A DNA stretch of 39,632 nucleotides from Candidatus Bathyarchaeota archaeon JdFR-07 (GTDB lineage: Archaea > Thermoproteota > Bathyarchaeia > Bathyarchaeales > Bathycorpusculaceae): contig MTLU01000006.1 in NCBI GenBank assembly GCA_002010975.1, positions 1 to 39,632 on the forward strand. Direction: 5' to 3'. Shown here one piece after another: positions 1 through 39,632 of this stretch (positions are counted from its first letter, which is position 1; every line of letters starts with the position of its first letter). The position numbers and the translations under genes were made by a program. The notes below the pieces were generated by a model. It searched no databases, had not been told where the DNA came from, and saw nothing but the letters and a program-made list of their open reading frames with translations.

Positions 1-522
1 ATCATGACCCATATTCATGATATTGCCGTCATCAATGTTACATCTGAAAGTTGGGTTTATCCAGGATGGATAGCCCATATTAACGTGACAGCCAAAAACT
101 TGGGAGAATTCACCGAAAGCTTTGAAATAAAAGCCTACTACAACATTACTTTAATAGGTACAATATCCGTCACAAATCTTCCACCTGGAAACATATATGT
201 AGCACAATTCACACTTAATACAACCTCTCTGCCGCCTTGTCAGATCTACGTTATTTCAGGAGAAGCTACTACAGTTTTATACGAATATGACGATACAAAT
301 AATCTCTTGGAAAACGGTTTGCTGAAAATAAGATTTATTGGAGACGTAAATGGCGACGACAAAGTGGACTTAAAAGACGTCTATCAAGTCTCTCTAGCAT
401 TCGGTTCTTATCCTGGCCATCCAAGATGGGACCCTGCCTGCGACATTAACAGAGACGATGCGGTCGACTTAAAAGATGTCTATACTGTTAGCAAAAATTA
501 CGGCCAAGGATGCTTCTCTTAA
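1..522 (+). CDS. Dockerin-bearing secreted protein, C-terminal part (5' end cut by window)
   Basis: The reading frame is open from the first base, so this is the end of a longer gene; the ATG at 4 need not be the start. The visible 173 residues hold a beta-rich domain with many N-x-S/T sequons, resembling CARDB-type surface domains (about residues 5-110). A type I dockerin-like module follows, with two Ca-binding loops: DVNGDDKVDLKDV near residue 114 and DINRDDAVDLKDV near residue 147. There is no transmembrane anchor after the dockerin, so it should be an extracellular protein held by partner binding. The next three genes encode cohesin-like domains, the known partner fold of dockerins, which suggests assembly on the cell surface. 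The dockerin call is firm; the role of the upstream domain is not known. Confidence 0.8.
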   Translation: MMTHIHDIAVINVTSESWVYPGWIAHINVTAKNLGEFTESFEIKAYYNITLIGTISVTNLPPGNIYVAQFTLNTTSLPPCQIYVISGEATTVLYEYDDTNNLLENGLLKIRFIGDVNGDDKVDLKDVYQVSLAFGSYPGHPRWDPACDINRDDAVDLKDVYTVSKNYGQGCFS

Positions 523-547
523 CTTCCCCTACTTTTTCATGAAAAAA

Positions 548-588
548 CTTTTATAACCATCAAGATAAATCATTCATCCAAAGGTGAA
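548..588 (+). promoter_or_regulatory. TATA box and ribosome binding site for the first cohesin gene
   Basis: CTTTTATAACC at 548-558 fits an archaeal TATA box about 37 bases before the ATG at 592. AAGGTGA at about 582-588 is a Shine-Dalgarno match with short normal spacing. The gap to the previous stop is 69 bases, so this gene probably has its own transcript. Confidence 0.55.
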
Positions 589-591
589 AAC

Positions 592-1269
592 ATGAGAATA
601 ATACAATCTGAAAAGCCAAAAATGCTCTTCGTATTGATTGCGTTGACTATACTAGTTTCTACAGCAACTTTGCAGATTGAAAAAACGTTCGCTCAACAAC
701 CAAGAATATACTTAGAACCCTCTATATACGAATTTCCAGAATCAACACCTGTTGGAACAACGTTTAATGTTAGTGTATGGTGCGCAGATGTTCCTGATCT
801 TGGCGGTGCTCAAATCTATATGGAATTCAATGATTCGATTATAATGCCGACGAGATGGTGGGCACCAACATGGGATCCAGACTTCTTCATGCCAACAACT
901 CCTCCGCCTACAACCCTGCCTCAACCTCCAGATCCGGGCTACATTAATTTAGCTCCAGGTAAAGGTCGAATTTTAATAGCCGTTTCTAAGGGTGGTTTGC
1001 CTCCATCAGCTCCATGGGGCCACGACGGCATAATAGCAATAATAGAATTCAACATAACAAGAGGGCCTCCACCTACACTTACAACACTTCTAGATATAAA
1101 TAAAACTGACACTTATCTTTTAGACCCTACCGCAAATGAAATCCCAAATGTAATAAAAGAAAATGGTACCTATACTCTTATTCCAGAACTGTCAACGATT
1201 ATGATGATTGTAGTGCTGTTGACTTCCATATCAGTGGCCGTTATAGCAAAAAAGAAAAGATTGCTTTAA
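592..1269 (+). CDS. Cohesin-like surface protein with PEF-type C-terminal anchor
   Basis: This is a 225-residue exported protein. Residues about 10-34 form a signal peptide (hydrophobic LFVLIALTILVSTATL ending before FAQQ). A single cohesin-like domain follows, recognised by VGTTFNVSVWCADVPDLGG and the strand IYMEFNDSII, which match the start of cohesins. A proline-rich insert (about residues 103-114) interrupts it. The C-terminus is PELSTIMM, a hydrophobic span, then KKKRLL. This Pro-Glu-Leu, membrane segment and basic tail layout resembles PEF-CTERM sorting signals processed by archaeosortases. It follows a dockerin gene and precedes two more cohesin/PKD genes. Cohesin fold and surface location are well supported; the binding partner is inferred. 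Confidence 0.75.
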   Translation: MRIIQSEKPKMLFVLIALTILVSTATLQIEKTFAQQPRIYLEPSIYEFPESTPVGTTFNVSVWCADVPDLGGAQIYMEFNDSIIMPTRWWAPTWDPDFFMPTTPPPTTLPQPPDPGYINLAPGKGRILIAVSKGGLPPSAPWGHDGIIAIIEFNITRGPPPTLTTLLDINKTDTYLLDPTANEIPNVIKENGTYTLIPELSTIMMIVVLLTSISVAVIAKKKRLL

Positions 1270-1289
1270 GCACCCTTATCCCAGAATCC

Positions 1290-1305
1290 TTTTTTTTACT
1301 TTTTT
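1290..1305 (+). terminator. T-rich terminator
   Basis: Eight T in a row and a second run of six T shortly after the stop at 1269 fit archaeal intrinsic termination, which relies on U-rich stretches without a required hairpin. Confidence 0.45.
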
Positions 1306-1388
1306 ATATTGAAATGTGGATATAAAAGACAATAGAATACAGATATAGAAAATTAATCTAGAATATTTATTCATAAACCGAAATTTTC

Positions 1389-1427
1389 TTATATAAACAA
1401 GTAACAAAAAAGGGAAGGTAGGCGAAA
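1389..1427 (+). promoter_or_regulatory. TATA box and purine-rich leader of the second cohesin gene
   Basis: TTATATAAAC at 1389-1398 is a good TATA box about 35-40 bases before the ATG at 1431. A purine-rich leader with GGAAGGTAGGCGA supplies the ribosome binding site. Confidence 0.55.
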
Positions 1428-1430
1428 AAA

Positions 1431-2909
1431 ATGTATGAATTAAAAAAATGTATGCTGCTGTTTGGAATGTCTGTTGTTCTCTTAGGCCTAGTTACTTCTG
1501 CGTCTCGAAGCATTATCGTTAATGCAGCCTCCGCCAATCCATGGTTACAACCTTCTCCCTATATTATGAATGCTATGACTTACGAAGAATTCAATGTATC
1601 CATTATGGTTAAAAATGTCCTTGAAAACCTTAACCTCATTGGTATACAGTTCGAGCTATGGTATGACACGACAAGTTTTAATGTTACAAAAATTGTTAAT
1701 GGCCCATTTCTTTCTCAGTGGGCACCGTATGGTACTATTGCAACATACTATGTAGAAGAGGATATTGGCAGAGTTGTCTTCGGTGAAATGATATTTCCTA
1801 ATGCAACAGGAGACTACGATCTGACAGATTATCCGAAAGGTGAAGGCGAAGTTGCAATAATAACTTTCAAGCCAACGTTTCTTTCGATCACTGGAGCTGA
1901 AAACCTGCAGTATAACATGACATTGAAACCTCTGTTTGGATTCTACTTCTTAGACAAGACTGGAGAAGAAATAGCATATGATCCATCAATTGAGTTCTTA
2001 TACAATTATGTGTTTTCCTATCAGCCAACTCCATATTACACCGAGTTAGTTTTTAAAGCTCCAGAAGTAGGTAATCTCACAGCAACCTTTACATGGGACT
2101 TTGGAGACGGAACAATAGTGTCCACTAATGAAACAATAATAAAGCATAAATTTTTAGAACCAGGAACTTACACCGTTAAACTATCGATTTTTGTTTATGG
2201 ACCAAACGTTACAAATACCCTCACTCGTGATGTTCTTGTAGAGATCCCAGGAACTCCTTTAGATGTTGAAGTCGAGGGTGGAGAACTTTATTTCAAAGGA
2301 GAAAAGGCTGACTTCTACATAATGATATCAGATCATACGCAACGAATCGACCCCTCAAAGATTACGGTGTTGGTGTATCACACAGGCGATATAATTGCAG
2401 ATTTAACTAACCAGACAACTAAAATAGATACCGGACTTTATGAGGTTACTTACGATATACCAATAGACGCTTCGCCAGGAACCTATTTACTCATTGTTGA
2501 GACTGAAAACAATCTAATAACAGAAACCACAATAAAAAGTTTTCAGATAAGCCCTACACTATCCCGCGATCTCGAACAACTCAAAGCCAACTTAACAGCA
2601 ATTAATGCTACCTTGGTTGATTTGATCTCTGAGTCTGTTAATGATGTTTTAACAAAGTTAAACATCACCATGAGCACTTTAACTGCGGAGTTAGATGCAA
2701 TTAATGCTACACTAGTTGATTTGATCACGGATTCTGTTAATGATGTTTTAGCAAAGTTAAACACCTCTCTTGAAGAAACGACTACTAAATTAGACAACAT
2801 TCAATCAACCACAACTAATACCCTATATGCAGCTTCTATATTATCAGCAATTGCTGTTATACTAGCAATAGCTATACTGGTGATCCTTTACTTAAGGAAA
2901 AAAGAATAA
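1431..2909 (+). CDS. Cohesin-PKD surface protein with repeated helical stalk and C-terminal membrane anchor
   Basis: This 492-residue protein starts with a signal peptide (about residues 8-32). A cohesin-like domain spans about 45-190 (EFNVSIMVKNV, FELWYDTTSFNVTKIVNG, then a glycine-poor C-terminal half). A PKD domain follows at about 200-280, with the typical TWDFGDGT and LEPGTYTVKL strands, and then a beta domain at about 283-378. Residues about 385-455 are a helical stalk containing a 33-residue duplication (AINATLVDLI, then SVNDVLxKLN). The end is a membrane helix with an RKKE tail, so the chain is anchored with its domains outside. The stalk likely lifts the domains off the membrane. The ligand is unknown. 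Confidence 0.75.
   Translation: MYELKKCMLLFGMSVVLLGLVTSASRSIIVNAASANPWLQPSPYIMNAMTYEEFNVSIMVKNVLENLNLIGIQFELWYDTTSFNVTKIVNGPFLSQWAPYGTIATYYVEEDIGRVVFGEMIFPNATGDYDLTDYPKGEGEVAIITFKPTFLSITGAENLQYNMTLKPLFGFYFLDKTGEEIAYDPSIEFLYNYVFSYQPTPYYTELVFKAPEVGNLTATFTWDFGDGTIVSTNETIIKHKFLEPGTYTVKLSIFVYGPNVTNTLTRDVLVEIPGTPLDVEVEGGELYFKGEKADFYIMISDHTQRIDPSKITVLVYHTGDIIADLTNQTTKIDTGLYEVTYDIPIDASPGTYLLIVETENNLITETTIKSFQISPTLSRDLEQLKANLTAINATLVDLISESVNDVLTKLNITMSTLTAELDAINATLVDLITDSVNDVLAKLNTSLEETTTKLDNIQSTTTNTLYAASILSAIAVILAIAILVILYLRKKE
2598..2762 (+). repeat. Tandem coding repeat, 99-base period, in the stalk region
   Basis: Bases 2598-2663 and 2697-2762 match at about 59 of 66 positions at a spacing of 99 bases (33 codons). 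The repeat encodes AINATLVDLI followed by SVNDVLxKLN, a helical unit, and so sets the length of the stalk. Confidence 0.8.
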
Positions 2910-2920
2910 ACTACCTCCTC

Positions 2921-2928
2921 TTTTTTTT
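2921..2928 (+). terminator. T-run terminator
   Basis: A run of eight T lies 12 bases after the stop codon at 2909 and fits a U-tract archaeal terminator. Confidence 0.4.
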
Positions 2929-3118
2929 AAAAAGGCTTTTAGCCAATTATAACGGTACAGTAAAAATAACGCTATTAACGCTAGAACTGTAATCACGTAA
3001 AAAATCAAACAAAAAATGAATTATAGACCTTTTAGTTGCACCATAGAAGATACTTCCAAAAATCTTAAATTCAAGGTTTCACAAAACATATCGTGGAGGG
3101 AGGGAGAGGAAAGACTTC

Positions 3119-6100
3119 TTGAAAAAAGCATGGATTACTCTCGTTATCCTTTTAACACTTTCAACACCAAAGCACGTTGTTGTGTTTGGAGCAGATAGTC
3201 AGTTTACTATGTCTATGAAACAAACTAATCCTGCAACTTTATGGGTATATCTTCCAGACGGTCAACGTGTTGGTTCTAATCCTGATATATGGTTGCATAA
3301 AGGATGGGTTATGTATCAATCTGGAAATACTTGGACTTTTACTCTCAAGATAAAACAACAAAGTCACTGTCTATCATCCTTTGACACACACTTAATTATT
3401 GCACTCAACGATGAAGCTTACAACAATCTTGTCGAGCTGATTGTAGAAGGAGTTTCTATTCCTAGTCTCGCTTTCAAGTTCGGTCGACCACACCTTTATG
3501 GCATAAAATGGTGGCCTAATGATGTTTATCCAACATGGTTTAATGATACACTAGTCAATTTAGGAACAATACATCCAAAGCAAGTTAAAGAAATAGTTGT
3601 TAAAGTAACATTTTCCGACCCAACAAATGCTAGAATACACTTTGATGCCTACGGAAAAACTGTGCCTTTCGATCCTCCATGCCCAGGCTTTATAACAAGA
3701 AACCCCAATGGAAGAGACTCAACAGTTTTATGGAAGTACGTTCCCCAACCTCCCGAAGCAGAGTTCACATGGGTTCCGCCATATCCCTGCGTTAACCAGA
3801 CTGTAACCTTTAATGCTTCTGAGTCGTCTCCTATTGGTGGAGAGATAACATCTTATCGCTGGGATTTCGGCGACGGAAACATAACCATCACCAATCAAAC
3901 TATAATTACCCATATCTACTACGATATAGGAACATATGCTGTGACCCTAAATGTTACCGATAGTGAAGGATTGTGGGATACTGAAACAAAGAATATCACT
4001 GTAGTCACCACTCCAACAGTTTCTATTCAACCACCAGAAACTATATGGACATATGAAACTCATTCCATAGGAGAAAACTTAACCATAGATATATATGTAA
4101 ATAATGTTACCAACCTTTGGGCTTGGAAACTCGGTTTAACTTTTAACGCCAGTGTGTTGCAATGTCTAGAAGTTTCTGAAGGGTCTTTTCTCAAATCCGG
4201 AGGAAACACCACATGGACTCTTGGAGAAATAAATAACACTATTGGAATGATAAGTCCCTTCGAATGTTCACTCCTTGATGGAGGAACACCTGTTTCTGGA
4301 AGCGGAGTTCTAGCCTCTATACTCTTTACAACTATAAATTATGGAAACTCAAGTTTACATCCCATAAATGTCACTCTCTACGACCCTGACATAAACGTTA
4401 TCCCAGTCAACGTTTTTGATGGATATTTCGCGTTTATTCCCCCTCCCCCCTTCGGTCCTACTGCTTTCTTTAAATATAACCCCTTGGCCCCCTATGCCAA
4501 TCAACCGATAACCTTTAACGCATCGGAATCAGAACCCGGATGGACCGGGTGGGAACCTGCTCCCATAGTAAGCTATGAGTGGAATTTCGGCGACGGAAAC
4601 ATAACCCTCACCAATGAGCCTAGTATAGTACATACGTATTCAGCGATGGGCGTTTACAATGTGACACTTATTGTAACAGATAGTGAAGGGAGAATGGATT
4701 CCTATCTCAGAACATTAATTGTTGATGCCATCGCACCAAACGCTTACTTTGTGTGGGATCCATTTTATCCTATGTATGGTGAAACTGTAACCTTTAATGC
4801 TTCATTATCAACTCCCGACGGTGGAGAATTGATTTCCTATGAGTGGAATTTCGGCGACGGAAATACTGACAGTGGAGTTGTTGTAACTCATATATTCCAA
4901 GCTGGTGGAACATACAACGTTACATTAACAGTTATTGACAGTGAAGGTAAAAGCGACACCACTTGGAGACTGATCTCTGTATTAACTGAAATATATACAA
5001 CTCCGCCAGCATACGCTGCTTCATATCTTGGAGAAGAATTTAGCATAGAAATTAAAGTTGAAAATGTTACAAATCTCTATTCATTTGAATTTAAGCTTGG
5101 ATACAACACCACACTTCTTGACGTGACAGATATCGAGGAAGGCTTATTCCTTAGTAGTTTTGGAAACACAATAATCGAAAAGATGGAAATAAACGATACT
5201 GTTGGATACGTCTGGGTTTCCATAAGCCTTGAACCATCATCACCAGCAGCAAATGGAAGCGGAGTTTTAGCCTTCATAAGCTTTAACGTTACCTTCGCAA
5301 CTAAATGGCCAGAAAGTGTAAGTTGCGTACTTGACCTATATGATACTATACTAACAGATGTAAATGGATACGATATTTTGCATGAATCCCAAGACGGTCT
5401 TTACATATTCATTCCTCCAATAGTTCCTCCAACAGCATCGTTTAGTTACAGTCCAGAATATCCACTAGTAAATGAACCCATAACCTTTAATGCTTCTGAG
5501 TCGTCTCCTAATGGTGGAGAGATAACATCTTATCGCTGGGATTTCGGCGACGGAAACATAACAGAAGTTAACGTTTCAATAATTACCCATTCATATAGCC
5601 TTTCAGACTTCTATAATGTTACCTTAACCGTTTTCGACAATCAAGGACTAAATGATACAACATGGGCAATTGTAAAAGTCTATCTGAACCCCGAGTCTCC
5701 ATCTCCAGATTTCAACTGGATTCCCATAAGCCCAGTAAAAGGGGAAACTGTAACCTTTAATGCTTCAACTTCTCAACCAGGCTTTGATGGAACAAACACT
5801 TGCCCAATTGCATGGTACTACTGGGATTTCGGCGACGGAGCTACCCCGATAAACACCACTGACCTTGTAATAACACATACGTTCCTATCAGCTGGAACAT
5901 ATGATGTAAATCTAACGGTTTATGCACCACCAAGCTCTGAGACTCATCCAAGTTACTACCCATATGGAATGACAATTAAGCAGATCACTGTAACGGTTCA
6001 AGCATATACACTTACAATTACAACAACTAGTGGTGGCACAACCGACCCACCCCCTGGAAACTATACGTACGCCGAAGGCACCGTAGTTTCCGTTACAGCA

Positions 6101-6622
6101 ATTCCGGAAACAAATTACCAATTTGACTATTGGGAGTTAGATGGAGTTTTCTATAGTAATCAGTCAACCGTTGAAGTGGTCATGGTTAGCGACCACGAGC
6201 TTAAGGCATTCTTCGAATATCTGCCTCCACTTTCAGTTTCAATAAGTCCGACTTCAATAACAATCTACTTAGGCGACTCCGTTACATTTACATCCTCCGC
6301 CTCTGGCGGTGTTCCTCCTTACAGCTTTCAATGGTACCTTAACAATAACCCTGTTTCAAGTGCTACTTCAGATACTTGGACTTTTACACCTACATCAAGC
6401 GGCATATACTACGTATACCTAATAGTCATAGATGACAATGGCAACACCGCCCAGTCAGATACTGCAAGGGTCATGGTTTCAACTCCAACGATTCCAGTAG
6501 GGGGATACACAGTACCCATTTCACTACCTAAAAAGATTTCGCCAATACCCATGACAGCCTACATATTCTTGCTAGTCTTATGTGGAATTCTTTTAAGTCT
6601 GAGAAAACATAAAAAAGAATAA
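3119..6622 (+). CDS. Large PKD/cohesin mosaic surface protein, membrane anchored
   Basis: This 1167-residue exported protein uses a TTG start; a strong purine-rich site (GGAGGGAGGGAGAGG) ends about ten bases upstream and the start gives a clean signal peptide (MKKAWITLVILLTL). Rough order: an N-terminal beta domain (25-205), PKD (212-297), cohesin-like (300-440), PKD (447-537), PKD (540-622), cohesin-like (625-768), PKD (775-857), PKD (860-960), an InlB/Listeria-type beta repeat (962-1037, TSGGTTDPPPGNYTYAEG), an Ig-like domain (1040-1120, VSISPTSITIYLGDSVTFT), then VGGYTVPI, a membrane helix and RKHKKE. PKD units carry WDFGDG or WNFGDG. It should be a long extracellular stalk presenting two cohesins. 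Two PKD units are almost identical in DNA, pointing to recent duplication or gene conversion. Domain borders are approximate. Confidence 0.75.
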   Translation: MKKAWITLVILLTLSTPKHVVVFGADSQFTMSMKQTNPATLWVYLPDGQRVGSNPDIWLHKGWVMYQSGNTWTFTLKIKQQSHCLSSFDTHLIIALNDEAYNNLVELIVEGVSIPSLAFKFGRPHLYGIKWWPNDVYPTWFNDTLVNLGTIHPKQVKEIVVKVTFSDPTNARIHFDAYGKTVPFDPPCPGFITRNPNGRDSTVLWKYVPQPPEAEFTWVPPYPCVNQTVTFNASESSPIGGEITSYRWDFGDGNITITNQTIITHIYYDIGTYAVTLNVTDSEGLWDTETKNITVVTTPTVSIQPPETIWTYETHSIGENLTIDIYVNNVTNLWAWKLGLTFNASVLQCLEVSEGSFLKSGGNTTWTLGEINNTIGMISPFECSLLDGGTPVSGSGVLASILFTTINYGNSSLHPINVTLYDPDINVIPVNVFDGYFAFIPPPPFGPTAFFKYNPLAPYANQPITFNASESEPGWTGWEPAPIVSYEWNFGDGNITLTNEPSIVHTYSAMGVYNVTLIVTDSEGRMDSYLRTLIVDAIAPNAYFVWDPFYPMYGETVTFNASLSTPDGGELISYEWNFGDGNTDSGVVVTHIFQAGGTYNVTLTVIDSEGKSDTTWRLISVLTEIYTTPPAYAASYLGEEFSIEIKVENVTNLYSFEFKLGYNTTLLDVTDIEEGLFLSSFGNTIIEKMEINDTVGYVWVSISLEPSSPAANGSGVLAFISFNVTFATKWPESVSCVLDLYDTILTDVNGYDILHESQDGLYIFIPPIVPPTASFSYSPEYPLVNEPITFNASESSPNGGEITSYRWDFGDGNITEVNVSIITHSYSLSDFYNVTLTVFDNQGLNDTTWAIVKVYLNPESPSPDFNWIPISPVKGETVTFNASTSQPGFDGTNTCPIAWYYWDFGDGATPINTTDLVITHTFLSAGTYDVNLTVYAPPSSETHPSYYPYGMTIKQITVTVQAYTLTITTTSGGTTDPPPGNYTYAEGTVVSVTAIPETNYQFDYWELDGVFYSNQSTVEVVMVSDHELKAFFEYLPPLSVSISPTSITIYLGDSVTFTSSASGGVPPYSFQWYLNNNPVSSATSDTWTFTPTSSGIYYVYLIVIDDNGNTAQSDTARVMVSTPTIPVGGYTVPISLPKKISPIPMTAYIFLLVLCGILLSLRKHKKE
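3804..3885 (+). repeat. PKD-coding repeat, copy 1
   Basis: 82 bases in the first PKD domain match 5481-5562 at 81 of 82 positions, including third codon positions. The shared stretch encodes FNASESSP, then GGEITSYRWDFGDGNI. Confidence 0.9.
5481..5562 (+). repeat. PKD-coding repeat, copy 2
   Basis: Partner of 3804-3885, with a single T/A difference (codon for Ile versus Asn). Shorter matches around TTTCGGCGACGGA recur in the other PKD units at about 4585, 4848 and 5826. Confidence 0.9.
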
Positions 6623-6668
6623 GCCATATTTTTCTTTTTATAGAAACATTGGTTTAAGGTTTTTGTCT

Positions 6669-7559
6669 ATGAAAAAAAATAAGAAAAAAGAAACTGAAAA
6701 TATCTTTCTTAAAAGAAATTTAGCGTATACCCTGGTAATAGTAATTATTGTGATACTGCTTATAATAATTGTTTTCCGGCACACTTACCCTACAATCCCT
6801 ACGCCAAAAGCCGCAATAATTGATCAGTTAGGTAGTCCTTTACTAGAGGAAGCTATTAGATATAAGAATCAAACATTTATAACCATAACAAAACGGCTGC
6901 TCTACAAAAAATTCTCAATAGTCGATTACTATTCAGACAATGCAACACTCGAAGAATATAAAAATCTTGCAAATAAAGGTTATAAACTAATAATTTGGAG
7001 AACTCATTCAGCTTTGGATCGTGACCAAAAGTTCGTAGCAATATCTATCTCTGAAAAATATAAACCAGAAAAATATCCAACATACGTGAACAACGGTCAA
7101 CTTGGCAGATGCAACATATCTGGATATTATTATTTTGGGATAACCCCCAAATTTGTTAAAGAGATTATGAGTGGACATTTTGAAGATACAGTAATTATCC
7201 TTATGAGTTGTAATGGATTAAGAGAAAACTATTATCAAACCGCAAAAGCCTTCAAAGAAAAGGGCGTAAAGGCCTTTATAAGCTGGGATGATTGGATTCT
7301 TCCAGAAGACAATGATAATTCAATCGAATTATTACTTAGGTATCTGATTATTGAAAACTGGACAATCGGAAAGGCAGTTGATGAAATACCCAGAAGCGAT
7401 AGTGTGGTTGGCTCGGCGATGTTACGATATTATCCTACCACTTTTGAAGTTAAAAATTATGTGATTCCCAACTACAAAGAAGCTAATCTTCCCAGTAGTT
7501 CTTGGCTTAATATTTTAGTTACAAAAATAATAGACAAGTTTAAATTTGTGTATAACTAA
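6669..7559 (+). CDS. Membrane-anchored caspase-like (clan CD) protein
   Basis: The protein has 296 residues from the ATG at 6669; a TTG at 6663 would add two. A short basic N-terminus is followed by one membrane helix (about residues 17-38), so the rest probably lies outside the cell. The body shows the clan CD pattern: strand KLIIWRTHSA with His about 113, then strand TVIILMSCNG with Cys about 181, separated by about 68 residues. After it come a helix and KAFISWDDWI, as in CHAT/gingipain/caspase folds where a strand and Trp-rich loop follow the Cys. The tail WTIGKAVDEIP also fits archaeal relatives. Likely a cysteine protease or an inactive relative; substrate unknown. It follows the PKD/cohesin gene by 46 bases and may act on surface proteins. 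Confidence 0.6.
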   Translation: MKKNKKKETENIFLKRNLAYTLVIVIIVILLIIIVFRHTYPTIPTPKAAIIDQLGSPLLEEAIRYKNQTFITITKRLLYKKFSIVDYYSDNATLEEYKNLANKGYKLIIWRTHSALDRDQKFVAISISEKYKPEKYPTYVNNGQLGRCNISGYYYFGITPKFVKEIMSGHFEDTVIILMSCNGLRENYYQTAKAFKEKGVKAFISWDDWILPEDNDNSIELLLRYLIIENWTIGKAVDEIPRSDSVVGSAMLRYYPTTFEVKNYVIPNYKEANLPSSSWLNILVTKIIDKFKFVYN

Positions 7560-7601
7560 TAGAAAATTGTTCTAGAAAATTTTAACAGATGTGACTTAAA
7601 T

Positions 7602-8081
7602 ATGAAAATGCCTAGAATTTGGCAAATTCTAAAAAGTTTTAAAGATTTTTGTAGGCTTCATGGTTGGAAAATTTCCGAAAATGAAGATTGGATTGAGGTC
7701 AACAACAAATATCATAATTTTCTATGGATCAGAAATGTTCATCCATCCTCTTTCAGAAGCATACTTGCAAATAGAAAATGTATAGTCCGAGAAGGCTTAT
7801 CCTATCACGTCATAGAAGCATCCTATACTGCATGGCTTCTATCAGAAAAGCCCTCAGAAATTTTAGTCAGAGAAATTTCTGAAAACTCTTCTCTTCATAA
7901 TAGAATAGCTCTTTATGATTTAAGCCCAATTTTGGAAGGCAAAAATCTTTGCATGAAAATGAACTATACTGACAGCCCTGTTTTTCAAGCGTTTGAAAAC
8001 TTCCTAAAAAACAGGCTGAAAGTTAAGCTGAAAACACTTTCAAATCCCAAAGCTAAACCCAAGAATTACGTTGTATTATAG
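7602..8081 (+). CDS. Unrecognised 159-residue protein
   Basis: The frame starts at ATG 7602 and runs to 8081. No family is recognised. It is a soluble-looking alpha/beta protein rich in aromatic residues, with a C-terminal basic stretch (LKNRLKVKLKTL) and no signal peptide or membrane helix. It begins 42 bases after the caspase-like gene and uses the same AT-rich codons, so it could be co-transcribed. Coding status is supported by length, by the absence of a competing frame, and by a normal mix of hydrophobic and charged residues. No function is proposed. Confidence 0.5.
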   Translation: MKMPRIWQILKSFKDFCRLHGWKISENEDWIEVNNKYHNFLWIRNVHPSSFRSILANRKCIVREGLSYHVIEASYTAWLLSEKPSEILVREISENSSLHNRIALYDLSPILEGKNLCMKMNYTDSPVFQAFENFLKNRLKVKLKTLSNPKAKPKNYVVL

Positions 8082-8163
8082 GTAGCCTTAACAACAACGC
8101 CGAAGCAAAAAGGTTTCAAAGACTTGATAAGGAGGTTACTTCTAATAGATTATACGATAAGGA

Positions 8164-8739
8164 ATGTGGAAAAACTCTGAAAAAATAAAGAAACTTATTG
8201 AATTTAAGAAGAAACTTAAGAAAAAAATCGAAGAACTAGAATCGGAAATAAAAGAAATGCAGACAATGCTTGAAGCAGTAGATGTCATATTACTCGAAAA
8301 GGGATTTAAAAGGCCAGAACTACCAAAACAAACTGCCACAGAAGCACTCACTAAAGAACAAGTAACGGTTGAACCCTCAACAGAGTTTGAATCAGTTATT
8401 CCTCTCAAATCAGTCGAAGGTGAACTCCTTGCAAACCTTCACGTCGAGGATGGTTCCCTTCGTGTCGTTATGGCTGAAGATAAGAGCTTCAATGTAAATA
8501 CTCCTCCCTTCACCCATTTTCTAATTGAAAGAGTCTTGAAAAAAATGCAAGAAAAAGATAAAAAATTGGCAGAGTCTGGTCAGTTAACGCCAGATAAAAT
8601 CTTCTTGTATAACATTGTTACGGAAGGCGATGTAATTCGTGAAATACAAATAAAAAATGTTGATAAAGAACGACTAAGGGAGCTTAAATCAAGCATTCGC
8701 TGGACTCTAGAGAAAATGTATGAGAAAATGAAGGTGTAA
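8164..8739 (+). CDS. Coiled-coil protein of unknown function
   Basis: A 191-residue protein. Residues about 3-42 are a strong charged coiled coil (KKLKKKIEELESEIKEM). A linker rich in T, E and P follows (60-80), then an alpha/beta domain (85-191) with ELLANLHVEDGSLRVVMAED and a C-terminal helix ending RWTLEKMYEKMKV. The pattern looks like a dimeric soluble protein with a small ligand or partner domain. The start at 8164 is forced because a TAA sits directly before it in frame; no good ribosome site is close (a GGAGGT at about 8129 is too far). It converges on the DUF2148 gene with about 10 bases between the stops. No family is recognised with certainty. Confidence 0.6.
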   Translation: MWKNSEKIKKLIEFKKKLKKKIEELESEIKEMQTMLEAVDVILLEKGFKRPELPKQTATEALTKEQVTVEPSTEFESVIPLKSVEGELLANLHVEDGSLRVVMAEDKSFNVNTPPFTHFLIERVLKKMQEKDKKLAESGQLTPDKIFLYNIVTEGDVIREIQIKNVDKERLRELKSSIRWTLEKMYEKMKV

Positions 8740-8749
8740 CACACTATTG

Positions 8750-9313
8750 TTACTTTCTGTCAAAATAGATGTTTTTCCCTTTAGCTGATATGGGAATTCC
8801 CATTATGATTGTAGCCTCAGGCAAAAATTTCAATTTCATTGCTGCCACTCCAATACGATACATTATACGATTATCTACATTCAAAAAACTTGCAGTTTTC
8901 ACAGCAGAGCCCAGGGCAATCCCTAAATCTAACGCTTTAAATATACATGTAGGACCCACAAAATCTTCACCCAGCCTTTTTACTTCTTCCTCAAATTTTC
9001 CACAGTTTTTGTAGCCACATGCTCCACAACTTAATCCAATGCTTCTTTTTCCTCTAACTCCCATCAAAATTACAATATCAGAGTCTTTAACATTTTTAGC
9101 ATCCCTTTTGAAACCTTCAATTTTTCTTTCCTTCGCTATTTCTTCCATTTTTCTAACAATAACATCTTTTTCTTTACCATAAACAATTGCCGTTATAATA
9201 TCGTCAATACCTGCTGTTTTCGGAGCCGTCCTTGCTGATACTACCATATATTTTGATGCTTCCAACAAGGCCTCCTTCTCACACCTTTCACTTTCAACTA
9301 TAGGTGGACTCAT
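8750..9313 (-). CDS. DUF2148 iron-sulfur protein
   Basis: The protein has 187 residues from the ATG at 9313; GGAG sits eight bases upstream of it, whereas a GTG at 9322 overlaps that site. The family signature is a four-cysteine Fe-S motif, GLSCGACGYKNCGKFEEE, plus a later Cys in FVGPTCIFKALDLGIALGSAV. The flanking regions (ASKYMVVSARTAPKTAGIDDI at the N-terminus, GVAAMKLKFLPEATIIMGIPISAKGKNIYFDR at the C-terminus) are typical of DUF2148 ferredoxin-domain proteins, common in anaerobes. The CGxCGxxxC spacing resembles the 4Fe-4S module of CODH/ACS subunits. The redox partner is unknown. It is last in a minus-strand set with thioredoxin, which fits a redox role. Confidence 0.8.
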   Translation of the reverse strand: MSPPIVESERCEKEALLEASKYMVVSARTAPKTAGIDDIITAIVYGKEKDVIVRKMEEIAKERKIEGFKRDAKNVKDSDIVILMGVRGKRSIGLSCGACGYKNCGKFEEEVKRLGEDFVGPTCIFKALDLGIALGSAVKTASFLNVDNRIMYRIGVAAMKLKFLPEATIIMGIPISAKGKNIYFDRK

Positions 9314-9380
9314 TTCAAACACTCCTACAAATTATCTTTAGAAATTAATACCTTTTACTTTAAGAATTTTTGTCAACCCT

Positions 9381-9512
9381 TTACCACGGAAGAGCTTTTT
9401 CAAGCCACTCTAATATCAATTCAAGTTGACCAGTGTAAACTCCCGCGGCTAAAAAAGAAACACCTAAAAGAAGCAGCAACGCACCTATTACCCTACGAGC
9501 TGAAGCATCCAT
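9381..9512 (-). CDS. Small single-span membrane protein (43 residues)
   Basis: This small gene lies between thioredoxin and the DUF2148 gene on the same strand. It begins at ATG 9512, six bases after the thioredoxin stop, and ends at TAA 9381. The product has a short basic start (MDASARRV), one hydrophobic helix (about residues 8-26, rich in Leu) and an amphipathic tail ending LEKALPW. GGAG lies within the end of the thioredoxin gene at suitable spacing. The tight spacing and clean helix support it being real. Function is unknown; it could tether a redox protein to the membrane. Confidence 0.5.
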   Translation of the reverse strand: MDASARRVIGALLLLLGVSFLAAGVYTGQLELILEWLEKALPW

Positions 9513-9518
9513 AAACTT

Positions 9519-9956
9519 TTACTCCATATACTTCCTTAACGTGGTTTCAATATACTTTTTAGGCACAACTCCTACAATCCTATCAACTTCTCGTCCATTT
9601 TTCATTACTACAAGTGTAGGTATACTAAAAACTTGGAAAAGTTTTGCGGTTCTAGGATTCTCGTCCACATTAAGTTTTCCAACAAAAACTTTTCCCGCAT
9701 ATTCCTCAGCCAACTCATCAATTATCGGCGCCAAAGCTAAACATGGACCACACCATGAAGCCCAGAAATCAATTAAAGCTAAAGAATTTTTAGTTATTAT
9801 TTCGTTAAAGTTTGAATCTGTTACATGTACTGGTTTGTTAGGCATTTCTGTCTCCTTCTGCCTTATTCTTGCTATAAGTTGTTTAAGTTTCTTTTCTTTA
9901 ATTCGTTCTAATTCTTCGTCTCCCTCTGAAATAAACGATTTGTGTTTTTCACCCAA
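9519..9956 (-). CDS. trxA: Thioredoxin with helical N-terminal extension
   Basis: A 145-residue thioredoxin. The redox motif WASWCGPC and the cis-proline region FSIPTLVVMKNGREVDRIVG are intact, and the domain spans about residues 40-145. An additional N-terminus of about 38 residues (EELERIKEKKLKQLIARI) forms a charged helix; similar extensions occur on other archaeal thioredoxins. It reduces disulfides in cytosolic proteins, fed by a thioredoxin reductase not in this window. It starts seven bases after the DUF1893 gene and is followed by a small membrane gene and an Fe-S protein, so it belongs to a redox-flavoured operon. Confidence 0.9.
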   Translation of the reverse strand: MGEKHKSFISEGDEELERIKEKKLKQLIARIRQKETEMPNKPVHVTDSNFNEIITKNSLALIDFWASWCGPCLALAPIIDELAEEYAGKVFVGKLNVDENPRTAKLFQVFSIPTLVVMKNGREVDRIVGVVPKKYIETTLRKYME

Positions 9957-9962
9957 AGATCT

Positions 9963-10406
9963 TCACATCCTTTTTGAAGATGTCACTTCCCATAACAGCC
10001 TTTTAAGCTTCTCGTAAGCCTCTTCTACATTAGAAATATGTTCTGCTGCTTTTTCAAACGGACAAATTTTCGTTTTATTGGCACCGAGTATTTTTTCTAC
10101 AATATTGTCCCATTCGCAGTGCAAAGCATATTTTTCGAAGAAAATCCTTGCTCTTTCACTTAAAGTTTCAGCATAAACAGCTTTAACATCTGCATAAACA
10201 CATAAAAGAGCAATAGCCTTTCCCACTATTCTATCACCTACAGAGGCCTTTTTAAGACTCTTTCCAAGTTTTTCGATGGCATGTAAAAATCCAATAATTC
10301 CATGAGAAGAACTTTCAAAAATTATTTTCTTATCCTTCACTATAACAAGAGATAAGCTTCTTTCTTTAAGTTCTCTTTTAGCTATTTCTAAATCTTGATT
10401 TTCCAT
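9963..10406 (-). CDS. DUF1893 protein (cytidine deaminase-like fold)
   Basis: A 147-residue protein with family marks LSLVIVKDKKIIFESSSHGIIG, VGDRIVGKAIALLCVYADVKAVYAETLS and the C-terminal KTKICPFEKAAE. DUF1893 has a cytidine deaminase-like fold; its substrate is not established. The start ATG at 10406 has no Shine-Dalgarno match but lies about 28 bases from a TATA box, which fits a leaderless or very short leader transcript. It is the first gene of the set DUF1893, thioredoxin, membrane peptide and probably DUF2148. Confidence 0.8.
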   Translation of the reverse strand: MENQDLEIAKRELKERSLSLVIVKDKKIIFESSSHGIIGFLHAIEKLGKSLKKASVGDRIVGKAIALLCVYADVKAVYAETLSERARIFFEKYALHCEWDNIVEKILGANKTKICPFEKAAEHISNVEEAYEKLKRLLWEVTSSKRM

Positions 10407-10429
10407 CTTCGCTGTTAAGAAACTTCACA

Positions 10430-10439
10430 AATATTTATT
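10430..10439 (-). promoter_or_regulatory. TATA box of the DUF1893-thioredoxin operon
   Basis: AATAAATATT on the minus strand is centred about 28 bases before the ATG at 10406, which places the transcript start at or next to the start codon. Confidence 0.5.
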
Positions 10440-10470
10440 GTTTATCTATGTACCCAAAAATCTTAATACG

Positions 10471-10755
10471 TCATAGATTTTCATCTTTTCGACTTTGCAT
10501 GACTACTCCAAGCATAAAAACTGCCCCTAAAACCAAAAAAATACCAACAAGTCCAGCCAACAACGTTGAAAGATACGGATTTTCAATTAGTGGCATAGTG
10601 TACTCAGGCATTAAACCTGACCATGATGATTCCTGCTCCTCTAATTGAAATGTTTCCATAACTTTTTCCAATCCATCTGGAAATTCCGACGCAAAAGGTA
10701 TCAATATTGCAAGACAGACTATCGTAAGAATTAACGCTTTAACATATCCTTTCAT
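10471..10755 (-). CDS. PDGLE-domain / CbiN-like component of a nickel or cobalt ECF transporter
   Basis: A 94-residue membrane protein with an N-terminal helix (about 5-24), an outside loop carrying FPDGLEKVME (the PDGLE signature) and a second helix (about 62-88) ending QSRKDE. Two-helix proteins of this class are the extra subunits of CbiM/NikM-type energy-coupling-factor systems and are needed for uptake of Co2+ or Ni2+. Its start is three bases after the CbiM stop, and a GAGGGGGG ribosome site lies inside the end of cbiM. No ATPase (CbiO) or CbiQ gene follows; the next gene on this strand has its own promoter. Confidence 0.8.
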   Translation of the reverse strand: MKGYVKALILTIVCLAILIPFASEFPDGLEKVMETFQLEEQESSWSGLMPEYTMPLIENPYLSTLLAGLVGIFLVLGAVFMLGVVMQSRKDENL

Positions 10756-10758
10756 TTT

Positions 10759-11415
10759 TCATTCCCCCCTCAAAATTGCTATTCCATTAAGCACCGCAGG
10801 TTGCAGTCTCCAAAGCTGGGTGACCAGCGTTGTTGTTATGGCTGCTTCGCCCAAACCGATAAGAACATGCCAAAAAAGCATAGCTGGAACCGTTGCTTTT
10901 ATTCCACCTACACTTGAAAAAGCTGGGGAAAAGCCTATTTGCAAACCACAAGTTAAGGCTCCTAAAACTACAGAAAGCCAAGAGGCAAAGAAAACACTAA
11001 AGAAAAACCGACTCCCGTGAATATTATTCCGAGTGAGCATTTTCACCAAGAAAAAGCTTAGTCCGCCAATCACGGCCATGTTAAAAACGTTAGCTCCGAA
11101 AGCAAATATGCCACCATCTGCAAAAAACAATGCTTGCATTAACAGAACAATGGTCATGCCTAAAATCGCTGCATAAGGTCCTAAAAGCATTGCGAGAAAG
11201 GTACCGCCTACTAAATGTCCACTCGTTCCATAAGCTATAGGAAAGTTTATCATTTGTGCCGCAAAAACAAAGGCACTTGAAACTGCAAGTAAGGAAGCAA
11301 GAGACTTTGGATATGCGGCTTTAGCTTTCTTCCACGACCAAACAAGAAATATTACAGAGACAGCATACATAAGCACACTGATTTCTGGACTTAGTAAACC
11401 GTCTGGTATGTGCAT
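10759..11415 (-). CDS. CbiM/NikM-type substrate-binding subunit of ECF metal transporter, probably nickel
   Basis: A 218-residue polytopic protein beginning MHIPDGLLSP. The N-terminal Met-His pair that coordinates the metal in CbiM/NikM is intact. Further marks are NFPIAYGTSGHLVGGTFLAMLLGPYAA and QALFFADGGIFAFGANVFNMA. About six or seven hydrophobic helices are visible. It captures Ni2+ or Co2+ at the cell membrane and needs CbiQ and CbiO partners, which are not in the window. Nickel is favoured because the gene is divergent from nikR and has a NikR-type palindrome right before its start codon. The palindrome covers the probable transcription start and ribosome site, so NikR with Ni should shut it off. 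Confidence 0.85.
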   Translation of the reverse strand: MHIPDGLLSPEISVLMYAVSVIFLVWSWKKAKAAYPKSLASLLAVSSAFVFAAQMINFPIAYGTSGHLVGGTFLAMLLGPYAAILGMTIVLLMQALFFADGGIFAFGANVFNMAVIGGLSFFLVKMLTRNNIHGSRFFFSVFFASWLSVVLGALTCGLQIGFSPAFSSVGGIKATVPAMLFWHVLIGLGEAAITTTLVTQLWRLQPAVLNGIAILRGE

Positions 11416-11417
11416 AT

Positions 11418-11447
11418 GGTAACACCTTTTTGTCCAATAGTGTTACC
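11418..11447 (-). promoter_or_regulatory. NikR-type operator palindrome
   Basis: A perfect 8-base inverted repeat: GGTAACAC, 14 bases, GTGTTACC. Its inner form GTAACA-N16-TGTTAC has the same half-site length, orientation and spacing as the classic NikR operator GTATGA-N16-TCATAC, with different bases. It begins three bases from the cbiM start codon and overlaps the AAGGTG ribosome site. Confidence 0.75.
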
Positions 11448-11449
11448 AA

Positions 11450-11461
11450 CTAAAATAAAAA
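11450..11461 (-). promoter_or_regulatory. TATA box of cbiM
   Basis: TTTTTATTTTAG on the minus strand sits just upstream of the operator; a start about 25 bases downstream falls inside the palindrome. Confidence 0.45.
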
Positions 11462-11528
11462 CTTTACTTTCTAGAATATAGAAACAAAAGCTTTATGACA
11501 AAAAGTTTAATTAAGAATGGGGAGTTTC

Positions 11529-11936
11529 ATGACAAAAATAATCCGCGTAGGAGTCACTTTTCCTCCAGATTTGCTTAAAGATTTCGACAAACTCATTAGA
11601 AAGATGAACTACCAAAATCGATCTAAAGCAGTGCAGGACGCTGTAAGAATGTTTATTTCAGAAAAAAAGTGGCTTCATGAAGAAGAGGGAACACAAGCAG
11701 GTGTCATAATGCTCCTTTATAATCATGAAGTCCGAGGCCTAGAAGATGCATTAACCCATGTACAGCACCATCACGCCAACATAATTTGTTCAACAATGCA
11801 CATTCACCTAAGCGAAAGAGACTGCCTAGAAGCCATAGCTGTAAGAGGAGACGCCTCAGAAGTTCGAAAGCTCGGTGACAAACTAGCGGCAAAAAGAGGA
11901 GTAAAAATCCTAAAAACAATGGTAGTCTCAGTTTAG
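11529..11936 (+). CDS. nikR: Nickel-responsive regulator NikR
   Basis: The protein has 135 residues from ATG 11529, preceded by GGGGAG; an ATG at 11517 would add four residues before the DNA-binding strand. The N-terminal ribbon-helix-helix (IIRVGVTFPPDLLKDFDKLI, then NRSKAVQDAVR) binds DNA. The C-terminal ACT-like domain carries the nickel ligands: VQHHHANII, the HIH pair and the Cys in RDCLEAIAV, matching His76, His87, His89 and Cys95 of E. coli NikR. It should repress the divergent transporter when nickel is plentiful. The palindrome between the two genes is the likely target. The 3' end overlaps the convergent nadA by four bases. Confidence 0.92.
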   Translation: MTKIIRVGVTFPPDLLKDFDKLIRKMNYQNRSKAVQDAVRMFISEKKWLHEEEGTQAGVIMLLYNHEVRGLEDALTHVQHHHANIICSTMHIHLSERDCLEAIAVRGDASEVRKLGDKLAAKRGVKILKTMVVSV

Positions 11937-12877
11937 CCTTTCCTGTTAATTACCTCAAACATTTTTTCCAAAGCCTTCCTAGTGTGTCGAGCCACATCCT
12001 CAGGAACACTTATCACATACTTCTCTTCCTTTAAAGCCAAATAAATCCTCTCTAACGTATTCAACTTCATATTAGGACAGACAGCCTCTTCGTACGCCAA
12101 TATAAACTGTTTTCCAGGATTCTCCTTCCTTAAACGATGCAGAAGCCCCTCTTCAGTAGCTACAATAAACTTTTCAGATGAGCTTTCCCGAGCAAAACGA
12201 CACATTTGAGAAGTACTACCAACAAAATCTGCTAACCGTCGCATTTCTGCTGTACATTCTGGATGAACCATAAGAACGGCATCAGGGTGTTGCATCTTAA
12301 GCATATCCGCATCCTCAGGCTGAAAGAGTAGATGAGTAGGGCAGAATCCCCATTCTGGAATTGGAAGAATAGTCTTTCCTGTCTTCTCCTGTACATACTC
12401 AGCCAAATTATGATCTGGACCAAAAAGGACGGTTTCTGCGTCTAAAGCCTCAATAATTTCAACAGCATTTGCTGATGTACAGCAAATGTCACAATATGCT
12501 TTAGCTGAAGCCAAAGTATTCACATACAAAACAACAGGAACAAGAGGATAAAGAGTCTTCCATTTTTTAATCTCATCAGCAGTTAGCATCTGCGCCATAG
12601 GACAACGAGCCCCAAGAGAAGGCAACAAAACCTTCTTATGTGGATTTAAAATTGCTGCAGTTTCAGCCATAAAATCTACCGCAGAAAAAACTATTATTTC
12701 TGCTTCTTTTTCACTCATCGCCTTTCTACTTAATTCTATGCTGTCTCCTACATAATCAGCTATGTCTTGAATTTCTGGCCTCTGATAATTATGAGCTAAC
12801 AAAATGGCTTTCTTTTCTTTTTTCAACTTAACTATATTATCAACTAAATCCAATAAAGCCCGCCCTTTTCGAACCAT
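11933..12877 (-). CDS. nadA: Quinolinate synthase NadA
   Basis: A 314-residue protein of normal NadA length. It condenses iminoaspartate with dihydroxyacetone phosphate to make quinolinate for NAD synthesis, using an oxygen-sensitive 4Fe-4S cluster. Marks: AILLAHNYQRPEIQDIADYVGDS, the first cluster Cys in LGARCPMAQML, VNTLASAKAYCDICCTSANAV, FGPDHNLAEYV, the second Cys in VHPECTAEM, and the third in EEAVCPNMKLNTLE. No nadB or nadC is nearby, so the rest of the pathway lies elsewhere. The gene stands alone on the minus strand and converges with nikR. A TATA box within a palindrome precedes it. Confidence 0.95.
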   Translation of the reverse strand: MVRKGRALLDLVDNIVKLKKEKKAILLAHNYQRPEIQDIADYVGDSIELSRKAMSEKEAEIIVFSAVDFMAETAAILNPHKKVLLPSLGARCPMAQMLTADEIKKWKTLYPLVPVVLYVNTLASAKAYCDICCTSANAVEIIEALDAETVLFGPDHNLAEYVQEKTGKTILPIPEWGFCPTHLLFQPEDADMLKMQHPDAVLMVHPECTAEMRRLADFVGSTSQMCRFARESSSEKFIVATEEGLLHRLRKENPGKQFILAYEEAVCPNMKLNTLERIYLALKEEKYVISVPEDVARHTRKALEKMFEVINRKG

Positions 12878-12903
12878 TTTAACGAAGTTTTAAGAAACCA
12901 GAT

Positions 12904-12919
12904 GGGTAAATATATACCC
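12904..12919 (-). promoter_or_regulatory. TATA box inside a palindrome before nadA
   Basis: GGGTA and TACCC flank a TATATATT core on the minus strand, about 27-42 bases before the nadA ATG. The core is a strong TATA box; the flanking inverted repeat could be a repressor site. Confidence 0.45.
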
Positions 12920-13338
12920 TTTTATTCAAAAATACTATTCTACTTTTACTTAAAAGAAAACAAATTTGTTATATCCATCCTACTATTGTAGATTACTGAA
13001 CTTCTTGCAAATTTTTCTAAGAACTCATCGGCATTTCTGCAAGCCCTGTAAATGCCGTAAACTCACAATACAAATTATATCATAACAACAAGATTTGTTT
13101 ATCACTACTACCATAATACAGAAAAAGTTTCCCATGGATTTTATGTACTAAACAATTTTTCTATAAGTCAAAGTCTCATAAATTAGAAAATCATCCACAA
13201 TGATTTCATATTTAACATCGTTAACATCTCTTCTTACATAACTCTGTTTTCTTTTGCTCATGGATAACAACCAAACTGTATTAATACTTACGATATAATA
13301 AATCTTCCCGATCATTTGTACAACTTGAATACAAGAAA
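12920..13338. other. Gene-free stretch between nadA and tRNA-Leu
   Basis: About 420 AT-rich bases without a convincing reading frame. It holds two inverted repeats: CGGCATTT/AAATGCCG with a 13-base loop at 13029-13057, and AAATCAT/ATGATTT with a 5-base loop at 13188-13206. Nothing else is recognised. Confidence 0.6.
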
Positions 13339-13383
13339 TGCGGCGGGCCGGATTTGAACCGGCGAACCCCTACGGGAGAGGAT

Positions 13384-13410
13384 GGCTCATAGGGAAACAG
13401 TTATACCGAT
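13384..13410 (-). other. tRNA-Leu anticodon-loop intron (27 nt, position 37/38)
   Basis: Lies between G37 and A38. The exon CTCA and intron TGAG form the four-pair helix between two three-base bulges, as the archaeal splicing endonuclease requires. Confidence 0.85.
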
Positions 13411-13424
13411 CTTGAGTCCTCCGC

Positions 13425-13441
13425 CTTTTTAGGCCCTGTGG
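13425..13441 (-). other. tRNA-Leu D-arm intron (17 nt, boundary ambiguous by one base)
   Basis: Excision restores a four-pair D stem GCCA/TGGC and a normal D loop AGCCAGGTCAA. A clear bulge-helix-bulge was not found for it, so splicing would rely on a relaxed motif. Confidence 0.7.
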
Positions 13442-13492
13442 CATTGACCTGGCTTGGCTACCGCCGCACAAAAGTAAACCTTAAGAATCTTT

Positions 13493-13501
13493 CTTATTAA
13501 T
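13493..13501 (-). promoter_or_regulatory. TATA box of tRNA-Leu
   Basis: TTAATAAG on the minus strand lies about 26-34 bases before the first tRNA base, the usual distance for archaeal tRNA promoters. Confidence 0.5.
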
Positions 13502-13577
13502 TGTTTCCTAAAATTATATCCTAACATCTCGTTGGAACGCTAAAAAGCTTAGCTGAAACATGAAATAAAGGATAAAA

Positions 13578-13588
13578 AAGTTTATTAG
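13578..13588 (+). promoter_or_regulatory. TATA box of the RNA polymerase operon
   Basis: AAGTTTATTAG lies about 40 bases before the rpoB ATG at 13625, which would give a leader of roughly 15-20 bases. No rpoH gene lies between it and rpoB. Confidence 0.45.
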
Positions 13589-13624
13589 TAAGCATTGTAG
13601 TTTACGTGTTTTAGCTCTTTAAGA

Positions 13625-16600
13625 ATGTTGGAGACCATTTTTACGCTGGATGATCCAACAGCGGGAGGAAATTTAAAGTTTGAAAAATTTCCCATTAAAA
13701 AAATTCCACAATCTAAATTTAAACTTGAAAATTCTCGGGGACATATAGAAATGTTAGAAATAACACAGGAATATCGAAACTTATTATTAAAAGCATTTTT
13801 ACAAGAAAAAGGTTTAGTGCGTCAACATCTTGATTCTTACAACGAATTTATAGATCACGGCATCCAAGAAGTTATAGATGAAGTGGGCGAGATACCTATA
13901 GATGTCCCTGAAAGTCCTTATAAAGTCAAGCTTGGACAGATCTGGGTAATAGACCCTCAAACTAGAATAACTGGTCCCTACGTGACAGAAGTTGATGGCA
14001 CAAAACACGAGATCTATCCTATGGAAGCTAGACTTCGAAACTTAACTTATGCAGCACCTATAGCCCTTGAAATGACACCTATAATAGACGGTAGAGAACA
14101 AGACACAGAGCTAATATTTATCGGAAACATTCCAGTAATGTTAAAGTCGAAGCTATGCTTTTTGTCTCAGCTTTCCCGCGAGGAACTAATAGCGTGCGGC
14201 GAAGACCCTGATGATCCAGGCGGCTATTTTATAGTTAATGGATCAGAACGCGTTATAGTCGCAATGGAAGATTTAGCCCCGAACCGTATAATAGTGGATA
14301 TAGATGAAAAGGGAGCTACACCAGTATATCAAGCTAAACTTTTCTCCACAACTGTCGGTTTTAGGGCCAGAATAGAGTTAAAAATGAAATCCGAAGGTGC
14401 TCTTTATGTTTCTATGCCAGGAGTACCCACAGAAGTTCCCTTCATTATTGTTATGCGTGCCTTAGGCTTAGAGTCAGATAAGGAAATAGCTGAAGCGGTT
14501 TCTGTAGAAAAAGAAATTCAAAGTAAACTGGAACCTTCTTTTGAAAAAGCTATAGGTGTAGACACAGTTAAGGATGCTATCCTCTTTATTGGAAATCGTG
14601 TGGCTCACGGGCAAGTTGAAGAGTATAGAATCCAAAAAGCCGAAAGTGTTTTAGACAAAAACTTTTTGCCCCACATTGGTAGAACAAGCGAAAGCCGAAA
14701 AGAAAAAGCCATATTTTTAGGCGAAATGGCATGCAGAGTCATAGAGCTAAGCCTAGGCAGAAGAAAATCCGATGATAAAGATCATTTTAAAAATAAAAGA
14801 TTAAGACTGGCAGGTCCTCTTTTAGCAGACCTTTTCCGCGTAGCCTTCAGAAACCTTGTCCGAGACATCAAATATCAGCTTGAACGCATTGGAGTAAAAG
14901 GTCCTATAATAACTGTTTCGGCAGCAGTTCGTCCTGGAATAATAACCGAAAGATTTCAGCATGCCCTTGCCACTGGAAATTGGGGCAGAGGACGAGTTGG
15001 TGTAACCCAACTTCTAGACAGAACAAACTACATATCTACCTTTAGCCATCTACGTCGGCTACAATCACCGTTAAGTAGAAGTCAACCCAACTTTGAAGCT
15101 AGAGATTTACATGCAACCCATTGGGGAAGACTATGCCCAAACGAGACGCCAGAAGGCTCTAACTGCGGGCTTGTTAAAAACCTAGCGTTATCAGCCTCTA
15201 TTTCTGTTGGCGTAAATCCAGAAAAGATCAAGCAAATGCTTTATATTATGGGCGTAGTGCCAACATACGAAGCTAACGAAACACTGAAACTTTCTGGAGC
15301 AAAAGTTTTCGTGGATGGGAACATTATTGGATACTGCAACGATCCAGAAAAACTTACAAAAGAATTTAGAGAAAAACGAAGAACAGGTGAAATATCCACC
15401 GAAGCAAACATAGCTTACTTCTCCAGAATCCACGGCGAAAGAAACGAAGTATACGTGAACTGTGATGAAGGAAGAGTAAGGCGTCCCCTCATAATTGTAG
15501 ATAATGGTATTCCAAGACTTCAACAGGAACACATCGAAAAAATAGAATCCGGAGAATGGTCATGGGAAGACCTTGTTAAAAACGGCATAATTGAATATCT
15601 AGATGCAGAAGAAGAAGAAAACGCCTACGTAGCGCTAACTGACAAAGAAATAACATCTGAACATACACACCTAGAAATTGCAGCATATATGATACTTGGA
15701 ATATGCGCATCCACAATACCTTACGCAGAACATAATCAGTCACCTCGCAACTCTTACCAAGCAGCTATGGCTAAACAAGCTTTAGGAGTCTATGCCACAA
15801 ACTTTCACCAACGTGTAGATTCAAGGTCTCACATTCTGCACTACTCTCAGATACCTCTAGTTGAAACAGCATTAATGGACATGATGGGCTATAAACTACG
15901 GCCTTCTGGACAAAACTGCGTGGTTGCAGTGTTATCATTTGAAGGCTACAATATGGAGGACGCATTAATTTTCAACAAGGCTTCAATAGAAAGAGGATTA
16001 GGCCGCTCAACCTTCTACAGAATATATGAAGGGGAATGCCGCCAATATCTAGGCGGATTAAAAGATAAATTTACACTTCCCGAGCCAGGCATACGAGGAT
16101 ACAGAGGAGAACAATATTATAGACTTTTAGAACCAGACGGCATCATTAGCTTAGAAGCCAATGCTGCAGGAGGCGACGTGTTAGTAGGACGAATAAGCCC
16201 GCCAAGATTTCTTGAAGAATATAAAGAATTCGAGGTGAAAGGGCCCTCAATGAGGGATACTTCTGTAGATATGCGTCCCTCAGAAACAGGAGTTGTTGAC
16301 GCAATCTTCATTACGGAATCAGGCGAAGGAAGTAAATTGGTAAAAGTAAGAGTCCGAGCTCAACGAATTCCAGAATTAGGAGACAAATTTGCTTCCCGCC
16401 ACGGACAAAAAGGCGTAATAGGCCTAATAGTTCCGCAAGAAGACATGCCCTTCACAGAAGACGGCATAGTTCCAGATATAATTATAAACCCGCATGCAAT
16501 ACCCTCAAGAATGACCATCGGACAGTTTGTCGAATCTATAGCGGGAAAAGTGGCTTCCATTAGAGGGAAACTTGTTGACGGGACACCCTTTTCAAATGAA

Positions 16601-17116
16601 AAACCTGAAGAACTAAGAAAAGCTCTAATCAAATTAGGATTCAGCCACACTGGAAGCGAAGTCTTTTACAACGGCGTAACAGGCGAAAAACTTGTCGCAG
16701 ACGTCTTTGTTGGAGTTGTCTATTATCAAAAATTGCACCATATGGTTTCAGACAAAATACATGCAAGGGCACGAGGACAAGTACAAATGCTTACTCGACA
16801 ACCTACTGAAGGAAGGGCAAGAGGCGGCGGGTTAAGATTCGGCGAAATGGAACGTGACTGTCTAATCGGACATGGTGCAGCCATGCTGCTACAAGACAGG
16901 CTTCTAGAAGAATCAGATAAATACACTTTATATGTTTGTGAAAACTGTGGTCACATAGCTTACTATAATATGAGACAGAGAAAGTACATCTGTAACATCT
17001 GTGAAGAAAAAGCAAAGGTTTCTCCTGTTGTAGTTTCTTATGCTTTTAAACTTCTCCTGCAAGAGTTGATGAGTCTTTGTGTGGCACCTAAATTAAAGCT
17101 TAAGGAGAAAGCGTAA
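13625..17116 (+). CDS. rpoB: DNA-directed RNA polymerase subunit B, undivided
   Basis: A 1163-residue single chain containing both the B'' and B' parts that many methanogens and relatives encode separately. Marks: [16 protein letters not shown] near residue 62, [87 protein letters not shown], and [20 protein letters not shown]. A C-terminal zinc site follows ([22 protein letters not shown]). It forms half of the catalytic cleft with subunit A. The N-terminus is about 40-50 residues longer than usual, and an internal ATG at 13751 ([10 protein letters not shown]) would give a standard length. The stop is one base before rpoA, so the two are coupled. Confidence 0.97.
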   Translation: [1163 protein letters not shown]

Positions 17117-17117
17117 A

Positions 17118-20100
17118 ATGGCAGTAGAAGAGATAATCCATAAAGTGGTTGACGAAATAAGCTTCGGGCTTTTTTCGCCTCAAGAAATCCGTAAACTTTC
17201 AGTTGTTGAAATTCAAACACCCGACACATATGATGAAGACGGTGCTCCAATAACCTCAGGACTAATGGACGGTAGACTTGGAACACTAGAACCGAGACAA
17301 AGATGTAAAACCTGCGGCAACACTGCCCTTCGCTGCCCAGGACATTTTGGTCACATTGAACTTGCAGTTCCAATAATACATATAGAATTCACGAAAATAA
17401 TATACGGTCTTTTAAGAGCCACCTGTAAAAACTGTGGCCGTATACTTCTCTCTGACGAAGCTATCAAAAGAATTCGAAGCAAAATAAATAGGGCTCGTCA
17501 ACTTTTCGGTATGGTTCCCGATGAACTTTATAAATCAGTATTTCAAGATGCCAGAAATAAGCAGTGTCCTCATTGCGGGACTATACAATACAAAATAGTT
17601 TTTGAGAAACCCACAAAGTTTAGTGAACAAATACCTGAAAGTGGCTCGGAACCTCTAACGCCAAGCATGGTTAGAGAAAGACTTGAACGAATACCCGACG
17701 AGGACCTTGAACTATTTGGTTTCAATCCTAAATTTGCACGCCCTGAATGGATGGTTCTACAAGTTTTACCTGTTCCTCCCGTTTATGTTCGTCCCTCAAT
17801 CACATTAGAATCTGGCATCCGTTCAGAAGACGATTTAACCCACAAGTTGGTAGATATAATACGCATCAATCAAAGGCTTAAGGAAAATATGGATGCCGGG
17901 GCACCCACACTTATCATCCAAGATCTTTCTGAACTTCTTCAATATCACGTAACAACATATTTTAACAACGAGGCATCAGGAATACCTCCTGCCAGACATC
18001 GATCAGGAAGAGCCCTAAAAACACTTTCACAAAGACTAAAGGGAAAAGAAGGAAGGTTCAGAAGTAATCTTTCAGGAAAAAGAGTCGATTTTTCAGCCAG
18101 AACCGTGATTTCTCCAGATCCTAACCTAGACATTAACGAGGTAGGTGTACCCCTCGAAGTTGCTATGCGTCTTTCCGTTCCAGAAAAAGTTACAGAATGG
18201 AATCTGGAAGAGATGAAAAAACTCGTTAGAAATGGACCCGAAGATTATCCAGGCGCACTTTACATTATTCGACCAGACGGAAAGCGTATAAGACTCGAAT
18301 TTGTTGTGGATAGAGAAAAAATTGCAGAATCTTTAGAACCAGGCTTCATAGTAGAGAGACATCTAAAAAACGGTGACATAGCAATATTCAACCGTCAACC
18401 TTCTCTCCATCGCATGTCTATTATGGCACATTATGTACGTGTTTTACCCTACAAAACCTTCCGTTTACACCTTTGCGTATGTCCCCCTTACAACGCAGAC
18501 TTCGACGGAGACGAAATGAACCTGCATGTACCTCAAAGCGAAGAAGCACGAACCGAAGCCCTGTTACTAATGCAGGTTCAAGATCAAATATTGTCTCCTA
18601 GATTTGGTGGACCAATAATCGGGGCCATTCGAGACTTTATTACTGCAGCTTACCTTTTCACACGCAAAACAAACTATCTTACAAAAGAAGAAGTTAATCG
18701 ACTACTAATCGCATCTCAATATGAAGGTCCCCTACCAGAACCCAAAATAAAAGAACCCCAACCCCTCTGGACCGGAAAACAAATCTTCAGTCTATTTCTT
18801 CCCAAAGATATGAATTATGTTTTGAAATCAAACATCTGCCAAGGTTGTGCCAAATGTCAAGAAGAAAAATGCCCTTATGACGCTTATGTAATTGTAAAAA
18901 ATGGCGAATTAATAAGCGGTGTTATTGATAGGCGCTCCATAGGCGCCGAACAATCTGAAAGCCTTTTACACCGAATAATAAAAGAATATGGAACAAAAGC
19001 AGCAAGAGATTTTCTCAACAAAATAACAAGATTACTAAAACTTTTCTTAACCATGCGAGGCTTCACATACTCCTACAACGAACTTGTGCTATCTCAAACC
19101 GCTAAGAACAAGATAAAGAAAACTATGGAAAGAGTTCAGAAAAAAGTAGAAGAACTAATAGAAAGCTACCGGAAAGGCACCCTTCAAAGACTTCCAGGTC
19201 AAACTCTCGAAGAATCCTTTGAAATCTATGTAATGAATGAACTTGCTAAAGCTAGAGACGAAGCAGGAAAAATAGCAGACAAAGACTTTGCCTTAGAAAA
19301 TTCCGGCATAATTATGACAAGGTCAGGAGCCAGAGGCTCCAGCCTAAATATTGGGCAAATGAGCGCTTGTGTAGGACAACAATCAGTTCGAGGAAAACGA
19401 ATATTACGAGGATATCTAGACCGCGCTCTACCCCACTTTAAATCTGGAGACCCCAGTCCAAAGGCGCGAGGATTTGTAAACTCTTCTTATGAGAAAGGTC
19501 TTGATGCCATAGAATTTTTCTTCCACGCAATGGGTGGAAGAGAAGGCCTTGTAGACACAGCTGTGAGAACCCAGCAAAGCGGTTACATGCAAAGAAGACT
19601 AATTAACGCCTTAGAACACATACGCCTAGAATACGATGGAACCGTGAGAAACTCTGCAGGAGACATAATACAATTCAGGTATGGCGAAGACGGTGTTGAC
19701 CCAGCAAAAAGCGACCACGGTAAAGCTGTCAACGTAAAAAGACTCATTGAACAGATAAAAATAGTTGCAGGAAAAGGTAGACCTGCATCAAAGGATTACA
19801 TTAAAGAACAACTAAAAAAAGTTGAAAAACAAATTACACCCTTAATTTTAAAAGAGCTCAAACTCGGTTTGACCAAAGCAAAACTTACCAAAGACGGTGT
19901 GAACAAAGCAATCCAGTTGACAATCGAACATTATAAGCGTGCATTAATGGAACCAGGAGAAGCTGTAGGAATAGTGGCGGCTCAATCGATAGGCGAACCA
20001 GGCACACAAATGACTCTTAGAACATTTCACTATGCAGGAGTCAAAGAACAAAACGTCACCCTAGGATTACCCAGATTGATAGAAATTGTTGATGCAAGAC

Positions 20101-20939
20101 GTATGCCTTCTACACCAATAATGACAATTTACCTAACAGAGAAACATAGAAAAAGCAGAGGATCTGCCGTCAAAATTGCCCGTAACATAGTCTATACAAC
20201 ACTAGAAAATCTTGCAGAAAAAATCTATGAAGACCCTATACAAGGCGAAATAGTTGTGGGGCTTAGCCGAGAAATGATGGAAGACAGAGGAATAACTATT
20301 GAAGAGCTAGAAGAGAAGATAGAAATTCAAAACGCCACTGTAAAAATAAAACGTAACAAGATACATATAAAACCTGAAGATGCTGGCTCGCTTAAAAAAT
20401 TGCTTAATAAAGTCTCATCGTTGTATATAAGCGGAGTTCCAGGAATAAAACGTGTTCTGGTCACAGAAGAACAAGGTGAATGGGTTATAAGAACAGACGG
20501 TTCAAATCTTCCCAAAGTTTTAGAAGTTCACGGTGTCGATACTTCGAGAACAACCACAAACAACGTTCATGAAATAGCTAAAACCTTAGGGATTGAAGCG
20601 GCTAGAAATGCACTAATTCGTGAGGCTAAAGGGGTTCTGGAAGAACAAGGTTTAGATGTGGACGTTCGCCATGTAATGCTCGTCGCGGACATGATGACAT
20701 CAACAGGCGAGGTTCAACAAATAGGACGGCATGGTATAAGCGGTAAAAAATCAAGTGTTCTAGCTAGGGCAGCCTTCGAGATAACGGTTCCTAACATTGT
20801 TGAAGCTGCTGTAAAAGGAGAAAGTGACCCCCTAGAAGGTGTAACCGAAAACGTTATAGTGGGCCAGTCTATCCCCATAGGCACAGGGTTAGTTGAATTA
20901 TTTATGTCGACGTTGGAGTCAAAAGGTGAGCGTGAATGA
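17118..20939 (+). CDS. rpoA: DNA-directed RNA polymerase subunit A, fused A'+A''
   Basis: A 1273-residue chain equal to A' plus A'' without a break; most archaea split this gene. N-terminal zinc sites: CKTCGNTALRCPGHFGH and CKNCGR with CPHCG. The clamp region carries LSQRLKGKEGRFRSNLSGKRVDFSARTVISPDPNL. The catalytic Mg loop is YNADFDGDEMNLHVPQ (about residue 460). The bridge helix region has SGYMQRRLINALEH, and the A'' portion has GEAVGIVAAQSIGEPGTQMTLRTFHYAGV. A four-Cys cluster, C574-x2-C577-x2-C580-x4-C585, lies in the middle. There is no eukaryote-like heptad tail. It overlaps rpl30e by four bases. An undivided A is known from Thaumarchaeota and some related lineages, which agrees with the proposed origin. 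Confidence 0.97.
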   Translation: MAVEEIIHKVVDEISFGLFSPQEIRKLSVVEIQTPDTYDEDGAPITSGLMDGRLGTLEPRQRCKTCGNTALRCPGHFGHIELAVPIIHIEFTKIIYGLLRATCKNCGRILLSDEAIKRIRSKINRARQLFGMVPDELYKSVFQDARNKQCPHCGTIQYKIVFEKPTKFSEQIPESGSEPLTPSMVRERLERIPDEDLELFGFNPKFARPEWMVLQVLPVPPVYVRPSITLESGIRSEDDLTHKLVDIIRINQRLKENMDAGAPTLIIQDLSELLQYHVTTYFNNEASGIPPARHRSGRALKTLSQRLKGKEGRFRSNLSGKRVDFSARTVISPDPNLDINEVGVPLEVAMRLSVPEKVTEWNLEEMKKLVRNGPEDYPGALYIIRPDGKRIRLEFVVDREKIAESLEPGFIVERHLKNGDIAIFNRQPSLHRMSIMAHYVRVLPYKTFRLHLCVCPPYNADFDGDEMNLHVPQSEEARTEALLLMQVQDQILSPRFGGPIIGAIRDFITAAYLFTRKTNYLTKEEVNRLLIASQYEGPLPEPKIKEPQPLWTGKQIFSLFLPKDMNYVLKSNICQGCAKCQEEKCPYDAYVIVKNGELISGVIDRRSIGAEQSESLLHRIIKEYGTKAARDFLNKITRLLKLFLTMRGFTYSYNELVLSQTAKNKIKKTMERVQKKVEELIESYRKGTLQRLPGQTLEESFEIYVMNELAKARDEAGKIADKDFALENSGIIMTRSGARGSSLNIGQMSACVGQQSVRGKRILRGYLDRALPHFKSGDPSPKARGFVNSSYEKGLDAIEFFFHAMGGREGLVDTAVRTQQSGYMQRRLINALEHIRLEYDGTVRNSAGDIIQFRYGEDGVDPAKSDHGKAVNVKRLIEQIKIVAGKGRPASKDYIKEQLKKVEKQITPLILKELKLGLTKAKLTKDGVNKAIQLTIEHYKRALMEPGEAVGIVAAQSIGEPGTQMTLRTFHYAGVKEQNVTLGLPRLIEIVDARRMPSTPIMTIYLTEKHRKSRGSAVKIARNIVYTTLENLAEKIYEDPIQGEIVVGLSREMMEDRGITIEELEEKIEIQNATVKIKRNKIHIKPEDAGSLKKLLNKVSSLYISGVPGIKRVLVTEEQGEWVIRTDGSNLPKVLEVHGVDTSRTTTNNVHEIAKTLGIEAARNALIREAKGVLEEQGLDVDVRHVMLVADMMTSTGEVQQIGRHGISGKKSSVLARAAFEITVPNIVEAAVKGESDPLEGVTENVIVGQSIPIGTGLVELFMSTLESKGERE

Positions 20940-21271
20940 TTGACATTGATAAGGCTATTGCCACAGCTGTTAAAACAGGTAAAGTTTCCTTTGGAACAAA
21001 ATCCAGCGTACAAAACGCCAAAACAGGAAGAGCTAAACTAATAATCTTAGCTTCAAACTGTCCCCCAAACGTGAGAAGCGATCTAGAGTACTACTGCAAA
21101 CTTTCAAATGTCCCCATAATCACTTATAAAGGCACATCTCACGATCTAGCAGGTATCTGTGGAAAACTTTTCCCAATTTCTGCGTTAAGTATAAGAGAGC
21201 CCGGTGATTCTGACATTCTTAGATTATCTGAGAAAACTGGAGAGGAAGAGTTAAGCGGAGGAAGTGAATGA
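20936..21271 (+). CDS. rpl30e: Ribosomal protein L30e
   Basis: A 111-residue protein of the L7Ae/L30e fold. Marks: IDKAIATAVKTGKVSFGTKSSVQNAKTGRAKLIILASNCPPN and LSNVPIITYKGTSHDLAGICGKLFPISALSI. It binds a kink-turn in large-subunit rRNA. A tail of about 15 acidic residues (EKTGEEELSGGSE) is longer than usual. It overlaps rpoA and nusA by four bases each (ATGA), the usual archaeal order rpoA-rpl30e-nusA. Confidence 0.92.
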   Translation: MIDIDKAIATAVKTGKVSFGTKSSVQNAKTGRAKLIILASNCPPNVRSDLEYYCKLSNVPIITYKGTSHDLAGICGKLFPISALSIREPGDSDILRLSEKTGEEELSGGSE

Positions 21272-21705
21272 CAAGCGGAATAAAATTTACGAGCACAGAG
21301 ATGCGTTATATAGCTTTGTTTGAAAGCATAACAGGTGCAAGTGTCAAAGACTGCATTGTAGATGAAGAACAAGGACGCGTAATCTTTGTAGTCAATGAGG
21401 GACAAGTAGGCGTTGCCATTGGCAAAGGTGGAAGAAATATTCGTGTTTTAGAAAGGATGACAGGAAAGAAACACGAAATAATCGAGTATTCCGACGATCC
21501 AGCACAGTTTATCAAAAATGCTTTGAAACCAGCTACTGTGCGAGAAGTTCGTATCACAGAAAGACCAGACGGGAAAACCATTGCTGTAGTCAATGTCAAT
21601 CCCCGTGACAAAGGTGTAGCCATAGGAAAGAATGGACGAAATGCAGAACGTCTCCGCTTTTTAGCTAAACGATACTTCCAAATACAAAACGTGAGTATAA
21701 CCTAG
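21268..21705 (+). CDS. nusA: NusA-like transcription factor (two KH domains)
   Basis: A 145-residue archaeal NusA homologue made only of two KH domains. Marks: KFTSTEMRYIALFESITGASVKDCIVDEEQGRVIFVV, the first loop VAIGKGGRNIRVLERMTGKKHEII, then VNVNPRDKGVAIGKNGRNAERLRFLAKRYF. It lacks the N-terminal polymerase-binding and S1 domains of bacterial NusA. It binds RNA and probably affects elongation or termination. It sits at its normal place after rpl30e, but rps12 and rps7, which often follow, are not here. Confidence 0.92.
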   Translation: MTSGIKFTSTEMRYIALFESITGASVKDCIVDEEQGRVIFVVNEGQVGVAIGKGGRNIRVLERMTGKKHEIIEYSDDPAQFIKNALKPATVREVRITERPDGKTIAVVNVNPRDKGVAIGKNGRNAERLRFLAKRYFQIQNVSIT

Positions 21706-21721
21706 TTCAGGGAAAACTGAA

Positions 21722-21901
21722 ATGGCAAAGTTAAAAATGTTAGCTTTGAATTTATTTCTGTTTTTATTTGTCGAAGTAGATGTTGTAAAGGCTGCCGATG
21801 AATCCTTTGCAGAGCAATTTCTTGGTAGCCCTTTACTTATTCTCGCTGCCCTAATACTAATAGATGTTATAGCCTTTATCTATCACAAACTGAGAAAATA
21901 G
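21722..21901 (+). CDS. Small membrane protein (59 residues) after nusA
   Basis: Starts at ATG 21722, sixteen bases after the nusA stop, with AGGGAAAAC upstream as a weak ribosome site. The product has an N-terminal hydrophobic stretch (LKMLALNLFLFLFVEVDVVKAADES) that could be a signal peptide or first helix. A second helix follows (about residues 36-55, SPLLILAALILIDVIAFIY), then a short basic end HKLRK. It occupies the place normally taken by rps12 in this operon. The clean hydropathy and position support coding. Function unknown. Confidence 0.5.
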   Translation: MAKLKMLALNLFLFLFVEVDVVKAADESFAEQFLGSPLLILAALILIDVIAFIYHKLRK

Positions 21902-22513
21902 TTTCGAAAGACTCTTTATGTGATAATAAAATGTTTTTCGTGCCATGACAAAATGACTTTTGCGGGGTTTTAAAAACCACTTTGTCTCCGTTAGCGATAA
22001 ATACTAGTGTAGTGGTTTCAAAAACAATCTTTGAATCTTTGGGCAATAAGCAGGTCAAATTTTCCAACTTCGTTTTGAAAAGCAAAGATGACACCGTTAT
22101 TTCTAGAGGTTCCAAACTTATGCATCATAGATTTTCCAAAAAACTCTTCCAGTAATTCCTGCGCTCTAACCGTTATCTCTGAGCTATTTTCATATCCCGC
22201 TTTTACCAGATCTTCATCATTAGCTGTTTCCAAGAAGCTATTAATTTTCTCCGTATTACCTAACATTAAGAAAGGATCCTTTAGTTCTTTTTCAATAGCT
22301 TTACCTATGACGCCTTCCTTAGTTTCTATAATTGCATCTAAAATAAGTCTGCCTTCTCCATGAAATATAACCTTCCTTAATATCATTTATTTTTATTAGA
22401 ACCGCCAAGGAATTTTGATTAAGTTTCACTCGAACTTTTTCTGTTTCCCATAAAGTTAAATCTTGAGAAACTTTCTGAACGTGTTTATCAATTTGATATT
22501 CAGGCCATATCAT
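21876..22513 (-). pseudogene. Frameshifted gene of unknown function downstream of the ArsR-like regulator
   Basis: Three overlapping open stretches on the minus strand read as one protein if two shifts are allowed. Part 1 starts at ATG 22513 (MIWPEYQIDKHVQKVSQD), twelve bases after the regulator stop, and stays sensible to about NDIKEGYI near 22365. The +1 frame then continues as FHGEGRLILDAIIETKEG to about 22030 (FDLLIAQRFK). A further +1 frame continues as KIVFETTTLVFIANGDKVVF to the stop at 21876. A TAA directly before the ATG at 22386 shows the second frame cannot start earlier. Either a decayed gene or base errors in the assembly; alternatively the middle frame (22018-22386, 122 residues) is a gene of its own. 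No family is recognised. Confidence 0.45.
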
Positions 22514-22525
22514 TCCATCATTCCC

Positions 22526-23068
22526 CTATTCGAAAAATTTGACCGTTCTAACAGCCATTTTGTAGGCTGCTCTTCCAGGCATTGTGATCAAATAACGACC
22601 TCTAACTTTTTCTTGAACAACTAACCCTACTTCTTCTAATACTTTAAGATGGCTTGAAAGCGTGCTTGTTGTAATCTCAGAAAGCTTTTCTTGTAATTCA
22701 TTAATGTATTTTCCTCCACTCATCAACTCCTTTAGAATTTTCAATCTATGTTCATGACTTAGGGCGTTCATGATTTCCGCGGTTTTTGAAAGGTTATACT
22801 CTGTTTCTTCAATGGAAGGTTTTCTTCTTTTAATTATCTTTACGCCCCTTGGTCCTATCAAGACAGATTTTTCTAGCTCGCCATGGATGCCTTCAACTAC
22901 GCATTCCATAATGTCTTTAACATAATCTCTCACTCGGTTGCCAACATCTATGTATATGCCGTATTTTCTTTTCTTTTCTTCTTGGGGTGATAGCTCTTTG
23001 ATCTGTTCTTTCAACTTGGCTATTTCTTGTCTAAGTTTTTCCATTTCTTTTTTCAAATCTTCTGACAT
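22526..23068 (-). CDS. ArsR-type winged-helix regulator with N-terminal coiled coil
   Basis: A 180-residue protein. Residues 3-33 are a coiled coil (LKKEMEKLRQEIAKLKEQIKEL). Residues about 36-85 form a beta-rich middle domain ending IGPRGVKIIKRRKP. Residues about 95-178 are an ArsR winged helix: AEIMNALSHEHRLKILKELMSGG, then ITTSTLSSHLKVLEEVGLVVQEKVRGRYLIT. No Cys metal site is seen, so the signal is not metal through the usual ArsR ligands. GGAGAG precedes the ATG. A perfect palindrome 16 bases upstream suggests it controls its own gene and the broken gene behind it. Confidence 0.8.
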   Translation of the reverse strand: MSEDLKKEMEKLRQEIAKLKEQIKELSPQEEKKRKYGIYIDVGNRVRDYVKDIMECVVEGIHGELEKSVLIGPRGVKIIKRRKPSIEETEYNLSKTAEIMNALSHEHRLKILKELMSGGKYINELQEKLSEITTSTLSSHLKVLEEVGLVVQEKVRGRYLITMPGRAAYKMAVRTVKFFE

Positions 23069-23083
23069 GGTTTTCTCTCCTTC

Positions 23084-23103
23084 ATTGATCTATAGTTATC
23101 AAT
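23084..23103 (-). promoter_or_regulatory. Palindrome upstream of the ArsR-like gene
   Basis: ATTGAT, eight bases, ATCAAT: a perfect six-base inverted repeat ending 16 bases before the start codon and overlapping the likely transcript start. A candidate autoregulatory operator. Confidence 0.4.
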
Positions 23104-23193
23104 TTTAATTTGACAAATATGAAATAGAAATAGATAAATATAAATTTTTACCCTTTTTGTGGAAGTTTGCCTCTTTTTAAAATAAAGTGAATC

Positions 23194-23748
23194 TTACTTC
23201 GATAACAACATATCTATAAAAGTCTTTTGATCTATTTCGGCGTGTGTTCTCCAATCCAAATAAAGCTGGTCGTTCTCGTCTTGCGTCAAATATCCATATC
23301 TAATATAACGATCGATATTTAAGCTAACTTTCCATCCTGGCAATTTATCGCGAAGCAGCTCTTCAACTTCTTTTCGTGGAACTTTTCCTTTTTTAGATAT
23401 TATGTAAGCAATTGTTACTGCCAATCCAGCTAAATCGTCTATTCTCCACCCTATCATCTTAGCCTCTTTGGGTGTTAGCTCACCTCTTAAAGTTATGTAG
23501 AATCTTGCCTTATCCAACTGTTCGATGGTTGGTCTTTCTACAGTTTTTTCTTCTTCAAAAATTGTCTTAACTTGCAAATCTAAAGCTTTTAAATAATGAT
23601 CTAGAATCTTCAAAACTTTTGGATAGTCTGTTCCTAGGACTTTTCGAAGCTCCCAACCTTTTACACCTGGTTTTTTGTGTCTTCTATAGAAAAGCATGTG
23701 TACCGCTCTTTTCAATTTACTTGCATAATAGCCCTTTCTTCTTTTCAT
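23194..23748 (-). CDS. ScpB/kite-like winged-helix subunit of the SMC-type operon
   Basis: A 184-residue protein whose ATG directly follows the stop of the kleisin-like gene (TAGATG). Two winged-helix-like halves are visible. The first (about 10-90) has KRAVHMLFYRRHKKPGVKGWELRKVLG and a hydrophobic helix-turn-helix. The second (about 105-175) has DDLAGLAVTIAYIISKKGKVPRKEVEELL and RYIRYGYLTQDENDQLYL, close in pattern to the second domain of ScpB (LETLAIIAYKQP.TR.EIE, then a short wing). Tandem winged-helix kite proteins (ScpB, MukE, Nse1/Nse3, JetB) bind the kleisin in SMC complexes. The assignment rests on pattern and operon position; sequence identity to known kites looks low. Confidence 0.55.
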   Translation of the reverse strand: MKRRKGYYASKLKRAVHMLFYRRHKKPGVKGWELRKVLGTDYPKVLKILDHYLKALDLQVKTIFEEEKTVERPTIEQLDKARFYITLRGELTPKEAKMIGWRIDDLAGLAVTIAYIISKKGKVPRKEVEELLRDKLPGWKVSLNIDRYIRYGYLTQDENDQLYLDWRTHAEIDQKTFIDMLLSK

Positions 23749-24573
23749 CTACCGTTCACCCTTTTTCCATTTTCTCCAGTCTTCAGCCGATACTGCTATG
23801 GGGATGGAAACCAGCTGTTTTTTGCTGATTTTAAGCACGGGGTTCTCGTTTGGTTTAACGAAAATTTCCTCTTCTAAAGGCTGAATTTCCAGTGAAGCAT
23901 AACCGTAAGTTACCAGAAAACTTGTTAGAAAAGCTCTCTGAACAGTTTCCTCATAAATATCTGCACCTACAAAATCCCAATACCGAATTTTTCCTTCCCT
24001 CCCGTCTTTTTTGACTCTATCCTTAAGTTCCTTCCAAAAACTTTCTAATTCCTTCGAAAAGGCTTTTTCCCGAAAAATTCTCTGCTTAATAAGCTCCTCT
24101 CTTGTTACAAGACCTGTTTTGATTTCTGTTAGTTGAACTTCCCGCCACCTTTCATTTAAAGGTAAAAGGCTTTCCCAATATCTTAATGCTTCTGCAATGC
24201 TGTGAAGTGAAAGCTGCTCCATTTCTACTATAGGATGCCAAACCTTAAGAAAGATTTCTACGATTTCATCTTTTTCTATATAGACAAGTTTTTCTGCTAG
24301 AAGAAAAGGGTCAGTATAGAGAGATGTAGAGCGATGTTTGACCCATTCGCTTTGAAGTTTTATGATCGAGGCTAAATGATGAACAGTTTCAGCATCTAGG
24401 CATAAATCTTCTGGAATTTTCCATTCTGGGAAAAATTCTTTAATAGTTCTTACCGCGCCATCCACATCTATTAGAAAGGGGTCAAGAGAGCGTTCTTCGA
24501 CAGATTTACACATCTCAATTATGCGCTGGAGTTTCTCCCTGCCAATTTTTAACCTACCTCGCTTTGACATCAT
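23749..24573 (-). CDS. Kleisin-like (ScpA/Nse4-type) subunit of the SMC-type operon
   Basis: A 274-residue protein overlapping the SMC-like gene by four bases. It is mostly helical. The segment VHHLASIIKLQSEWVKHRS resembles the ScpA helix that binds the SMC neck (AATLL.IKS..LL). The C-terminus, about 212-250 (TVQRAFLTSFLVTYGYASLEIQ then LEEEIFVKPNE), matches the C-terminal winged helix of ScpA kleisins (FLALLEL...G.V.L.Q...F.EI.I). A charged linker sits between (FWKELKDRVKKDGREGKIRYW). Kleisins bridge the two heads of an SMC dimer. No other role fits both position and sequence as well, but the match is by eye only. Confidence 0.55.
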   Translation of the reverse strand: MMSKRGRLKIGREKLQRIIEMCKSVEERSLDPFLIDVDGAVRTIKEFFPEWKIPEDLCLDAETVHHLASIIKLQSEWVKHRSTSLYTDPFLLAEKLVYIEKDEIVEIFLKVWHPIVEMEQLSLHSIAEALRYWESLLPLNERWREVQLTEIKTGLVTREELIKQRIFREKAFSKELESFWKELKDRVKKDGREGKIRYWDFVGADIYEETVQRAFLTSFLVTYGYASLEIQPLEEEIFVKPNENPVLKISKKQLVSIPIAVSAEDWRKWKKGER

Positions 24574-26516
24574 TTGACTACCTCTCTAACAATGGATTTT
24601 CCTTCTACGTTTTGAACAGTAATTATGTTAGCTTCCTCTCCCGCAAAAGTTACTTGACTTGGCGTGATAATAATATATTGAGCATTAGCATCTTTTATCA
24701 TGGAAACGAATATTTTTGCAATTAACTCGCGATTTTTGGGATCCATATGTATGTCGTATTCGTCTACCGCCCTAAAAGGCGAACGAACATGTTTTTGTAA
24801 GGCCAATAGAAAGCCCATTGTTGCAGTTGTTCTCTCCCCACCGCTCTGTGTATAGGCGTTTAAAGAAACAGGTTTTCCACCTTTGAATCCTACGAGAATT
24901 TCGAGTCCTGCAGCTTCTATGTCATGCCCGTTGACAAGTTTAACCTCTCCAACGGCTTGGGCTTGCGCTAAAATTTTTTTGTATTCTAAATTGACACGGT
25001 CAAGTAGGCTTTGGATCACACTCCGCCAGTTCTGCATCCTTGTTGTGACTTCCTCTAAAGTTTTTTCCCTATTTTCTGCAACTTGCCGAGCTTTCTCTTT
25101 GAGTTCTAGATAAAGTTTTGAATAAGATTCGTACATACGCTCTATGTCTTCTGAAACATCTGCAAGAGCCGATAAGTGTCCATCTGTAACTCTTATTTCA
25201 TCAAGAATTTCACTTATACTCTTGACGACAGCAATTCTTGATCCGGTTTGCTCTGCTTTCTTCACCACTTCATATAAAAGATTTTTGGCATTCTTTAATT
25301 CGCTTTCAAGCTTTTCTAAATTGCTTCTCACGTTTTCTTCTTGATATTGAAGCAACGCCAGTTTAATGCGACTTTCTACAACCTGATTGCTGATTTCTTC
25401 AATTTGCTCTTCTAACTCTTTAGTCTTCGATTTGTTTTCGTTTATTTTAAGATCCGTTTCTGAAAGATCTTGTTTATAGTTTCGAATTAGTTCTTTCAAA
25501 TATTGACTGTCTAGAAGCTTAAACTTTTTTATGAGCTTTTCTTTTTGCCTGGTTTGTGGGATTGCAGGATTTCCCAAAAGTAACGTCTCTTTTAGTAACT
25601 GTTGGTACAAAGCGATGGTAGCTTCTTTTGAAGCTTTTTCTCTCTCCAAGCTTAAGCGTTCATCGAAGATATTTTTCCAGGACTCTTTTATTTTTTCCAG
25701 CCTATTTTTCTGAATCTGCATTTGTTCCTTTATTATACTTATTTCTGTTTCTATTCGTTCTAGAGTAGCCCTCTGCTTTTTCTTTTCTACCTCCAATTCC
25801 TTAACGTTTTCTTCTTTTCTTGCAACTTCCGCCCACGCTAGTTCTCTTTCTAAAAATCTTCTTTTGGTTTGAAGCTGCTTTTTCTCTTGATATCTTTCAT
25901 ATTGTTCTCTCCAATAGTTAAGTGTCTGTTCGGCGGATTCCAAAAGTTTACTTACAGATTCTTCTTGGCTCATTATTCGTGTCAGCTTTTTCTGAGCTTG
26001 CAACACATTACCTCGATATGATTCAAGGCCAACCGCTGCTTCCACAATCTTCAACTTCTCTTGTGCAGAAAGCACTGTAAACTGTTCAACCATATTTTGA
26101 TGCATAATTATGAGCATGTTGTTTGGGTCCATGCCTAACCTACTAAGCAATCGTTCAACCTCACTTTTTGTAGCAGCTCTGTTTTCCAGTTCAAACCAGT
26201 ATTTACCGTCGCGGCGTAAAACACGAGTCAGGAAGATCTGATCTTTTTTAATTTTAGGAACAGGTCTTTTTCCACTTTTTTTTGTATTGTCGAGAATTAA
26301 TGTGATTCTGGCTTGATCTTTTCCCCAACGTATAAGATCACTTAGTTTTTTAGAACGTTCTGTGTAGGATTGTCCAAGAGCTACAGAAATTGCCAATAGC
26401 AAGGAAGATTTTCCAGAACCATTGGGTCCACAGATGACATTGACACCAGGTTCAAAGGGTACTCTAGCATACTCATAGCTCATGAAGTTTTCAAGGATTA
26501 CCTCTTGAATTAGCAT
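24570..26516 (-). CDS. Short Smc5/6-like SMC ATPase
   Basis: A 648-residue ABC-type ATPase. Walker A is GPNGSGKS at residues 30-37. The N-terminal head continues with LSDLIRWGKDQARITLIL and MDPNNMLIIMHQNMVEQFTVLSAQEKLKIVEAA, a layout like the Smc5 segment containing Q(F/N)LPQD..AEF..L.P.ELL. Coiled coils run at about 175-320 and 350-530. The C-terminal head has the signature QSGGERTTATMGFLLALQ (557 on) and Walker B FRAVDEYDIHMDP (D585, E586), closer to Smc5/Smc6 than to canonical SMC. There is no CxxC zinc hook and no room for a normal hinge; the turn near GNPAIPQ (about 325) may be a minimal hinge. First gene of an operon with kleisin- and kite-like genes; TATTATTTAC near 26548 may be its TATA box. 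Confidence 0.85.
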   Translation of the reverse strand: MLIQEVILENFMSYEYARVPFEPGVNVICGPNGSGKSSLLLAISVALGQSYTERSKKLSDLIRWGKDQARITLILDNTKKSGKRPVPKIKKDQIFLTRVLRRDGKYWFELENRAATKSEVERLLSRLGMDPNNMLIIMHQNMVEQFTVLSAQEKLKIVEAAVGLESYRGNVLQAQKKLTRIMSQEESVSKLLESAEQTLNYWREQYERYQEKKQLQTKRRFLERELAWAEVARKEENVKELEVEKKKQRATLERIETEISIIKEQMQIQKNRLEKIKESWKNIFDERLSLEREKASKEATIALYQQLLKETLLLGNPAIPQTRQKEKLIKKFKLLDSQYLKELIRNYKQDLSETDLKINENKSKTKELEEQIEEISNQVVESRIKLALLQYQEENVRSNLEKLESELKNAKNLLYEVVKKAEQTGSRIAVVKSISEILDEIRVTDGHLSALADVSEDIERMYESYSKLYLELKEKARQVAENREKTLEEVTTRMQNWRSVIQSLLDRVNLEYKKILAQAQAVGEVKLVNGHDIEAAGLEILVGFKGGKPVSLNAYTQSGGERTTATMGFLLALQKHVRSPFRAVDEYDIHMDPKNRELIAKIFVSMIKDANAQYIIITPSQVTFAGEEANIITVQNVEGKSIVREVVK

Positions 26517-27103
26517 TAACGCCCTTTGCCCTCTCTACGCAGTAAATAATAGAGGTAAAAACTCTCTTATTAAAACAACTAGGCAAAATTTATGTATAAA
26601 AGGTGTTTTGTAAAGTTCTACACTACGGATCGATATAACATGAAATCTACAAAAAAGAACGTATTTATAGAAACAATGGACCTACGCTGTAAACATGGTT
26701 ACAAAGTTCGTTACGTCCCGTATGAAGTAATAGATGACTATAGCACAATTATAACGTCATTTTCGAAAACAAACACATCACAACAAATGCAACTAAACAA
26801 TTGACCGTACCTAAATGAAATATAGATTTAAAAATGTGGAGAATCTACAAAGAGTATATACTTTTCCATGAACTAAGAGAGATATACTACGGGGAAACGG
26901 AATAAATAGCGATGAGGCCCGCAAAAAGGGCAATACAATACACGCTTTCCTTAAGGAACAATATTCCTCTATTTAACAGAATGATTACAGAAATTCAAGC
27001 GATGGATGAAAAACTGCTGAGAAGAAGAAAAGAAATCAAAATTAGAATATCTTAAACTTCTTAAGCATATTCTAACAATATTTCAGGATTGGTGAACGAA
27101 CAT
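26517..27103. other. Sparse region between the SMC operon and the next gene
   Basis: About 590 AT-rich bases. It includes the SMC promoter on the minus strand and, on the plus strand, an open frame of 70 codons at 26592-26804 with no ribosome site and little sign of a real protein, plus a small frame at 26912-27055 listed separately. No RNA gene is recognised. Confidence 0.5.
26912..27055 (+). CDS. Possible small basic protein (47 residues)
   Basis: Starts ATG 26912 (MRPAKRAIQYTLSLRNN) and ends TAA 27055. The product is helical and strongly basic at the end (KLLRRRKEIKIRIS). No convincing ribosome site was found. It lies 48 bases before the next gene on the same strand. Listed as a candidate only. 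Confidence 0.25.
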   Translation: MRPAKRAIQYTLSLRNNIPLFNRMITEIQAMDEKLLRRRKEIKIRIS

Positions 27104-27790
27104 ATGGTGATTGCAGGCAAAGTTTTCAGGCTTTTGGAAAAACTTTCCATAGCTGAAATTGCATCACGGCTCGAGGGCTACCGAGTTGAAGAGCCCTATG
27201 AAGAAGGAGATTACAAGTTTACCCTTGTAAGCGAAATTGTAGGGCTTCTGCCGAAAGAGAACATGCTTAGAGGTATCTATTCTCACGATTATGTTATTCA
27301 TGTATTTCATAGAGGTAAAACCCTGCCTACACCGCGCACTGTTGAGGCTTTATTCAGTTTTTCAAAGCAAGAAAACGCCACGTTTTTAACTGTGGTGGAA
27401 AAGAAAAGTTTAGCTAATTTTATAGCCAACAAGCTTAGCGAAATCTTATTTGAAAAGCTTGGTGGAATATTGGAAGCTAGGATTTCACCTGAAACCTTGC
27501 GAGAGTTTCATCTTAAAAACCCTGAAGATACAAAAATAACCTTTTTTGACAATGTTGATATTCCTAATGTGAACAAACTTTCGCTTTATGGTCCTGACCT
27601 AATTAACACTTCGCTTTTTGAAGATTATTGTAAACGTGGAGACTTATGGTATGTTGTCGCTAGGTCTAAAGAATATGGCTATATTGTAGGTATAACAAGA
27701 GACTCATCCGTAACAGTATTCAATTTAACGGATAAAGAACAATACTTGGAATTTGTTTCAAAAGAGATTTACAAGCTAATAACTGTTTGA
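27104..27790 (+). CDS. Unrecognised 228-residue archaeal protein
   Basis: ATG 27104 is chosen because GGTGA sits eight bases before it; TTG 27089 or GTG 27092 would add a few residues. The protein is soluble alpha/beta. The N-terminal half has YKFTLVSEIVGLLPKENMLRGIYSHDYVIHVFHRG; the C-terminal half has TKITFFDNVDIPNVNKLSLYGPDLI and WYVVARSKEYGYIVGITRDSSVTVFN. The regular strand pattern and conserved-looking turns indicate a real domain, possibly two related halves. No motif for catalysis or metal binding was found. It stands alone, 176 bases before the next gene. Confidence 0.6.
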   Translation: MVIAGKVFRLLEKLSIAEIASRLEGYRVEEPYEEGDYKFTLVSEIVGLLPKENMLRGIYSHDYVIHVFHRGKTLPTPRTVEALFSFSKQENATFLTVVEKKSLANFIANKLSEILFEKLGGILEARISPETLREFHLKNPEDTKITFFDNVDIPNVNKLSLYGPDLINTSLFEDYCKRGDLWYVVARSKEYGYIVGITRDSSVTVFNLTDKEQYLEFVSKEIYKLITV

Positions 27791-27965
27791 CCTAACCAAA
27801 AAGAATCAATTTTTTATAAGTTTTGAAGCAAAGAGATAGTAATTGTTGAATTATTTCGGTTGAAGCGAAAGGATGCAATTATTTTAACAGATTGCAAGGG
27901 TATAATGTGAGGGAAAAGTTTTAGGTGGAAGAAGATTATTATTAGATTTGTCTAGAGGACTTAAA

Positions 27966-28493
27966 ATGGCAGAAAAAGAAACGGTTGAAAAAGTGAAGGA
28001 TAGACAAGGAATGCTTGCAAAAATCCAAAACGTTTTGGGCTCTGGATATGCAACTAGAGAAGATCTTAGAGAACTGGACAGAAAGCTTCGAGACTTGTAT
28101 TACGCTGATTTCAAAAAACTACGCCGCAGATGGGAAGAAATTTATCTAGTCGCTTTAAATGCTGGAAAAGCGACAGATGACTTCAAAAAAGTAATACAGA
28201 TAATCGATAGAGCCGCAGAGAAAGTCAATCGTGCAGATTATGGATATGCAGGATTAATGGATCGTAAAGGGTCGATAAAAGAGACTGAATTGGCTCGTAT
28301 TTTCAACTATGACAAAGCTTTAAGTGGTGAGATTGAAGCGATAATAAATGCAGTTAATGATTTATATACAGACATCCAAGCTGAAAATTGGACAGAAACA
28401 GCAACCAAAACTAAGAATGTTAAATCCTTAATACTTAGTTTTGAGTCTAAATGGGATGAGAGAGAAAAACAGTTTAGACCTTTGGAGGTGTAA
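27966..28493 (+). CDS. Helical protein coupled to an SPFH gene
   Basis: The protein has 175 residues from ATG 27966, with AGAGG about eight bases upstream; a TTG at 27948 is less likely. It is almost all helix and highly charged (REDLRELDRKLRDLYYADFKKLRRRWEEIY) with a second helical part (LARIFNYDKALSGEIEAIINAVNDLYTDIQ). There is no membrane segment. The ribosome site of the next gene (GGAGGTG) lies in its last codons, so the two are translated together. It is likely a partner of the SPFH protein. It is not a recognisable PspA homologue. Confidence 0.6.
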   Translation: MAEKETVEKVKDRQGMLAKIQNVLGSGYATREDLRELDRKLRDLYYADFKKLRRRWEEIYLVALNAGKATDDFKKVIQIIDRAAEKVNRADYGYAGLMDRKGSIKETELARIFNYDKALSGEIEAIINAVNDLYTDIQAENWTETATKTKNVKSLILSFESKWDEREKQFRPLEV

Positions 28494-28497
28494 AAGG

Positions 28498-29571
28498 ATG
28501 CCTATTATTGAAAGAGTTGCATGGGACACTGCAGGTCCAGAAGACATAGCTTATAGATTCCCAAATCTCAAACTGAAATATGGAAGCCAGGTCATAGTTA
28601 AAGAAAACCAGTGGGCTGTATTCTTCCGCGATGGTAAAGCTTATGACGTTTTTGGACCTGGAAGACATACAATTACAAGTAATAACATTCCCCTTTTAAC
28701 TGGTGTCTTGAAAGCTTTGGGTATTATAGGAGACATTTTTGATTGTGAAGTCATTTTCATTAGCAACAGTCAATTTAGAGCAAATTTTGGTGGTAAAGCC
28801 TATTCGGCTCCGAGCGGAGATATAAAATATCAAGCTGAGTTAGGTTTCTATGGTTACACACTTTATAAGGTTGATGACCCCAAACTTTTTGTTACAGAAT
28901 TTTTTGGCAACAGAAATGCAAGCACTTCAAAAGACGTTGAAGATTACATTAGAGGATTTATAAACGAGCGAATTATTGACGAGTTTGCTCACTGGGACAT
29001 TTTCACTCTTGTGAAAAATGTTGATGAAACCACAGATAAAGTGGCATTAAAAATAAGCGATGAAGCCGCAAGAGTAGGCTTGAAAATAATAGATTGTGTA
29101 TTCGAGGGTATAAATGTTCCTGAAGAGGCTAGGAGATTCGTTTCTGGAATGGGTGCTCAGGCCATGATGATGCAGTATATGAAAGAAACAGCTGCCGAGC
29201 TTAAAGGTTCTGAGGGCGGTGGTGCTGCAGCAGCAGGTTTAGGTGCGGGTATGGGATTAACTATGCCTTATATAATGGCTCAACAAATGCAACAGGCTCA
29301 AGCTCAACAGCTTGTTATATGTTCAAAGTGCGGTGCCAAGAATCCTGTGGGGGCTAAATATTGTGGTAACTGTGGCATAGGTCTCGCCCCTGAAGCGAAG
29401 GTTGTCTGCCAAAAATGTGGAGCAGAAAATCCTGCGGGCATGAAATTCTGTGGAAATTGTGGGACACCGTTAGCACAACAGACTAAGACAGAAGTGGTCT
29501 GTCCAAAATGTAATGCGAAAAATCCGCCTAGAACAAAGTTTTGCGGAAACTGTGGAGAAAAGTTACCCTAA
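28498..29571 (+). CDS. SPFH-domain protein with three C-terminal zinc ribbons
   Basis: The protein has 357 residues from ATG 28498, just after GGAGGTG. Residues about 8-235 form an SPFH/band 7 domain of the YdjI (virion core protein) type: LKYGSQVIVKENQWAVFFRDGKAYDVFGPGRHTITSNNIPLL, and ISDEAARVGLKIIDCVFEGINVPEEARR. A Gly/Ala and Met/Gln-rich linker follows (about 236-275). Three CxxC...CxxC ribbons close the chain, starting VICSKCGAKNPVGAKYCGNCG, VVCQKCGAEN and VVCPKCNAKN. There is no N-terminal membrane helix. SPFH proteins form oligomers at membranes or in stress assemblies. It is coupled to the upstream helical protein. Confidence 0.85.
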   Translation: MPIIERVAWDTAGPEDIAYRFPNLKLKYGSQVIVKENQWAVFFRDGKAYDVFGPGRHTITSNNIPLLTGVLKALGIIGDIFDCEVIFISNSQFRANFGGKAYSAPSGDIKYQAELGFYGYTLYKVDDPKLFVTEFFGNRNASTSKDVEDYIRGFINERIIDEFAHWDIFTLVKNVDETTDKVALKISDEAARVGLKIIDCVFEGINVPEEARRFVSGMGAQAMMMQYMKETAAELKGSEGGGAAAAGLGAGMGLTMPYIMAQQMQQAQAQQLVICSKCGAKNPVGAKYCGNCGIGLAPEAKVVCQKCGAENPAGMKFCGNCGTPLAQQTKTEVVCPKCNAKNPPRTKFCGNCGEKLP

Positions 29572-29585
29572 ACCTCTCTTCTTCT

Positions 29586-29954
29586 TTATCTGATGTCAGC
29601 CTTTTTTCTAAGCGAAGCACCGCAGATCTCACAGAAATTCCAACTGCAGGACATTTGTGCTTTACATTTAGGGCATTTAGTCAAGGGTTGGGGATAGAGA
29701 GGTTGGCCACATTGCCAACAAAACTTGTTTTTAAGGGCATTTTTTCCACCACACTTTAAACAAAAAATAACTTGTCTAATTTTTTCAAATTTTAAGCTTT
29801 GAAAAATACAATTTGCCAGTGATAAACTTACGGCTAAACCTACACCTGCTAAAAAAGCATCGCTAATACGAATATTACTCATTTTATCAATCAAAATATG
29901 CCTTCTGGACAGAAAAAGTTTGCTGAAGAAAAGAGATAAACATGCCATCTTCAT
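29586..29954 (-). CDS. Zinc-ribbon protein with N-terminal hydrophobic segment
   Basis: At most 122 residues; an internal ATG at 29882 (MSNIRISDAFLAGVG) would give 98 and puts a hydrophobic segment (FLAGVGLAVSLSLANCIF) near the start. Two zinc ribbons follow: FCLKCGGKNALKNKFCWQCGQPL and KCPKCKAQMSCSWNFCEICGASL. The gene converges on the SPFH gene, whose ribbons look alike, so the two may share a partner or an origin. Probably membrane-attached with the ribbons in the cytosol. Function unknown. Confidence 0.6.
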   Translation of the reverse strand: MKMACLSLFFSKLFLSRRHILIDKMSNIRISDAFLAGVGLAVSLSLANCIFQSLKFEKIRQVIFCLKCGGKNALKNKFCWQCGQPLYPQPLTKCPKCKAQMSCSWNFCEICGASLRKKADIR

Positions 29955-29983
29955 TTTAAAGTAAGATGATAGGTTGAACGTGA

Positions 29984-30583
29984 ATGAAAACGACTGTTAA
30001 AGGACTATGGAACATTGTTTTGAGTGGATATCCAAAGACAGGTAAAACTCTGCTTGCTAAGCGTTTGATTTCGGAAAACAAGAATTTTGCGAGAATAGGT
30101 GTTGACGAGTTGAGAACTATGCTTTTTAATGAAACCACTCCATGTAGAGACGAGTTTCTAGTATACTCTATGATTGCTATAATGCGAAACTATCTTCTAA
30201 AAAAGGGTTACAGTGTTGTAATAGATTCAACAGCTCCAGACAATATAACTCGTGCTTTTCTGCTGGCTACCAAAGTTCAGAATGTTAATCGCCTAGTTGT
30301 TTTATTTGATGTAGAAAGAGAAGTTATGATCAACCGGAACATAGCATTTTTCGGTAGCGAAAGCCCAGTTCTCGCTTGGGATGCGCGTTGGGAAACTCCT
30401 CTTGGGGGCGTTCCTCTGTTCAAGTTTAAAAGCAATAACATGAAGGAATTCGAAGCTTATTATGCTCGCCTAAAAGAACTTTTAGAAAGTGAAATTCACC
30501 CTTACAAGCCGGAATTTCATCCCTTAGCTCCATTTAAGGAAATTATTAAGTCGTTAAAGAATTTTCTCAAAAAGCAGCCTTAA
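29984..30583 (+). CDS. P-loop kinase-like NTPase
   Basis: A 199-residue protein with Walker A GYPKTGKT at about 15-22 after a hydrophobic strand (LWNIVLS), and a second strand KKGYSVVIDSTAPDNITRAFLL that carries the Walker B-like Asp and matches AAA_33/Kti12/PSTK-type kinases. The region NRLVVLFDVEREVMINRN is the usual third strand with a lid Arg. It probably phosphorylates a small molecule, RNA or protein; the target is unknown. It is divergently placed from the zinc-ribbon gene and shares no operon. Confidence 0.65.
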   Translation: MKTTVKGLWNIVLSGYPKTGKTLLAKRLISENKNFARIGVDELRTMLFNETTPCRDEFLVYSMIAIMRNYLLKKGYSVVIDSTAPDNITRAFLLATKVQNVNRLVVLFDVEREVMINRNIAFFGSESPVLAWDARWETPLGGVPLFKFKSNNMKEFEAYYARLKELLESEIHPYKPEFHPLAPFKEIIKSLKNFLKKQP

Positions 30584-30626
30584 ATTTTTAAGCGTAAACC
30601 CTAAATGTATTCGTTGGGTTGATTAT

Positions 30627-30866
30627 TTGCAGGCATATATTCTTGTGAATGCCGAACCAGGCATGATATGGAAGGTTGCAGAAGCTGCCAACGCAATAGA
30701 AAGCGTAAAAATGGCACATGCTGTGACTGGACAATTTGACGTTATAGTTTATGTTGAATTCCCCAAAATAGGCGATCTCGGCAGAATAATAGAGAAAATT
30801 CAAGCATTAAAAGGTGTTAAGCGAACACAAACTTTGATAACAGTTCCCCCAACAATAAGAACATGA
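30627..30866 (+). CDS. Stand-alone RAM domain (Lrp/AsnC effector-binding)
   Basis: A 79-residue protein from TTG 30627: QAYILVNAEPGMIWKVAEAANAIESVKMAHAVTGQFDVIVYVEF, then LGRIIEKIQALKGVKRTQTLITV. This is the alpha-beta sandwich of Lrp/AsnC regulators without the helix-turn-helix. Such proteins form ring oligomers that bind amino acids or other small ligands and may work with full-length Lrp regulators. The fold is clear; the ligand is not. Its stop is two bases from the end of the convergent membrane gene. Confidence 0.85.
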   Translation: MQAYILVNAEPGMIWKVAEAANAIESVKMAHAVTGQFDVIVYVEFPKIGDLGRIIEKIQALKGVKRTQTLITVPPTIRT

Positions 30867-30868
30867 TT

Positions 30869-31492
30869 TTACGAAAGAAATCCAATCCATGTGCCTACAT
30901 ATTCGCCGAAATAGGCTAAAATTGCAAAGACTATAAGCCTTGGTGTAAAGCTCAGAGCCAGAAAGACATCTAACCGTGTCTTAAGAAGTCCACAAAATAG
31001 AGAAAGCAGCTCTACAGGTAAAACTGGAATAAGCCCGAAAATTGTATAAAGAATCCATCCCCATCTATTCCATAATCTAGTAGTTTCCTCCAGTCTTTCA
31101 GCAGAAACCTTCTTCATAACGTAAGGCCTCCCTAAACGGAAAGCCAAACCGTAATTAATCAACATACCTAAAGTAAACCCTATAGTAGCAACTAAAACCA
31201 AGGGGACTTTAGGCATCCCAAGCGAGGCCGCAGCAACCACCAATGCAGGACTTCCTAAAGGCACAACAGTTCCAGCTAAAATTGTTGCAAAGAAAATGCC
31301 TAGAAGCCCGTATCCTTCCATTAACGCTTTCGCGTCTACAAACAGTTGAGAACCGCCTAGATCAAAATATTTCAACAAAAATATCACTAGTAAGCCTATT
31401 GCGGTTATTATTATTCCAAGAATTATGGATGATTTTATCCATGGGACGGTGATTAAATCCGAAAATTTTTTTATTGTGCTTTCTCTTTCCAT
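30869..31492 (-). CDS. VTT/DedA-family membrane protein
   Basis: The protein has 207 residues from ATG 31492 (a TTG at 31498 is also possible). Five or six hydrophobic helices are visible. The family core is GYGLLGIFFATILAGTVVPLGSPALVVAAASLGMP, then NYGLAFRLGRPYV, and FGLIPVLPVELLSLFCGLLKTRLDVFLALSFTPRL, with re-entrant Pro/Gly-rich segments and a conserved Arg. DedA/VTT proteins act in lipid scrambling or membrane homeostasis. It follows the adenosyltransferase with almost no gap, at the end of the mutase operon, but has no obvious tie to it. Confidence 0.8.
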   Translation of the reverse strand: MERESTIKKFSDLITVPWIKSSIILGIIITAIGLLVIFLLKYFDLGGSQLFVDAKALMEGYGLLGIFFATILAGTVVPLGSPALVVAAASLGMPKVPLVLVATIGFTLGMLINYGLAFRLGRPYVMKKVSAERLEETTRLWNRWGWILYTIFGLIPVLPVELLSLFCGLLKTRLDVFLALSFTPRLIVFAILAYFGEYVGTWIGFLS

Positions 31493-31494
31493 TG

Positions 31495-32001
31495 TCAATA
31501 TTCTATTCCCTTTCTTGCCTCATGACCTTTATTGAATGGGTGTTTTATTTCTTTCATTTCTGTAACTAAATCTGCGATTTCCACAATTTTTTCAGGAGCA
31601 TAACGCCCTGTTAAAACAAGTTCAACATGTTTCGGTTTGTTTTCAATAAGCTCTACAACTTTTTCTGTTTCAATTAGTCTCAGTTTTAGAGCTATATTAA
31701 TTTCGTCTAAAATTACTATGTCGTAGTCTCCGCTTTTAACAACTTTTTTGGCTAGAGCCAAGGCTTCCTCTGCAAGTTGAATATCCTCTTCTTGGGCAGG
31801 CTTTGAAGTAACAAATTTTCCTCTGCCAAATGCCTTAAGTTTCAAATTAGGAAGCTTATCAACGATGTATAATTCCCCGTAGTCAAATCCGCCTTTTATA
31901 AACTGAATTATGTAAACTTTTAATCCTCTGCCAATAGCTCTTAAAGCAAGTCCAAAAGCCGCTGTTGTCTTTCCTTTTCCCTCACCAGTGTAAACTTGCA
32001 C
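31495..32001 (-). CDS. Cob(I)alamin/corrinoid adenosyltransferase (BtuR/CobO type)
   Basis: A 168-residue protein with a GTG start preceded by GAGGG. Marks: MQVYTGEGKGKTTAAFGLALRAIGRG (P-loop at residues 6-13), VYIIQFIKGGFDYGE, DYDIVILDEINIALKLRLI and HVELVLTGRYAPEKIVEIADLVTEMKEIKHPFNKG, all standard for the family. It transfers the adenosyl group of ATP to the corrinoid cobalt, making adenosylcobalamin. Its place behind the B12-dependent mutase and its GTPase chaperone means the operon supplies its own active cofactor form. Confidence 0.93.
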   Translation of the reverse strand: MQVYTGEGKGKTTAAFGLALRAIGRGLKVYIIQFIKGGFDYGELYIVDKLPNLKLKAFGRGKFVTSKPAQEEDIQLAEEALALAKKVVKSGDYDIVILDEINIALKLRLIETEKVVELIENKPKHVELVLTGRYAPEKIVEIADLVTEMKEIKHPFNKGHEARKGIEY

Positions 32002-32031
32002 TAGTCCCTCTTCAAGCTTTGACTTCAGCTT

Positions 32032-32985
32032 TTATACCTTCCTAAAACTCTCTTCCAGAAGTTTTTCAGCTGCTGAAACTGGATCTGTCTCTCTTTTCAA
32101 GATTTTCTGTAGAAGTTCTTCGAATTTTCCTCTTCTTTTTAATTCTTCTATAACAGCCCTTGCTGTTTGCTCCTTGATAGCCTCAACCAACTCAGCTTCA
32201 GCCTTTAACAGGCTTTTTTTGTGTTCTTTTTCTTTCCGAAGAAATTGTTTGTGTTCTTCCAGTTTTTCAATAAGTTTTGGAACTCCTTCACCTGTTAATG
32301 CTACTGTTTTCAAGATCGGTGGTTTCCAAGCGTTCTTTTTATTGTTAAGTTGAAGTATAGACTGGATATCTATTACTGCTTTGTCCGCGTTTTCTCTGTC
32401 AGCTTTATTAACAACAAAGATATCAGCTATCTCCATTAATCCAGCTTTTATGGCTTGTATTTCGTCCCCTAAACCTGGAGCATGCATAACCACTACCGAG
32501 TCAGCTACTTTTATTATTTCTACTTCTGACTGGCCAGCGCCGACAGTTTCTACAATTATTACATCTTTGCCAGAAGCGTCTAGAACCTTTACTGCGTCTT
32601 TTGTTGCACGTGCTATTCCGCCTGGATAGTTTCGTGTTGCCATGCTTCTTATGAAAACCTCTGCATCGGTGCTTAGTTCCTGCATTCTTATTCTGTCACC
32701 TAGAAATGCTCCACCTGTGAAAGGGCTTGTTGGGTCTACGGCTATTACGCCTACTTTCTTCCCGTTCTGTCGATATTCACGAACAATTTTCTCGATAAGA
32801 GTGCTTTTTCCTGAACCGCTTGGACCCGTTATTCCTATTATGTGGGCCTTTCCTGTGTGGGGATAAATTTTGGCAATTAATTTTTTTGATTCGGCTGTGG
32901 CATTTTCGATGAGGGTTATGGCTTTCGCTATGCTTCTCTTATTTCCTGTTAGAATTCCTTGTAGTATTTCTTCAATTTTTGTCAA
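32032..32985 (-). CDS. meaB: MeaB/ArgK-type G-protein chaperone of a B12 mutase
   Basis: A 317-residue SIMIBI-class GTPase with a TTG start. P-loop GITGPSGSGKSTLIEKIV; switch region VAVDPTSPFTGGAFLGDRIRMQ; VIIVETVGAGQSE; the GTP specificity motif NKAD. It loads adenosylcobalamin into the mutase, checks the cofactor form and protects the enzyme. It lies 20 bases after the small mutase subunit and before the adenosyltransferase gene, as expected for a mutase set. The same chaperone class serves both methylmalonyl-CoA and isobutyryl-CoA mutases, so it does not decide the substrate. Confidence 0.93.
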   Translation of the reverse strand: MTKIEEILQGILTGNKRSIAKAITLIENATAESKKLIAKIYPHTGKAHIIGITGPSGSGKSTLIEKIVREYRQNGKKVGVIAVDPTSPFTGGAFLGDRIRMQELSTDAEVFIRSMATRNYPGGIARATKDAVKVLDASGKDVIIVETVGAGQSEVEIIKVADSVVVMHAPGLGDEIQAIKAGLMEIADIFVVNKADRENADKAVIDIQSILQLNNKKNAWKPPILKTVALTGEGVPKLIEKLEEHKQFLRKEKEHKKSLLKAEAELVEAIKEQTARAVIEELKRRGKFEELLQKILKRETDPVSAAEKLLEESFRKV

Positions 32986-33005
32986 TGGTTTTGCACATCG
33001 TTGTG

Positions 33006-33413
33006 TTATGTTCTGTGAGGAAGGTTTTCTAGTACAAACTTTATTATTTTGTCTGTAGGTGTTCCTGGACCAAACACTTCTTTTATACCAAGTTTTTTCA
33101 GTTCTGGAACATCTTCTTCTGGAATTATTCCCCCAGCGAAGACCATGATGTCTGTTAAGCCTTTTTCTTTAAGAAGTTCCATTATTCTTGGGAAAAGGGT
33201 CTTATGGGCTCCAGATAGAATGCTTAGACCTATAACGTCAACATCTTCTTGTAAAGCCGTTTCAACTATTTGTTCAGGTGTTTGTCTTAAACCGGTATAA
33301 ATTACTTCCATACCAGCATCTCTTAAGGCTCTTGCTACAACTTTTGCGCCTCGGTCATGACTGTCTAGACCTGGTTTTGCTATTAAAACCCTTATTTTTC
33401 TTATGCTTTGCAT
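33006..33413 (-). CDS. B12-binding small subunit of acyl-CoA mutase
   Basis: A 135-residue cobalamin-binding domain. The DxHxxG motif is D17-S-H19-D-R-G22, with His19 as lower cobalt ligand. The other two loops are [10 protein letters not shown] and VFAGGIIP. The Rossmann-like fold [36 protein letters not shown] is complete. It pairs with the separate large subunit encoded 14 bases upstream. This split layout is seen in archaeal methylmalonyl-CoA mutases and in isobutyryl-CoA mutase IcmA/IcmB. Confidence 0.95.
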
Positions 33414-33427
33414 ATTATTCCTCCTTT

Positions 33428-35110
33428 TTAGATGACTATTAATTCTTTATATTCTCCGTAAACTTTGCGAAGTACCTCTGTTATTTCACCAAGGGTTGCA
33501 TAGGCTTTTACTGCTTCGATTATTGTTGGCATTAGGTTTTCATTTTTTTCAGCAGCATAATGAAGTTTTTCTAGGGTTTCCTTCACTTTTTTGTTATCCC
33601 TTTCTTGTTTTACTTTTTGCAATCTGGCGATTTGTTCCTCTTCAACTTTGGGGTCTACTCGTAAAAGTTTTACTGGATATTCTTTTTCTTTAATTGTATA
33701 TTCGTTTACGCCCACGAGTATTCTCTTTGTCTCGTCTATCTCCCGTTGATATCGGTAAGCGCTGTCAGCAATTTCTTTTTGGAAGAAACCTTTTTCTATG
33801 GCGGCGATGGCTCCGCCCATGTCGTCGATTTTTTGGATGTATTCCCAAGCTTTTTCTTCCATCTCGTTAGTTAAATCCTCAATGTAATATGCGCCTGCTA
33901 ATGGATCTACAGTGTTTGTTACTCCACTTTCATAGGCTATTATCTGTTGGGTTCTTAGGGCTACTCTAACAGCCTCTTCTGTGGGCAAGCATAAGGCTTC
34001 ATCGAAAGAGTTGGTATGCAAAGATTGGGTTCCCCCTAAAACTGCAGCTAGGGCTTGGATTGTGGTGCGTACTATGTTGTTGAGGGGTTGGTGTGCTGTT
34101 AACGTGCAACCTGAAGTTTGAACGTGCATTCGCATCCACATTGATCTGGGATTTTTTGCTTGGAATCTTTCTTTCATTATTTTTGCCCATAATCTACGGG
34201 CCGCCCTAAACTTGGCAATTTCCTCAAAGAAATCGTTATGAGATGCAAAGAAGAAGGACAAGCGAGGGGCAAAGTCATCTACTTTTAAACCTCTCTCTAG
34301 GGTTGATTCCACGTAAGCAATTCCATCATAAATGGTGAAGGCCAATTCTTGAAGAGCTGTGGCACCAGCTTCACGAATGTGATAACCGCTTATACTTATA
34401 GGATTCCATTTAGGCAAATGTCGTGCACAATATTCAATAACATCTGTTGAAAGCTTAAGTGAAGGTAGCGGTGGAAATATACATAGCTTTTGAGCGAAAA
34501 ACTCCTTTAGATTATCGTTCTGTGTCGTTCCTCCAAGCTTCTCTCTTGAAACACCTTGTTTATCTCCTACAGCCACGTACATAGCAAGCAGTATGGATGC
34601 TGGTCCATTAATAGTCATGGAAGTCGTTACTTTGTCTAAGGGTATGCCATCAAAAAGGATCTCCATGTCCTTAAGCGATGAAACGGCTACTCCACAGACT
34701 CCTACTTCGCCTTTTGCCATGGGATGATCAGAATCATAACCCATAATGGTTGGATAATCAAAAGCTGTGCTTAGACCAGTTTCTCCTTCGCTTAGTAGGT
34801 ATTTGAAACGTTTGTTTGTGTCTTCCGCTGTGCCGTAACCAGCGAACATTCGCATAGTCCAAAGTCTTCCCCTGTACATGGTAGCGTGTAGACCTCTAGT
34901 AAAGGGATATTCTCCTGGAAATCCCAAATCTTTTATGTAATCCATGTTTTCGATGTCTTCTGGAGTGTAAACTCTTTTTATTAGTATTCCTGAATGGTTG
35001 CGAAATTCGCTTTTTCGTTCCGGATGGCGGCTGATCCATTTTGGCAGTGTGGTATTTTCCCAGCGTTCCCGTTGCTTCTTTATTTCTCCAACTTTCTCTT
35101 TATCGAACAT
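33428..35110 (-). CDS. Large subunit of B12-dependent acyl-CoA mutase, isobutyryl-CoA mutase-like residues
   Basis: A 560-residue TIM-barrel mutase without the B12 domain. Conserved: [12 protein letters not shown] (R82, T85, R87), [32 protein letters not shown] with catalytic His244, [43 protein letters not shown]. By gap-free comparison with Propionibacterium MutB (from memory), two residues that bind the methylmalonyl carboxylate differ: Tyr89 is Phe (RMFAGYG) and Arg207 is Gln (KEFFAQKLC). Isobutyryl-CoA mutase has Phe and Gln there. Tyr75 is also His. So the usual label methylmalonyl-CoA mutase is doubtful; a non-carboxylated substrate such as isobutyryl-/butyryl-CoA is more likely. A TATA-like element lies before it. 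Confidence 0.92.
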
Positions 35111-35159
35111 TATTTTTGGTTCTCCGTTAATTTATATGAGCCAGTTTAAGCTTACTTAT

Positions 35160-35170
35160 GGTATAAAACC
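35160..35170 (-). promoter_or_regulatory. Candidate TATA box of the mutase operon
   Basis: GGTTTTATACC lies about 50 bases before the mutase ATG; CGGAGAACC near 35117-35125 could be the ribosome site. A second AT-rich element, CATATAAATT at about 35129-35138, is closer and could be used instead. The 136-base gap after the DUF35 genes is the largest in this strand set. Confidence 0.4.
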
Positions 35171-35246
35171 TAAAGGGATATTTTCTTATCGGTTCGATGG
35201 TCGTCAAAATATTGTCAGAATAATTAGAAAAAAGTGGAGAGAGGGG

Positions 35247-35714
35247 TTATTTTGTTGGTCTAAAGTAGGCTATGTCGTTTATTGAAGCCTTTCTTTCTTC
35301 TGGAGATTTTAGAACAGCTTCTACTTTCATGCCTATGCAGACAGTGTCTGTTTCGCCTATCTTATGGATCATTCCGCCGTGGGCACCTTCAAACTTTATT
35401 AAGGCATATATAACTGGTTTTTCGAGTTTTTTGCCATCTTTTTCTATAGTGGCTATGGTGAATGTGTGGATCGTTCCCTTCTTACCTACATCTATCCATT
35501 CTTCAAGTTTTGCAAAGCATCTTTCACAGTACATGCGTGGTGGAACATAGACTATGCTGCAGTTCGGGCATCTTGTCCCCATTATTCTCCCGTTTTCTTT
35601 CAATTCTTTGAAGAAGCGTTCTCCAACCACGCCTAGGGTGTACATGTAGTCGGCTTCCATATGCCCTATCCAGTGGCGAGCATCAAAAGGATTGGTTATT
35701 TTCTCTATGCTCAA
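35247..35714 (-). CDS. DUF35 OB-fold/zinc-ribbon partner of thiolase-fold enzyme, copy A
   Basis: A 155-residue protein from TTG 35714, with GGAGG upstream inside the preceding gene. An N-terminal helix is followed by a rubredoxin-like zinc ribbon (TRCPNCSIVYVPPRMYCERCF) and an OB fold (GTIHTFTIAT, PVIYALIKFEGAHGGMIHKIGE, MKVEAVLKSPEER). DUF35 proteins bind thiolase-superfamily enzymes and gate or hold acyl-CoA, as in the archaeal thiolase/HMG-CoA synthase complex, benzoylsuccinyl-CoA thiolase BbsAB and the aldolase Ltp2-ChsH2. It overlaps copy B by four bases, suggesting a complex with two different DUF35 chains. Confidence 0.88.
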   Translation of the reverse strand: MSIEKITNPFDARHWIGHMEADYMYTLGVVGERFFKELKENGRIMGTRCPNCSIVYVPPRMYCERCFAKLEEWIDVGKKGTIHTFTIATIEKDGKKLEKPVIYALIKFEGAHGGMIHKIGETDTVCIGMKVEAVLKSPEERKASINDIAYFRPTK

Positions 35715-36238
35715 AGTGTTGCAGCCTCCTTTACTGGTTTGAAGTATTTTATGTCCGTAATTGCGCCTTCCCTTTCTTCTGGAGGTTTCCAGACAGCTTC
35801 TACTTTCATGCCGATTTTGAGCTGCTTCCAGTCTTCTACTTCTCCTATTTTGTGAATTATTCCCATGCCTTCAGAAGCTCCATCCAAGTCTATGATGGCT
35901 ACTATTATTGGTTCTTTTAACCTAGTGGCATCTGCTGCTAGGTAAGAGGCAGAAAATGTGTTGATTGTCCCCGTGTCCTTGACGTAGGTCCATCCGTCGG
36001 TAGGTTTAAAGCATAGCTCACAGTAAATCCTTGGTGGAACCATTATACGGCCGCATTTGTTGCATGTAGAAGCAATTATCCTACCCTTTTTCAATTCCTC
36101 TAGGAACTTGCTTATAGCTATACCGGCACTCCATGCGTATTTAGCCTTTGGTTTAAACTTTTCAATGGGAATTTTTCCTTCTTTTATTTCTTCAGCTTTA
36201 ACTTCTTCACCTAGATAACGCTTAATTTTTTCACTCAT
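35711..36238 (-). CDS. DUF35 OB-fold/zinc-ribbon partner of thiolase-fold enzyme, copy B
   Basis: A 175-residue paralogue of copy A, with GGAGAGAAGG before the ATG. It has an additional N-terminus of about 30 residues (KIKRYLGEEVKAEEIKEG). The zinc ribbon is STCNKCGRIMVPPRIYCELCF; the OB fold has GTINTFSASYLAADATRLKEPIIVAIIDLDGASEGMGIIHKIGE and MKVEAVWKPPEER. It starts 16 bases after the thiolase-fold gene at 36254-37420. Two DUF35 and two thiolase-fold genes in one operon point to a hetero-oligomer in which each thiolase-fold chain has its own partner. Confidence 0.88.
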   Translation of the reverse strand: MSEKIKRYLGEEVKAEEIKEGKIPIEKFKPKAKYAWSAGIAISKFLEELKKGRIIASTCNKCGRIMVPPRIYCELCFKPTDGWTYVKDTGTINTFSASYLAADATRLKEPIIVAIIDLDGASEGMGIIHKIGEVEDWKQLKIGMKVEAVWKPPEEREGAITDIKYFKPVKEAATL

Positions 36239-36253
36239 AATCCTTCTCTCCTT

Positions 36254-37420
36254 TTATCGTCTTAACACTATTACTGAGCCGTACTGCATTAGATCACCCC
36301 ATGCTTGTGCAATGCCTGTTCTTGGGTCTCCCGGAATTTGTCTTTTTCCCGCTTCACCGCGCAATTGCCAGAAGATTTCGCAAACTTTCATTAAACCAGC
36401 TGCTGCAATAGGATTGCCAACTCCTAAGAGTCCTCCTGATGGGTTAATGGGTAGATCACCGTCTCTTTGGGTTACGCCTTCGGCTGTAAGTTTTGGTGCT
36501 TCGCCTTTCTTGCACAACAGTAAGCCTTCCATATGATGAAGCTCTTTATAGTCAAATGGATCATAAGGTTCAGCGACATCGATCTCTTTCGGCGGATTTT
36601 TTATTCCAGCCATTTTGTATGCCATACGAGCAGCATACTCTACATAATCTGGATAGTATAGATCACGGTTCGTCCAATGTGTAGAATCAATACACCAGCC
36701 TACTCCATCAATCCATACGGGATTATCCGTAATCTCTTTGGCCACATCTTCAGATACAAGCACCAAAGCTGCACCACCATCACTTGTGGGGCTTACATCC
36801 AAACGTTGAACAGGCCAAGCCATGATTTCAGAATTTAATACATCGTCCACGGTTATGCGAGCTGCTAACTGGGCACACGGATGATCTAATGCGTTTCCCT
36901 TGTTTTTAACGGAAACTAGGGCTATATGTTCTTTCTTGATATTGTGTTTATGCATATACCGTTGCATTTCTAACGCAAATATCCAGATCAAGTTCATGCC
37001 GATGGGCCTTTCAAGAATAGGGTCAAAGATTGTTGTAAAAGCGTATTGTGGATGGGGATAGCATGATGACATTTTCTCTTCGCATACTACTAGACAAGTG
37101 TCAAATTGTCCTGAAGCAATATGCCACCAGCCAGCCAAAGGTGTGAAAACGCCAGTTCCACCTCCTACAAAAACTCGGGTGTATGGCTTATGGTAGGCTC
37201 CTGCCCCATCAGCTAAATACTCTCCCTTCATGTGAACTCCATCAAAAGCATCTGGAGCGGTTCCCATCACAACGCTCTGGATGTCCCTTAGTTCTAGTCC
37301 TGCAGCATCTAAAGCCATTTTTGCTGCCTCGTAGGCTAATTCTTTACCCGTTTCTTTCAGTCTTCTTCTGAAGAGAGTTAAGCCAGCACCTACAATTGCG
37401 ACTCTTTTCTTTCCATACAT
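36254..37420 (-). CDS. Thiolase-fold protein lacking the catalytic Cys and both His (copy 1)
   Basis: The protein has 388 residues from ATG 37420, which AGAGGTG precedes; a GTG at 37432 overlaps the upstream stop. The SCP2-thiolase fold is clear (AIVGAGLTLFRRR, DGGAALVLVSEDVA, NPSGGLLGVGNP, WQLRGEAGKRQI). Aligned without gaps to the canonical thiolase at the right edge, the nucleophile position in VEAACASSG is Gly (VFVGGGTG). The VHD His is Tyr (AEPYDPF), and the GHP His is Asn (GNP). It therefore cannot run normal thiolysis. Tyr at the VHD position recalls the thiolase-fold aldolase Ltp2. It overlaps or abuts copy 2 and is followed by two DUF35 genes. Confidence 0.88.
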   Translation of the reverse strand: MYGKKRVAIVGAGLTLFRRRLKETGKELAYEAAKMALDAAGLELRDIQSVVMGTAPDAFDGVHMKGEYLADGAGAYHKPYTRVFVGGGTGVFTPLAGWWHIASGQFDTCLVVCEEKMSSCYPHPQYAFTTIFDPILERPIGMNLIWIFALEMQRYMHKHNIKKEHIALVSVKNKGNALDHPCAQLAARITVDDVLNSEIMAWPVQRLDVSPTSDGGAALVLVSEDVAKEITDNPVWIDGVGWCIDSTHWTNRDLYYPDYVEYAARMAYKMAGIKNPPKEIDVAEPYDPFDYKELHHMEGLLLCKKGEAPKLTAEGVTQRDGDLPINPSGGLLGVGNPIAAAGLMKVCEIFWQLRGEAGKRQIPGDPRTGIAQAWGDLMQYGSVIVLRR

Positions 37421-37428
37421 TTTCCATT

Positions 37429-38586
37429 TCACCTCTTTACATTACTTAAAACAGCTACAACGCCCGTTGCTGTGGGAATTCCGCGCCAAGTATGTGCTAA
37501 ACCAACTTCTGCATTTGGTATCTGCCTTCTACCAGCTTCGCCTCTCAGCTGTAATACAACTTCGAGAAGTTTTTGTGTGCCAGAGGCCTCAAGTCCATAG
37601 CCCATTCCCAGCAAACCTCCAGAAGGATTTACTGGGAACTCGCCGTTAAGATTTGTTAGTCCGTCTTCTAGAAGTTTCCCAGCTTCTCCGTAATCGCAGA
37701 GTTTAAGCGCTTCCATGTGCTGAAGTTCTTTGTAAGCAAATTGGTCATGGATTTCTGCAAAATCTATTTCCATCCATGGATTGTTAATTTTTGCTTGTTT
37801 GTATGCCATTTCTGCTGCCATTCGTGTATAAACAGCTTTCGTCCATTCTCTAGTTTCTAGACTTGGAGTTTCTGTGCACCACCCTACACCTTTAACCCAG
37901 ATAGGCTTGTCTGATAAACTCTCTGCAATCTTCTCGGAAGCCAAAACCATTACTATACATCCATCTGCTGGCGTGCTTATCTCCAGTTTCTTCAACGGAT
38001 AGAAGCATGTTTCAGAACACAAAACTTGATCCAAGGTTACGTTGGCACCGTAAGCTGCATAGGGATTCAATATGCCATTTCTTTTGTTTTTAACCACCAC
38101 TTGAGCGCATTGTTCCGTTGTAGTGCAAGTGTCATGTAGATACCTGTTCATTTCCATTCCTGCAATGTAGTAGGGATGTCCTCCAAGGGGTCTATTATAT
38201 ACAGGGTCTAAACCGAAAGCTACAATGTCTATGTAGGTTAGTATGTCTGATGCTTTACTGTGGGCTTCTAAAACGATGGTGTCAAAATGTCCAGTTCTAA
38301 TGAGCATGTAGGCTGTTGCCAATCCAAGCATTCCGTCACCAGAAACCGTGAAAAGATGTCTTAATACAGCGCCCAGTTGATCTGGGACAAACTCGTCGAA
38401 GATACTGAAACCTTCCAGATAATCCTCTGCACATGTTATAAAAACATCCACGTCTTTTCTTGGATTGATTCCCGCATCTTCATAGGCTTTAACCGCTGTC
38501 TCGAACATCAACTCTTTATAAGAAAGCTCCGGCGTTATTGGTTTGAAACCACTGCATCCAAATCCAACAATAGCTACTTCGCTCAT
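37429..38586 (-). CDS. Thiolase-fold protein lacking the catalytic Cys (copy 2)
   Basis: The protein has 385 residues from ATG 38586, with AGGGAGAAG before it. Fold marks: EVAIVGFGCSGF, ISTPADGCIVMVLASEKIA, NPSGGLLGMGYG, LQLRGEAGRRQIPN. The nucleophile position is Ser (HLFTVSGDGM against RVEAACASSG). The VHD His is kept (AEIHDQF), but the GHP His is Tyr (GYG). Copy 1 has the opposite pattern, Tyr at VHD and no His at GHP, so the two chains may complement each other. First gene of the operon copy 2, copy 1, DUF35 B, DUF35 A, probably leading into the mutase genes. Most pipelines would call it acetyl-CoA acetyltransferase, which the residues do not support. Confidence 0.88.
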   Translation of the reverse strand: MSEVAIVGFGCSGFKPITPELSYKELMFETAVKAYEDAGINPRKDVDVFITCAEDYLEGFSIFDEFVPDQLGAVLRHLFTVSGDGMLGLATAYMLIRTGHFDTIVLEAHSKASDILTYIDIVAFGLDPVYNRPLGGHPYYIAGMEMNRYLHDTCTTTEQCAQVVVKNKRNGILNPYAAYGANVTLDQVLCSETCFYPLKKLEISTPADGCIVMVLASEKIAESLSDKPIWVKGVGWCTETPSLETREWTKAVYTRMAAEMAYKQAKINNPWMEIDFAEIHDQFAYKELQHMEALKLCDYGEAGKLLEDGLTNLNGEFPVNPSGGLLGMGYGLEASGTQKLLEVVLQLRGEAGRRQIPNAEVGLAHTWRGIPTATGVVAVLSNVKR

Positions 38587-38672
38587 TTCTTCTCCCTTAA
38601 ACTTTTAGAGCTATACTGTAAAAGGCAAATCACATAAAACTTTCGTGAAAAATGCTGCAAAATATTGAAGAA

Positions 38673-38682
38673 ATTTAAATAC
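38673..38682 (+). promoter_or_regulatory. TATA box of the right-edge thiolase
   Basis: ATTTAAATAC lies about 60 bases before the TTG start at 38738, giving a leader of about 30 bases with AAGGCGA as ribosome site. The 151-base gap to the divergent operon holds promoters for both directions. Confidence 0.45.
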
Positions 38683-38737
38683 TTGTTCGATTACTATTCG
38701 TCTCTCTTAAAATCAAAGGGCGCAAGGCGATTTCGCT

Positions 38738-39632
38738 TTGAAAGGTAAACCTAAAGTTTCTATAGTCTCTGCTGGTTTGTCAAAATTCGGAAAGAGAGAA
38801 GGATTATATGCTAGAGAACTTTTTGCCGAGGCTGTTAAAGAGGCTTTTGACAGATGTCCGAAGCTGGATCCTAAAAAGGACATCCAAGCTCTATTTGTTG
38901 GGCATATGGGAGAATCCTATGAACATCAAGGGCATACAGGTGCCACTATTGCTGATTGGGCTGGTTTGCTGAATATTCCTGCTACGAGGGTGGAAGCTGC
39001 CTGTGCTTCTTCAGGAGCTGCTTTAAGAGCTGGGATTTATGCTGTTCTCTCTGGCTTATGCGATGTTGTTATGGTGGGCGGAGTCGAAAAAATGACTCAT
39101 CGAATAACCCCTGAGGTTACAGAGTTTTTGGCTATGGCCTCAGACTTTCCCTTTGAACAATGGCATGGAATAACCTTTCCTGGGCTCTTTGCATTAATGG
39201 CTACTGCCCATATGCACAGGTATGGTACGACAGAAGCCCAACTTGCAGCCGTAGCTGTAAAAAACCATTATCATGGAAGTCTAAACCCCAAGGCTCACAT
39301 GCAGAAAGAAGTGACTTTGGAAACAGCCTTATCCTCGCGGATCATAGCGTGGCCCCTTAAACTTTATGATTGTTCATTAATTACTGATGGTGCCAGCTGC
39401 CTGATTTTGACAAAGCCTGAGTTGGCTAAAAAATACGGGGAGACACCCGTGCACATAATTGGAAGCGGGCAGGCTAGTGACACCATAGGTATGTATGAAA
39501 GAGAAGAGTTCACTTCTCTTAGAGCAGCAAAGTTAGCTGCTAAAAAAGCTTATGAAATGGCAGACGTTAAGCCGGAAAGCGTAAACGTTGCTGAAGTTCA
39601 CGACTGTTTCACCATAGCTGAAATAATAGCTT
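38738..39632 (+). CDS. Canonical SCP2-type thiolase (3' end cut by window)
   Basis: The first 298 residues from TTG 38738, preceded by AAGGCGA; an in-frame TAA at 38708-38710 and no ATG or GTG in between make TTG the best start. The fold begins PKVSIVSAGLSKFGKREG. The nucleophile is present: RVEAACASSGAALRAG with Cys89. VVMVGGVEKMT and DGASCLILTKPE follow, and the VHD motif is intact (AEVHDCFTIAEI). The GHP motif lies beyond the window. It should run acyl-CoA thiolysis or condensation. It diverges from the degenerate pair and differs sharply from them at the active site, so it may supply the thiolase step of the same acyl-CoA pathway. Confidence 0.92.
   Translation, partial: MKGKPKVSIVSAGLSKFGKREGLYARELFAEAVKEAFDRCPKLDPKKDIQALFVGHMGESYEHQGHTGATIADWAGLLNIPATRVEAACASSGAALRAGIYAVLSGLCDVVMVGGVEKMTHRITPEVTEFLAMASDFPFEQWHGITFPGLFALMATAHMHRYGTTEAQLAAVAVKNHYHGSLNPKAHMQKEVTLETALSSRIIAWPLKLYDCSLITDGASCLILTKPELAKKYGETPVHIIGSGQASDTIGMYEREEFTSLRAAKLAAKKAYEMADVKPESVNVAEVHDCFTIAEIIA

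Follow-up and report, generated by a model that had tools for sequence, protein, structure and literature searches.

The question raised by this locus is whether an archaeal tRNA-Leu(CAA) gene that is interrupted twice, once in the anticodon loop and once in the D arm, is functional and is spliced at both places. The gene is located in a 39,632-nt stretch of DNA (the window, analysed at its full length) from a genome of Candidatus Bathyarchaeota (designated G000; 0.91 Mb, 43 contigs, 65 % completeness), and the named genomes with the same kind of gene are likewise Candidatus Bathyarchaeota. Comparison with relatives gives us high confidence that the gene is functional, that its precursor carries two introns of which the one in the D-loop has a relaxed splice motif, and that the D-loop of tRNAs in Bathyarchaeia, a little-studied group, recurrently hosts introns.

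Layout and detection of the tRNA-Leu(CAA) gene

The tRNA gene lies between an ORF at 11933-12877, which we take from the look of its sequence to encode a quinolinate synthase, and ORFs at 13625 and 17118, which by their look presumably encode the two large RNA polymerase subunits. The features of the gene are as follows.

13494..13500, minus strand: putative promoter element, a TATA-like TTAATAA that begins 33 nt upstream of the tRNA, with surrounding GGAAACAATTAATAAGAAAGA also present in many relatives
13339..13467, minus strand: tRNA-Leu(CAA) gene, 129-nt precursor (RF00005, 37.7 bits; orthologues)
13444..13467, minus strand: exon 1, acceptor 5' strand and D arm up to GGUCAA; the junction slides by up to 2 A (sequence, orthologue comparison)
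13446..13450, minus strand: exon strand of the putative splice helix, AGGUC
13427..13443, minus strand: D-loop intron, 17 nt, UGCCACAGGGCCUAAAA, with A-slippage equivalents 13428-13444 and 13429-13445 (without counterpart in orthologues; same-site introns in 21 other genomes)
13431..13435, minus strand: intron strand of the putative splice helix, GGCCU, leaving a 3' bulge of 5-6 nt (relaxed motif)
13411..13426, minus strand: exon 2, remaining D arm and 5' anticodon arm, with the anticodon CAA at 13412-13414
13384..13410, minus strand: canonical 37/38 intron, 27 nt, central helix CUCA/UGAG, bulges AG|A and CC|A (about 40 relatives have an intron at this position)
13339..13383, minus strand: exon 3, 3' anticodon strand, variable arm, T arm, acceptor 3' strand and discriminator A; CCA is not encoded

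With the introns in brackets, the parts are arranged on the minus strand (13339-13467) as GCGGCGG-UA-GCC-AAGCCAGGUCAA-[UGCCACAGGGCCUAAAA]-A-GGC-G-GAGGA-CUCAAG-[AUCGGUAUAACUGUUUCCCUAUGAGCC]-A-UCCUC-variable arm-T arm-CCGCCGC-A. The Rfam tRNA model RF00005 matched these positions above its gathering score of 29 in both short-stretch and genome-wide searches. Neither ARAGORN at default settings nor a whole-window Rfam scan at the gathering threshold reported the tRNA, presumably owing to its two inserts; in practice, this gene is missed by such scans. ARAGORN with no intron allowed found nothing in the precursor, or after removal of either insert singly, and with introns allowed it gave wrong readings unless the D insert had been taken out; with both inserts stripped it reported tRNA-Leu(caa), with a mature length of 85 nt. 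A clean tRNA was obtained only after removal of both inserts, which bears out the preliminary description of a tRNA-Leu(CAA) with two introns, one of them in the D arm. A match to the Plastid-ycf2 5'UTR model on the opposite strand (16.6 bits against a gathering score of 65.7) was attributed to chance.

The anticodon intron is inserted after position 37 and has the 4-bp central helix CUCA/UGAG and the 3-nt bulges of a bulge-helix-bulge. It had been called textbook, which is slightly generous because the inner intronic helix is weak. The 3' part of this intron, CCCCUA in many family members (CCCUA at 13384-13410), is complementary to UAGGGG of the variable arm.

Boundary, distribution and splice motif of the D-loop insert

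Genomes of the same family have an identical D arm minus the insert, GCCAAGCCAGGTC-AAA-GGCG, and in orthologues from this order of Candidatus Bathyarchaeia the tRNA body is unchanged except that the 17 bases are absent. Retention of these bases in relatives had been named beforehand as the observation that would speak against an intron; the relatives compared are without them. The D-loop insert is missing in orthologues and its removal restores the tRNA, as is required of a non-canonical intron. A22 is present in all of the insert-free GCC-type orthologues compared (..GGTCAAAGGCG), and therefore the insert reads UGCCACAGGGCCUAAAA (13443-13427), or is this 17-nt sequence slid by one or two A. 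The size and site given earlier hold, with the exact boundary off by one base: the cut proposed there, said to restore a D stem GCCA/UGGC exactly, gives U22. A length of 17 nt, described as near the lower limit, is ordinary for this site, where inserts of 12-20 nt occur.

The distribution of the insert was surveyed by BLAST of the gene over 61 genomes and by pattern scans, which covered 163 genomes at the level of the order and 257 at that of the class. Three states of tRNA-Leu(CAA) were found in relatives, namely the anticodon intron only (about 40 genomes), the D-loop intron alone (21 genomes from families f1, f6 and f7) and neither (e.g. G014, G004 and G058). Both introns together, searched for as an exact two-gap pattern, were present only in G000 (1 of 257 genomes). 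All of these counts are lower bounds because the patterns were exact; they missed the D-loop intron of G003 and the second intron of G125, which came to light only when the loci themselves were read. The idea that a two-intron tRNA-Leu(CAA) is unique to G000 was narrowed accordingly, since the gene of G125 (C5:9500-9850) combines two introns in another way, one at 37/38 and one in the 5' anticodon stem. A pattern match in an alphaproteobacterium (L089) was rejected as chance.

The 21 other genomes with an insert at this site contribute 20 distinct sequences, in which the intron bases pair with exon GGUC at four of four positions (14 introns) or three of four (6 introns). The pairing tetramer ends two bases before the 3' junction, an offset that always returns the mature GGUCAA|AGGC (AUGC in G003). 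The exon strand is invariant and the intron strand is GACC, GGCC, GGCU, GACU or GACA/GGCA, with four pairs kept in all but the last type; across families f1, f6 and f7 the intron sequences differ and the helix agrees. The summed pairs numbered 74 against a shuffled mean of 32.7 (sd 4.3), and none of 20,000 shuffles did as well, a count that overstates the certainty because some introns are clearly related and are not independent events. A complementary strand at the exact bulge-helix-bulge offset in all 20 inserts makes it very probable that the D-loop site is a true splice site.

The copy in G000 departs from this arrangement. Its AGGUC/GGCCU helix is set back from the 3' junction by three more bases, so that the 3' bulge measures 5-6 nt against 3 nt in 20 of 20 relatives on the same reading. 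If the orthologous D arm is restored, the intron lacks the strict bulge-helix-bulge of 4 bp with two 3-nt bulges and falls in the relaxed class only; the earlier remark that it shows no clear canonical motif was right for the strict form, and the relaxed helix is nonetheless recognisable. A 5-bp match like this one is contained in 3 % of insert shuffles (~0.03), so the motif in G000 taken alone is weak evidence and the argument is carried by the site and the relatives; the relaxed helix is convincing because 20 distinct same-site inserts carry a canonical or near-canonical version of it.

It is conceivable, and in our judgement unlikely, that the cut instead obeys the strict geometry, with an intron of 14-16 nt and one to three extra A kept in the mature D-loop. 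An AGGU/GCCU helix of 4 bp with 3-nt bulges would give 16 nt and one extra A, and GGUC/GGCC would give 14 nt and three. The length of the D-loop after GGUC is, however, fixed in all tRNA-Leu(CAA) orthologues and tRNA-Leu paralogues compared, and an enlarged loop would be unique among them. It is very unlikely that the insert arose through faulty assembly or sequencing of this metagenome-assembled genome: a local error is possible from the sequence alone because the assembly is incomplete and in 43 contigs, and the exact insert is found in one genome and is absent from its sister G013, but it sits precisely at the intron site of 21 other genomes from three families with a matching splice helix, which a random error would hardly do. 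An expanded mature D arm is extremely improbable, given the orthologues without the insert, the separation of the D-stem strands by it, and the unrelated inserts of 12-20 nt at this site in relatives, which have little in common beyond the splice helix. A reading of the gene as a pseudogene in decay, with the insert as debris, is scarcely credible, since, despite the two interruptions and a second copy that could be missing from the incomplete genome, the acceptor, anticodon, variable and T stems are intact and near-identical to those of relatives, the promoter-like box is conserved, and no other tRNA-Leu(CAA) was seen in the genome (65 % complete).

Splicing endonuclease and proposed splicing pathway

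The preferred reading, a 17-nt D-loop intron with a relaxed motif, was considered together with the splicing enzymes of the host. G000 has two endonuclease genes of 185 aa each, as do most relatives. The catalytic subunit has its best matches to the enzymes of PDB 2cv8 and 3p1z and contains the loop YGKPLGIAKPK, which is specific to Crenarchaea; its K39 aligns to residue 44 in the 3p1z chain, which the literature knows as A. pernix K44. The second subunit matches 1a79 best and has T in place of the catalytic His. Two-subunit and epsilon2 endonucleases are reported to be capable of removing relaxed-motif introns efficiently and to require the loop lysine for cleavage (PMC6379350, a review), and crenarchaeal substrates include bulges of lengths other than three (PMC4307357; PMC7714728). 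The relaxed motif and a two-subunit endonuclease with the Crenarchaea-specific loop lysine are thus found in one genome, as the relaxed class requires.

A precursor with a tRNA part of 129 nt would carry both introns, and the two-subunit endonuclease would cut out the 27-nt 37/38 intron and the 17-nt D-loop intron, the latter nominally between positions 20a and 22. At the D-loop, exon GGUC and the preceding A would pair with intron GGCCU, giving a near-canonical 5' bulge and an enlarged 3' bulge, a relaxed bulge-helix-bulge of the sort that this type of endonuclease is reported to accept. Ligation of the exons would yield the 85-nt tRNA, with a spliced D arm reading GGUCAAAGGC. We infer cleavage, ligation, the exact cut sites and the direction of change from the sequences.

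Genes of this general kind are known. D-arm introns of tRNA-Glu(UUC) and tRNA-Glu(CUC) of Sulfolobus tokodaii have been mapped with recombinant endonuclease (PMC4307357), and the G000 intron resembles them in being short, in having a junction made ambiguous by redundancy, and in its probable cleavage by a two-subunit endonuclease of the crenarchaeal kind; it differs in tRNA and lineage, and the S. tokodaii genes have a single intron. Multiple-intron tRNA genes are reported from Thermoproteales (Sugahara 2008, as cited in PMC8450103) and from Caldiarchaeum subterraneum, for which gain was inferred between close relatives (PMC3293823). The G000 gene shares with these the presence of two introns, at least one of them non-canonical, and is set apart by its host and by the combination of a D-loop and a 37/38 intron in tRNA-Leu(CAA). 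The preliminary description placed two-intron tRNAs chiefly in Thermoproteales, and such genes are indeed cited there; the host in this case belongs to Candidatus Bathyarchaeia. Searches of an open-access library turned up no description of tRNA introns in Bathyarchaeia. The multi-intron and D-loop-intron tRNA genes would hence be extended to Bathyarchaeia, with a recurrent D-loop site, a near-exclusive intron pattern in tRNA-Leu(CAA), and a relaxed splice site in an intron that is probably young.

Origin of the intron and other D-loop introns

A tree was built from one protein, the catalytic endonuclease subunit, of 39 genomes; it has few well-supported branches, and the tRNA-Leu(CAA) state is missing for 14 rows. 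G013 is the sister of G000 with a support of 100/99, and their catalytic subunits are 91 % identical. The tRNA-Leu(CAA) of G013, which likewise has the polymerase-like gene nearby, carries the anticodon intron but lacks the D-loop insert. The absence of the D-loop intron from the genome closest to G000 in this tree suggests a recent gain in the G000 lineage after its split from G013, the simplest reading of one protein and one sister.

Two other tRNA genes of G000 have D-loop introns, which makes that of tRNA-Leu(CAA) one of a set. The tRNA-Leu(UAA) gene (C18:3911-4028), which was not listed by the genome-wide RF00005 search, has a 33-nt intron with the complete motif GUCU/AGAU and the inner helix UAGGC/GCCUA; this intron occurs across the order with varying inner helices, and the site is occupied in about 19 relatives. 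The tRNA-Arg(UCU) gene (C4:30653-30742) has a 15-nt intron with the full motif UUGG/CCAG, also found in many relatives; the gene is intron-less in G020, G045 and G017, and the exon junction is the same in intron-less relatives. These comparisons show the D-loop to be a site where introns recur in Bathyarchaeia, namely in tRNA-Leu(CAA), tRNA-Leu(UAA) and tRNA-Arg(UCU). The intron studied here lies in the same region as the others and likewise has one splice-helix strand in the exon, whereas the others have 3-nt bulges; unlike G000, the other tRNA-Leu(CAA) genes with a D-loop intron have no anticodon intron.

The tRNA-Leu(CAA) D-loop intron resembles the one in tRNA-Leu(UAA) of G000, sharing 12 of 15 bases (UGCCA.A..GCCUAA) with the 3' part of the latter. 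This was the best match among 22 introns, with a shuffle p of ~0.002 uncorrected that is weak after correction, the likeness having been noticed before testing; none of the other introns compared stands out. Intron transposition has been described for Thermoproteales (Fujishima 2010, as cited in PMC4090602), and the resemblance would fit such an event, suggestively only. It is possible, and we propose it tentatively, that the D-loop of Bathyarchaeia tRNAs acts as a hot spot where introns are gained repeatedly, in tRNA-Leu(CAA) normally to the exclusion of the anticodon intron, and that the G000 intron was freshly copied from its own tRNA-Leu(UAA), with a young two-intron state and a splice site not yet optimised. 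With the roughly 20 same-site introns and the presence/absence pair of G000 and G013, both the gain of tRNA introns and the degree of motif relaxation that the two-subunit endonuclease tolerates could be put to a direct test.

Several further observations were made on tRNA genes of this group. The loop of the tRNA-Leu(UAA) intron contains a G(C/U)CAGA-like element, mostly GCCAGA, complementary to UCUGGC in the variable arm of the same tRNA; the summed match was unreached in 2,000 shuffles, and shared ancestry of the introns is an alternative explanation. In G000, tRNA-Val(UAC) (C11:5217-5317) has an insert of ~26 nt close to position 25/26 with the helices UUAG/CUAA and CUUGC/GCAAG, and tRNA-Arg(CCU) (C18, ~4630-4770) seems to have an interruption between its acceptor and D stems, with two occurrences of GGGCGGG upstream.

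Follow-up and report, generated by a model that had tools for sequence, protein, structure and literature searches.

We find that a compact operon in the genome of Candidatus Bathyarchaeota archaeon JdFR-07 probably encodes an archaeal Smc5/6-type SMC-kleisin-KITE complex, a reading to which sequence comparison and predicted folds lead us to give a probability of roughly 80%. The three-gene operon occupies positions 23194-26516, on the minus strand, of a 39,632-nucleotide stretch of contig MTLU01000006.1 that was analysed as a whole (the window), and it comprises the following elements:

24570-26516, minus strand: SMC ATPase gene, 648 aa (P0001), recognized from its open reading frame and motifs
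24570-24573, minus strand: 4-base overlap between the stop of the SMC gene and the start of the kleisin gene
23749-24573, minus strand: predicted kleisin gene, 274 aa (P0002), Nse4-like by profile and fold
23194-23748, minus strand: predicted KITE gene, 184 aa (P0003), Nse3/Nse1/MAGE-like by fold and profile

The kleisin and KITE genes abut with a 0-base gap. This layout, as well as the ATPase motifs GPNGSGKS, QSGGERTTAT and VDEYDIHMDP, is confirmed in the sequence exactly as the initial annotation of this DNA had given it. The order SMC-kleisin-KITE is kept in 30 of 30 close loci (the window's own counted), one of which has a broken SMC frame, and, in the class-wide set, at every locus whose contig is complete. 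Of 17 named archaeal loci, 13 also show it; the other four are three contig-end fragments and one long Lokiarchaeota form. Across this survey of relatives, the three genes stay together in all complete compact loci. Because they co-occur in a fixed order across close, class-wide and named archaeal loci, the arrangement is not due to chance, and computation shows that the three genes are inherited together. Complete loci hold a single SMC gene per operon and so do not encode a two-SMC heterodimer set.

A divergent gene beside the operon (27089-27790, plus strand) encodes a 233-aa protein with no Pfam match that lies near the operon in 17 of 47 related loci and is a candidate partner. Elsewhere in the window, RNA polymerase subunit A (17118-20939, plus strand) is encoded in one piece, as a 1273-aa product containing all five Rpb1 domains, rather than by separate A' and A'' genes. 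A 1167-aa protein (3119-6622, plus strand), which by its sequence is a probable cell-surface protein, contains six PKD domains, two cohesin-type domains (of the unrelated cellulosome kind) and Ig-like domains. An SPFH/Band 7 protein (28441-29571, plus strand) has three zinc ribbons at its end, and a 181-aa protein with no Pfam match is encoded upstream of it.

The ATPase and its place among SMC proteins

The ATPase chain is divided as follows, in residues of P0001:

1-167: N-terminal head
~168-314: N-terminal coil, without proline or glycine
~315-345: short variable tip
to ~515: return coil, with a break near 424-455
to 648: C-terminal head

The arms are ~147 residues, or ~22 nm, in length. 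The absence of a zinc hook noted earlier is borne out, as no C-x-x-C occurs in P0001 or its 30 aligned relatives (31 aligned members). The claim that there is no full hinge also stands: Pfam SMC_hinge had no match in P0001 at E<=1 and none in two diverged compact members (L116 and L165), while the same library detects this domain in canonical SMC (6e-20) and in two Asgard relatives. Because Asgard relatives possess a hinge, its absence from the compact ATPase is, judging from sequence, probably a derived loss.

When a profile of 31 ATPase members was compared with the PDB, the ten best entries were all Smc6 or Smc5 (187-221 bits), followed by P. furiosus SMC (174 bits), Smc2 (156), Smc3 (130), Smc1 (116), Smc4 (105) and Rad50 (41). 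A control profile built from the canonical SMC of these archaea (1183 aa) gave the reverse, favoring Smc1-4 and placing Smc5 near the bottom (P. furiosus SMC 465, Smc4 277, Smc3 269, Smc2 221, Smc1 195, Smc5 57). To rule out that the coils drove this result, we scored half-heads without coils separately. Smc5 and Smc6 half-heads reached 56-93 bits (N-terminal) and 61-103 bits (C-terminal) with compact-head models, compared to 14-32 and 16-62 bits, respectively, with canonical-head models, and Asgard canonical SMC half-heads showed the opposite preference.

We also built a maximum-likelihood tree of heads, taking Smc5 and Smc6 sequences from PDB alignments and leaving out Smc1-4, which were compared with the ATPase by profile only. 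The compact ATPases, Smc5 and Smc6 were placed apart from canonical SMC, Rad50 and the archaea-specific SMC-related proteins (ASRPs) with SH-aLRT/UFBoot support of 98.7/98, and the split was supported at 94.1/97 when Asgard forms were added on the compact/Smc5/Smc6 side. Neither the trees nor the approximately unbiased (AU) tests resolve the order in which compact, Smc5, Smc6 and Asgard forms branch, including whether Smc5 and Smc6 form a clade.

These comparisons bear on whether the operon could be an ordinary SMC-ScpAB system that has been reduced, with a canonical SMC that lost its hinge and with ordinary ScpA and ScpB as partners. In a single-sequence search, the ATPase scored 105 bits with Smc5 and 101.5 bits with P. 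furiosus SMC, a near tie that would suit such an origin but that is settled because the profiles and the coil-free heads separate the two. The tree likewise parts the ATPase from canonical SMC, as does the AU test, which rejected their grouping by a narrow margin and with Smc1-4 outside the tree (p 0.037). Moreover, the JdFR-07 genome separately encodes a canonical SMC (1183 aa, with hinge) with its own ScpA just downstream. We therefore consider a reduced SMC-ScpAB unlikely.

An identity with the ASRPs (coalescin, Sph) would account for the similar length of the ATPase, its restriction to archaea and its 74-bit match to the NCBIfam ASRP model. That score is far under the cut-off of 300, though, the zinc hook is absent, and the AU test rejected a grouping of compact heads with ASRPs at p 4e-65. 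Related genomes carrying the compact operon also encode true ASRPs with zinc hooks (CPxC), as well as Rad50. The AU test and this co-occurrence refute the ASRP identity, to which we attach almost no probability.

In the AU test, a grouping of compact heads with Rad50 plus ASRP fell just short of rejection (p 0.056). RecN is hinge-less with short arms, and the compact ATPase resembles it in both respects, so one might picture a RecN/Rad50-like DNA-end tether that shares Smc5/6 heads and whose small neighbors are unrelated winged-helix DNA binders. This is very unlikely given that the ATPase profile scores Rad50 at 41 bits against 221 bits for Smc6, and that the partners resemble Nse4 and Nse3 in sequence and fold (see below).

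Alignments show that the archaeal chain combines Smc5-type traits (QSGGER and PFR-x-VDE) with traits of the human Smc6 type (E-x-A-W in the first coil, DEFDV-x-MD..NR and a similar neck). The initial annotation had likened the heads to Smc5 more than to canonical SMC. That preference is upheld by the profiles, coil-free heads, tree and AU test, but the likeness is not to Smc5 alone, as Smc6 features are shared too. Collectively, these computations show the ATPase to group with Smc5 and Smc6.

The kleisin and KITE partners

P0002 matches Pfam Nse4_C at an E value of 9.8e-4, under the curated cut-off. Class-wide, Nse4_C is matched by 30 of 33 kleisin members (best 5.3e-6), and every other family by at most one. 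Yeast Nse4 and human EID3 were the only significant PDB matches of the kleisin profile (E 2.4e-5, in the C-terminal domain); a narrow profile of close relatives only had no significant PDB match, whereas this broader one did. The predicted structure (mean pLDDT 76, pTM 0.40) consists of a confident three-helix N-terminal domain (residues 4-85), a weak linker and a C-terminal winged helix (~169-241). Foldseek ranked Nse4 first for this model (E 6e-3, prob 0.97), followed by the SMC-head-bound C-terminal winged helix of ScpA (TM 0.75, rmsd 2.8) and then Scc1-C. The computations show that the second gene bears the C-terminal winged helix of Nse4, and the 274-aa protein is a predicted kleisin nearer to Nse4 than to ScpA. 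A winged helix had been recognized here before and compared to that of ScpA; the domain is present, with Nse4 as its closer relative in both Nse4_C and PDB comparisons.

The KITE model (pLDDT 88.8, pTM 0.72) has two winged helices in tandem. Its best Foldseek matches were chains of Nse1-Nse3-Nse4 and MAGE-G1/NSE1 structures (E 5e-5 to 2.5e-4, TM up to 0.63), with MAGE-A4, a JetABC chain (8dk1_E, E 8.7e-4) and ScpB next. A KITE profile widened with Asgard members matched the Nse3/MAGE chain 7dg2_C (E 5.5e-6), with human NSE3 and MAGE-G1 below significance, and a narrow profile limited to close relatives gave no significant PDB match. P0003 alone had no match in Pfam; across 20 KITE members, MAGE was matched by 6 (best 5e-4) and SMC_Nse1 by one (4e-4). 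Matches of P0003 to Cmr5 and ThsB (NCBIfam/PADLOC, E 0.01-0.04) were taken as chance. At 184 aa, the protein is too short for a RING. The structure computed for the third gene product shows the tandem winged-helix fold of Nse1/Nse3, and predicted fold and sequence place the protein nearer to Nse3/Nse1 than to ScpB.

The earlier comparison of the third gene with ScpB pointed to the right fold, with Nse3/Nse1 as the closer relatives. Taken as a whole, the initial reading of an Smc5/6-like ATPase with a kleisin and a KITE, and lacking a full hinge, is upheld by profiles, predicted folds, trees and synteny. The ScpA winged helix and ScpB among the Foldseek matches are in keeping with a reduced SMC-ScpAB, but the kleisin profile matches Nse4 and not ScpA.

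Distribution, proposed function and origin

Within the class, 199 of 251 genomes (and 100 of the 120 that are near-complete) have the kleisin, nearly always in a single copy; in the phylum it occurs in 154 of 397. Three genomes (G189, G241 and G246) have two kleisin matches apiece, which may represent whole second operons or mixed-strain bins. Named records with the full operon come from Bathyarchaeota, Thermofilales, Methanomethylicota, Calditenuaceae, Methanodesulfokora, a Thaumarchaeota MAG and a Hadesarchaea MAG. The compact complex is a second SMC system, widely retained alongside canonical SMC-ScpA.

A role in defence, which the initial annotation had floated together with DNA repair, would leave the protein assignments unchanged and make the operon a Wadjet/Jet- or Lamassu-like system acting against plasmids or viruses. 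The JetABC chain among the KITE fold matches fits such a role, as do weak PADLOC similarities to LmuB, mad3 and PtuA and the restriction of viruses reported for eukaryotic Smc5/6 (PMC9458440). However, across 47 loci no nuclease gene is a recurrent neighbor of the operon, and the viral contigs searched contained no relatives. Unlike patchy defence islands, the operon behaves as a core locus: its kleisin is almost invariably single copy and present in most near-complete genomes of the class, and its KITE is highly conserved (74-88% identity among close relatives). The defence suggestion is unsupported by these data, and we regard it as improbable.

Among Asgard archaea, an SMC of 831-840 aa (truncated in one case) is encoded in four genomes of the Lokiarchaeota phylum; the gene after it encodes a kleisin that matches the compact-family profile at E ~1e-8 to 1e-9, with a KITE (E 1e-11 to 1e-14) in three of the four operons. 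Other Asgard genomes, including Lokiarchaeota itself, have a 1056-1155-aa SMC and small genes in matching positions. One kleisin-like gene of these long-SMC operons matches the compact-family profile, weakly, and the rest do not; the small genes are likely homologous to the kleisin and KITE. SMC_hinge was found in one tested SMC of each Asgard type. An AAA+ ATPase gene precedes the SMC gene in 6 of 8 tested Asgard operons (L230, L231 and L234-L237; E up to 7e-26), an arrangement not seen with the compact form, and its product could possibly be a loader or remover of the SMC complex.

By homology to Smc5/6 and SMC-ScpAB, we propose a model in which two copies of the ATPase, assumed to form a homodimer, would sandwich ATP between their heads. 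The N-terminal helices of the kleisin would grip the Smc6-like neck of one copy, and its C-terminal winged helix would sit on the partner copy's head, in the manner of Nse4 on Smc5, such that one ATPase protein would fill both the Smc5 and Smc6 parts. A KITE dimer would lie on the kleisin linker, and DNA would be gripped against the engaged heads and clamped above them. Because the arms are short and a hinge is undetected, such a complex more probably works as a short DNA clamp or tether driven by ATP than as a loop extruder taking long steps. Analogy with Smc5/6 suggests a probable role in DNA repair or under replication stress; more speculatively, it might tend DNA that is damaged, stalled or entangled, leaving chromosome folding to canonical SMC-ScpA. 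A small three-protein system with apparently one SMC and no hinge also asks what minimum is needed to clamp or move DNA.

The relation to an Smc5/6 ancestor proposed earlier fits these data, with the caveat that the tree leaves the branching order unsettled. We give even odds to a scenario in which the operon descends from a single-SMC Smc5/6 ancestor, eukaryotes duplicated the SMC (Smc5 and Smc6) and the KITE (Nse1 and Nse3), and the hinge-less form is a lineage-specific reduction. If this is true, an Nse4 kleisin and an Nse3/Nse1 KITE had joined an Smc5/6-type ATPase already in archaea, and the reduced form would be an SMC complex working without a dimerising hinge. As most class members and some Asgard archaea carry the operon, an archaeal beginning of Smc5/6 is probable. 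That the kleisin and KITE partners share the archaeal operon, including in Asgard archaea, suggests that the whole Smc5/6 core predates eukaryotes. The operon also tempers the published view that SMC complexes of archaea as a rule lack a KITE and that Crenarchaeota, from which smc, scpA and scpB were reported absent, have no SMC complexes (PMC7055376), as Thermofilales hold the SMC-kleisin-KITE operon.

Comparison with known systems

ASRPs (coalescin ClsN and Sph) share the size, archaeal origin and SMC superfamily membership of the compact ATPase, but have a zinc hook and distant heads; the paper describing them gives no consensus for the flanking genes and mentions no kleisin. Wadjet JetABCD is likewise an SMC operon with a kleisin and a KITE, from which the archaeal operon differs in its core distribution and in having no JetD-like nuclease gene in 47 loci. 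Bacterial Smc-ScpA-ScpB has the same homodimeric SMC plan, a kleisin with a C-terminal winged helix and a KITE, but it has a full hinge and long arms, and all three parts are more distant in sequence. Archaeal canonical SMC-ScpA differs in its 1183-aa SMC with hinge and adjoining ScpA, and is reported to work without a KITE (PMC7055376).

With the eukaryotic Smc5/6-Nse1-Nse3-Nse4 core, the operon shares Smc5/6-type heads, the Nse4 C-terminal kleisin domain and an Nse3/Nse1-like tandem winged-helix KITE. It differs in having one SMC gene and one KITE instead of two of each, an SMC of 648 aa instead of ~1100, no hinge found and no RING. Nse2 (the SUMO ligase) and Nse5/6 are absent among the recurrent neighbors of the operon in 47 loci. 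An archaeal "SMC5/6-related" SMC clade has been reported to group with Smc5 and Smc6 (PMC9389158, citing Yoshinaga and Inagaki 2021), and the ATPase of the operon probably belongs to it; in PMC9389158, the clade is described for the ATPase only, with no kleisin, KITE or operon. Within the literature in reach, which excluded bioRxiv and most subscription journals, we found no report of an Nse4-like kleisin, an Nse1/3-like KITE or a hinge-less form with this clade. As far as the accessible literature shows, an archaeal origin of Smc5/6 was previously known for the ATPase only.
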